From: a virus
DNA: 39,526 nt
Strand: one strand, 5' to 3'
Virus record (IMG/VR): IMGVR_UViG_3300007735_000713
Span: 1-39,526 of that record
The translations under genes and the position numbers were made by a program. Under the pieces are notes generated by a model that saw only the letters and a program-made list of their open reading frames with translations, did not search any database and had not been told where the DNA came from. This document shows, in pieces, positions 1 through 39,526 of the stretch (position 1 is its first letter; each line of letters starts with the position of its first letter).

Positions 1-1977
1 TGGAACTCCACCTTGATTAGGAAGAGCACCATTAATATTAGTTCCAGAACCAATGTATTCCAAAGAATGTCCTGATGCTAATACCCGACTTTGCTTAAAG
101 AAAGGAACAGTTGAACCAAGACCAACTGCATAAGGAATATTATCATTTACCGTAATCGTACAAATACCACCGGATATTGGTGTTGACCTTAATATGGTAT
201 AGTAGGCAGGAATTAGATTTGCGGTTCCTGTTGCAGTATTAATTCCAGAGTTGGGTGATGCAAAAGTAACTGTTGGTATTCCTGTATATCCTCTTCCATT
301 AGAAACCATTTCCACAGAAGTCACAGAACCATTTGTGACTTCACCTACGGCAGTTGCAGAAACTCCCCAAGGTGCACTTGGGTCACTAAAAGTAATGTCT
401 ACATTTTGAGTATAACCAGTTCCACCAGAACCAACAGTCACACCACCAACAGTATAATATAACTTATCAAAATACACTACCTGACCATCATAAGGTCTTG
501 TTGTATTTATTTTAACAGTTCCACCAGAATTATAAGTATGAGTGCGTGTAGAAACTCCAACATAAGCAGAGAAACTATTTGCGGCACCAATGGCAGCAAC
601 CTCAAAAACATATCCAAAGTTTCCAGAGGGAAAATTTGCAATCGTGCTAATTGAAACAATACCATTATTCACATAATTATGAGTAATTGTAGATGTTCCT
701 ACATTTACTACAAATTGATTAGATGCAGGTATTGAGATTACATTAAATACATATTTTGAATCTCCATTATTATCACCCGGTGCCGGTGGAAAATATGCAG
801 TAGATAATCCGCCTCCAGAATTACAAGAAAATACCAAATTAGACATCGTAACACTTATACCAACCGTAAAATTATGATTAGTAGATGTCGTTACGGTTAA
901 AATACCAGTAGTATTAGTATAATTAGCAGTGCTGATATTATAATTAGTAACTGCATTTGCCGAAGAACAGGTAAATTTCAATTTAGAAATTGAAACGCCC
1001 ATTCCCACATTCAAGTTGTGATTTGAAGACGTAGTTACCGTAACAATTCCACTCACATTATCATAAAGAGCATTACTTACATTCAGTGTTGGGACATTTA
1101 AATCTAAAACAAAAGTATCACTATCGGCTGCTGCTGCAGTTGTAATAATTCCTGTATATTTATTTGGTCCTACTCCATCGGCAACCAATCCATAATTACC
1201 AAATGATGAGTTAGAGTTTGTTAAATCGCAGGCACTACCAGAACCACAGAAAATCGCAATATCATCACAAATAGTAAACATTGATACCAACTGGGCATAT
1301 CCTTCATTCGTAATAGATGCCCCAATACCACCTTGATTGTATTGTGTATAACTATCCAATACCATAGATTTTAATGGTCCTATTGCCTTTGAACCATCAA
1401 TCTTCAGTCCAATACTATTTGGAATAAAATTAGTGCAGTTCTGTAAATAAGGTGACTGATTGAAATATCCAACTTGATTTGGATTAAATGCAAAGATTGC
1501 CTTACCAGAATTTAATGTTCCGCTAAATGACATTTCTGCAATATAATCACCATTTGTAACATAAAATAAATCTTGATTTGCATTCTGTGGTGATACCGAT
1601 ACTTCTCTCAGACTATCACCAATAATGCTTACTTGTTCTGGGATAATAACTGGGTTATTTTCTACATAAGATCCAGCACTAACTTTAATAACAGTTCCTG
1701 TTCCTGCTGCTGCGATTGCTCCTGCGATTGTTGCTTTTGCATCTCCAAGTTTTCTTCCTGTGTTTGTATCACTTCCATCTTTCGTAACATATAAAATATT
1801 TGTAACTGTTGCACCAGCACCAAGTCTTACAACATCAGTTCCTATACCACTTCTTTCTCGTTTGGTATAAAGTTCTGCATCATAAGTATTCAGTGCTAAT
1901 TCGCCTGATTGTAAGTCTGCAACTACCGGTTTCTTGCCTGGTATCGCAGACCTTTTAATTCTAAAAGGAGTTGCCAT
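1..1977 (-). CDS. Virion structural / tail-fibre-like protein (partial, C-terminus off left edge)
   Basis: An open frame of 659 codons starts at ATG 1977-1975 and runs off the left edge without a stop. The N-terminus begins MATPFRIKRSAIPGKK and is followed by a segment typical of large marine T4-like structural proteins (ELALNTYDAELYTKRERSG). Next comes a beta-helix-like region (GDAKATIAGAIAAAGTGTVI, then VSIIGDSLREVSVSP) and repeated beta-rich modules with VGVSxxxHxYxSGGTV character. The last visible residues resemble a segment found inside the 2040-residue protein at 4819-10941 (RVLASGHSLEYIGSG against YLRASGHTFEYLGFG), so the two are probably distant paralogues. It is likely a fibre or baseplate-attached protein; the exact role is not determined. 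A late promoter (2034-2041) sits about 57 bases upstream. Assignment as a phage structural gene is firm; fibre is inference. Confidence 0.8.
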   Translation of the reverse strand, partial: MATPFRIKRSAIPGKKPVVADLQSGELALNTYDAELYTKRERSGIGTDVVRLGAGATVTNILYVTKDGSDTNTGRKLGDAKATIAGAIAAAGTGTVIKVSAGSYVENNPVIIPEQVSIIGDSLREVSVSPQNANQDLFYVTNGDYIAEMSFSGTLNSGKAIFAFNPNQVGYFNQSPYLQNCTNFIPNSIGLKIDGSKAIGPLKSMVLDSYTQYNQGGIGASITNEGYAQLVSMFTICDDIAIFCGSGSACDLTNSNSSFGNYGLVADGVGPNKYTGIITTAAAADSDTFVLDLNVPTLNVSNALYDNVSGIVTVTTSSNHNLNVGMGVSISKLKFTCSSANAVTNYNISTANYTNTTGILTVTTSTNHNFTVGISVTMSNLVFSCNSGGGLSTAYFPPAPGDNNGDSKYVFNVISIPASNQFVVNVGTSTITHNYVNNGIVSISTIANFPSGNFGYVFEVAAIGAANSFSAYVGVSTRTHTYNSGGTVKINTTRPYDGQVVYFDKLYYTVGGVTVGSGGTGYTQNVDITFSDPSAPWGVSATAVGEVTNGSVTSVEMVSNGRGYTGIPTVTFASPNSGINTATGTANLIPAYYTILRSTPISGGICTITVNDNIPYAVGLGSTVPFFKQSRVLASGHSLEYIGSGTNINGALPNQGGVP

Positions 1978-2033
1978 TGATATTCATTCTCGGTATATAC
2001 CAGTAAAATAAGACTTATATAAGTCCTTTGATA

Positions 2034-2041
2034 TATTTATA
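2034..2041 (-). promoter_or_regulatory. T4-type late promoter TATAAATA
   Basis: The minus strand reads TATAAATA, the exact T4 late -10 consensus recognised by the gp55 sigma factor with the gp33 co-activator and gp45 clamp. It overlaps the TAA stop of the 54-residue ORF (2037-2201) and precedes the gene starting at 1977. Confidence 0.75.
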
Positions 2042-2201
2042 AATCTTCTTCTTGAATAACAATTTGAAGTGCTTCAATAGCTCCTTGATGACGAATAAAC
2101 TGTTCCTTTTTAATATTAAAATCTCTTTCAAGATCTAAAAGTTCTTGTTGTAGTTTTGATGACTTTTCAATCAAAGTATCAAGCATTTCTTGTGGTTTCA
2201 T
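2037..2201 (-). CDS. Small coiled-coil-like protein, 54 aa
   Basis: This short ORF fills the gap between the zinc-ribbon gene and the left-edge gene. It starts at ATG 2201 (MKPQEMLDTLIEKS) and ends at TAA 2037-2039. The sequence is charged and helical with heptad-like leucine and isoleucine spacing (LIEKSSKLQQELLDLERDF), which suggests a short coiled coil. No signal peptide or enzymatic motif is visible. The compact fit between neighbours and the late promoter overlapping its stop support a real late gene. The function is unknown; it may be a small virion or assembly protein. Confidence 0.65.
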   Translation of the reverse strand: MKPQEMLDTLIEKSSKLQQELLDLERDFNIKKEQFIRHQGAIEALQIVIQEEDL

Positions 2202-2228
2202 ATGTATATAAAATAACTATGATTTTAT

Positions 2229-2552
2229 TTAGGATTGTTGTTCTTGTGTCTTTTTCATAATATCATCAAACTTCTCATTTATCCAAGTTTCTTCATTTTC
2301 ATTCCATTTTTTTACAGGGCAACTATCCAGAGCAAAAGAAACTTTAGCAGGAAGAAAACATCCACAATGTTTACACCTGATTTGTTCTGCATCATAATGT
2401 TCACAAACCTTACAGGTTTCAAGTCTTTGTGCCTGTACTTCGGCAGAAACAATCAGGGCACCGGTTTGAATAGCATTTTTAATTAAATCAAAACTAAACT
2501 TAGCTAAGTTTTTTCCTTGTTCTGGTAAAGAAGGATATTGTTTTTCAGTCAT
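2229..2552 (-). CDS. Small zinc-ribbon protein, 107 aa
   Basis: The protein carries a clear zinc-ribbon cysteine pattern: Cys47 and Cys50 (CKVC), Cys60, Cys63 and Cys65 (CKHCGC) and Cys78 (SCPVKKW). A helical N-terminus of about 40 residues precedes it. The same type of protein (RLETCKVCEHY...CGCFLPAKV) recurs in marine T4-like phages without an assigned function. The start ATG at 2552 lies 23 bases after a late promoter (2575-2582), so late expression is expected. It could bind nucleic acid or act as a small structural zinc protein; the sequence does not decide. Confidence 0.8.
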   Translation of the reverse strand: MTEKQYPSLPEQGKNLAKFSFDLIKNAIQTGALIVSAEVQAQRLETCKVCEHYDAEQIRCKHCGCFLPAKVSFALDSCPVKKWNENEETWINEKFDDIMKKTQEQQS

Positions 2553-2574
2553 TATAACATTTTAAAGTTCGTTT

Positions 2575-2582
2575 TATTTATG
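2575..2582 (-). promoter_or_regulatory. T4-type late promoter CATAAATA
   Basis: The minus strand reads CATAAATA, one mismatch from TATAAATA and fitting NATAAATA. It overlaps the TAA stop of the gene at 2578-4812 in the same geometry as the promoters at 2034 and 11785, and lies 23 bases before the zinc-ribbon start codon. Confidence 0.7.
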
Positions 2583-4812
2583 GATTGGATTTTTGTGGTC
2601 CAACAACATAACCACTAATAGATGTATAGTTTGTTCCATTTAAGGAATATCCTGATACTCCCCCGTTTCCAACAGGAAGAGAACCAGAAAAACCACCAGT
2701 TCCTCCAGATACATTTCCACTAGAACCAGGGTATCCAGTATCACCTTGAATTCCTGGAGATCCAGCAAGACCAAAGTTTCCACCAGTTCCGCCTTTTCCG
2801 CCTTGTCTACCATTTCCGCCGTTTCCGGCATTTGTACCTCCACCAGCACCAGCAGCACCAGCAGCACCATCAGCACCATCAGTACTGCTTTGATTATATC
2901 CTTGTCCTATTCCTCCAGCACCTCCATTTCCACCATCACCCCCAGTGCCTCCATTCGTATAAATTGTTTCATATGTATAATAAGAGCAATCATATGGAAC
3001 TCCAGATCCAGTACAATCTCTATTAACATATGCAAAACAAGCAGGATTATCACCATATGCACAAGCAACTTGTAATGCAGCGCATATCTCAGCTTCCTTG
3101 TAGCAAATTTGTCCGTGGTATGTAGACACAACATAACTTCCACTACCACCACCACCACCGGAACCGCCCCGAGTTCCACCGCCACCACCGCCACCACCAG
3201 CAACAACTGATCCATTATTCTGTATAGTAATCGAACCACCAGATCCAGGACCATCCGCACGAATTGCATTTCCACCCCTTCCACCATCTCCGCCATTTGC
3301 GGAACCTGCTGCACCACCAGCACCCTGAATAGAACCATTATTTATTAGAGTAAAGGCGCCAACAACACCAGAAGAAATAATAAGTGCAGCAGTATTTGTA
3401 TCAGTTGAACCAACTACAACTCCAGGATCAATGTATAATTTCTTTCTTACATTTCTTCCCCAATCTCCCCCAAAATAACTTGAAGTATTTACATTAGTTG
3501 TATTTGAAGTAATATGTTTTTCGATTGGTGGTTCTTCTTTTATATAAACAATAGTTGTTGCCTCTTTTCTTTTTCCGGTTGGGCCCCTAACAATAATTGT
3601 ATATTGAGTAGATGATGTAATATTATTCACATCCTTATATCCACTACTCACACCATCAGATGTAGATGCTCCAAAATTAGTAACTTCAACTTCAGTTGCA
3701 TTTGTAGATGTCCAGCTAAGTCTTACATTACTACCATAATCTAATGGACTTCCAACAGAAGAAGAAGGAGACGCAGTTAATGTGACTGTTGGGTCTGGAG
3801 GTGGATTTACATTTACCGTAACCGATGCAGGTGTTGGGTTTGATGGTGGAGAATATTTAGATGTAGCAGTTGCGGTATATGTTCGTGATTCTGTAAGATT
3901 TCCGGTAGATCTGCCATTTCCATTTGATGATGCACTATACATATTTCCAATACCATCTATATAAATTGGAAGTTCGACATTTTGAGAATCCCAATTAATC
4001 GTTGATGAATTGTTATAATCAACTGTAGTTGGACTTGCACTTATACTAAGACTAACAGGATAAGATCTTGTAGTAAGAGACCAAGTATCAGATACAGTTG
4101 CAGTCACTGGACTTGCTAAGTTTGTATTATCAGTTCCAGTTACGCTAAATGTAGTAGAAACTGTTTGTGCATTTCCTCCTGCATTCATACGCAACTGTAT
4201 CTGGTCTCCATTTAGAACTGAAAAATTTGTAGTCCCATAATCTCTTACAACTGCGCCATTTCTTGTAACTTTAAATTGAGCACTATTTCCACTAATACTT
4301 GCAGTTCCAATATCATTTGTTCTTGGTGTTTGTCCAGAAGGAACATTCGACATTCCACTTAAAGTTATTACATCATTACTTTCTACATTAGTTTTAAATG
4401 GTGGATCTATATCTGTTTGATCTGTAAAACTAAATGCATTAGGTATTCCATCCTCTGGGCGATTTCTTGTAAGAATAGTATAAGCATCACTTCGTTTTCC
4501 AACTATTAATGATACAGTATAAGTTGTTTCATAAACAGTTGGCGTAAACTTAATTGATATTGATTGGTTATTTTTTACATATTGTGAAGTAGAGGTATAT
4601 GCACTTCCATTTACAGATATTGTAGCACCAGAACTTGGAGTTACTAGTGCTTTATAATTAATCCCAGTAATTGTAGTTGTTCTTGTAATTTCTGTATTTA
4701 TTTCTGCAGATGCAACATCTGCACCAATTGAAAACACATCAGGAAGTGTGTCAATATTCCCTCTATAAGAATAATAAGAAACTAAACCAGTAGAACCTAA
4801 AAGTGGAGACAT
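2578..4812 (-). CDS. Ig-like and glycine-rich adhesin-like tail protein, 744 aa
   Basis: The N-terminal 450 residues are beta-rich with several Ig-like modules, for example PVSLSISASPTTVDYNNSS and PTVTLTASPSS. A segment at about 450-510 (KKLYIDPGVVVGSTDTNTAA, then FTLINNGSIQGAGG) resembles the glycine-rich tip modules of phage central fibres and host-specificity proteins. The C-terminal 230 residues are extremely glycine-rich, with GGxGG runs and a short collagen-like stretch (GSPGIQGDTGYPGSSG). That composition matches polyglycine-sandwich adhesins such as the gp38 type. An unusual insertion with eight cysteines sits inside the glycine-rich part. Start ATG 4812 is six bases from the stop of the upstream giant gene. 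A receptor-binding role is inference from composition and position among fibre genes. Confidence 0.75.
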   Translation of the reverse strand: MSPLLGSTGLVSYYSYRGNIDTLPDVFSIGADVASAEINTEITRTTTITGINYKALVTPSSGATISVNGSAYTSTSQYVKNNQSISIKFTPTVYETTYTVSLIVGKRSDAYTILTRNRPEDGIPNAFSFTDQTDIDPPFKTNVESNDVITLSGMSNVPSGQTPRTNDIGTASISGNSAQFKVTRNGAVVRDYGTTNFSVLNGDQIQLRMNAGGNAQTVSTTFSVTGTDNTNLASPVTATVSDTWSLTTRSYPVSLSISASPTTVDYNNSSTINWDSQNVELPIYIDGIGNMYSASSNGNGRSTGNLTESRTYTATATSKYSPPSNPTPASVTVNVNPPPDPTVTLTASPSSSVGSPLDYGSNVRLSWTSTNATEVEVTNFGASTSDGVSSGYKDVNNITSSTQYTIIVRGPTGKRKEATTIVYIKEEPPIEKHITSNTTNVNTSSYFGGDWGRNVRKKLYIDPGVVVGSTDTNTAALIISSGVVGAFTLINNGSIQGAGGAAGSANGGDGGRGGNAIRADGPGSGGSITIQNNGSVVAGGGGGGGGTRGGSGGGGGSGSYVVSTYHGQICYKEAEICAALQVACAYGDNPACFAYVNRDCTGSGVPYDCSYYTYETIYTNGGTGGDGGNGGAGGIGQGYNQSSTDGADGAAGAAGAGGGTNAGNGGNGRQGGKGGTGGNFGLAGSPGIQGDTGYPGSSGNVSGGTGGFSGSLPVGNGGVSGYSLNGTNYTSISGYVVGPQKSNP

Positions 4813-4818
4813 TTAGTA

Positions 4819-7800
4819 TCAAGCCTTATATTGTGATTGTGATGCAATTACAGTAAATGTAGCACTAGCAGTTTTTATAATCACATATGTATAAACATCA
4901 ATACCATTTACATTTCCAGATGTTGGTGTAACTTCTCCATACCATTTTGGGGTAACTGCATTTCCGTCTATTGTAACTGCCGTACTATAATATGCAGTTG
5001 ACCCTTGTGTAGTTAAGATTGCAACAGTAATTGACTCTCCTACTGAAAGGAATGTATTTAATGATGTAGAAAAATTTGCACGGAAATTAAATGTGAAGTT
5101 TCCTGTTGCATTTGCAGTATAAAGATAAACATTATTTGCAATCAAATCAATATTATTAGAACCAGTAAGTGCAGAAGCACTTATAATAGTTACACCTTCG
5201 GTCAATCCATTTGCTTTAATAGATGAGGTAATTCTATTTGCTGTAAAATCACCAGAAGCATCACGAGCAACTATATTACTAGTACCAGTTGATGATGCAT
5301 TTGTTGCAATCGTAACCGCAGTTGAACCATTATAAGAAGTACCAGACAAATATGTTCCAAATGTTAGTGTAGCAAGATTACTTCCAAGTGAAATACCAGA
5401 AATCGTAGGAGTTGCTAGATTTGCATTTGTAATTCCAGCAGACCCAGAAAGATTAGTATTCGTGAGACCAGTAATCGTATTAGAAGCTGCTGCAATTGTT
5501 TTATTAGTTAAAGTATCAGTTGTATTTTTTGCAACTAACGTATCAGTTGTAGCAGGTAATGTAAGAATGCCAGAAGCAACAGCAGATGCTATTAATGTTG
5601 TAATTCCAGACGTAGAACCAGTAAATCCAGCACCAATAGTTCCACCAAATGTAGCTGATGTAATACCAGTTACATTTAAATTACTGGTAGTAGTCATACC
5701 AACAACATTTAGATTTCCAATTGATGAAATCCCAATATTCAATTGACCGGCAAAAGTAGAAAGACCAGTAAATGTAGAATTAAATGAACTTTGAACTGTT
5801 AGTTTTGCATTTGTAAATGTTGCCGCAGTACCAATTACTTCTAAATTATAAAGTTGTGAAATACCTTGTGCGTGTCTTTGCGTATAAGTAGTTGTAATTC
5901 CACCACTTGCATTTGTTCCAGGAAAAAATGCATCATTATAAATTGTAATACCTTCAAATGCAAGATTGGAAAAAGTTTGTTGTGCTGCAAATGTTACATT
6001 TCCAGTCACATAAAGGTCTTTAATCAATGCTTGCCCATTCACTTCAAAAAGTTGAGTACCATTAAAAACTGATGTAGTTGCACCAATTCCCAATTTATCC
6101 ATTCTATAATAACCCAAATCCTTTTGGGAACTGATTATCCCATATCTTCTCCAATCACCATTAATATAAATGTGACCAAGATAACCACCTAATTGTGGTG
6201 TTCCAGACAATGAAATATCACCAGTACGAGCACCAGGTATATCAGCAGTAGTTGGTGTAGAAATACCAACAGTAATTAATTTTGATTGTGCTGTATTTCC
6301 TTTAATGTATAAGTTTTTAACTTCAACACCAGCAGCAGCAGTACTTGTAACTTTTTGTGTAAAATTAACTGGACCATAAAATTGTGAAGTTTGATTATTA
6401 TTTTCTCCACCTTCTACCGTAATACGCTCTCTTACTACCAAATCATCATATATACCACTTAATCTTTTTGTGCTATCTGTATTTGCATCATCACCAGTAT
6501 ATGTAAATACAGGTGCATCAAATATTTCTTCTTCTCCAGTTACAGAAACAAGTTTTTTTGCACCAGAATAATATTCACCATTATCATTCATTCCAGTATA
6601 AACAATTGTTCCGCCATCTTGTTCTCTAGCTTGCGAAGCAATAACTTCATCTCCACTTAATATTCTATCTTGCTTTTGTGGCATACCAGTTGAATAGTTA
6701 CCTGGACCAAATCCAAGATACTCAAATGTATGACCTGATGCACGAAGATAAGACGGACGATGAAATTGAATTGGTATTACTCTTATTTTCTTTACAAGTG
6801 TTCCATTATCATATGCAGCAGCAATTGTACCAAACTGACCACGAAGTACATTAGTGCAAGCATCATTTTGTATACGCAAAACTTCTGAATTAATTTGCAA
6901 ATAATCTCCTTTTGCAAATCCACCAACATTAGTAAGACTAATGGATGCATCAGAAGCATTTAATGCAACAGAAATTGTAGTGCTAATACCTGCATAAATG
7001 TAGGACATGCGTCCTGCAAGATTAATTTCTCCTTCACCAATAGAAAGAGCATTTGCTGCAATTCCTTGCCTTAATACGTATCCATTACCATTATATGCTT
7101 CTGTTGATGATAAATTACCAACATTAAATGTAAATGTATTAATTCCTACAACTTCTTTAACTGTAAATGAACTATCAAAAATAGTTTTTCCAGTACCAAC
7201 AATTGAAAACTTATTTCCAACAATAAGACCGTGAGAACTTGTTGTAGTAACAGTCGCAATACCAGTTTTAATATCAGTAAAAATTAAATTTGATATCGAA
7301 GAACCTTTACCTACAACAGATACAAAAGGTGATTTTCCATCTGTTCTAGATGCAAATGTTGTTACATTATTTGGATTATAAACAGTAATTGATTTTGCAT
7401 CAGGAACACTCGTAATTCTAAACACACCATTATATCCTTCACTTGCAAATCCTACAACTTGCAATGCATCATTTACATTATTGTTTATGGAAGTTACATT
7501 TACAACAGCAAGAGTTGTTCCTCCGGATACCGTCATTGTATTTCCAACACCATAAGCAGCACCACCATCTACAATTTCAACTGCCGAAATTCCACCACCA
7601 CCACCTAAGGTTGCTTTTACCGAACCATTTTTTCCTACAATTGAAGCATTTACAAGTTCAGCAGAATAAAGAGTAGTAGACCCATAACCAGAACCACCAC
7701 TAGTCAATGATATAGTTTTAATAGAATTTAGATTGTGTTCTCTATCTGTAAAGAATGTAACCGCAGTTCCACTTACAATTGCTCCTGTAATTGCATATCC

Positions 7801-10800
7801 AACAGTATTTTCTTTTAAAAATGTATTAATTGCTTCTTTTGTAACTGAATTTCTTTTATCATCAACATTTACAGTACCAAGAGGTTTAACATTTCCATAA
7901 GAAGATGTTTCATTTGGATCAGAATTATAATTATCACGATCCATTTGAGGATAAAGATTTCTTACATCCTGATTGAAATTTTTAAGACTAATACCATATC
8001 CAACATTTGCAAGTGATGGCGAAACATCTGAGCTCATCACAGTTAAATGATAAATTCCATCCTGACCCGAAATAGAAGAACCAGGAATATGTTTTTTGAT
8101 TTCGTCTATTCGATAAACGAAGAATGTGCTTTCGTATCTTTCACGATAAACTCTTGGAAGTGCAGCAACTTGTTGATTTGTTGTTCTTTGATTTGTAATA
8201 TTTGCAAATAATCCAGGATCTGTTGAAATTCCAGTAATTGCAAAAGTTTTTGAACTTGGAATTGATGAAATCTTAAATGAACCATTATAAACAGAAGAAG
8301 CAGTTCCAACTGGATTATTGCTACTTTTGATATTTTGTATTTTTACAATATCACCAGTTTTAAAATTATGTGGAAGTTCAGTTGTAATAGTAATTGTATT
8401 TGAAGAATATGAAGCATTCGTAATAATCTTTGGATTTCTCAAATCCAAAGGACTAGAAAGACCACCAGTCAAAACACTTGCACTTCCAATTCCAGTTGTA
8501 CTGGTTTCTTGAATAATATATCCAGCAACCGGAGGACGAGCATTTGTTGCTTCTTTTGGTATCACATATCGCATCTTATAGACACGATCAGAGAGAGAAC
8601 GATTATCTAATTTTCTCTTAATAAATGTAGAACCACTTTCTAATCCAAGACCAGTTGTACCAAGGCCCACAATTATAGAATAAATTGCATTATCTTGTGT
8701 TGAAGAACTATCAATATACCAAGATGATGCTACCGTATCATATTGAATTGGATGACCAACTTCTCCTGGTTGTTTATCTGTTGCCGAACTAACTATTCTT
8801 AAATTTCCGCCAAGATTATTAATTCCACTAATTGTTCTTGGTGTTGCAGCAATTGCATCATTATATGTTGGAGAAATTTTAATTACATTTGCCGATCCAG
8901 TTGTACTTACATAATAAACTTTATTTAATTCAATATTATTTGGTGCTTCTGCATTATCACTAAAAACTCTAATCTTTTCTCCATTATAAAATTTATGATC
9001 GCTAGTTAATGTAAAAATGTTATTTGCAATACTATTAATTCCAGCATTTCTTCCAACAAAAGAAACTTTCTTAGAACTAAATGTAGTTCCATCAGGTGAT
9101 TGCATTAAAATTGGAGCCGAATATGCCGAAAGTGAAGTACCCACAGTTACAGGCAAATTCAACATATCCCCTTGCTTTGCACCAACACGATAACTATCAA
9201 TTTGATGAGGTGGAGCAATTTCTCGGTTTTTATATCCAAACAAATATAAACGAGAAGGATTTGCAACTGATAATGTTTGTTTTACATCTAATGATAACCA
9301 AGTGCTTTCAGTTTCTGCTGTAGTAACTTCTCTTGGCGGAATAATGTGTGTAATATAACCCTTATTGTCCCTATCAAAAGAATCAACACGAAATCCAACC
9401 GACTCCAATGATATTGCGCCAAAGTTGGAGTTTGAGTTGGTGATAGACATATCACCACCACTTTCGGAAACAAAATGTCTCGAATAACCAATCGCAAAAA
9501 TCGAAACACACTGGATAAATCCACCATTTGTTACTTTGACGTGATAATTTTCATATGATGGTTTATAAATTGAATAAGAATGAGTATGTAATGGTGAATA
9601 ATTCGATTCATCATTATTTTTAAATGATTTGCTACTATAATCATATTCAATATATGCATTATCATCTTTCTGTAATGATATGCCAGTAAATTGAGCAACA
9701 ACGATAGATTTAAATCCAGTTGCTTTGCTACCATCCGCCCACAATCCAGACATTCCATAAACTGATCTCAAAGAACAGTTAAAAATATAAGGAGACGCAG
9801 AAGATACACTATCAACTTCTACAATAATTTGAGAATTTTGTAATTGTGTATTTGGATCTGGTAAAGGAACTACCGGAGAACTTGTTGCATTATATGTAAA
9901 TGTGGTAAGACCTACAACATCTTTTACCGTAAAAGATCCATTATAAACACCAGTATCTATTCCAACACCACTTACCAAAAATGGAGTATCAGCATATAAA
10001 CCGTGTTCGGTAGATGTATCTACCGTAATTATTTGTGATGAGGTATTTCCGTCACCAGCACGAATGCTTGTAATACCAATCGCATTTGAATTTAAGTTAC
10101 CGACAATACGATATTCGTCTACTGATGGTTCAAAATCATCACCAGTTGGATAATCCGCAAGTGGTCTTCCTGATGCAGTTCCATACATCAAAGCCAATTT
10201 ATAATAATACATTTGAAGGTCAGTTAGACCCGTTCCAGTAGATCCCATTTTGACTTCGTTTACACCATCAGCATATGTAAATGCTGTTAATTTATGATGC
10301 GAAAAAGTAGGAACAAAAGATGTATTATCATAATTTTTATAAACACTTCTGTTTACATCACCATCAAAAAATGTAAATGTACTAAAATAACAAGTACCAG
10401 TTACATTAAAAATAGACGAGTTATTAATATAATCATCTAATGGGTCTGGAATAAAAAGTGGACGGATTTTGGTCTTTCTTAAATCCAATCCAATAATTGA
10501 TGTACCACGAGGTATAATTATACCACCAGAAGATGAATTTGCCTTATAAAGATCATTTGAAGCATTAAAAATATCTGAATTGAATGAAGACCCCAGTTCA
10601 GTAATTGATGCACCACTCGTAGTCCAAGTTGCACCAGAACCTGAACCAGTTCTTTGATAAAGAACTGCACTTGAATTTAAAACATATCCAGGACGATTAT
10701 CAATATAATGTGTGCCTGGATATACAAGAATTGTAGTTTTATCAATCTTATCATTATTTCTTCCCGATTGATAAGAAAATCTTGCAGACTCAATCAATGC

Positions 10801-10941
10801 TCTTTGAATTGTTTTGAATGGTCTGGTTAATGAATTTCCTTTATTCTCATAACTATCAGTTGCATCAAAATCTGATGGATTTACATAAAGAATATTTCCT
10901 TCAGCATTCTTTAAAAAGTTATCTAACCTTGATAATGGCAT
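4819..10941 (-). CDS. Giant virion structural / tail-fibre-like protein, 2040 aa
   Basis: This is the largest gene in the window. The N-terminus MPLSRLDNFLKNAEGNILYV and the following LTRPFKTIQRALIESARFSY segment are typical of the very large structural proteins of marine T4-like phages. A beta-helix-like region follows (residues about 30-560, including SESGGDMSITNSNSNFGAIS), then many repeated beta modules with FTVKxVVGxxTFTxN and GSGYGSTT motifs. The last 550 residues read as a repetitive fibre shaft (GISTFAGQLNIGISSIGNLN type) and end in a compact tip with STAYYSTAVTIDGNAVTPKW. It probably forms a long baseplate-attached fibre or a baseplate-proximal structure. The start ATG 10941 is preceded by a weak late-promoter-like box and by the tRNA gene. 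Structural assignment is firm; exact location in the virion is inferred. Confidence 0.85.
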   Translation of the reverse strand: MPLSRLDNFLKNAEGNILYVNPSDFDATDSYENKGNSLTRPFKTIQRALIESARFSYQSGRNNDKIDKTTILVYPGTHYIDNRPGYVLNSSAVLYQRTGSGSGATWTTSGASITELGSSFNSDIFNASNDLYKANSSSGGIIIPRGTSIIGLDLRKTKIRPLFIPDPLDDYINNSSIFNVTGTCYFSTFTFFDGDVNRSVYKNYDNTSFVPTFSHHKLTAFTYADGVNEVKMGSTGTGLTDLQMYYYKLALMYGTASGRPLADYPTGDDFEPSVDEYRIVGNLNSNAIGITSIRAGDGNTSSQIITVDTSTEHGLYADTPFLVSGVGIDTGVYNGSFTVKDVVGLTTFTYNATSSPVVPLPDPNTQLQNSQIIVEVDSVSSASPYIFNCSLRSVYGMSGLWADGSKATGFKSIVVAQFTGISLQKDDNAYIEYDYSSKSFKNNDESNYSPLHTHSYSIYKPSYENYHVKVTNGGFIQCVSIFAIGYSRHFVSESGGDMSITNSNSNFGAISLESVGFRVDSFDRDNKGYITHIIPPREVTTAETESTWLSLDVKQTLSVANPSRLYLFGYKNREIAPPHQIDSYRVGAKQGDMLNLPVTVGTSLSAYSAPILMQSPDGTTFSSKKVSFVGRNAGINSIANNIFTLTSDHKFYNGEKIRVFSDNAEAPNNIELNKVYYVSTTGSANVIKISPTYNDAIAATPRTISGINNLGGNLRIVSSATDKQPGEVGHPIQYDTVASSWYIDSSSTQDNAIYSIIVGLGTTGLGLESGSTFIKRKLDNRSLSDRVYKMRYVIPKEATNARPPVAGYIIQETSTTGIGSASVLTGGLSSPLDLRNPKIITNASYSSNTITITTELPHNFKTGDIVKIQNIKSSNNPVGTASSVYNGSFKISSIPSSKTFAITGISTDPGLFANITNQRTTNQQVAALPRVYRERYESTFFVYRIDEIKKHIPGSSISGQDGIYHLTVMSSDVSPSLANVGYGISLKNFNQDVRNLYPQMDRDNYNSDPNETSSYGNVKPLGTVNVDDKRNSVTKEAINTFLKENTVGYAITGAIVSGTAVTFFTDREHNLNSIKTISLTSGGSGYGSTTLYSAELVNASIVGKNGSVKATLGGGGGISAVEIVDGGAAYGVGNTMTVSGGTTLAVVNVTSINNNVNDALQVVGFASEGYNGVFRITSVPDAKSITVYNPNNVTTFASRTDGKSPFVSVVGKGSSISNLIFTDIKTGIATVTTTSSHGLIVGNKFSIVGTGKTIFDSSFTVKEVVGINTFTFNVGNLSSTEAYNGNGYVLRQGIAANALSIGEGEINLAGRMSYIYAGISTTISVALNASDASISLTNVGGFAKGDYLQINSEVLRIQNDACTNVLRGQFGTIAAAYDNGTLVKKIRVIPIQFHRPSYLRASGHTFEYLGFGPGNYSTGMPQKQDRILSGDEVIASQAREQDGGTIVYTGMNDNGEYYSGAKKLVSVTGEEEIFDAPVFTYTGDDANTDSTKRLSGIYDDLVVRERITVEGGENNNQTSQFYGPVNFTQKVTSTAAAGVEVKNLYIKGNTAQSKLITVGISTPTTADIPGARTGDISLSGTPQLGGYLGHIYINGDWRRYGIISSQKDLGYYRMDKLGIGATTSVFNGTQLFEVNGQALIKDLYVTGNVTFAAQQTFSNLAFEGITIYNDAFFPGTNASGGITTTYTQRHAQGISQLYNLEVIGTAATFTNAKLTVQSSFNSTFTGLSTFAGQLNIGISSIGNLNVVGMTTTSNLNVTGITSATFGGTIGAGFTGSTSGITTLIASAVASGILTLPATTDTLVAKNTTDTLTNKTIAAASNTITGLTNTNLSGSAGITNANLATPTISGISLGSNLATLTFGTYLSGTSYNGSTAVTIATNASSTGTSNIVARDASGDFTANRITSSIKANGLTEGVTIISASALTGSNNIDLIANNVYLYTANATGNFTFNFRANFSTSLNTFLSVGESITVAILTTQGSTAYYSTAVTIDGNAVTPKWYGEVTPTSGNVNGIDVYTYVIIKTASATFTVIASQSQYKA

Positions 10942-10969
10942 TTTATAAGCACAGATATTTCTTCTGTCT

Positions 10970-10977
10970 TATTTAGA
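10970..10977 (-). promoter_or_regulatory. Possible degenerate late promoter TCTAAATA
   Basis: The minus strand reads TCTAAATA, which keeps the TAAATA core but departs from NATAAATA. It sits 29 bases ahead of the 2040-residue gene. The same variant occurs ahead of gp4 at 28675. Weak support. Confidence 0.35.
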
Positions 10978-10990
10978 CACTATTTTTTTA

Positions 10991-11063
10991 TACCCGTGAG
11001 TGGATTCGAACCACCGCTTGAGAGATTTTAAGTCTCTTGCCTCTTCCGCTGGGCTACACGGGC
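10991..11063 (-). tRNA. tRNA-Leu (anticodon UAA)
   Basis: A complete 73-base cloverleaf folds on the minus strand. The acceptor GCCCGTG pairs with CACGGGT, with discriminator A. The D stem is GCC/GGC. The anticodon stem AGAGA/TCTCT carries loop CTTAAAA, giving anticodon TAA. The variable loop is five bases (CAAGC). The T arm is GGTGG-TTCGAAT-CCACT. No CCA is encoded. Anticodon UAA reads Leu UUA codons, abundant in AT-rich phage genes. The short variable loop is unusual because bacterial leucine tRNAs normally have a long variable arm. It lies downstream of the sigma70-type promoter at 11345-11373, with the 61-residue ORF between. Confidence 0.93.
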
Positions 11064-11152
11064 ATACAATAAAAACTAAAAGTTTCTATGCATACGGAAG
11101 GGAGTCGGTAAATGTTTCGCCATATTTACAATATCTTAAAAACACAAATCCG

Positions 11153-11335
11153 TCAAGAAACAAGTTCACCACGAAGTTCAGCAAGTTTTGTAGTTGCAAG
11201 TGCTTCTATACAAATCCAATAAAGTTCTCCACTTATCAAGTTTTCGTCTGAAAACTGTCCTGCCACATCTTCTTGTATTTCTTTCAGTTCGGTCAAAAGG
11301 TCTTGGGAGATCATCATAGGTGGTTCGTTGTTCAT
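11153..11335 (-). CDS. Small hypothetical protein, about 60 aa
   Basis: This short acidic helical ORF lies just behind a strong sigma70-type promoter. In-frame starts are GTG 11338, ATG 11335 and ATG 11317. With the predicted transcription start near 11338, the first two would be nearly leaderless; the third (MMISQDLLTELKEIQ) would have a leader of about 20 bases but no clear Shine-Dalgarno sequence. The body (ENLISGELYWICIEALATTK) has no recognised catalytic motif. The promoter type suggests early or host-polymerase expression, unlike the surrounding late genes, together with the downstream tRNA. Function unknown. Confidence 0.6.
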   Translation of the reverse strand: MNNEPPMMISQDLLTELKEIQEDVAGQFSDENLISGELYWICIEALATTKLAELRGELVS

Positions 11336-11344
11336 CACCCGTAT

Positions 11345-11373
11345 ATCATAGCACGGATTTGGGGTCCTGTCAA
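11345..11373 (-). promoter_or_regulatory. Sigma70-type promoter TTGACA-17-TATGAT
   Basis: On the minus strand a perfect -35 hexamer TTGACA (11368-11373) is separated by 17 bases from TATGAT (11345-11350). This near-consensus promoter lies in the 50-base gap after the gene ending at 11389 and points at the 61-residue ORF and the tRNA-Leu. Confidence 0.8.
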
Positions 11374-11388
11374 GGGGTATTTGGAAAA

Positions 11389-11772
11389 TTATGGAGATGT
11401 ACCAATACCAACGGTATCTACTGGTATTTGAAAAATAAATGGTTTAGAAACCGGTTCTGCATAAATTTCAGTAAATCTTCTCTCAGCCCATTCTTGAAGG
11501 GTTAACTGCCCACCCACTCTTTCATCTTCAATTAAAGTTTCAATCAAAGAATTGATTTGTTCTTCGGTAATTTCAGCAAATGGAATAAAAGGATTTTCTT
11601 CCGAATATTCGGTTTCGGTATCAAACTTATAAGATAATTGATACCCAACACTTGAGTTTGTTTCATCATCAGTATAGTCAATAAAAACTGACAAATCAAA
11701 AATCATATCAATATAACCTCTATGATCTTTAACTCTTGGAGTAATTGCTTTAACTTGATGAGATATGTTCAT
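11389..11772 (-). CDS. Conserved phage hypothetical protein, 127 aa
   Basis: The protein starts MNISHQVKAITPRVKDHRGY and has a mixed alpha/beta composition with an acidic middle (TDDETNSSVGYQLSYKFDTE) and a helical segment (LTLQEWAERRFTEIYAEP). I do not recognise a catalytic motif, signal peptide or membrane segment. Similar small proteins occur beside fibre genes in marine T4-like phages. The start ATG 11772 follows a late promoter (11785-11792) by only 12 bases, so its transcript would have a very short leader. It is probably a late virion-associated or assembly protein, but function is not assigned. Confidence 0.7.
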   Translation of the reverse strand: MNISHQVKAITPRVKDHRGYIDMIFDLSVFIDYTDDETNSSVGYQLSYKFDTETEYSEENPFIPFAEITEEQINSLIETLIEDERVGGQLTLQEWAERRFTEIYAEPVSKPFIFQIPVDTVGIGTSP

Positions 11773-11784
11773 ATTTTTTTAAAC

Positions 11785-11792
11785 TATTTATG
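11785..11792 (-). promoter_or_regulatory. T4-type late promoter CATAAATA
   Basis: The minus strand reads CATAAATA. It overlaps the TAA stop of the gene at 11788-13605, and the downstream start codon (11772) is only 12 bases away. Confidence 0.65.
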
Positions 11793-13605
11793 GACGACTA
11801 TCGTAGTAATAGGTTCTTCTTTTATACGAATAACTCAATGTAACAGTAGTTTCTTGCTCTGCACCAATGTCTTGATTACCATTTTGACATTGAGTATCAC
11901 TATCAACTACCATCAAACGAAATGTCGGAATACCATCATTTCCTGGATCCCATCCACCACCATTTGCATTTAATTGAAAATTTTGATAATTGTCTTGAGT
12001 ACCACTTCGTGTTTGATCTCCCCAATGACGACGAGTTCCGTCTGTAGACCTTGTAATTCTTAGTTCTAATTTTGCTTGCCAATTACAAAATCTACCCTTA
12101 ACATTAAAACTATTTGTACTTCCATTAATTTCACAAATATCATCATATCCAGGAGACCAAGTTCCCCAGGTATCATCTCCATTACCATTAGTGGATGGTT
12201 TTGGACCTGAGCTAGAAAGGTTTAGTGTTCCTGTGACAGTTGCACCGCTACAATCATAATTTCGTGCAACTGTTAAAGTACAAACAGTAGAATCTGTATA
12301 GTTACTGCCGACAGAATTAGTAACTGTTGCCCTACACTTAATTTTATGCCCATTATCACTATAATAAAATGGTTGATATCTGGTTAATGTTTGTGCATTT
12401 TGCCCAGAAATTGCAGAATAATTGCTTCCACCATCAGTGCTCACATACCACTGATACGCAACTGTACTATCATTATTTGCAGTATCAGTAGCAGTAATAC
12501 TAAAAGATAAACTACTTCCGGCAGTTGAACTTGATGTTGATGCAAGATTGCTTGTAATAGAAACTACTGGTGTAACTTGTGCTGCAATTTTTTGAATTCT
12601 TGCACCACCATTAGTATCAGCATCTCCATAATAATAAGAGCTACTTGTAGAATAATAACGATTTGCTGCTACAGTTCCTGGAGAACTATACCCAGATGAA
12701 TAACTTCCACCATTAGAACCGCCGCCTCCTGGTCCACCTTGAGGTTGATTAGATCCATTAGATCCACCACCGCCGCCGCCGTAACCATCTCCTGGTTGTC
12801 CCCCTTCTCCACCACCGCCGCCAGATCCACCAGAACTATTACCAGATCCACCAGGACCACCAGGGCCACCACCATCAGCACCAGAACCTCCACCACCGGC
12901 AGCAATCATACCTATTGCACTTGAAGATCCGCCGCCGCCTCCACCACACCATTTCTGATAACCTCCAGCATTTCCACCATTTCCTCCACCTGGGGAACCA
13001 CCCCATCCACCACCTATATTTTCACTTCCATAACCACCTTTCGCACCAATGGTAAATGAAATTGATGTTGGAGATGGATATGTTACATCTTTTGATACAG
13101 ACCCAGCACCTCCACCTGGTCGTGGACCATTTCCTCCACCTGCTGCACCGCCGCCGCCGCCACCCCAAAGAGTAATGCGATAAGTTCCCGATTGTATGGT
13201 TACAGGTGCTGATGTAGAAAGTTCAAATACTGTAGAACTTACCAAAACACCAGTGCCAGTTGCCCAAGGAGAAGTAAATAGAACAGCATCAGACCAATCA
13301 GAATAAATTCCAGTATTTGATTTATATCTAACTCTTACATAACGATCTCCACCTGCCAAGTCACTAGAAGTGATTGATGTCTTATTTGATGTATCATTAC
13401 TTGATGACCAACGAATTGTATTAAAATCAGAAGCATCAGAAACTTGCCAATCAGTTGATGCGTGAGTTATATTTCCATATTTGGAAAAAGCACTTGATGT
13501 AATTGTTGGTGTTCTACTACCTACAATTTGACTTGCTGTTGGTGATGTGATTGTGGGTTTATAAATTTTTACAAACGCCCCGGCAAGTCTTTTTAATATA
13601 AACAT
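11788..13605 (-). CDS. Fibronectin/Ig-like and glycine-rich adhesin-like tail protein, 605 aa
   Basis: Residues 15-110 resemble a fibronectin type III-like module (KPTITSPTASQIVGSRTPTI, then RYVRVRYKSNTGIYSDWSD). Residues about 150-320 form a glycine-rich block dominated by GGGG and GGxGG runs, compatible with polyglycine helices. Residues about 345-450 form an Ig-like module (QWYVSTDGGSNYSAISGQN). The C-terminal 150 residues are a distinct beta-rich domain containing several Trp, Asn and Cys residues. This order (beta module, glycine-rich block, beta module) suits a distal receptor-binding protein. The start overlaps the upstream stop as TAATG, so translation is probably coupled to the fibre gene at 13605-14306. 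The adhesin role is inferred from composition. Confidence 0.75.
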   Translation of the reverse strand: MFILKRLAGAFVKIYKPTITSPTASQIVGSRTPTITSSAFSKYGNITHASTDWQVSDASDFNTIRWSSSNDTSNKTSITSSDLAGGDRYVRVRYKSNTGIYSDWSDAVLFTSPWATGTGVLVSSTVFELSTSAPVTIQSGTYRITLWGGGGGGAAGGGNGPRPGGGAGSVSKDVTYPSPTSISFTIGAKGGYGSENIGGGWGGSPGGGNGGNAGGYQKWCGGGGGGSSSAIGMIAAGGGGSGADGGGPGGPGGSGNSSGGSGGGGGEGGQPGDGYGGGGGGSNGSNQPQGGPGGGGSNGGSYSSGYSSPGTVAANRYYSTSSSYYYGDADTNGGARIQKIAAQVTPVVSITSNLASTSSSTAGSSLSFSITATDTANNDSTVAYQWYVSTDGGSNYSAISGQNAQTLTRYQPFYYSDNGHKIKCRATVTNSVGSNYTDSTVCTLTVARNYDCSGATVTGTLNLSSSGPKPSTNGNGDDTWGTWSPGYDDICEINGSTNSFNVKGRFCNWQAKLELRITRSTDGTRRHWGDQTRSGTQDNYQNFQLNANGGGWDPGNDGIPTFRLMVVDSDTQCQNGNQDIGAEQETTVTLSYSYKRRTYYYDSRP

Positions 13606-14306
13606 TATGTTGCAAATCCCAATCCAATAATTGAGGCATAAGTATTTGTTGCATTATCTGCAGTAAAAAATGATACCACATCATGAACTTGAGTATTTGA
13701 TAAAGTAATAGACGAAGAACCACCGGGATATCGTAATGTTCCAAAACTAAAAGTTATAGATCTTGTTCCAGAGTTAGTATAAATTAAAATTAAAGTCCAA
13801 GAAGAAAGTCTTCCATTAACACCACCAGTTAAAGTAAATGTAACTGCAGATGTTCCGACATAAGCAATAAATGTAGAGTATGTCCCAATATCCAAAGCAT
13901 TTGATCCACTAATTGCAGACCCAGAAGATCCAAGAGTTTGAACAGTTTCAGTAAAAGAAGATATATCAAGTCTTTTGCCAGAAGCCATTGCAACTCCAGT
14001 AGAAGAAACAGTATTGATTGTTGCAGAATTTGCTGTTGTTGTAATCGTATTATTGCTATTTACAGTTATATTTGAATTTCCATTTACAATTCTTGTTGCA
14101 TCAATACCAGAAAGACTTGAACCATCTCCATAAATTTTTGTAGCATACAAATAACCATCATAATTTAATCTGGTAGTATTTGATGGTGCAGTTGTTCCTC
14201 CATCAAACTGCCCAGCAGTTTTTGTTGTTCCATTGTAAGCAACAAAAGAAGAACTAGTTGAACCAGAAGTTACACCCTCAACAAGTTTTGCTTTTGTTTG
14301 AGACAT
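13605..14306 (-). CDS. Tail-fibre-like protein, 233 aa
   Basis: The N-terminus (MSQTKAKLVEGVTSGSTSSS) is low-complexity and Ser/Thr-rich. The middle has the repetitive short beta-strands of a fibre shaft (GNSNITVNSNNTITTTANSA). The C-terminal 110 residues form a compact beta-rich domain (TFIAYVGTSAVTFTLTGGVN) of the kind used as fibre tips. No enzymatic motif is present. A late promoter lies 26 bases upstream of ATG 14306, and the stop overlaps the next start as TAATG. Fibre assignment is by sequence character and position among similar genes. Confidence 0.7.
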   Translation of the reverse strand: MSQTKAKLVEGVTSGSTSSSFVAYNGTTKTAGQFDGGTTAPSNTTRLNYDGYLYATKIYGDGSSLSGIDATRIVNGNSNITVNSNNTITTTANSATINTVSSTGVAMASGKRLDISSFTETVQTLGSSGSAISGSNALDIGTYSTFIAYVGTSAVTFTLTGGVNGRLSSWTLILIYTNSGTRSITFSFGTLRYPGGSSSITLSNTQVHDVVSFFTADNATNTYASIIGLGFAT

Positions 14307-14331
14307 TATTATATCCGATTACAATTTGAAG

Positions 14332-14339
14332 TATTTATG
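14332..14339 (-). promoter_or_regulatory. T4-type late promoter CATAAATA
   Basis: The minus strand reads CATAAATA between the gene ending at 14347 and the fibre gene starting at 14306, 26 bases upstream of that ATG. It is one of the few late promoters here that does not overlap a stop codon. Confidence 0.7.
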
Positions 14340-14346
14340 AAACATA

Positions 14347-15108
14347 TTAATAAGCAATAATATTACTAAGAGGGACAGTATAATATGCATCATTATAATT
14401 TGAAGGTTGGGAATATGTTTGACTTCTTCCCGACAAAGTATTTGTAATAATTACTTTTGCTGGACCATTATTTACTCCTGTCCCAGAAGTTACAAAACTC
14501 ATAGTACAAATATTACTACCAACTATTCCAGATGTAACGCCATTATCATAATAACAACGAATATTTCCCTTTCCACCAGGTCCAGGAACTAAACTATATC
14601 CACTATTTGGATTTGTAGTTGCTAATGGTGGAGCTCCAGATCCATATCCTCCACTAACCCACCATTCTCCACTTCCAGGTAAACTATCCCTATATCCTTC
14701 ACCTGCCCCATCTCTAGGACCATTTCCATTTACAGATTGATTGTAACCTCCTTCACCATCTCCACCATTACTTCCACTTACAGTATATGCATCATTAAAA
14801 CCTGGAATAGTCCATCTCACATTACTTGCAGGTTCACCACCACCACCCGCAACTACAATCCACTGACCATCAATATAAAATGAACTATAACATCTTCTAC
14901 CACTTCCAGAAATTTGCACATATCCAATTTGGTTTGATGATGCAGTAATTGATACTTTATTATATCCACCATATCCATATCTAGGATAATTCAAAATATT
15001 ACCAAATTCTATAGCACCACCAGCACCAAAAGTTTCTACAGTAAAAGTAATAGGTATTCCACTATAATCAAATGAAGTTTTAGCTAAACCAAAGTTAAGT
15101 GGAGTCAT
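14347..15108 (-). CDS. Glycine/aromatic-rich adhesin-like protein, 253 aa
   Basis: The protein is rich in Gly, Tyr, Ser and Asn, with motifs such as VETFGAGGAIEFG, YGYGGYNKV, VVAGGGGEPASN and SGSNGGDGEGGYNQ. The opening is like the glycine-rich domains of phage tail proteins in which a beta layer caps a bundle of polyglycine helices. The C-terminal 60 residues are beta-strand-rich with two cysteines. It sits between two fibre genes and its start abuts the upstream stop (TAA then ATG), so it is translated with them. A receptor-binding tip similar in principle to gp38-type adhesins is plausible but unproven. Confidence 0.65.
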   Translation of the reverse strand: MTPLNFGLAKTSFDYSGIPITFTVETFGAGGAIEFGNILNYPRYGYGGYNKVSITASSNQIGYVQISGSGRRCYSSFYIDGQWIVVAGGGGEPASNVRWTIPGFNDAYTVSGSNGGDGEGGYNQSVNGNGPRDGAGEGYRDSLPGSGEWWVSGGYGSGAPPLATTNPNSGYSLVPGPGGKGNIRCYYDNGVTSGIVGSNICTMSFVTSGTGVNNGPAKVIITNTLSGRSQTYSQPSNYNDAYYTVPLSNIIAY

Positions 15109-16641
15109 TTAACTATAATTCATATTACCACCACCAAAAACATTTATAGTTCCTGCACTATCTTTTACAATTGCAAATGCAATAATGTCATAATTATTGG
15201 TTGATGTTGGGGCAGTACCACCAGACCACTTAATTCCACTTGAAATTACACTACCATTTATCGAACAAGCATCCCCATAAGTTCTAGAAGTATTTCCAGC
15301 AATTATTATGGTAATAGTTGTAGTTTTACTATTTGCAGATGGAACATTTGTAAATGCCCAAGTAGTAACCGAAGAACTTAATGTACCCAAAACAACTGTT
15401 CCTTGTCTTACATCAACGGTTAAAGTTCCAGTCGATGGAGTAAGAGTTGTACTAAAAGTATTTGCAGTAGTTTCAGTAACAAGTTTTAAATTTGAATTTC
15501 CAGAAGAAGTTAAATCAGTAATTGTAATATTTGGAGATCCAGTAAGTCCCCCTGCGGTTCCACTCACATTACCAGTTACATCACCAGTTAAATTTCCACT
15601 TACGTTACCTGTTAAAGTTCCAGTAATCGTCAGATTACTAATTGAACTTCCCCATTTAACACCAGCAGAAGCACTTGTGTCAGCAATCAGAATAGTATTA
15701 TTTGCACCTACACCCAATATTGCAGCAACATTATCTCCAGATGCTACTACCATATCGCCCTTAGCACTCCAAGAAACATCACTCAATAATGCTCCCTGTC
15801 CACCAAGAGCAACAACGAAACAACTCAATCCCGAAACAGGAGCAGTAGAAAATCTAATTGCACTTGTATTAACTCCCCCAGACTGAATAATACTAAAATC
15901 AGTTCCTGGTTTTTGTATTATGCCACCAACAGATACGATCAAATTTGCAGAACTTGCTGCTGGAATAAAAGGAACTGATGCAGATGCAAGAGAAAAATCA
16001 GTTGTAGATCCATTAAAAGATGATGAAAAATCATCAAGAATGATTGAGTTTCCAATTGGATATTGTCCAGTAACAGATGCAGAGTTTGCCGGAACATATC
16101 CAAGAGCATTTGTAACTTCTGAAGATAATAATACACTATCATCACCATTCGCCTTCAAAAAGTTAGTAGCAGTAGCACCAGTTTTAACGAATTTGAGAGA
16201 ATTGATTACACCAGTACTTGGATTATAAGTTAAATCAGTATCTACAGAAATTGTATTAATTCCAGAAGTTGATTTTATAAATGAAATATATCTGGTTTCA
16301 TTTGAATTATCCAATCCAACTGTAATTGATGAAGCATATCCAGCACTAGAAGCATAAGTTGCTATACCTGCACTAGAAGCATATCCAATAGTTCCAGAAA
16401 TACTACTAATTCCACTTAAAGAACCAGTATAAGGATTAAATTTTAAGTTATTACTTACATTTGGTTGTGTAGATTCAATATCATTTGAATTCAACAAAAC
16501 ATAATAATCAGAATTTGCAGTTGTCCCTAAACCAACTCTTACAATATCTGGATTTTCACGAAGATATAAACCAAGTGCATCTCCAAATAGATCTGTAGAT
16601 GTAATTACACCAGTTCTAGTATCTCGGAGAAAAATGCTCAT
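15109..16641 (-). CDS. Tail-fibre protein, 510 aa
   Basis: The N-terminus MSIFLRDTRTGVITSTDLFG looks like a baseplate-attachment segment. The middle contains short repeated shaft motifs, including the duplicated IGYASSAGIATYASSAGYAS. At 180-300 there is a globular region (GNSIILDDFSSSFNGSTTDF). A second repetitive shaft follows (LTITGTLTGNVSGNLTGDVT), then a C-terminal tip of about 120 residues. These are hallmarks of trimeric phage fibres. The start codon overlaps the upstream stop (ATGA), indicating coupling. No catalytic motif or chaperone domain is visible. Confidence 0.8.
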   Translation of the reverse strand: MSIFLRDTRTGVITSTDLFGDALGLYLRENPDIVRVGLGTTANSDYYVLLNSNDIESTQPNVSNNLKFNPYTGSLSGISSISGTIGYASSAGIATYASSAGYASSITVGLDNSNETRYISFIKSTSGINTISVDTDLTYNPSTGVINSLKFVKTGATATNFLKANGDDSVLLSSEVTNALGYVPANSASVTGQYPIGNSIILDDFSSSFNGSTTDFSLASASVPFIPAASSANLIVSVGGIIQKPGTDFSIIQSGGVNTSAIRFSTAPVSGLSCFVVALGGQGALLSDVSWSAKGDMVVASGDNVAAILGVGANNTILIADTSASAGVKWGSSISNLTITGTLTGNVSGNLTGDVTGNVSGTAGGLTGSPNITITDLTSSGNSNLKLVTETTANTFSTTLTPSTGTLTVDVRQGTVVLGTLSSSVTTWAFTNVPSANSKTTTITIIIAGNTSRTYGDACSINGSVISSGIKWSGGTAPTSTNNYDIIAFAIVKDSAGTINVFGGGNMNYS

Positions 16642-17615
16642 GAGAAATATTGATTATAAATTGAATTGTTCAAAACTGATTTTATATTATCTATCTCACC
16701 TTTTCTTGAATTTAAATCACCTTCTGCAAATATGTATCCATATCTTTGCGTATAAGACCTTTTAGTTTCAACTTTGAGAGAATTGGATCCAACTATAATT
16801 CCATCTCTTTGAGATTTTAATTTATTCAACTCTGATTGTAATATAATTATTTGAGAAGCATAAGTAGAACAAGATGTCGGACAAGAACTTGTTTCGCTAG
16901 AACTAATTTCATAAATCTCTGTAGATCCAATTCCTACACTCGCAACAATATAAGTATCAACTCCAGTACCCAAAATAGGAGAACCAACATCAGTTACTTT
17001 AAATGATGCTCCAGATAATGTAGCAATCGTAAGAACATCATTTACCGAATATCCACTTCCACCATTATTCACAATTACACTCGAAACTGTTCCACCAGCA
17101 GATACAGTCACATCTGCCTTTGCCCCATTTCCTCCTCCACCATTCAGAGCTTTTCCATAATAAGTGGAAGAAATAAATCCAGATCCAGGATTATTGATAA
17201 TCAATTCTAATATTGAACTCTTATCTGCACCAACAACTACAGAAGTAGATCCAATTCCAGAAGTAAATGCAGTCGATCCATCTGTTCCATCAAGTGGGGA
17301 ATATGGATTTGTTCCAGAATATGAAGTACTCTCTGCATTAATACGATGTGCTTTTGCTTGTTCGTAATAATAAAAAGAAGATGTAGTACCACAACCACAA
17401 CTATTAGCAATTCCAGAAAGAATTGAAATATCATATATTTTTTTATTAATATTTACTGTAACTTGCGCTATAGTCTCATCCAACTGTGATATTGGTGATA
17501 CAAGTTCATTGATCGAAGACTGAAGTGGTTCCTTCAACTCTCCAATTGTTGTAATTTGATTTTGTATTAAACTCAATTCCGCATCATATTTTATAATTAA
17601 TGTTTCTCTCGTCAT
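16638..17615 (-). CDS. Virion structural protein with coiled-coil ends, 325 aa
   Basis: Residues 1-75 are helical with coiled-coil character (LSLIQNQITTIGELKEPLQS). The centre has beta modules with the GSGYSVNDVLTI motif, also seen in the gp5-like hub and the giant protein. Cysteine clusters occur near residue 73 (SCGCGTTSS) and near 245 (SCPTSCSTY). The C-terminal 80 residues again look helical. Comparable proteins lie between the spike and fibre genes in marine T4-like phages and are treated as baseplate or fibre-attachment proteins. The precise role is not known. It is closely spaced with both neighbours. Confidence 0.7.
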   Translation of the reverse strand: MTRETLIIKYDAELSLIQNQITTIGELKEPLQSSINELVSPISQLDETIAQVTVNINKKIYDISILSGIANSCGCGTTSSFYYYEQAKAHRINAESTSYSGTNPYSPLDGTDGSTAFTSGIGSTSVVVGADKSSILELIINNPGSGFISSTYYGKALNGGGGNGAKADVTVSAGGTVSSVIVNNGGSGYSVNDVLTIATLSGASFKVTDVGSPILGTGVDTYIVASVGIGSTEIYEISSSETSSCPTSCSTYASQIIILQSELNKLKSQRDGIIVGSNSLKVETKRSYTQRYGYIFAEGDLNSRKGEIDNIKSVLNNSIYNQYFS

Positions 17616-17617
17616 AT

Positions 17618-18406
17618 CTATTCTTCTTCGTACTCGACAATCAATTTTGAAATATCTTTTCTTGTTGCATATACAATATAACTACAATCTATTTTTCCAC
17701 CGGAGTTATTTAATATTTTTATTTTATTATTTTCTATCTTTTGCACATAAAGTTCTTGATGTAAAATATAAGAAGTCAAATGAACTGTAATTGATGTCTC
17801 ATCAACTAATCCAGTCCAATAATCAGGCAAATTAATTATATTCGAATTTATCAATCTACCACGAACATAAACTCCATTTTCTGGTCCTTCCAAACAACCG
17901 TGCCTTAACCTATGTTTTTCCTTTGTTGGATGTGGAATATCAAATAACTTAAATGGTGCCGCAACTCCGCCAAGAGCACTAAACATACCGACCACATTAC
18001 AAATACCCATTACAACTAAAGGTCCATTAACTACCTTTGCTCCATTTGTAATATGAGAACTATTATTTACCTTTAACCCATTCGACATATCTATGCCATT
18101 TTTAAATGCTGAACCATAGCAATTAAAAATTCCAAGAGTATTAGTAATACCAGTTATATTGGTAATCGGTCCAAGAAGATTTGAAATACCTGTAACTTCA
18201 AGTGATGCAGGAACTGATATCCCTATTGGGGGACCAATCATACAAGCAGCTCTTGCTATTCCCGCCTGCAATGTTCCACCAATATATACTGGACCATTTA
18301 ATGCAGCAGTTCCTGGTGTTAATTTAGCACCTGCAGTTAAAAACGAAGTATCAACTTGCCCGACAACTAGTTTTTCTCCAACATTCGCAATTATTAAATC
18401 AGCCAT
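17618..18406 (-). CDS. Baseplate or fibre-associated structural protein, 262 aa
   Basis: The first 160 residues are built from short hydrophobic repeats resembling a small beta-helix (NITGITNTLGIFNCYGSAF). The C-terminal 100 residues hold a highly conserved segment of phage structural proteins (HPTKEKHRLRHGCLEGPENG, then VYVRGRL) followed by a beta-rich tail. That segment recurs in marine T4-like phages, but I know of no proven function. The start overlaps the spike gene stop as TAATG. It probably sits next to the central spike or links a fibre to the baseplate. Confidence 0.7.
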   Translation of the reverse strand: MADLIIANVGEKLVVGQVDTSFLTAGAKLTPGTAALNGPVYIGGTLQAGIARAACMIGPPIGISVPASLEVTGISNLLGPITNITGITNTLGIFNCYGSAFKNGIDMSNGLKVNNSSHITNGAKVVNGPLVVMGICNVVGMFSALGGVAAPFKLFDIPHPTKEKHRLRHGCLEGPENGVYVRGRLINSNIINLPDYWTGLVDETSITVHLTSYILHQELYVQKIENNKIKILNNSGGKIDCSYIVYATRKDISKLIVEYEEE

Positions 18407-18966
18407 TAGTTACATATGGATTTGAAGAAATCTTTGAATTTTTTAATTGCTGCTAATACTTGTCCCAAAAGTGATGAAGATTCTGCATCTACACCACTTG
18501 AAATTGTAGTTTGAGTGCTTGCAGAAATATCAGTATAAGCACCAGCAATATTTACACCTTGTGCCGCTGCGACTGTTGCAGCGCCACTTGATTGGACTTC
18601 TACATTTGGTGCACTCATTTTAACAATTTTAGAACCTTGAATTGTTACTTCTCCTTCTAATCCATCGACACCAACGATACGAATATTCTTTGCTTCGAGA
18701 ATAATAGTACCATTAAGTGCTCTCAAATGAATATCGCCATTTACCGCATCAATTACTTTTGCTGGTGTTTTATCATCTGCGATTTTATGACCTACAACTT
18801 CTTTTGAAGTTTTATCTACGGTAAAATCACAATTTCCATTTTGGTAAATAATAATTCCCTGCCCCTTATCAGTAGTACAAGCAATATCTATTTTTCCATT
18901 TTTAGCACTATCTGTCCCTGCCTCAATTCTAAATCCTGGAAGTTGTCTAGCAAATGGGTTTCTCAT
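18406..18966 (-). CDS. Baseplate central spike, gp5 C-terminal-like beta-helix, 186 aa
   Basis: Residues about 15-125 contain regular short beta-strand repeats (GDIHLRALNGTIILEAKNIR, then GEVTIQGSKIVKMSAPNVEV), as in the triple-stranded beta-helix spike of T4 gp5. A low-complexity Ala/Ser region and a short basic helix finish the protein. In T4 the spike is the C-terminal part of gp5; here it is a separate gene. I chose ATG 18966 because it overlaps the gp5-like stop as ATGA; an upstream TTG at 18972 is in frame but less likely. It is probably the membrane-piercing needle under the hub. No metal-binding tip motif is evident. Confidence 0.7.
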   Translation of the reverse strand: MRNPFARQLPGFRIEAGTDSAKNGKIDIACTTDKGQGIIIYQNGNCDFTVDKTSKEVVGHKIADDKTPAKVIDAVNGDIHLRALNGTIILEAKNIRIVGVDGLEGEVTIQGSKIVKMSAPNVEVQSSGAATVAAAQGVNIAGAYTDISASTQTTISSGVDAESSSLLGQVLAAIKKFKDFFKSICN

Positions 18967-21782
18967 ACGCAATCTATCACTGTTTTAATTCCTACTATTG
19001 GTAATCTTTTCTGATCTATTAAATCATAAGTGGGATAATATTTCATAAGCGGAACAAATGCCGCACCAATACCTGTGTTTGTATTTATAGTAAGATCTGG
19101 TGGTTCTTCAAATCCACAAATTGGATTATTTAATGGCGTTATATCTATAATTGCTCCACCATTTGGAGAAACAATGGGCATATAAGTATTTTTACCATCA
19201 GTAATTTTATCACCAGTTGTATATCCATAACCGGGTGATATGACTATTATTTTTTCAATACAACCAGTTACATCAGTTCTTATACCTGGTGGATTAGGAG
19301 GTTTAGATACTGCCTTAATAAGAACTGAAACATATGCCTTTTTATTATCCAGTGTTAAATTAAATATTGCATTACTAGTAATTACATCTTTATTTGTTTG
19401 AATTAATATTTGTGATTTTTGTTGTATAACTTTAAAAGATCCCTTCAAAGAAGAATTTGATAAAAGATTTCCATTAATTCCAGTAATTGAATATGAAACC
19501 AAAGTATTATCTGGTATTTCTTTTGTATCTAATTTAATTGTAAATGCTTCTCCTGCAGTAACAAAATCACGAGATGAACTTAAAAAATATTCAGATGATC
19601 TGGTAACCGTTTTTTTCTTTTTAATTAAAACATCAACAAAATTACTATAATCATTTAATTTTAATGTAAATAACTCTCTATCATATGAAAGATTATCTTT
19701 GGTTTTAATTGATAATGTAGATGTTTTATTGTTTATAACAAATGATCCAGTCAAATCTTTATCAATTTCTTCTCTACGAACACCACTAATCGTATAATTA
19801 ATTTTAGTTCCATCCGTTGCATTATCAGTAATCAAAGAAACTACAAAATCATCTCCTTCCGTAATTACATTTTTAGAAGAAATCAATCTCAAAGATATAA
19901 ATGATTTAGGGGTTGTAGTATTACCAGTAGTACCAATTCCTGGACCAGTACCAGCAGGACCAGTAGTACCAATACCAGTATAATTTCCAGGACAATATCC
20001 AAAACCATAATTGGTTACATAAATTGAAGAAACTTTTCCATTTTCAATAATTGCATTTGCTGTTGCCCCATTTCCATATCCACTATTATCCACAATCATT
20101 ACAGTTGGTTCTACTGTATATCCAAGTCCACCACTAGTTACTTCAACTGAAAAAATTGAACCATTTGAACCAACAACAGGAACTGCATTTGCGCCAATAC
20201 CATCACCAACAATTCTTACAATTGGCGGAATGCAATTTGGATATCTTACTCCAGGAGGTAATGGAATAATCTCATTTTGAGATGTTGGATTTGATACTTT
20301 TTGATTACAGTTATTATATGATAAATTAAATCTTCCATTAATACCACCAAAAAGTGGAGTTTCGCCAATTGCTGCTTCAATAGAACCCAAACTATCACTA
20401 ATTTCATTAAAAATATTTACATTTGAAACCATTTTTTGCCAATCATCAGCATCCTTTTCATTTGGTCCAAATTTAGCAGCCCAAACACTTGGCGTTTTAC
20501 AAGCAAGTCCAGTACATTCAAGAAAACTTAAAATTTGTGATGCTAATGAACTTGCTTGATTTAGAATATTAGAAATTGAAGAAAGTCCACCAGTAAGCCA
20601 ACTAATTCCAGACATAATACCGGAAAGTGCATTTTCAATATCATTCATCAATCTTGAAAGAATACCAGCAGTCAATTGCTCAATTGCACACGCAGGTGCA
20701 TTAATTGGATTAACTAAATCATTAAAAATATCTTCAAGGAAATTAAGAAGACTAGCAGGAAGTTTTTCTAGAATACAAAAAATTGTATCTAAAATTTTCT
20801 TCATCGCCTCCAAAATATATACCTGTTGTGGTATTGGAACTATCAATCCAACCAGTTTAGTAAATAATTTAGTAATACATTTAAAGATAGTTCCTCTTAA
20901 ATTGTTAATAATTAATTTTACAATTCCAAGAACTTGACTTGCAGTTTTTTTAATTAAATTTTTAACATTTACGATTTCATTTAATACTGGATCAATAAAA
21001 GCATGTAGATATCTATCAAGACCATTTGTAACTGCAACAAAATCTTGTATTATTTGTGTAATTTGTCCGATTAAATTATTTTCGCATCCATTTGGTCTAG
21101 TTAAAGTAATGTCTGATTTTTTTTCTACCGCCAAAGTAGATGCAGAAGGTATTCCAGGTTTAATGCCTACAATCTTATCACCATATTGTGGTGGTGCTGA
21201 AACATTTGCAGTAAATGAACTTGAAAATCCAAAATCAGAATTAAAATCAACATTCGTTGCTATTGATTGTGGACTTGGTGACGTTTCTGCATCTCCTAAA
21301 TTTTTTGAATTTCTACTATCTCTTTGTGATGGTTTGACTAAATTTCCAGGATGACCGGTAAAGGGTTTAAATCTTGAACTTTTTTCTTTTGATATAACAT
21401 CTTCCGTTTGTAAATTTTTAGTTCCTTCACTACGATAAAGCAATCCAAAAATTACTGGTTGTTGTCCATCATCACCATCTAAGAAAAATCCAAAACAAGT
21501 TTCACCACCTCTTAAATGTATAGTTCCTCCTATTCCTCCCTGCGAACTTCCAAAAGAAGGATCTAATAGTATTTGTGCCCAAGGTAAATCTTCATCAGGA
21601 AGAATATTTCCATCAAAAGAATGATATCCAATAATTCTAACTTTGCATCTTGCTCCCCAAGTTCCTTCAACAGATATTTCAGATTTTTCCGCCCAAACAG
21701 ATGTATGTGCTACTTGACCAATCCACCAAGTAAAACCATCCTTTCCAATATAATTAGATTTTAACAGTGCTTCTTCAATCAT
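18963..21782 (-). CDS. gp5: gp5-like baseplate hub with OB-fold, 939 aa
   Basis: Residues 15-115 match the N-terminal OB-fold of T4 gp5 (WWIGQVAHTSVWAEKSEISV, then PWAQILLDPSFGSSQGG and GFFLDGDDGQQPVIFGL). The T4 lysozyme domain is absent. Instead there is a hydrophobic helical region (235-425), then beta modules with GGLGYTVEPTV and GFGY motifs (520-610). Two tandem Ig or Calx-beta-like repeats follow (about 632-722 and 735-823), then a C-terminal domain. Large gp5 versions lacking lysozyme are usual in marine T4-like phages. It would trimerise at the baseplate centre between the gp27-like hub and the spike encoded next. Lysis of the wall during entry must come from another tail protein, perhaps the M23 or SleB-like proteins nearby. 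Confidence 0.85.
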   Translation of the reverse strand: MIEEALLKSNYIGKDGFTWWIGQVAHTSVWAEKSEISVEGTWGARCKVRIIGYHSFDGNILPDEDLPWAQILLDPSFGSSQGGIGGTIHLRGGETCFGFFLDGDDGQQPVIFGLLYRSEGTKNLQTEDVISKEKSSRFKPFTGHPGNLVKPSQRDSRNSKNLGDAETSPSPQSIATNVDFNSDFGFSSSFTANVSAPPQYGDKIVGIKPGIPSASTLAVEKKSDITLTRPNGCENNLIGQITQIIQDFVAVTNGLDRYLHAFIDPVLNEIVNVKNLIKKTASQVLGIVKLIINNLRGTIFKCITKLFTKLVGLIVPIPQQVYILEAMKKILDTIFCILEKLPASLLNFLEDIFNDLVNPINAPACAIEQLTAGILSRLMNDIENALSGIMSGISWLTGGLSSISNILNQASSLASQILSFLECTGLACKTPSVWAAKFGPNEKDADDWQKMVSNVNIFNEISDSLGSIEAAIGETPLFGGINGRFNLSYNNCNQKVSNPTSQNEIIPLPPGVRYPNCIPPIVRIVGDGIGANAVPVVGSNGSIFSVEVTSGGLGYTVEPTVMIVDNSGYGNGATANAIIENGKVSSIYVTNYGFGYCPGNYTGIGTTGPAGTGPGIGTTGNTTTPKSFISLRLISSKNVITEGDDFVVSLITDNATDGTKINYTISGVRREEIDKDLTGSFVINNKTSTLSIKTKDNLSYDRELFTLKLNDYSNFVDVLIKKKKTVTRSSEYFLSSSRDFVTAGEAFTIKLDTKEIPDNTLVSYSITGINGNLLSNSSLKGSFKVIQQKSQILIQTNKDVITSNAIFNLTLDNKKAYVSVLIKAVSKPPNPPGIRTDVTGCIEKIIVISPGYGYTTGDKITDGKNTYMPIVSPNGGAIIDITPLNNPICGFEEPPDLTINTNTGIGAAFVPLMKYYPTYDLIDQKRLPIVGIKTVIDCV

Positions 21783-21787
21783 TTTAT

Positions 21788-23104
21788 TTAAAATATATTA
21801 TTAGATCCATATAAACCATAACTATCACGGATTAATCTTAAACTAGTAATCATTTGTCCACCTTCAAAATGATGTCTTAATCCTTTAATTAAATAGTTTC
21901 CACTTTGTTCATCATCATTTTCTTTATTATCTGTTCTATCTATTCTTGGTAACATTACATTAATGATAGTTCCAATTTTCAAAGAAACATTACAAGGTAC
22001 AACCATATTTAGTGCTTGCGTAAACAAAATATTATATCTTGAATATGACTTAGCCATATCAGCACCACTTCTTAATTTGTTAGAAATTGAACCATTACTA
22101 TTTAATGCACCTCGATCCGAAACACGAACCATAATGCGGCTAATACTATCACCAAATTCATCAGAAACTGCAATATTATTATTTCCTAATTTATTTCCAA
22201 TTTCATCCTTTAGTACATATTTGTATATGTCCAAACTGTTTGAATATAAGTCATAAAAATAACTTTTATTTGCATACATACCAACTCGTAATGCTTTCAT
22301 CAAATCTTGATTTTTTTCAAATCCATAATTTAAAATTTTAAGTTCGTTTGCTTGATTATTATTTTCTATAATTTGTGTATAAGTATAAGTTACTATTTTT
22401 TCTTTATCTGCACTTTGATTTTGTATTTGAGTATTTGAAACTAAACTATCAATACTTCTATAATTAAATCCATCTTTATTTTCATAAAATAAAAATCCAG
22501 CAGTTCCTTTTGCATCTGCATATTCTCCTTCACCAGATGTTCCACCTCCACCTGATGTTGCAGGTACGGATTTTGGTCCCAACCAAGTTAAAATGTGAAA
22601 TGGTTTTTTGTTATTTGAAATAAAAGAATAACTATTTGATGTTGCTTCTATATTTTTATTATCAAATTTTTTTGTATTTAAAACATTTTTTAATATATCT
22701 TTTACGTGTATATCAATTGTTGCATCATTATATTTTTTTTCACATCTTGATGTTTCATTTGAAAGTGCTTCAAGTGAAACCATATGTAAAGTAAAAGTTT
22801 CACTTGGTGTTTGTGCGTCCAACCCAGTTACTTTAGTTACATATAATGCATTATCACCATCTAATAAAAATTCCCCAAATGCAGTATCAACACTAATTGC
22901 GACTTTTTCTCCACCACGAATTGGAAGAATATTAAACAACGAAGAAGAATTTGTTATTTGTGCGATTGCAGTTATACAAGGAGACAACAAATCTTCAAAA
23001 TAATCAAAAAACAATAGTGAGTTGGTTATATCAACTTTATTTTTTCCATCTAATGATTGTATACCAAAATAATTTGGTCTAAATGCGCCGACTGCGATAG
23101 ACAT
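21788..23104 (-). CDS. gp27-like baseplate hub protein, 438 aa
   Basis: The N-terminus (GIQSLDGKNKVDITNSLLFF, then DYFEDLLSPCITAIAQITNS) and the alternating beta-barrel layout fit the T4 gp27 / gpD hub family, which forms the trimeric adapter between the tail tube and the spike. Length is close to T4 gp27 (391 aa). Other supporting segments are GEKVAISVDTAFGEFLLDG and, near the end, GTIINVMLPRIDRTDNKEN, typical of hub beta-barrel domains. It lies between the hydrolase gene, whose stop overlaps its start as TAATG, and gp5. Assignment rests on position and motif style rather than close identity. Confidence 0.7.
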   Translation of the reverse strand: MSIAVGAFRPNYFGIQSLDGKNKVDITNSLLFFDYFEDLLSPCITAIAQITNSSSLFNILPIRGGEKVAISVDTAFGEFLLDGDNALYVTKVTGLDAQTPSETFTLHMVSLEALSNETSRCEKKYNDATIDIHVKDILKNVLNTKKFDNKNIEATSNSYSFISNNKKPFHILTWLGPKSVPATSGGGGTSGEGEYADAKGTAGFLFYENKDGFNYRSIDSLVSNTQIQNQSADKEKIVTYTYTQIIENNNQANELKILNYGFEKNQDLMKALRVGMYANKSYFYDLYSNSLDIYKYVLKDEIGNKLGNNNIAVSDEFGDSISRIMVRVSDRGALNSNGSISNKLRSGADMAKSYSRYNILFTQALNMVVPCNVSLKIGTIINVMLPRIDRTDNKENDDEQSGNYLIKGLRHHFEGGQMITSLRLIRDSYGLYGSNNIF

Positions 23105-25164
23105 TATGATCCAGAAAGAGTAGTAAGTAATAATGTTTTGACTAAACTATTTACCACCTGACCTTCACTTGGTCCAGGAAGAATTACAGTTCCTCCACCA
23201 CCACCGCCACTAACAGGAATATATACTGGTTTTTGTTGTTGTCCTCCACCACCTTGATTGCCTCCTCCCATCATTATCGGCATTATAGTTACACTTGACT
23301 GTTGTTGGTTGTATGTTGGATATTGCTGAACTTGTGCTTGGGGTGGTGGTGGCGGAGGTGCAATAGTAGGTGCCGGATTTTGTGGTTTAGGTGCAACATT
23401 CTGCATATTTTTTATTTGAGATGCAACAAAATCTGCACTTTTTCCACGATATGATTGAGAACCAGAAAACAACTCCGCATTACTATCCCCAATAACTTTT
23501 GCTCCTGGATATTTTTTTTGTATGGTTTGTGCAGATTGAGAAGTTAGATGAGTATAAGGTCTAGTTGGATCATTTGGATCATATTGTCCTTTTTCTATCT
23601 TTGCTCCCGAAGCAGTTGCAGATTCTTGAACTGATTTTGATACATTTGCATACGCACCTTGCTCTGATGGTGGAACTACAACAACATTATATCCCTTTGC
23701 TTGCAGTTCTTTGATTGCTTTTGTAACTCCAGCTGCACCAGATTTAGGATCGGTGTAATCGTTAGTACCAGCAGCTAGAATTGCTGTTGGTGCTCCTGAT
23801 TGTCCCATCATCCCAGATTGAGCATTTACCTTTGGTTTTACTTTTACATTACCACCAAATCTAAAAATCTTTTTAGCTGCTTGTGTTGGATCAACCTGAC
23901 CAGAACCAGAAGGAAGATATTCAAAATGCAAATGTGGTCCTTCAGAATTTCCAGAACCATAAGCACCTGCTGCTCCACCAGTATATCCAATAACTTGTCC
24001 TGGAGAAATTTTAGATCCTGCAGAAACAGAAATTTTACTTAAGTGTGCATATCTACTTAAAGAACCATCTTTGTGTCTGACTTCAACTAAAGCTCCCCAC
24101 CCATCAGGATTATAATTCATATCTGCAACAGTCACTGTTCCTTCTTGAATTAAACTAATTGGTGTTCCAACATCTTTAAAATAATCATTACCATTATGTT
24201 TTGGACGACGTGCCGTTCTGAAACCATAATTTGGTGATCCAGGGACATCTCCTCCAGATGCTTCCACATCTTCAAGCTGCAATCCAGTTGATTCTGGTTT
24301 ATTTCCAGTATCAATTGATTTTGTATCTGGCTCATAATTGATCTCAGATTTATTTTCTGTTTGATCTCTTCCAATTTGAGAAACACTCCCAAATAAACCA
24401 GAAGAAACACCTTGCTCAAACTTACTTACAGCAGAACTAAATTTGCCTATAATATCACCAAAATTACCACCACCAGATGCTACTCCTTTTTGTTTTGCTT
24501 CTTGTTTTTTTAATCTTTCATCTAATTTTTTCTTTATAGAACTTCCACCTTCATATACTCTATCCGCAGCATAACCACCTAAAAATCCACCAGCCATACT
24601 TCCAAGAACAAAACCAACTCCAGGTATTGGAATAAGTGCTTGTCCGATTGCACCACCAAGTAAACTTCCAGCAAGAGAACCACCGGCACCTGCTGCTGCT
24701 TTTCCTACACTTTCGCCTTCTTGCAATCCAGTCGCAAAATCAAGTCCAGCAAATAAAGCATTTACAACTCCTACTGCTCTTATTCCACCAAGTTTTAATT
24801 TTGAACCCCTCACTGCTGGTTTTGGTACTTTTATTTTTTTTGGTACTTTTCCTGGGTTTCCTGTTTTTCCTTTTGCAGGAAACATATTTCCCAAGAACCC
24901 AGCAACATCAAGAGCACCACTTGCAAGTGATCTCAACAACCCACCAGGTGCTCCAAATGATGATGCAATATTTAAATTTGCAAGTTCTTTGATTTTGTTC
25001 TTTTCTGGAGGTTTAAGTTTTTCAAGTTCAACAGTTTTGAGTTGCAAAAATTGATTAAATTGAACTAATTCATTTTGTACCTTAGGTAAAGTTTTTGTTC
25101 CTTTTGCAAAAAGAACAATATTATTAGAAGCAGAAACAAGTGGAGAAGAAAGTAATTTAGCCAT
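23104..25164 (-). CDS. Tail protein with M23 peptidase and SGNH-like domains, 686 aa
   Basis: Residues 130-205 form a Gly/Ala-rich hydrophobic stretch with membrane character (GSLAGSLLGGAIGQALIPIP), as in tape-measure proteins. Residues 305-420 are an M23 (LytM) metallopeptidase with complete zinc and catalytic residues: His323 and Asp327 (KHNGNDY), His374 (RYAHLS) and His411/His413 (GPHLHFE). Residues 455-580 look like an SGNH-hydrolase domain, with GTND at 466-469, a His in PYTHLTSQ at 539 and GDSN at 559-562; this block order is permuted. The C-terminus is Pro/Gln/Gly-rich. It probably cleaves peptidoglycan cross-links during genome delivery while contributing to the tail core. Start and stop overlap both neighbours as TAATG. 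Confidence 0.8.
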   Translation of the reverse strand: MAKLLSSPLVSASNNIVLFAKGTKTLPKVQNELVQFNQFLQLKTVELEKLKPPEKNKIKELANLNIASSFGAPGGLLRSLASGALDVAGFLGNMFPAKGKTGNPGKVPKKIKVPKPAVRGSKLKLGGIRAVGVVNALFAGLDFATGLQEGESVGKAAAGAGGSLAGSLLGGAIGQALIPIPGVGFVLGSMAGGFLGGYAADRVYEGGSSIKKKLDERLKKQEAKQKGVASGGGNFGDIIGKFSSAVSKFEQGVSSGLFGSVSQIGRDQTENKSEINYEPDTKSIDTGNKPESTGLQLEDVEASGGDVPGSPNYGFRTARRPKHNGNDYFKDVGTPISLIQEGTVTVADMNYNPDGWGALVEVRHKDGSLSRYAHLSKISVSAGSKISPGQVIGYTGGAAGAYGSGNSEGPHLHFEYLPSGSGQVDPTQAAKKIFRFGGNVKVKPKVNAQSGMMGQSGAPTAILAAGTNDYTDPKSGAAGVTKAIKELQAKGYNVVVVPPSEQGAYANVSKSVQESATASGAKIEKGQYDPNDPTRPYTHLTSQSAQTIQKKYPGAKVIGDSNAELFSGSQSYRGKSADFVASQIKNMQNVAPKPQNPAPTIAPPPPPPQAQVQQYPTYNQQQSSVTIMPIMMGGGNQGGGGQQQKPVYIPVSGGGGGGTVILPGPSEGQVVNSLVKTLLLTTLSGS

Positions 25165-26999
25165 TATCCGTCCACAATATTATAAACCATTCTCGAATAA
25201 AGAACTAAAAAATTATCAGTATTTGTAGCAGACAGAAATGGGACACTAGGACCAGATTGTGGTGTTGGTGGAGGAGCAGAAATACCACCACTACCTGATG
25301 GTTGTTGTGCCTGTTGCTCGCCACCACTCATATCAAGTGGAAGGTAGTTTATTTGAGGTTTTTGTTGTGCTGGTTGAGAGACAGTTGATACTCTTTGTGC
25401 TACTTGTGCTTGTGCTGTTGGTGCTGCTTGTGCTTGTGCTGTTGGTGCTGCTTGTGCTTGTGCTGTTGGTGCTGCTTGTGCTTGTGCTGCTTGTAGCGGT
25501 GATGGTGTGGTTCCAGTTGGTTGTGTCCCTAAAGTTCCTACTGGACCAGTAAAGTTGTAAAAATTATTTCCTCCAGGTCTAAATTGTATGTCCGAAGCAT
25601 TTACTTTCGGTCCTCCATAAAAATTCAAAGCACCTTTAACATTCTTACGTGAAGCAGCCAAGTACTTAGGATCATTTAAAACTGTAGCAGCAACGCTAGC
25701 ACTACCTCCACCAAAAATTTGTTGAAGTTTATTCAATCCATCAGGTTTAGAAGCCTCACTTTGTAAATATTTGAATTTTTCTTGTGGTGTGTTTCCTGGC
25801 AATTTTGCTGCAATTGGTCCGTATTTTGCTGCTGCATCAGGATCTGCACTTTTTGGAAAAAGTGCAGCAGATATTGGAGAAAATTGATCATATCCAGATA
25901 AAACACCAGACAATCCTTTGCCGTATTTTCCAGATGCTGAACGATTCAACATCACTTGCATCGCATCAGAAGCATTTTCTGGAGAAGCTGCTTCCATAGA
26001 TGCAACAAATGCTGCGAGTTTTTCATCTCCTGGAGCAGAACTTACAACACTACCAGCACCAGGAGTAGCACCAGGAGTTTCCTTTGGTTTTTCTACATTT
26101 CCAGCACTTCCGCCACCGCCCCCAGAAGAAGACCCAGACGATTTCTTACCAGAACTTCCCCTAACTAAACTATCAATTGCTTTTGAAAATCTATCAATAA
26201 CAGCAGTCAAACCATCAAGTAAATTTCCAGGTATTTCTGGTGTAGAACTTCCAGGTTGAATTGCATCACTTCCCGAAAGAGCATTTGCTGCAGCAGCACC
26301 AGCAGCACCCAATCCAAGAGCGCCAGCGCCAAGAGCAAGCATTTTACCTCTTCCCATTCCTCTCATTCTTCCATCAAGTCCTCTTGGTGCTGTTTTTTTC
26401 AATCCACCACCAGGAACATCGATATCAAGATTGATGCCCCCACCACCAGATGGACTTGTTTTTGGAAGATTTGATAATTGTTTTACAATTTTAATAATTA
26501 CTTGACGGATAAGTTTTGCAACTTCAAAACTATCAGTAAATGATTTTTGAAGTGCTTTTAAATTATCTCTTAGACCTTCTACAAATTTTCTTTTTCCAAA
26601 AAATTGTATAAATCCTATTACATCTCTATAAAGACCTAAAATCTTTTGAAGTACACCTGTTGGTTTTGCTTCATCTACTTTTTTAATTCGGTCTTGATAA
26701 TCCTTTGAAAAATTACCAATAGATTTACTAATAATATTTGTAACTGAATTATTAATTGTCTGTGCTTGATTGTTAAAATTACTAACTACGCCAGTAGATA
26801 TTGATTTTACAATACTACTAATGTCTACTGGTGATGGTTGAACTCCTGTTCTTTGAAAATTAACAATCTTGTTTGCTGCTGACCCAAGTACACCTGCACC
26901 TACCGAAGAACCACCAGAAATAAAATTCTGCGCTCTTAAAAGATTAGGCTTCTTTTTTCCTGTAATAACTTTTGGATTAATAACAGAACTAAGAGCCAT
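25164..26999 (-). CDS. Tape-measure-like tail protein with SleB-like hydrolase domain, 611 aa
   Basis: The helical N-terminal 180 residues (IGNFSKDYQDRIKKVDEAKP) and the hydrophobic segment at 219-240 (MLALGAGALGLGAAGAAAAN) suit a tape-measure or tail-core protein. The length is close to T4 gp29 (590 aa). Residues about 325-480 resemble cell-wall hydrolases of the SleB (Hydrolase_2) type: EAASPENASDAMQVMLNRSA, then GVLSGYDQFSPI and KYLAASRKNVKGALNFYGG. Residues about 504-532 contain tandem AQAQAAPT repeats, and the C-terminus is Pro/Gln-rich. It lies directly after gp26 and the 59-residue ORF, where T4 places hub and tape-measure genes. Tape measure is inferred; the hydrolase similarity is moderate. 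Confidence 0.65.
   Translation of the reverse strand: MALSSVINPKVITGKKKPNLLRAQNFISGGSSVGAGVLGSAANKIVNFQRTGVQPSPVDISSIVKSISTGVVSNFNNQAQTINNSVTNIISKSIGNFSKDYQDRIKKVDEAKPTGVLQKILGLYRDVIGFIQFFGKRKFVEGLRDNLKALQKSFTDSFEVAKLIRQVIIKIVKQLSNLPKTSPSGGGGINLDIDVPGGGLKKTAPRGLDGRMRGMGRGKMLALGAGALGLGAAGAAAANALSGSDAIQPGSSTPEIPGNLLDGLTAVIDRFSKAIDSLVRGSSGKKSSGSSSGGGGGSAGNVEKPKETPGATPGAGSVVSSAPGDEKLAAFVASMEAASPENASDAMQVMLNRSASGKYGKGLSGVLSGYDQFSPISAALFPKSADPDAAAKYGPIAAKLPGNTPQEKFKYLQSEASKPDGLNKLQQIFGGGSASVAATVLNDPKYLAASRKNVKGALNFYGGPKVNASDIQFRPGGNNFYNFTGPVGTLGTQPTGTTPSPLQAAQAQAAPTAQAQAAPTAQAQAAPTAQAQVAQRVSTVSQPAQQKPQINYLPLDMSGGEQQAQQPSGSGGISAPPPTPQSGPSVPFLSATNTDNFLVLYSRMVYNIVDG
25403..25489 (-). repeat. 24-base coding tandem repeat, about 3.6 copies
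   Basis: Three identical 24-base units (25403-25426, 25427-25450, 25451-25474) plus a partial fourth encode AQAQAAPT repeats in the 611-residue tail protein. Perfect DNA identity implies recent slippage expansion. Confidence 0.9.
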
Positions 27000-27168
27000 T
27001 TGATTGTTGTTGTTTAAGATTTTCTTCTTCTATATGCTGTTGAAGTAATGTGACGTATATATCTCGTTCCCAAGGAATTAGATTTTCTATCTCCGTCAAA
27101 GAATATTTATGATACTGCATCAAAGCAAAGTTAAGTCTAAAATATGACTCCAATTCCATATGAGCCAT
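26989..27168 (-). CDS. Small tail-assembly ORF after gp26, 59 aa (possible -1 frameshift product)
   Basis: This ORF begins at ATG 27168 (MAHMELESYFRLNFALMQYH) and ends at TAG 26989-26991, overlapping the next start by 11 bases. It is helical and includes TEIENLIPWERDIYVTLLQQ. In T4 the neighbour of gene 26 is gene 51 (hub assembly), so a reduced gp51-like role is possible. It lies in the -1 frame of gp26 and stays open back through a T TTT TTC heptamer. It could therefore be made as a gp26 extension, as in lambda G-GT tail chaperones, or independently from its own ATG. The reading frame itself is well supported; the mode of expression is open. Confidence 0.7.
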   Translation of the reverse strand: MAHMELESYFRLNFALMQYHKYSLTEIENLIPWERDIYVTLLQQHIEEENLKQQQSNGS

Positions 27169-27170
27169 AA

Positions 27171-27899
27171 TTAGCCGAAAAAACTGGTTAAACCCTCCAA
27201 CGTAACTTCGCTTTCTACTTTTGTATTTGGATTAGTCACTTTAATAGTATGTGCAAGTTTCGGCATTGTTTCAAAGAATGTTTCAATTTCTTTAAATTGT
27301 TGTGCCGTTAAAGTTTCAATCCAATCTTTCAATTCTTTTGTTGTACAATCTGCTGCTGCCCAACTATCTTCTTGCGAAAACACTACATCAATACAAGATG
27401 AAATAATATCAAAAGATTCATCAATATTTGAAATTGTTTTTTCTTCACTAAAATTAAAGTTAGACCTAATAAATTGTTCTAGTGAAGGATATTTCATTCT
27501 TAAAGTCAATTTATCATCAAGACGAATATCAGATGTGTGATCTTCGTTTCTTTGAACTTGTATTTCATCAATATAAATTTTTACAGGAACTTCGGTCACT
27601 CCATCATCACTACAAGTAATAATTAAATCAACACTTTCCCCAACAGATTTACCACGAATATTCAAGAAAATATATTCAATATCAAAGGTAGGTAGTTCTT
27701 CTACTTTAATGGATCTAGTTAAAATACAATCTTTTAATACTTGTTTAATTGCATTTGTAATCTGTTTTGTTTCTTGACTTTCGAGTGCTAAAAGTAATAT
27801 TTTTTCCTCTCTTACAAGAAATGGACGATATTTAACTGATTTTCCTGTTGATGGTAAAATCAATTCATATTGTGGTGTTGAAATTTTAGGCAGGGTCAT
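27171..27899 (-). CDS. gp26: Baseplate hub subunit gp26, 242 aa
   Basis: The protein resembles the T4 gp26 baseplate family: MTLPKISTPQYELILPSTGK at the start, then FLVREEKILLLALESQE, VEELPTFDIEYIFLNIRGKS and a central KLTLRMKYPSLEQF. T4 gp26 is 208 aa. Its position, immediately ahead of tape-measure-like genes, also resembles that of tail assembly chaperones. The last sense codons are AGT TTT TTC GGC, giving a canonical slippery heptamer just before the TAA stop. A late promoter (27921-27928) lies 22 bases upstream. The gene opens the long minus-strand tail series that continues to the left edge. Confidence 0.8.
   Translation of the reverse strand: MTLPKISTPQYELILPSTGKSVKYRPFLVREEKILLLALESQETKQITNAIKQVLKDCILTRSIKVEELPTFDIEYIFLNIRGKSVGESVDLIITCSDDGVTEVPVKIYIDEIQVQRNEDHTSDIRLDDKLTLRMKYPSLEQFIRSNFNFSEEKTISNIDESFDIISSCIDVVFSQEDSWAAADCTTKELKDWIETLTAQQFKEIETFFETMPKLAHTIKVTNPNTKVESEVTLEGLTSFFG
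27177..27183 (-). promoter_or_regulatory. Candidate -1 frameshift heptamer T TTT TTC
   Basis: In the zero frame of gp26 the codons AGT TTT TTC place T TTT TTC in X-XXY-YYZ phase, followed by GGC TAA. A -1 slip continues with CGG CTA ATT ATG directly into the 59-residue ORF. No convincing downstream hairpin is visible. Confidence 0.45.
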
Positions 27900-27920
27900 T
27901 TTATATATTTTCGGTAATGT

Positions 27921-27928
27921 TATTTATT
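27921..27928 (-). promoter_or_regulatory. T4-type late promoter AATAAATA
   Basis: The minus strand reads AATAAATA between gp54 and gp26, 22 bases before the gp26 ATG and overlapping the gp54 stop region. Confidence 0.65.
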
Positions 27929-28676
27929 ATTTCCTGGAACCATTATTTTTTTCAATTAGATATCTTGCATAACTAAAAGAAACTGTCGTCTTTGTAATCG
28001 TGCTCCCTTCATAAGATACTGGAAGTGCTGTAATATTTGTAGGAAATGAGTCAATCATTCTATAAGTTATTGTGGGTTGTGTGATTGTTAGACCACCTGC
28101 TTCATTTGGATTTTCCAAAAAGTCTCTTTCAAATTTAACTACAGAAATAATTCTTTTATAAGTATCTGGATATTTAAATCTAAAAAAGTCTTGACTATCT
28201 TTTGCATTTCCTTGTCCAGTTGCATCTGCTGGAACAATACCAGATGAATCATAAATTGGATTAATATAATTCATCCATTCTTCAAATAAACGAATTATTT
28301 TATAATCATAATCAACATAAAAAGTCATCGTAAAATCTGGATATATTCTTCTTGTTGGAAATCTTTCTATAATTCCTTGACGACTTCCACTTTCTTCAGC
28401 CATATCAAATGTTGCACCAGGAAGTGCAGTTTCGCTACAAAAAAAATCAAATGTATTTGCTGTTCTTACATCATTAGTCAATCCGCATTTTGATAACCAA
28501 CCCATTAAGTCCCTATCATAATTAGTAAGATGAAGAGACACTTTAAATTGACTTGTAACTGAAAGTTTTCCAAATATATCCCTTGCGCCTGGAAGTGACC
28601 CATCCGGTGATGGAGTAGTCATTCTAATATATAATGGACCTATATCTGGTTTTCCTTTTTTCGGAGCAGTAGCCAT
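27927..28676 (-). CDS. gp54: Baseplate tail-tube initiator gp54, 249 aa
   Basis: The sequence follows the marine T4-like gp54 pattern: KKGKPDIGPLYIRMTTPSPD at the N-terminus, then ARDIFGKLSVTSQFKVSLHL, and a tube-like core (ALPGATFDMAEESGSRQGII, ERFPTRRIYPDFTMTFYVDY). In T4, gp54 (320 aa) binds the gp48 cap and shares the tube fold of gp19, starting polymerisation of the tail tube. Here it is on the opposite strand from gp48, with a 34-base gap to the divergent gp4 gene. The start ATG 28676 is the only sensible one. Confusion with gp19-like proteins is possible, but the context favours gp54. Confidence 0.8.
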   Translation of the reverse strand: MATAPKKGKPDIGPLYIRMTTPSPDGSLPGARDIFGKLSVTSQFKVSLHLTNYDRDLMGWLSKCGLTNDVRTANTFDFFCSETALPGATFDMAEESGSRQGIIERFPTRRIYPDFTMTFYVDYDYKIIRLFEEWMNYINPIYDSSGIVPADATGQGNAKDSQDFFRFKYPDTYKRIISVVKFERDFLENPNEAGGLTITQPTITYRMIDSFPTNITALPVSYEGSTITKTTVSFSYARYLIEKNNGSRK

Positions 28677-28682
28677 CTAAAT
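28675..28682 (+). promoter_or_regulatory. Possible degenerate late promoter TCTAAATA
   Basis: The plus strand reads TCTAAATA in the divergent gap between gp54 and gp4, 29 bases ahead of the gp4 ATG. It overlaps the gp54 start codon. It departs from NATAAATA, so support is weak. Confidence 0.35.
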
Positions 28683-28710
28683 ATGTTGATGGGAATTGTA
28701 TATTATATGT

Positions 28711-29169
28711 ATGTCTGCAAATAAAAATTACAAACAAGGAAAGTTCAAACCGAAAAATCCACAAAAATATGAGGGAAATCCAACAGAAATATACTTTCGT
28801 TCTAGTTATGAACTCAAAATGTTTCATTATTGTGATTTGACTGAAAATATAATTTCATATCAAAGTGAAGAATTTTGGGTTCCTTATATATCACCAGTAG
28901 ACAAAAAAGTACATAGATATTTTCCAGATATGAAACTAAAATATAAAGACAAAGACGGAAATATAAGAATAGTAGTTGTAGAAATTAAACCATCTAAAGA
29001 TTTAAAAGAACCACCCACAAATCCACCAAACCGAACGAAATCCTGGGCATATGCAGTTAAAACTTGGGCAGTAAATCAAGCAAAATGGGAGGCTTGTCGT
29101 GAATATTGCAAAGATAGAAACTGGGAATTTCGTATCTTTACAGAAAAAGAATTATTCGGGGATAAATAA
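28711..29169 (+). CDS. gp4: Head completion protein gp4 (TnsA-like nuclease), 152 aa
   Basis: The protein matches T4 gp4/gp50: KQGKFKPKNPQKYEGNPTEI, then YFRSSYELKMFHYCD and a conserved C-terminal region (AYAVKTWAVNQAKWEACREY). It belongs to the TnsA-like PD-(D/E)XK fold, with probable active-site residues Glu34 (SSYELK), Asp73 (YFPDM) and Glu91-Ile-Lys93 (EIK). T4 gp4 is needed to finish heads before tail joining. I placed the start at ATG 28711 (MSANKNYKQG), where homologues begin; an in-frame ATG at 28696 would add five residues. It is the first gene of the short plus-strand block, and its stop overlaps the late promoter of the following endonuclease gene. Confidence 0.88.
   Translation: MSANKNYKQGKFKPKNPQKYEGNPTEIYFRSSYELKMFHYCDLTENIISYQSEEFWVPYISPVDKKVHRYFPDMKLKYKDKDGNIRIVVVEIKPSKDLKEPPTNPPNRTKSWAYAVKTWAVNQAKWEACREYCKDRNWEFRIFTEKELFGDK
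29161..29168 (+). promoter_or_regulatory. T4-type late promoter GATAAATA
   Basis: GATAAATA coincides with the last codons and stop of gp4 (GAT AAA TAA) and lies 22 bases before the ATG of the GIY-YIG endonuclease gene. Confidence 0.7.
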
Positions 29170-29190
29170 TATTAGTTAAAGAAAAAAACT

Positions 29191-29964
29191 ATGTATTATA
29201 CTTATGCCTACTTACGTGACGACGGAACTCCCTATTATATTGGTAAAGGGAAAGGGTATAGGTGCAATTATGGAAATGGAAAAAATTGCAATCCCCCAAA
29301 AGATAGAAGTAGAATAATAAAACTAAAACAAAATCTAACCGAAGAAGAAGCATTTAAGCACGAAATCTATATGATTGCTGTGTTTGGTAAAAAATGTGAT
29401 GGTACTGGCATTTTGATGAATATTGCTGATGGTGGTAATGCTCCTCCTAAAATGTATGGTGACGATAGTCCAACAAAAAGACCGGAAGTTAGAGCAAAAA
29501 TAGGAGCATCAAATAAAATAAGTTTGAAAGGAAGAAAAGTTCCAGAAGAAGTAAAACAAAAACAATCAAATACCTGGAAAGAAAAATTAAAAAATAACCC
29601 AAGACCAATGTCTTATTATACCGATAATTTAAAAAAAATGGCGGAAAGGAATAAAACTAATAAAGAAAAACACAAAAAACATAGTGAATTTATGAAAGGA
29701 AAAATTTTTAAAGGTAACAGAATTACTTATGAAGGAATTGAATATAGATCAATAGAAGAAGCAGCACGAAAACATAATACTAGTAGATATTTTATTCTAA
29801 AAAATTTAGGATTAATTGATAGTGATAATAAAAATAACTCAAAAGCAACTACAAATTTACAAAAATGGAAATGTACGATAACAGATCACATAACTACTCC
29901 TGGACCACTAACAATATATCAAAGAAAAAGAGGAATAGATATAAAAAATAGAGTAAAAATATGA
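29191..29964 (+). CDS. GIY-YIG homing endonuclease (Seg-like), 257 aa
   Basis: The N-terminal GIY-YIG domain is clear: YTYAYLRDDGTPYYIGKGKG, Arg24, Glu58 (KHEIYMI) and Asn77 (LMNIADGG), the usual catalytic set. Residues 92-125 (SPTKRPEVRAKIGASNK, then GRKVPEEVKQKQS) resemble NUMOD3 DNA-binding motifs, and 172-205 (RITYEGIEYRSIEEAARKHN) a NUMOD1-like helix-turn-helix. The C-terminal TTPGPLTIYQRKRGID segment has no assigned role. It is free-standing between gp4 and a conserved phage gene, not in an intron, and would cleave phage genomes lacking the insertion. The late promoter overlapping the gp4 stop probably drives it. Its ATGA overlap with the next gene keeps that gene expressed. Confidence 0.9.
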   Translation: MYYTYAYLRDDGTPYYIGKGKGYRCNYGNGKNCNPPKDRSRIIKLKQNLTEEEAFKHEIYMIAVFGKKCDGTGILMNIADGGNAPPKMYGDDSPTKRPEVRAKIGASNKISLKGRKVPEEVKQKQSNTWKEKLKNNPRPMSYYTDNLKKMAERNKTNKEKHKKHSEFMKGKIFKGNRITYEGIEYRSIEEAARKHNTSRYFILKNLGLIDSDNKNNSKATTNLQKWKCTITDHITTPGPLTIYQRKRGIDIKNRVKI

Positions 29965-30473
29965 TTGCCGATAAAATAATTAAAGAAGCAGGAAAAAAAT
30001 ATCGTTCTACATCTTGGTATACAAATGCCTTGATGAATGAACTATCAAATCAAGAAAAAGATATAAGTCAGATTGATACTGATTTTATTATTCCTGGTGA
30101 TTTAGTATTTTTTATGTATTCTGCAAAATATCCACAAAAATATCTATTCTGGGATAGACAACCATTAGCATATATTATAAATGTAAATCCAAGACAAGGA
30201 ATATTCCTTGGTTCTAATCTTCATTATCTAAATCCACAATATCGTGGAGGTGTTGCTGCTTCATACATAAATAAAGCAGGAAACGTGAATGCACCAAGAA
30301 AAACATTACATAATTATCTTTTTTCTGGTGTGAGTAGTAATTTTTTCAAGGTCCCTGAAAGCGAATGGAGAGGAGTATCTTTACTTCCAACCGAAAGATT
30401 TGTTGATAAAAGAGGACAACCAGTATTCAAATCCAGAGTTTGGGATTATCCAGATAACCAATCGGCACCATAA
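29961..30473 (+). CDS. Conserved T4-like phage protein, 170 aa
   Basis: The protein contains segments common to small structural or DNA-end-associated proteins of T4-like phages: FIIPGDLVFFMYSAKYPQKY, then FWDRQPLAYIINVNPRQGIF and LGSNLHYLNPQYRGG. These aromatic-rich motifs recur widely in marine myoviruses. T4 places genes 3, 2, 4 and 53 together, so a head-tail completion role is plausible, but I cannot assign one of those genes. No catalytic motif is visible. The start overlaps the endonuclease stop as ATGA, and the stop is directly followed by the gp48 ATG. Confidence 0.75.
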   Translation: MIADKIIKEAGKKYRSTSWYTNALMNELSNQEKDISQIDTDFIIPGDLVFFMYSAKYPQKYLFWDRQPLAYIINVNPRQGIFLGSNLHYLNPQYRGGVAASYINKAGNVNAPRKTLHNYLFSGVSSNFFKVPESEWRGVSLLPTERFVDKRGQPVFKSRVWDYPDNQSAP

Positions 30474-31985
30474 ATGGCGGAAAAAGCAGTAAGTAATGAC
30501 TTTCACCCAATACCACCACCAGTCCTATCGCTTCCAGGACAAGAAGAAAAAATGCAGCTTACGTATGATCCAGATAATGGAAATACAAAGCTTTATAAAA
30601 TAGTTTATTTTAATGGTGCTGTAATAGGAAAGACCGACATTTATACAAATGGTATATGGAGTATAAATGGAGTTGGTACAATATCAGACCCAAAGCAAAG
30701 AATAACAATACACGATAAAGTAATTAATTCAATTACAAATGCAAAAAATATAAGTGGAACTGGTGTTCTTCCTGGATTTATAGTAAATAAAGCAGGTTCA
30801 CAAGACACTCAAATAGGAGGAGCAACATCACCAACTGCACCAAATACAATTCAACAAATTGTTGATATTGCAAAAGCTATTGTAGATATTGTTACTGATC
30901 CAATCGGTGCATTAACACCCTTTGATGTTTCTGGAACTGCTTTCAATGATGTAAATGAAAAAAGATTATTTGGTGATAAAAAACTTCTCATATATCCAAT
31001 TGATATGATTACATCACAACAAGATAGATTGGAAATTTCACAATTTAGATATAAACCAACAGGAACAGAAAGTATACTTAAGGACCCAGCAAAAGCAATT
31101 CAAGAAAATGTACAAAGAAATAGTGCATTGTCCGATTTTATTGGAATGAGCGTTTTACCAATTCCAAATGGTGTGTCTGATGGTAATATTGTTTCCTGGG
31201 GACCAGACCAAATGGGTCCATCAACCGCAGGTGCAACTGGATTTGCATTATCAAAGATGAAAGATTATGCAGGTACTGGTCTTCTTACGGGTGGTCTTGG
31301 CGCTGTATCTGCAGCAGTAACAAAAGGTCAAAGTCCAATTGGTCCTTTAAATGCAGCCAAAGGAGGAATGGCTGCAAATTTATATGCAGACGTATTAAGT
31401 GCAGCAGCAGGTAGTGCTGCTGCAAAAGGTACAGCAGCATCTGCTCTTGCTTCACAAGTTCTTAAAATGGCACAATTTGAAGTATCACCAGAAAGTATTT
31501 TAGCAAGAGGTTTTGGTATTATACCAAACTCAAACTTAGAACTTTTATTTAATAGTCCAGAACTTCGTCAATTTTCATTTTCTTATCGTATGAGCCCAAG
31601 AAGTTCAAGTGAAGCAAGAAATGTAAAAAGAATTATTCGTTTTTTCAAGCAGGGTATGGCTCCAAGAAAACAAACCGGTCAAGCAGGTCAAGCATCATTT
31701 TTTCTTGGAACACCAAATGTATTTAAACTTAGATACAGAACAGGAAAAGATAAACCCATTTCAGGATTAAATAAATTTAAAGTTTGTGCCCTGACTTCAT
31801 TTTCTGTAAATTATGCACCAGAAGGAAATTGGGCTGCTTATGATGAAGGACAACCAGTTACTTTAACTATGACGATGCAATTTTCAGAACTTGAACCAAT
31901 TTATAATACTGACTATCAAACAGATATATTCAACACAAGAACTAGTGATTTGGATCAAGTACAAGACGACGATGTAGGTTATTAA
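30474..31985 (+). CDS. gp48: Baseplate tail-tube cap gp48, 503 aa
   Basis: The C-terminal half carries the gp48 signature of marine T4-like phages: RGFGIIPNSNLELLFNSPEL, RQFSFSYRMSPRSSSEARNV, KRIIRFFKQGMAP, then KVCALTSFSVNYAPEGNW and MTMQFSELEPIYNTDYQTD. The N-terminal part (PIPPPVLSLPGQEEKM) has beta-rich segments, and residues 255-340 form an Ala/Gly-rich helical insertion. T4 gp48 (364 aa) caps the baseplate and starts the tube together with gp54, so this version is longer than usual. It directly follows the previous stop (TAA then ATG). The partner gp54 is on the opposite strand about 1.8 kb away. Confidence 0.88.
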   Translation: MAEKAVSNDFHPIPPPVLSLPGQEEKMQLTYDPDNGNTKLYKIVYFNGAVIGKTDIYTNGIWSINGVGTISDPKQRITIHDKVINSITNAKNISGTGVLPGFIVNKAGSQDTQIGGATSPTAPNTIQQIVDIAKAIVDIVTDPIGALTPFDVSGTAFNDVNEKRLFGDKKLLIYPIDMITSQQDRLEISQFRYKPTGTESILKDPAKAIQENVQRNSALSDFIGMSVLPIPNGVSDGNIVSWGPDQMGPSTAGATGFALSKMKDYAGTGLLTGGLGAVSAAVTKGQSPIGPLNAAKGGMAANLYADVLSAAAGSAAAKGTAASALASQVLKMAQFEVSPESILARGFGIIPNSNLELLFNSPELRQFSFSYRMSPRSSSEARNVKRIIRFFKQGMAPRKQTGQAGQASFFLGTPNVFKLRYRTGKDKPISGLNKFKVCALTSFSVNYAPEGNWAAYDEGQPVTLTMTMQFSELEPIYNTDYQTDIFNTRTSDLDQVQDDDVGY

Positions 31986-31986
31986 A

Positions 31987-32646
31987 ATGGGATATTTCAA
32001 AGAACTACCAAATTTACAATATCTTTCTCGTTTACCGAATTCAAATTCAAATGAGAATTATATTACTGTTAAAAATATTTTTAAAAGAGCAGCAATTAGA
32101 AGTGATGTTATAAATGTTATTACTGCTTTTGTTTATTATCAAATTACAGATAATGAAAGACCAGAACAAGTTGCAAATAAAGTTTATGAAAATCCAGAAC
32201 TAGACTGGATAGTTTTACATACAAATAATATCACTAATGTAAGAGAGCAATGGCCATTAAGTAATCAAGATTTATATAATTATATGCTAGACAAATATGG
32301 ATCTGATGAAAATATAGCAAATATTCATCATTATGAGACTATTCAAATTTTAGATAATTTTAAAAGACTTATAGTTCCCGCAGGATTAAAAGTTGATTCG
32401 AATTTTCAAGTTACATATACAAAAACCGATTATAGTTTAGTAACTACAAATCCTACACAACCAATCACAAATTATGAGTATGAAGTAAAGACAAATGAAG
32501 AAAAAAGACAAATTAGATTAATAAGACCAGAGTATCTATCAGTAATGGTAAGCGATTTGAAAAATATTATGAAATATGATCGTTCTTCTAATTACCTTAG
32601 TCAATCATCAAAATCAACATATAATCCAAGACTAACTGGGGTATAA
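31987..32646 (+). CDS. gp53: Baseplate wedge gp53, 219 aa
   Basis: The protein matches T4 gp53 (196 aa): YFKELPNLQYLSRLPN at the start, NIFKRAAIRSDVINVITAFV, then YYQITDNERPEQVANKVYEN and PELDWIVLHTNNITNVREQW. The N-terminal region resembles a LysM-like fold in T4, where gp53 joins neighbouring wedges around the hub. The C-terminal TNEEKRQIRLIRPEYLSVMV segment is also typical. It starts one base after the gp48 stop and is the last gene of the plus-strand block, converging with gp32 across a 72-base gap containing a terminator hairpin. Confidence 0.88.
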   Translation: MGYFKELPNLQYLSRLPNSNSNENYITVKNIFKRAAIRSDVINVITAFVYYQITDNERPEQVANKVYENPELDWIVLHTNNITNVREQWPLSNQDLYNYMLDKYGSDENIANIHHYETIQILDNFKRLIVPAGLKVDSNFQVTYTKTDYSLVTTNPTQPITNYEYEVKTNEEKRQIRLIRPEYLSVMVSDLKNIMKYDRSSNYLSQSSKSTYNPRLTGV

Positions 32647-32665
32647 AAACCTTACAGACAAAAAA

Positions 32666-32691
32666 ATCCCCCGAATTTTTTTTCGGGGGAT
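32666..32691 (-). terminator. Rho-independent terminator of gp32
   Basis: A perfect 10-bp stem (ATCCCCCGAA with TTCGGGGGAT) and a six-base A/T loop are followed on the minus strand by TTTTTT. It lies 28 bases past the gp32 stop. On the plus strand the stem has no following U-run, so it is mainly a minus-strand terminator, though it may also slow transcription from gp53. Confidence 0.88.
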
Positions 32692-32718
32692 AAGGTAATT
32701 AAAAGTTGATTTTGAAAA

Positions 32719-34033
32719 TCAACTTTCAGCTAATTTTTGAAAGTATGATAAGGCATCATCATCATCCTCATCTTCATCAACAGAACTAGATTTTGAGGAC
32801 GAAGTAGTTTTTACTGTGGGTTCAAACTCTTCTTCTTCATCAATAGTTTCTGGATCTTGGCGTTTTGTTGAAGTTTTGGTTCCAAGAACAGAGTCCAAAC
32901 GCTTCTTCAAATCATCATAAGATTTAAAGTTTTTCTCATCTGTAAATTCATTTAAATCATTAAGTGATTTATAGATGTTTTCTAGTTCATCATCATTATC
33001 TAAAAGTGGGCAGGGTTCAGCAAACTCTGACTTATCATAGTTCCAATAACCTTCTACTTTACGCAGTTTCAGTTTGAAGTTTGCACCTTCCCAAAAATCA
33101 AATGCATTAATGGGTTTCTCATCGTCAAATTCTGGCTTCATTGCAGCCATAATTTTATCAAATACTTTCTTACCAAACTTATACAGAAATATTTTTGCTT
33201 CATTTTCAGGCGCAACAGGATCTTTTACGACGTATATGTTTGCGTAATAAGAAAGTTTACGTTTACGATCACGGACGATATTTTGATTATCTTTACTTCC
33301 AGTATTCCATAATTCACGATTTGCTTCACAACCTTATATTCATTAGTGATCGTTAATCACTAATCGGGACATTTCCCTGCTTATATTTTCATATAAGAGT
33401 AGACCATATCACACACCACTTGGGTGTCTCTGCATTTCGGGGAACTTTCCCCTACTCCCAGTCACGGGATGGTCGTTGAACCTTCCTCACCAAATGAGGC
33501 TTGGCTGCTGATTGCCTTGCGTAAAATAGATAAATAAGTTTCTTCATTTTTTAAAGTTCTATTTTTCAATACATCCTTATAATATTTTTTATTCAGTTCA
33601 CAATAAAAACCATCTTTAGAAATCAATGAGATTTTATTTTCCACAATAGTTCGTTTAGTTTACAAACTATTTATCTATTTTCGTTTAGGGTTTCCAGCAA
33701 TTAACAGAGTTTTTCGTTATAAGTTACCTTATAAAGCCGCCTGTGTTATTTGACGGGACATTGCCCTTTATTAGTAGTTAAACAGTTATCAATTAACCAA
33801 CCACCAGGTCCTTGAAATGCGTGAGACCAAACCTGTGCCCAAGGTAATTCACAACCAGAAGGAGTAGGAAGAAAACGAATTATAGCAGAACCAGTACCAC
33901 CTTTATCCATCGCAGGTTTCCAAAAACGATTATCATCCTTGGAACCAGTTTCGTTGAGTTTTTCAACTTGTTTAATGAGTTTCTCGGTCAAGGAACCCAT
34001 CTTTGATTGCTTCTTCAAATCAGCAAACGACAT
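32719..34033 (-). CDS. gp32: Single-stranded DNA-binding protein gp32, split by a group I intron
   Basis: Exon 1 is 34033-33753 and exon 2 is 33331-32719; joining them restores a 297-residue protein (T4 gp32 is 301). Exon 1 gives the basic N-terminal cooperativity region (LKKQSKMGSLTEKL) and the start of the zinc subdomain: His71, Cys84, Cys92. Exon 2 supplies Cys95 and the rest of the DNA-binding core (CEANRELWNTGSKDNQN, then ANIYVVKDPVAPENE), and ends in the acidic protein-interaction tail (DEDEDDDDALSYFQKLAES). Without splicing, translation stops two codons into the intron, just before the last zinc ligand. It coats single-stranded DNA in replication and recombination. Control comes from a sigma70 promoter, an overlapping late box and a good Shine-Dalgarno (GGAGA). 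It ends the 33-59-32 series. Confidence 0.93.
33462..33644 (-). CDS. Intron-internal ORF, 60 aa, probable homing-endonuclease remnant
   Basis: The ORF opens at GTG 33644 and its last 16 codons run into the ribozyme core (the Q and R elements), as intron ORFs in T4-like phages often do. The unique part (ISLISKDGFYCELNKKYYKD) is lysine-rich and too short to hold a GIY-YIG, HNH or LAGLIDADG active site; I see none. It may be the leftover of a deleted endonuclease or a small non-enzymatic peptide. It keeps a late promoter (33668-33675) and a start-proximal hairpin, features typical of intron endonuclease genes. Treat translation as possible, not shown. Confidence 0.4.
   Translation of the reverse strand: MENKISLISKDGFYCELNKKYYKDVLKNRTLKNEETYLSILRKAISSQASFGEEGSTTIP
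33645..33675 (-). promoter_or_regulatory. Late promoter GATAAATA with overlapping hairpin before the intron ORF
   Basis: GATAAATA (33668-33675, minus strand) overlaps the 5' arm of a perfect 7-bp inverted repeat AATAGTT/AACTATT (arms 33665-33671 and 33645-33651). The 3' arm abuts the GTG start codon at 33644. A transcript starting at the late promoter would lack most of the 5' arm. Confidence 0.5.
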
Positions 34034-34072
34034 TTATATTCTCCGTATTTTAATATTGGATTGTATTGGACC

Positions 34073-34080
34073 TATTTATT
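34073..34080 (-). promoter_or_regulatory. T4-type late promoter AATAAATA upstream of gp32
   Basis: The minus strand reads AATAAATA, overlapping the last bases of the sigma70 -10 box and lying 40 bases before the gp32 ATG. Confidence 0.5.
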
Positions 34081-34106
34081 ATAGCAGATAGACCTTTAAT
34101 CGTCAA
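34078..34106 (-). promoter_or_regulatory. Sigma70-type promoter TTGACG-17-TATAAT for gp32
   Basis: On the minus strand TTGACG (34101-34106) and TATAAT (34078-34083) are 17 bases apart. The -35 lies inside the end of the DUF1825 gene. It would drive gp32 with the host polymerase early in infection. Confidence 0.82.
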
Positions 34107-34428
34107 GTGTTTTTTCAAGTCCATTAATAGTCCTTTCCATCATTTTAAAAAAAGAATCAAATCCTTTCTTTTTATCAAATCCAAGAAACTCAACAGAATC
34201 AAGCATATTTTCTTTCATTTCTATTGCTTCTGGATCATCTGAAAGTGAAAGTCTAAAAATAAAAAGTTTTTGTTTTTCTAAAAATTCTTTCATCAAAATC
34301 AAATGTTCCCTTTTCTGTTCCTTATCATAAAAAGGAACGTATATCATATCTTGATAAAGTTTTTTTTGAAGTTTTTCAAGTTCTTTCATATCGTTTCTAA
34401 CTAACTCTGAGTTAAAAAACTTACTCAT
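34096..34428 (-). CDS. DUF1825 family protein between gp59 and gp32, 110 aa
   Basis: The protein has the DUF1825 pattern: MSKFFNSELVRNDMKELEKL, then REHLILMKEFLEKQKLFIFR and LSLSDDPEAIEMKENM, ending in an amphipathic helix. This all-helical family is shared by cyanobacteria and T4-like cyanophages, and its function is unknown. T4 has dsbA in a comparable place near gene 32, but there is no sequence resemblance I can see. The start overlaps the gp59 stop (ATGA), so it is coupled to replication genes. Its presence is the best hint in this window for a cyanobacterial host. Confidence 0.8.
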   Translation of the reverse strand: MSKFFNSELVRNDMKELEKLQKKLYQDMIYVPFYDKEQKREHLILMKEFLEKQKLFIFRLSLSDDPEAIEMKENMLDSVEFLGFDKKKGFDSFFKMMERTINGLEKTLDD

Positions 34429-35015
34429 AATACAACCTCTTTAAGTATAGTTTTATACTTTGATACATCAATATTTAGGAAAGGTTTGTATTTAAAAATT
34501 CTCAAACTTACATAATTCCAAATTGGATCAGTAAGTTTTTTATCAAAATCTTTAACAAAATTTAATAATATATCTAATATCGTAATAGTTTCTATGGTAA
34601 TACTTTTTTGTAAATATTTTTTCAGTATTTCTGGATGATTTCCAGTTTTACAATCAAATAAAGATTCAAAGTTTTTCTTATTCATAAAACTTTCAGTTTC
34701 AGATTTAAACAAATAAGATAAACTTTGTGTCTTCTTTAACCATTCGTTATATACATCTTCACCTTCACGAATAATATCTCCTATCCAAAGTCGTTCTGGG
34801 TCATTACAATCTACAAAATTTGCTACAAAATATGCTTTGATTTGCTCATCATTTTTTTGTATTGATAGTCGTTCAAAAAAGAATCTATCGGTTCTTTTAT
34901 AAAAACTTTCTTTTGACGCACGACTTCTTCCACAATACTTATGGTAATCGTAGGTTTTTTTTGTAAAGTGATTTTTTATCGCAAGATATTGGCAATAAAC
35001 TTGAAATGGGGTCAT
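34425..35015 (-). CDS. gp59: Helicase loader gp59, 196 aa
   Basis: The protein aligns in pattern with T4 gp59 (217 aa): MTPFQVYCQYLAIKNHFTKK at the N-terminus, SKESFYKRTDRFFFERLS, and a C-terminal ILDILLNFVKDFDKKLTDPI followed by NYVSLRIFKYKPFLNID. In T4, gp59 loads the gp41 helicase onto gp32-coated forked DNA, so its place beside gp32 fits. I chose ATG 35015, which begins at the conserved MTPFxVY; the frame extends upstream to 35054, but that part lies within the preceding endonuclease gene. The first 77 bases overlap the endonuclease 3' end in another frame, and the AAGGA Shine-Dalgarno also lies inside the endonuclease ORF. Confidence 0.88.
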   Translation of the reverse strand: MTPFQVYCQYLAIKNHFTKKTYDYHKYCGRSRASKESFYKRTDRFFFERLSIQKNDEQIKAYFVANFVDCNDPERLWIGDIIREGEDVYNEWLKKTQSLSYLFKSETESFMNKKNFESLFDCKTGNHPEILKKYLQKSITIETITILDILLNFVKDFDKKLTDPIWNYVSLRIFKYKPFLNIDVSKYKTILKEVVL

Positions 35016-35862
35016 TATATTTTTTCCATCCTTTATAGTGTTTTCTTTTTTCATTTAAAACTTCACTTATAGAACCTTCATTCAAATTAAATTTTCTACA
35101 TAAAGTTCTAACACCTTTACCTTCATACACAACTCCATCAGGAGAAATTAGTTTGTATTCTTTTTCTAATTTTTTGGATATTAATAATCCCCCGAACATT
35201 TCTGTAGAGGGTAATTTCCAACCTTTATATGAATGAAGTTTTCTATTAAGAACATTAATTATAGCACCAACATTCAAATCATATTTTCTACATAATTCAC
35301 TAACATTTTTGCCTTTAAATATCTTACCATCTGGAGACATTATATCATATTCTCTAGATATTGTTAAAGCAAAAGATTGTTTGCTAGTCAATTTTGTATT
35401 TGGCAATTTCCACCCCTTACAAGATTTTCCTTTACCCAACAAAAGATTTATAATATTTGAATAAGGTAATTTATTTTTTTCACAAAATTTTTTAATATTT
35501 TTGCCTTTAAATATTTTACCATCTGGAGACATTAATTCAAATTCTTTACATTTTGGTTCATAAATTATTCTATTATTTCCCCCTTCAGTTAAATTATATC
35601 CATTTTTATATGTATCATATATCTCAATCCAATAAGTCTCTCTATCATTCCAGATATTAATATCTCCTTCTTCTATTATTCCCCAAATAAAATTTTCCCA
35701 ACCGTATTTTTTTATTGCCTTATAAAATTTAATATTTTTATTTTTATTTCTATAACAAGAACTTTTATGCTGTCTTATTCTTTCTTTTAATTCTTTTCTA
35801 GTTTGCCCTATATATTTTTTCCCAGTAGAAATACAATGGGCGCAGTAAATAATTACTTTCAT
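34939..35862 (-). CDS. GIY-YIG homing endonuclease with three DNA-binding repeats, 307 aa
   Basis: The N-terminal GIY-YIG domain has IYCAHCISTGKKYIGQT (5-21), Arg29, Glu75 (NDRETYWIE) and GYNLTEGG (88-95). Three tandem repeats of about 47 residues follow (about 108-154, 172-218 and 236-281). Each opens with a MSPDGKIFKGKN-like hairpin, continues with a helix-turn-helix and closes with YKGWKLP. They are NUMOD-type sequence-reading modules. The last 26 codons run out of frame over the start of gp59. It is inserted between gp33 and gp59 and probably homes into gp59-region DNA of relatives. Expression looks late and hairpin-controlled. Confidence 0.9.
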   Translation of the reverse strand: MKVIIYCAHCISTGKKYIGQTRKELKERIRQHKSSCYRNKNKNIKFYKAIKKYGWENFIWGIIEEGDINIWNDRETYWIEIYDTYKNGYNLTEGGNNRIIYEPKCKEFELMSPDGKIFKGKNIKKFCEKNKLPYSNIINLLLGKGKSCKGWKLPNTKLTSKQSFALTISREYDIMSPDGKIFKGKNVSELCRKYDLNVGAIINVLNRKLHSYKGWKLPSTEMFGGLLISKKLEKEYKLISPDGVVYEGKGVRTLCRKFNLNEGSISEVLNEKRKHYKGWKKYNDPISSLLPISCDKKSLYKKNLRLP

Positions 35863-35872
35863 CTGCTCTTAA

Positions 35873-35939
35873 GTTTGTTCGCATTACTATTTATAAGGGA
35901 GAGCATTTCTACCCTCCCACCCGAAAAGTGCGAACAAAC
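35873..35939 (-). promoter_or_regulatory. Inverted repeat enclosing a late promoter (I-TevI-like control element)
   Basis: Perfect 11-bp arms GTTTGTTCGCA (minus strand 35939-35929) and TGCGAACAAAC (35883-35873) enclose a TATAAATA late promoter (35895-35888) and a 5-bp GGGAG/CTCCC stem. The 3' arm is followed by the AAGAG Shine-Dalgarno and the endonuclease ATG at 35862. Read-through RNA could fold the whole element; late RNA would lack the 5' arm. Confidence 0.7.
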
Positions 35940-35962
35940 CAGGCATTATTATATAGTTTATT

Positions 35963-36217
35963 TTATAATGGCAGTTTTGCTTTTGTAGTTTTCTTTAAAA
36001 AATTAAGTTCAGTAGCATCGCACTTAATTTTTTCTTTAAGTGGTTTTGAAACAAGTTTTGATATTGTATCAAGTTCAATATTTTGAACTTCGCAATATGA
36101 TACAATTGCATCAATATAATTGACGTGTGTGTTTTTTACAATGTCTTCAATTTCTTGTGCAAACTTTTGCGGACACAAAAATTTAGCATTTAATTCTTCT
36201 TTAATTTCTTCATTCAT
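35963..36217 (-). CDS. gp33: Late-transcription co-activator gp33, 84 aa
   Basis: The protein has the layout of T4 gp33 (112 aa): KFAQEIEDIVKNTHVNYIDA, then IVSYCEVQNIELDTISKLVS and a C-terminal LNFLKKTTKAKLPL ending, which parallels the hydrophobic sliding-clamp-binding tail of gp33. In T4, gp33 binds the RNA polymerase beta flap and links it to the gp45 clamp at late promoters, consistent with the many NATAAATA sites in this window. I chose ATG 36217, which overlaps the upstream nuclease stop (ATGAATGA); the longer frame to 36322 lies inside the nuclease gene. Gene order 33-59-32 supports the call. Confidence 0.8.
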   Translation of the reverse strand: MNEEIKEELNAKFLCPQKFAQEIEDIVKNTHVNYIDAIVSYCEVQNIELDTISKLVSKPLKEKIKCDATELNFLKKTTKAKLPL

Positions 36218-36890
36218 AGGTTTGAAGTTTATCTCTAACAAATTCTCTAATATATTTGATGAGCAATTTGATATACTTTTTTTTGTCGTATTCTTCATAA
36301 ACAACACATTCTCCATTTTCACAAGCCATAATAATGACTAACTTCTTTACCATTATACCAGTAAGTTCATATAACATGCAACTATACGCTACACACTGCA
36401 CGAAATAATGCTCAATCCATTCTTTTGGTTTTGGTTTTGCAGAAGTCTTAAAGTCAATAACAGCCAATTCGCCATTATATTCTGCTATACAATCAACTGT
36501 TCCGGCAATTCCAAGAACTTTACTATATAATGATTTTTCAAGAGCATGAATATTATCTATATTGTTTAATTCTGGTTTAGCAATCTTAAATAAAAATTGC
36601 GATAAAGGTTGAACTTCTGGAAGTTCTGAAATATTATGCAGATAATTTTCTACCAATGTATGCATATCAGTCCCACGACTGGTTGCTGCTTTGGTAATCT
36701 TATCTGCTGCTGCTTCGCCAATTTTCTTTCTCCAATTAATAAAAATCTGACGATTAATATAACTAGTAACAGAGGTAATAGAAACAAGACGATGCAAAAC
36801 ATCATCTTCTGGTACTTTATAATATCTTACACTATCAATCGTTTCTCTTTCTAATTCGGGAAGTTTTATATCAAGATGATTAAAAGTCAC
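36210..36890 (-). CDS. PD-(D/E)XK nuclease (RecB/Cas4-like), 226 aa
   Basis: The active-site pattern of RecB-like nucleases is present: His77 (RGTDMHTLVENYL), Asp133 (GIAGTVDCIAEY), Asp146 and Lys148 (LAVIDFKTS), and motif QCVAYS with Gln165 and Tyr169. Proteins of this type are common in marine T4-like phages, beside replication or recombination genes, and probably process DNA ends. The start is GTG 36890, overlapping the phoH stop as GTGA, a translational coupling. There are no iron-sulfur cysteines of the Cas4 type. The exact substrate is unknown. Confidence 0.85.
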   Translation of the reverse strand: MTFNHLDIKLPELERETIDSVRYYKVPEDDVLHRLVSITSVTSYINRQIFINWRKKIGEAAADKITKAATSRGTDMHTLVENYLHNISELPEVQPLSQFLFKIAKPELNNIDNIHALEKSLYSKVLGIAGTVDCIAEYNGELAVIDFKTSAKPKPKEWIEHYFVQCVAYSCMLYELTGIMVKKLVIIMACENGECVVYEEYDKKKYIKLLIKYIREFVRDKLQTYE

Positions 36891-38878
36891 AAACCAAGTT
36901 CCATTTTTGTAATAATGTATTCTTTAATAAGTCCACTACGAATTACATCCGCAACTTCAAATTCAATAATATCAAACGAAGGCATTTGGCGAAGAATTTT
37001 CATAAAATCAACTACCCCATTCTTTTCATTTTGACGAATCAAATCACTTTGAGAGGCATCACCACAGAAAAGAATTTTAGTGTTTTCGCCAACACGAGTA
37101 ATAATAGAATCTAATTCGTGGAAATTTAAATTTTCTAATTCATCAACAATAATAATACAATTATCCAGAGTTGTACCACGGATAAAAGAAGTACTCCAAA
37201 AACTAATGGTCTCTTGTGCTTTTAGATTTCCATAGAGCATCTCAAAGTCAGCATCACTCGGCATCTGGAACATATACTTTACCATATTCTTATAAGGAAT
37301 TTGATAAAGAGATGCCTTATCTTCATGTGAATTGTGAGTTACAATATAATCATCCGTAATATAAAGACTTTCCGAGTTATCTACCTGAATACATTGTACC
37401 TCCTTTTCACAAATTGGTTCAATCGATTTAATTCCAACATGATGCATATATTTACAAGAAAATTTTTGTGCTTTTCTTGAGATATAAAATGGATTTATAT
37501 GTTCTGGTAGACTAATAGTAAACTCATATGATATAAGTTTACTAGTGATTTTTCTTAGTTTTCCAGTTTTATCAACAATCTTAGAAGTTTTTCCAATACG
37601 ATTTCTTTCACGAATAACAGATCTACCTCCAAGAGATTTTACTAATTCAATTACATCCAATGCTAATTGACGAGAAGTAGTACTAAAAGATGCTTCTCCA
37701 GTTTCTTTTACAGTACCATCAGTATCCATTAATCCTCTCAATAATTCTATTCTATCTTTAATAGAAGAGAATTTATATAAATCTGGAATAAATTTAGTAT
37801 CACATTTTGTATTTTCTAATCCAAGTTGAAATAAACTATTTTTTATTGGATTTTCCCATCTGTTTTTAGATGAAACAAACTCATATTTAATTTTGTCAAT
37901 TACTTTTTTATTCTCACAATAATATTTAAGTTTTGATTTGGACTGTGTAACAGTTTCCAAAGCAACTCCGATTGAATAATATTCATCAATTTTTCCAGTA
38001 TCTGTATCCGTAATTAATACTCTTCTTGCTGGTTTATTATTTCTTGGAGAATTACTTATTGTATATGAAATATTATGATTCGTCAAATAGCATCCAATTT
38101 CCGACACTTCAGTTCTAACCTTTTCAACAAGTTCACTATCAATATTAGTAAATGCAATACTATTTGAGATAGATCCATCACCCAATATTACTCCGAGAGT
38201 ATATGGTGGAATTGGTAGATTTTTTTGAGTAAATTCTACTGCTTCATTTCTTGGAATATAATGATTTATTTTTCCATCTTTATTCAAAAAAGTTTCAAGT
38301 ATTTGTTTTGTAGTTTTTGTGGTACCAGTCCTGAATCTTTTTTTATCTTCAAATGTTTTAGTGACCCACAAATGATCCTCACAACATTCAGTAGATGAAT
38401 TTTCAGTAGTTGTCACTTTATAAACAAGTTTTTTTCCTTTTGGATGAACTGCAGTAACTCTTGTTGATTTTCCATCTCTACCGATAACATAATCACCAAC
38501 ACTAATATCTCCCATAGTTGTCCAACCAGTAGGAGTTAATATTTTAGCATCCAATGGTTGAGGTCCAGGAAGGAATCCTATCTCTCTGGTGGGTACAAGA
38601 GATCTCACGATGTAAATCTTTTCATATGGGGTGTATTCACTCAAAACATCTTGGAGTGCCTTGAAGAGGCACAGAAAGGTCTTTCCAGAACCAGCAACAC
38701 CATGAGCAACTAAGTGCTTACCAGCATCATAAGACTCGAATAGTTTTCTTTGATTATCAGTAAGTGGTTCAATATCTAAAAGTAGTTCTGCTCCGATTGG
38801 TTTTTTTCTCTTAGACAACTTAGACATTAATCCAACCGCAGGGGGTTGATTACCATTACTCCTTCTTTTTCTTGTCAT
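36887..38878 (-). CDS. phoH: PhoH-like P-loop ATPase precursor containing an intein, 663 aa
   Basis: Removal of residues 106-516 leaves a 252-residue PhoH, the usual phage length. The N-extein carries the Walker A motif (GVAGSGKTFLC, 60-70) and ends TREIGFLPG. The C-extein resumes SHEDKASLYQIPYKNMVKYM and contains Walker B (IIIVDELEN) and LFCGDASQSD. PhoH proteins are predicted RNA/DNA helicase-like ATPases; the phage role is unknown despite frequent phosphate-starvation naming. I chose ATG 38878 (MTRKRRSNGN), seven bases past the upstream stop; an ATG at 38938 would add 20 residues and overlap that gene. The stop overlaps the nuclease start (GTGA). Confidence 0.92.
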   Translation of the reverse strand: MTRKRRSNGNQPPAVGLMSKLSKRKKPIGAELLLDIEPLTDNQRKLFESYDAGKHLVAHGVAGSGKTFLCLFKALQDVLSEYTPYEKIYIVRSLVPTREIGFLPGPQPLDAKILTPTGWTTMGDISVGDYVIGRDGKSTRVTAVHPKGKKLVYKVTTTENSSTECCEDHLWVTKTFEDKKRFRTGTTKTTKQILETFLNKDGKINHYIPRNEAVEFTQKNLPIPPYTLGVILGDGSISNSIAFTNIDSELVEKVRTEVSEIGCYLTNHNISYTISNSPRNNKPARRVLITDTDTGKIDEYYSIGVALETVTQSKSKLKYYCENKKVIDKIKYEFVSSKNRWENPIKNSLFQLGLENTKCDTKFIPDLYKFSSIKDRIELLRGLMDTDGTVKETGEASFSTTSRQLALDVIELVKSLGGRSVIRERNRIGKTSKIVDKTGKLRKITSKLISYEFTISLPEHINPFYISRKAQKFSCKYMHHVGIKSIEPICEKEVQCIQVDNSESLYITDDYIVTHNSHEDKASLYQIPYKNMVKYMFQMPSDADFEMLYGNLKAQETISFWSTSFIRGTTLDNCIIIVDELENLNFHELDSIITRVGENTKILFCGDASQSDLIRQNEKNGVVDFMKILRQMPSFDIIEFEVADVIRSGLIKEYIITKMELGL
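37331..38563 (-). mobile_element. PhoH intein with LAGLIDADG endonuclease, class 3 signatures, 411 aa
   Basis: The intein runs from Pro (PQPLDAKILTPTGW) to the terminal THN, followed by Ser of the C-extein. Splicing Hint blocks are visible: block A, block B (TECCEDHLW), block F (VQCIQVDNSESLYITDDYIV) and block G (VTHN). The first residue is not Cys or Ser, while Trp in block B, Cys in block F and Thr in block G match the W-C-T triplet of class 3 inteins. Between them lie two LAGLIDADG motifs (YTLGVILGDGS and LLRGLMDTDG) with both acidic residues, so the homing endonuclease looks intact. It interrupts the conserved GFLPG loop of PhoH. Confidence 0.9.
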
Positions 38879-38885
38879 ATAAATT

Positions 38886-39128
38886 TTATAGAGTTTTAAT
38901 ATTTGATCCTGGCATTTTTTTTGCACGATGCAATACATCGTTCCATCCTGGATGTGACTTCTTTAATTTACTTTGCCAATCTCCTACTTCTCCAACACCG
39001 GCAACACCAGCAGACCAATCCTTATCCCAATCTTTATTCTCATCTCTCCATTTTCCATATTCAATCATTGTCATAGAAAGTTCTTTTGTTTCACCAGTTT
39101 CTTTGTGTTTAACAGGATATGTTGGCAT
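38886..39128 (-). CDS. Small conserved phage protein, 80 aa (full-length copy)
   Basis: The sequence MPTYPVKHKETGETKELSMT, with YGKWRDENKDWDKDW and a C-terminal GWNDVLHRAKKMPGSN, matches a small protein common in marine T4-like phages, sometimes compared with FmdB-type regulatory proteins, although the zinc cysteines are missing here. Function is unknown. A late promoter (39151-39158) lies 23 bases upstream. It is the downstream member of a tandem pair with the 51-residue gene at 39154-39309; the first 30 codons and the leader are nearly identical. Confidence 0.78.
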   Translation of the reverse strand: MPTYPVKHKETGETKELSMTMIEYGKWRDENKDWDKDWSAGVAGVGEVGDWQSKLKKSHPGWNDVLHRAKKMPGSNIKTL

Positions 39129-39150
39129 TTGATAAAATAATATACGAAAG

Positions 39151-39158
39151 TATTTATT
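39151..39158 (-). promoter_or_regulatory. T4-type late promoter AATAAATA
   Basis: The minus strand reads AATAAATA, overlapping the TAA stop of the 51-residue paralogue and lying 23 bases ahead of the 80-residue gene. Confidence 0.65.
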
Positions 39159-39309
39159 CTAATGTGATTGCGCTTTGATAATTACAGTGGTCACAATTGT
39201 CACGATTCCAATCCGTATTATCCTCTCTCCATTTCTTATATTCAATCATAGTCATCAAACGTTCTTTCGTTTCACCAGTTTCTTTGTGTTTAACGGGATA
39301 TGTTGACAT
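39154..39309 (-). CDS. Truncated or diverged paralogue of the 80-aa protein, 51 aa
   Basis: The ORF starts at ATG 39309 (MSTYPVKHKETGETKERLMT) and ends at TAA 39154-39156. Its first 30 residues match the 80-residue neighbour almost exactly at both protein and DNA level, including the leader TATATTATTTTA-CAA. The rest differs (DWNRDNCDHCNYQSAITLE) and gains a CDHC pair, resembling half of a zinc ribbon. It looks like a tandem duplication followed by divergence or 3' replacement. Whether it is functional is not clear. Confidence 0.65.
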   Translation of the reverse strand: MSTYPVKHKETGETKERLMTMIEYKKWREDNTDWNRDNCDHCNYQSAITLE

Positions 39310-39354
39310 TTGTTAAAATAATATACAGAGGTATATATCAAAATTCCATAAAAC

Positions 39355-39375
39355 CGAGAAATCTTTAGTTTCTCG
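39355..39375 (-). terminator. Probable rho-independent terminator
   Basis: The minus strand folds CGAGAAA / TTTCTCG (7 bp, 7-base loop) followed by GTTTTAT, 15 bases past the stop of the right-edge gene. The U-run is short, so strength is uncertain. Confidence 0.6.
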
Positions 39376-39389
39376 ATAGTTCATGCAAT

Positions 39390-39526
39390 TTAAGGACTCA
39401 AACGAGCTCTATGAAGTCTTTTCGCCTCATAATACTTCCATACATTAGGAGACCATTTTTGAAGTTCAGGAGCAATTGCATCACAAAGAGCCTGTATTTC
39501 CAACTGAGCATCAAGTTTTGAACGAA
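39390..39526 (-). CDS. Hypothetical protein, C-terminal 45 codons (partial at right edge)
   Basis: An open frame enters from the right edge and ends at TAA 39390-39392. The visible part reads RSKLDAQLEIQALCDAIAPE, then LQKWSPNVWKYYEAKRLH, and is helical with no recognised motif. It is followed by a probable terminator, which supports it being the end of a real transcript on the same strand. Function unknown. Confidence 0.6.
   Translation of the reverse strand, partial: RSKLDAQLEIQALCDAIAPELQKWSPNVWKYYEAKRLHRARLSP

Follow-up and report, generated by a model that had tools for sequence, protein, structure and literature searches.

Gene 26 of the T4-like marine phage sequence analysed here very probably carries a -1 programmed ribosomal frameshift signal, through which a single gene would supply a short and a long tail assembly chaperone (TAC), as in lambda G/GT. 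The gene lies on the minus strand of a 39,526-nt stretch of viral DNA (the window), whose nearest named relatives are T4-like cyanophages. Its product matched the T4_baseplate family PF12322 (4.3e-71) and phrog_150, 'baseplate hub' (1.1e-76), which bears out the gp26 label that the initial annotation had given it. The small open reading frame behind it is gp51, as seen from a match to phrog_634, 'baseplate hub assembly catalyst' (6.1e-28); this ORF also matched the gp26 family profile over its final 40 columns, which hints at the existence of fused members. The next ORF downstream, of 611 aa, gave weak matches only (Hydrolase_2, 0.02; tape measure phrog_4211, 0.69) and is possibly a tape-measure/hydrolase protein.

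The proposed signal would consist of three parts, in order a Shine-Dalgarno-like GGAGGG, 9 nt beyond it the slippery heptamer T TTT TTC, and then a hairpin that begins after a further 7 nt (Table 1). Most ribosomes would halt at the TAA codon and release gp26 (242 aa), and a fraction would slip back by one base at the heptamer and go on to make a gp26-gp51 fusion of 303 residues.

Table 1. Features of the gp26-gp51 region, with their positions in the window
Feature	Position	Strand	Basis
Upstream neighbour, tail tube protein	27927..28676	-	PF23849 Phage_TTP_2 1.1e-15, phrog_45 4.9e-33
gp26, putative short form (TAC-N) of tail assembly chaperone, 242 aa	27171..27899	-	PF12322, phrog_150, AlphaFold model
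Shine-Dalgarno-like GGAGGG; last base 10 nt upstream of first base of heptamer	27193..27198	-	sequence; kept in relatives
Slippery heptamer T TTT TTC, read in the gp26 frame	27177..27183	-	sequence; 257/257 loci
gp26 stop codon TAA, one codon past heptamer	27171..27173	-	sequence
-1 frame extension, RLI + 59 codons + stop; putative long-form C-terminal domain (TAC-NC / gp51 domain)	26989..27177	-	phrog_634; no stop before the end of the domain or of the contig in any relative
Predicted stem-loop, beginning 7 nt past heptamer; 5' arm 27169..27162, 3' arm 27150..27143	27143..27169	-	folding energy
59-codon ORF from ATG 27168 (gp51), the extent expected from ORF finders or annotators	26989..27168	-	sequence
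Downstream neighbour, 611-aa ORF that overlaps the final bases of the gp51 frame	25164..26999	-	weak matches only

The proposed slip site and its flanking elements

The 3' end of gene 26 reads AGT TTT TTC GGC TAA. A slip of one base at the heptamer would continue as CGG CTA ATT ATG (R-L-I-M), and this frame is open to the small-ORF stop at 26989. The in-phase heptamer and the open frame are as described in the initial annotation; the fusion length of 304 residues given there is corrected to 303 (241+3+59). The slipped junction would read Phe-Phe-Arg-Leu-Ile-Met-Ala-His-Met and free gp51 from ATG 27168 would begin Met-Ala-His, and the tryptic peptides predicted from the window sequence are VESEVTLEGLTSFFR across the junction after a shift versus VESEVTLEGLTSFFG after termination. 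A chance argument built on the motif count was considered and dropped: TTTTTTC-NNN-TRR occurs 7 times in this AT-rich window versus 2.5 expected. A motif this common in the window means little on its own, and a comparison with relatives was needed.

Loci were fetched from IMG/VR by gp26 protein similarity, with the window, S-SSM4, Aeh1, VH7D and pf16 as queries (Aeh1 and VH7D yielded few IMG/VR relatives), and annotated phages were added; the peptide patterns used to search for relatives excluded the slip site. We counted the 257 loci at which gp26 is readable to its stop, which form 127 clusters at 90% identity, 31 at 70% and 14 at 50%. At every one of them a T TTT TTY heptamer stands in phase 1, 2 or 8 codons before the stop, and at every one the -1 frame runs without a stop to the end of the gp51 domain or of the contig. 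Conservation of heptamer and frame in relatives, the comparative check proposed in the initial annotation, was therefore found for both. The stop codon of gp26 itself varies among relatives (TAG 73, TAA 32, TGA 22).

The codons at the slip site are held more tightly than the protein requires. The protein alignment shows no variation at F240 and F241, and among the 127 representatives this Phe-Phe pair is written TTTTTC (115) or TTTTTT (12), versus TTCTTT (82), TTTTTT (47), TTTTTC (4) and TTCTTC (4) for Phe-Phe elsewhere in the same genes. The codon preceding the pair is AGT, TCT, GAT, AAT, GCT, GGT or ACT and so specifies six different residues (S, D, N, A, G, T), its third base being always T, versus T at 40% of third positions elsewhere. 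A rough chance figure for this pattern is ~2e-12 (0.40 x 0.37 per lineage, 14 lineages), which is only a guide because the lineages are not fully independent. The synonymous and third-base evidence, together with the presence of the heptamer at 257 of 257 loci, indicates an in-phase X XXY YYZ heptamer kept beyond coding need, and to judge from these alignments the conservation of the slip site is not chance.

Both flanks of the heptamer show constraint as well. A Shine-Dalgarno-like 4-mer of the GAGG type is found about 10 nt upstream of the heptamer in 121 of 127 relatives versus 19% of control windows, and the Glu codon at this element is GAG in 82 of 96 cases versus 28% elsewhere. On the downstream side, the first 40-odd nt of the -1 frame were compared with synonymous-codon shuffles, with codons 23-38 of the same frame serving as the control. 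The predicted hairpin of the window has a z of -3.3, and the mean z in relatives is -2.51 versus 0.04 for the control (Wilcoxon p 2e-17), with z<-1.5 in 90 of 125 relatives versus 13 of 125 for the control codons. About a quarter of relatives have a weak hairpin or none, and clades differ in the register they use. A single conserved register with compensatory pairs across all lineages was not found, at least three registers being in use, and the case for the hairpin thus rests on the synonymous-shuffle energies. Given the differing registers and the quarter of relatives that have no clear hairpin, we call the predicted element frequent, not universal.

A similar arrangement is known from a cellular gene. 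The -1 frameshift cassette of E. coli dnaX comprises a Shine-Dalgarno-like element ~10 nt upstream, a heptamer of A and a hairpin 5-8 nt downstream, and the same three parts occur at similar spacing in gp26. The two cases differ in that gp26 is a phage gene, that its heptamer is made of T and not of A, and that its shifted product would be the longer one, whereas slippage in dnaX gives the shorter one.

Independent starts and other possible sources of a long form

Any account of gp51 has to deal with ATG 27168, which follows the gp26 stop by 2 nt both in the window and in close relatives and is retained by most members of the window's clade. This codon has no Shine-Dalgarno sequence and is buried in the stem of the predicted hairpin. 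Across relatives, a Shine-Dalgarno-like sequence accompanies the ATG of the gp51 frame in 1 of 87 cases, compared with 65 of 122 gp26 starts and 8% of random windows. Furthermore, the gp51 frame offers none of ATG, GTG and TTG within its first 13 codons in 30 of the 125 representatives at 90% identity, 15 of the 31 at 70% and 6 of the 14 at 50%. Examples are S-SSM4, ACG-2014b and ACG-2014d, in which the gp51 frame is also unannotated, as it is in S-H9-1, S-MbCM7 and Aeh1. That the small ORF has no start codon of its own in many lineages supports the frameshift reading put forward in the initial annotation.

The alternative that survives best is a mixed one, in which the frameshift fusion is made and some free gp51 domain arises besides by coupled initiation in the clades that keep the ATG. 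Its retention in most of the window's clade speaks for such a scheme, but with no Shine-Dalgarno sequence at this ATG, its pairing within the hairpin and a start codon that is dispensable in other lineages, we consider this unlikely.

A stricter version holds that the small ORF is a separate gene, reached by re-initiation or coupling at ATG 27168, and that no functional slippage takes place. It agrees with the practice of annotators, who call the small ORF as a gene in many phages, with the close spacing of ATG and stop in the window and close relatives, and with what we found at greater distance. Among nine further annotated phages, the heptamer is kept in MC09, D491s, ORM_20, Aeromonas phage 65 and AIR2, and there is no perfect heptamer in Vibrio phages D504, YC and SD25 and Pseudomonas phage Cygsa01 (24-28% identity to the window). 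Each of these last four has one gp26 and a gp51-like ORF in -1 phase with a TAATG overlap. Since a single gp26 and a -1-frame gp51-like ORF occur there without the heptamer, these four deep lineages may rely on coupled initiation or on some other slip signal. The initial annotation had named loss of the heptamer alongside retention of the small ORF as evidence against a frameshift, and this combination is confined to the same four lineages, the heptamer being present at all 257 counted loci. Outside them, a separate gene is hard to reconcile with the 15 of 31 lineages (70% identity) that offer no start codon in frame, with the near absence of Shine-Dalgarno sequences at gp51-frame ATGs and with the position of the window's own ATG inside a predicted stem. 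It also leaves unexplained the conserved heptamer, the Shine-Dalgarno-like element and the finding, described below, that the fusion aligns to T4 gp51 without a gap at the junction. We regard it as very unlikely.

The long form could in principle also be made by RNA polymerase, and not by ribosomes, through slippage on the T6-T7 run, and the run of six to seven T is indeed conserved. Transcriptional slippage, however, generally needs longer homopolymer runs than this one, and the codon phase, the C or T at position 7, the Shine-Dalgarno-like element and the hairpin together form the signature of a ribosomal -1 signal, which leaves this explanation barely credible. Coincidence under coding constraint, in which the protein simply needs Ser-Phe-Phe and the genome is AT-rich, would fit the invariant F240 and F241 and the commonness of the bare motif in the window, but it is already contradicted by a synonymous choice at the site opposite to that made elsewhere, by a third-base T kept while the residue changes and by T4-group genes that keep Phe-Phe and not the heptamer, and we give it practically no credence. 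We thus return to ribosomal slippage at the heptamer; that ribosomes slip there, and that only a fraction of them do so, we infer.

Putative short and long chaperones in T4 and in heptamer-bearing phages

T4 gp26 and gp51 have been described as hub assembly chaperones (PMC3004832). They are divergent neighbouring genes whose products (208 and 249 aa) each match the whole length of PF12322 (9e-64 and 4e-52), and gp51 extends past PF12322 into the phrog_634 domain. In T4, then, the short form and the long form have a gene each. When the gp26-gp51 fusion was assembled in silico, its profile matched T4-type gp51 with an E of 1.8e-18, compared with 1.7e-11 for gp26 alone, and the alignment is gap-free across the junction (TSFFRLIMAHMELESYF over VDVFKLLVNPDEIFTFY). 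Thus gp26 is homologous to both T4 proteins, and the fusion is homologous end to end to T4 gp51, whereas T4 uses two divergent genes without the heptamer and here one gene would provide both forms. Those T4-group gp26 genes whose ends were read have Phe-Phe as TTC TTT, or have lost it, and none has the heptamer. One T4-like gp51 (locus L270) is split by a frame break in mid-gene, away from the junction, which is probably a sequence error.

The number of PF12322 genes per genome follows the same division, with two in the T4 group and one in the complete relatives that carry the heptamer; the window, itself a genome fragment, holds one in its 39.5 kb. These counts are what one would expect if one recoded gene had been replaced by two. 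On balance we favour, with some reserve, a history in which a frameshifted single gene with a dnaX-like three-part signal is ancestral in the T4 supergroup (cyanophages, pf16-like, schizo-T4, Aeh1-like, phage 65). In the T4 branch, duplication would have given a short gp26 and a long gp51, with loss of the slip site afterwards, and in many relatives gp51 would be an unannotated, start-less domain reachable only by recoding.

The predicted structure of gp26 points to the same family of functions. Its AlphaFold model (pLDDT 86) has an N-terminal domain like HK97 gp13. The best structural matches were the HK97 TAC 2ob9 (Z 7.7, 84 residues), 3fgx (7.7), YqbN 3klu (7.2) and 5ir0 (4.9), of which we take 3fgx and 5ir0 to belong to the TAC family too; the next, unrelated match had a Z of 2.9, and the values are to be read with Z below 8 throughout and a Foldseek E of about 1. 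HK97 gp13 and YqbN are described as members of the TAC family (PMC9603447). This resemblance of the model supports, and does not prove, a TAC fold for the N-terminal domain. A PDB sequence search with the gp26 and gp51 profiles returned nothing significant, and a PDB fold search with a model of T4-type gp51 gave no TAC among the matches listed (best Z 4.7, an unrelated protein); since this model was built on only 8 sequences, the missing match says little. A BFVD search found relatives of gp26/gp51 and, at 2.5e-3, a single 'tape measure chaperone'.

Tail assembly chaperone is the best-supported role for gp26, on the basis of its fold resemblance, its place directly after the tail tube gene and the pair of short and long forms, which T4 has as paralogues; the same evidence supports the lambda G/GT analogy drawn in the initial annotation. 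Homology and fold would make the two products TAC-N and TAC-NC, which correspond to lambda gpG and gpGT. In that role they would cover the tape measure protein, bring in tail-tube subunits and afterwards depart.

Relation to described frameshifts

The -1 frameshift of the lambda G/GT tail assembly chaperone is well documented (Levin 1993; Xu 2004; summarised in PMC5009743), and the G-T frameshift has been called widely conserved among long-tailed phages 'except T4' (PMC5009743, 2016). The gp26 case probably shares a chaperone-like fold with it and differs in the protein family by sequence (PF12322) and in its use of T TTT TTC with an upstream Shine-Dalgarno-like element and a downstream hairpin. 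The TAC of the Pakpunavirus Adele (PMC12846349) is similar in being a -1 frameshift of a myovirus with a poly-T signal and a small downstream ORF annotated separately, but it belongs to a different family and has a GTTTTT motif.

The chaperone genes of T4-like phages were identified by Vladimirov et al. (2022, Virology 566:9-15), a paper known to us through those that cite it. As summarised in PMC10885494, some T4-like phages have one short gene and one longer fusion gene, and PMC12846349 cites the same work as its source on poly-T slippery sites within the TAC-N genes of T4-like phages. From these two summaries, the gene identities and a frameshift signal in some T4-like phages therefore appear to be already published. 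The remark in the initial annotation that its author was aware of no such frameshift described for T4-type gp26 is accordingly not upheld, since Vladimirov et al. cover the genes and, apparently, a poly-T signal. In the literature searched, which includes that paper as represented in its citing papers, we found no primary description of the gp26/gp51 frameshift, nor any of the three-part signal, of start-less gp51 frames or of an explanation for the anomalies noted in PMC3037559. The window is a new and very clear example of a probable frameshift that is not new in kind.

Under the frameshift reading two mis-described genes become one, and in several hundred deposited genomes (693 records list gp26) the two ORFs may have to be merged. 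The gene would also be a clear case of one protein pair supplied by a programmed frameshift in some phages and by two genes in others. Finally, Sullivan et al. (2010, PMC3037559) remarked that gp51 in cyanophages reaches ~20% of its usual length and that Aeh1 lacks gp51. Both remarks are accounted for if cyanophage gp51 is merely a domain, and by our finding that in Aeh1 the gp51 domain is present without any usual start codon.

gp51 in deep gp26 lineages and a T4-like gp51 gene

Deep gp26 lineages are represented by the Vibrio phages D504, YC and SD25 and the Pseudomonas phage Cygsa01. In these four phages gp51, the C-terminal domain of the proposed long form of the tail assembly chaperone, lies in the same -1 phase, a TAATG overlap is found, and a perfect T TTT TTY heptamer, the proposed slip site, is absent. 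At L270:1501-2246 a T4-like gp51 gene is split between two frames by a break in mid-gene, which is probably a sequencing error.

Tail genes

The 611-aa ORF 3' of the chaperone locus ends in an alanine/glutamine repeat, and its hydrolase-like middle is annotated as SleB-like in S-SCSM2R; this ORF may encode a tape measure or a lysin. The tail fibre gene is big for its module.

Features of the tail module and of the 34-39 kb region
Feature	Position	Strand	Remarks
Tail fibre gene, 2040 aa	4819-10941	minus	phrog_529
686-aa ORF, tail module	23104-25164	minus	M23 peptidase domain (PF01551, 2e-20)
611-aa ORF	25164-26999	minus	hydrolase-like middle (Hydrolase_2)
gp59-like helicase loader gene	34425-35054
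GIY-YIG homing endonuclease gene	34939-35862	minus
PhoH-like gene, 683 aa	36887-38938	minus	PhoH matches flank insert on either side

PhoH-like and helicase loader genes

The PhoH-like gene is interrupted at about residues 126-540 by an insert that appears to be an intein carrying a LAGLIDADG endonuclease: this putative intein has a Hint-like N-terminal start, PLDAKILTPTGWTTMGDI, and a C-terminal end of VTHN followed by Ser. Where the gp59-like helicase loader gene begins, it overlaps with the gene for the GIY-YIG homing endonuclease.
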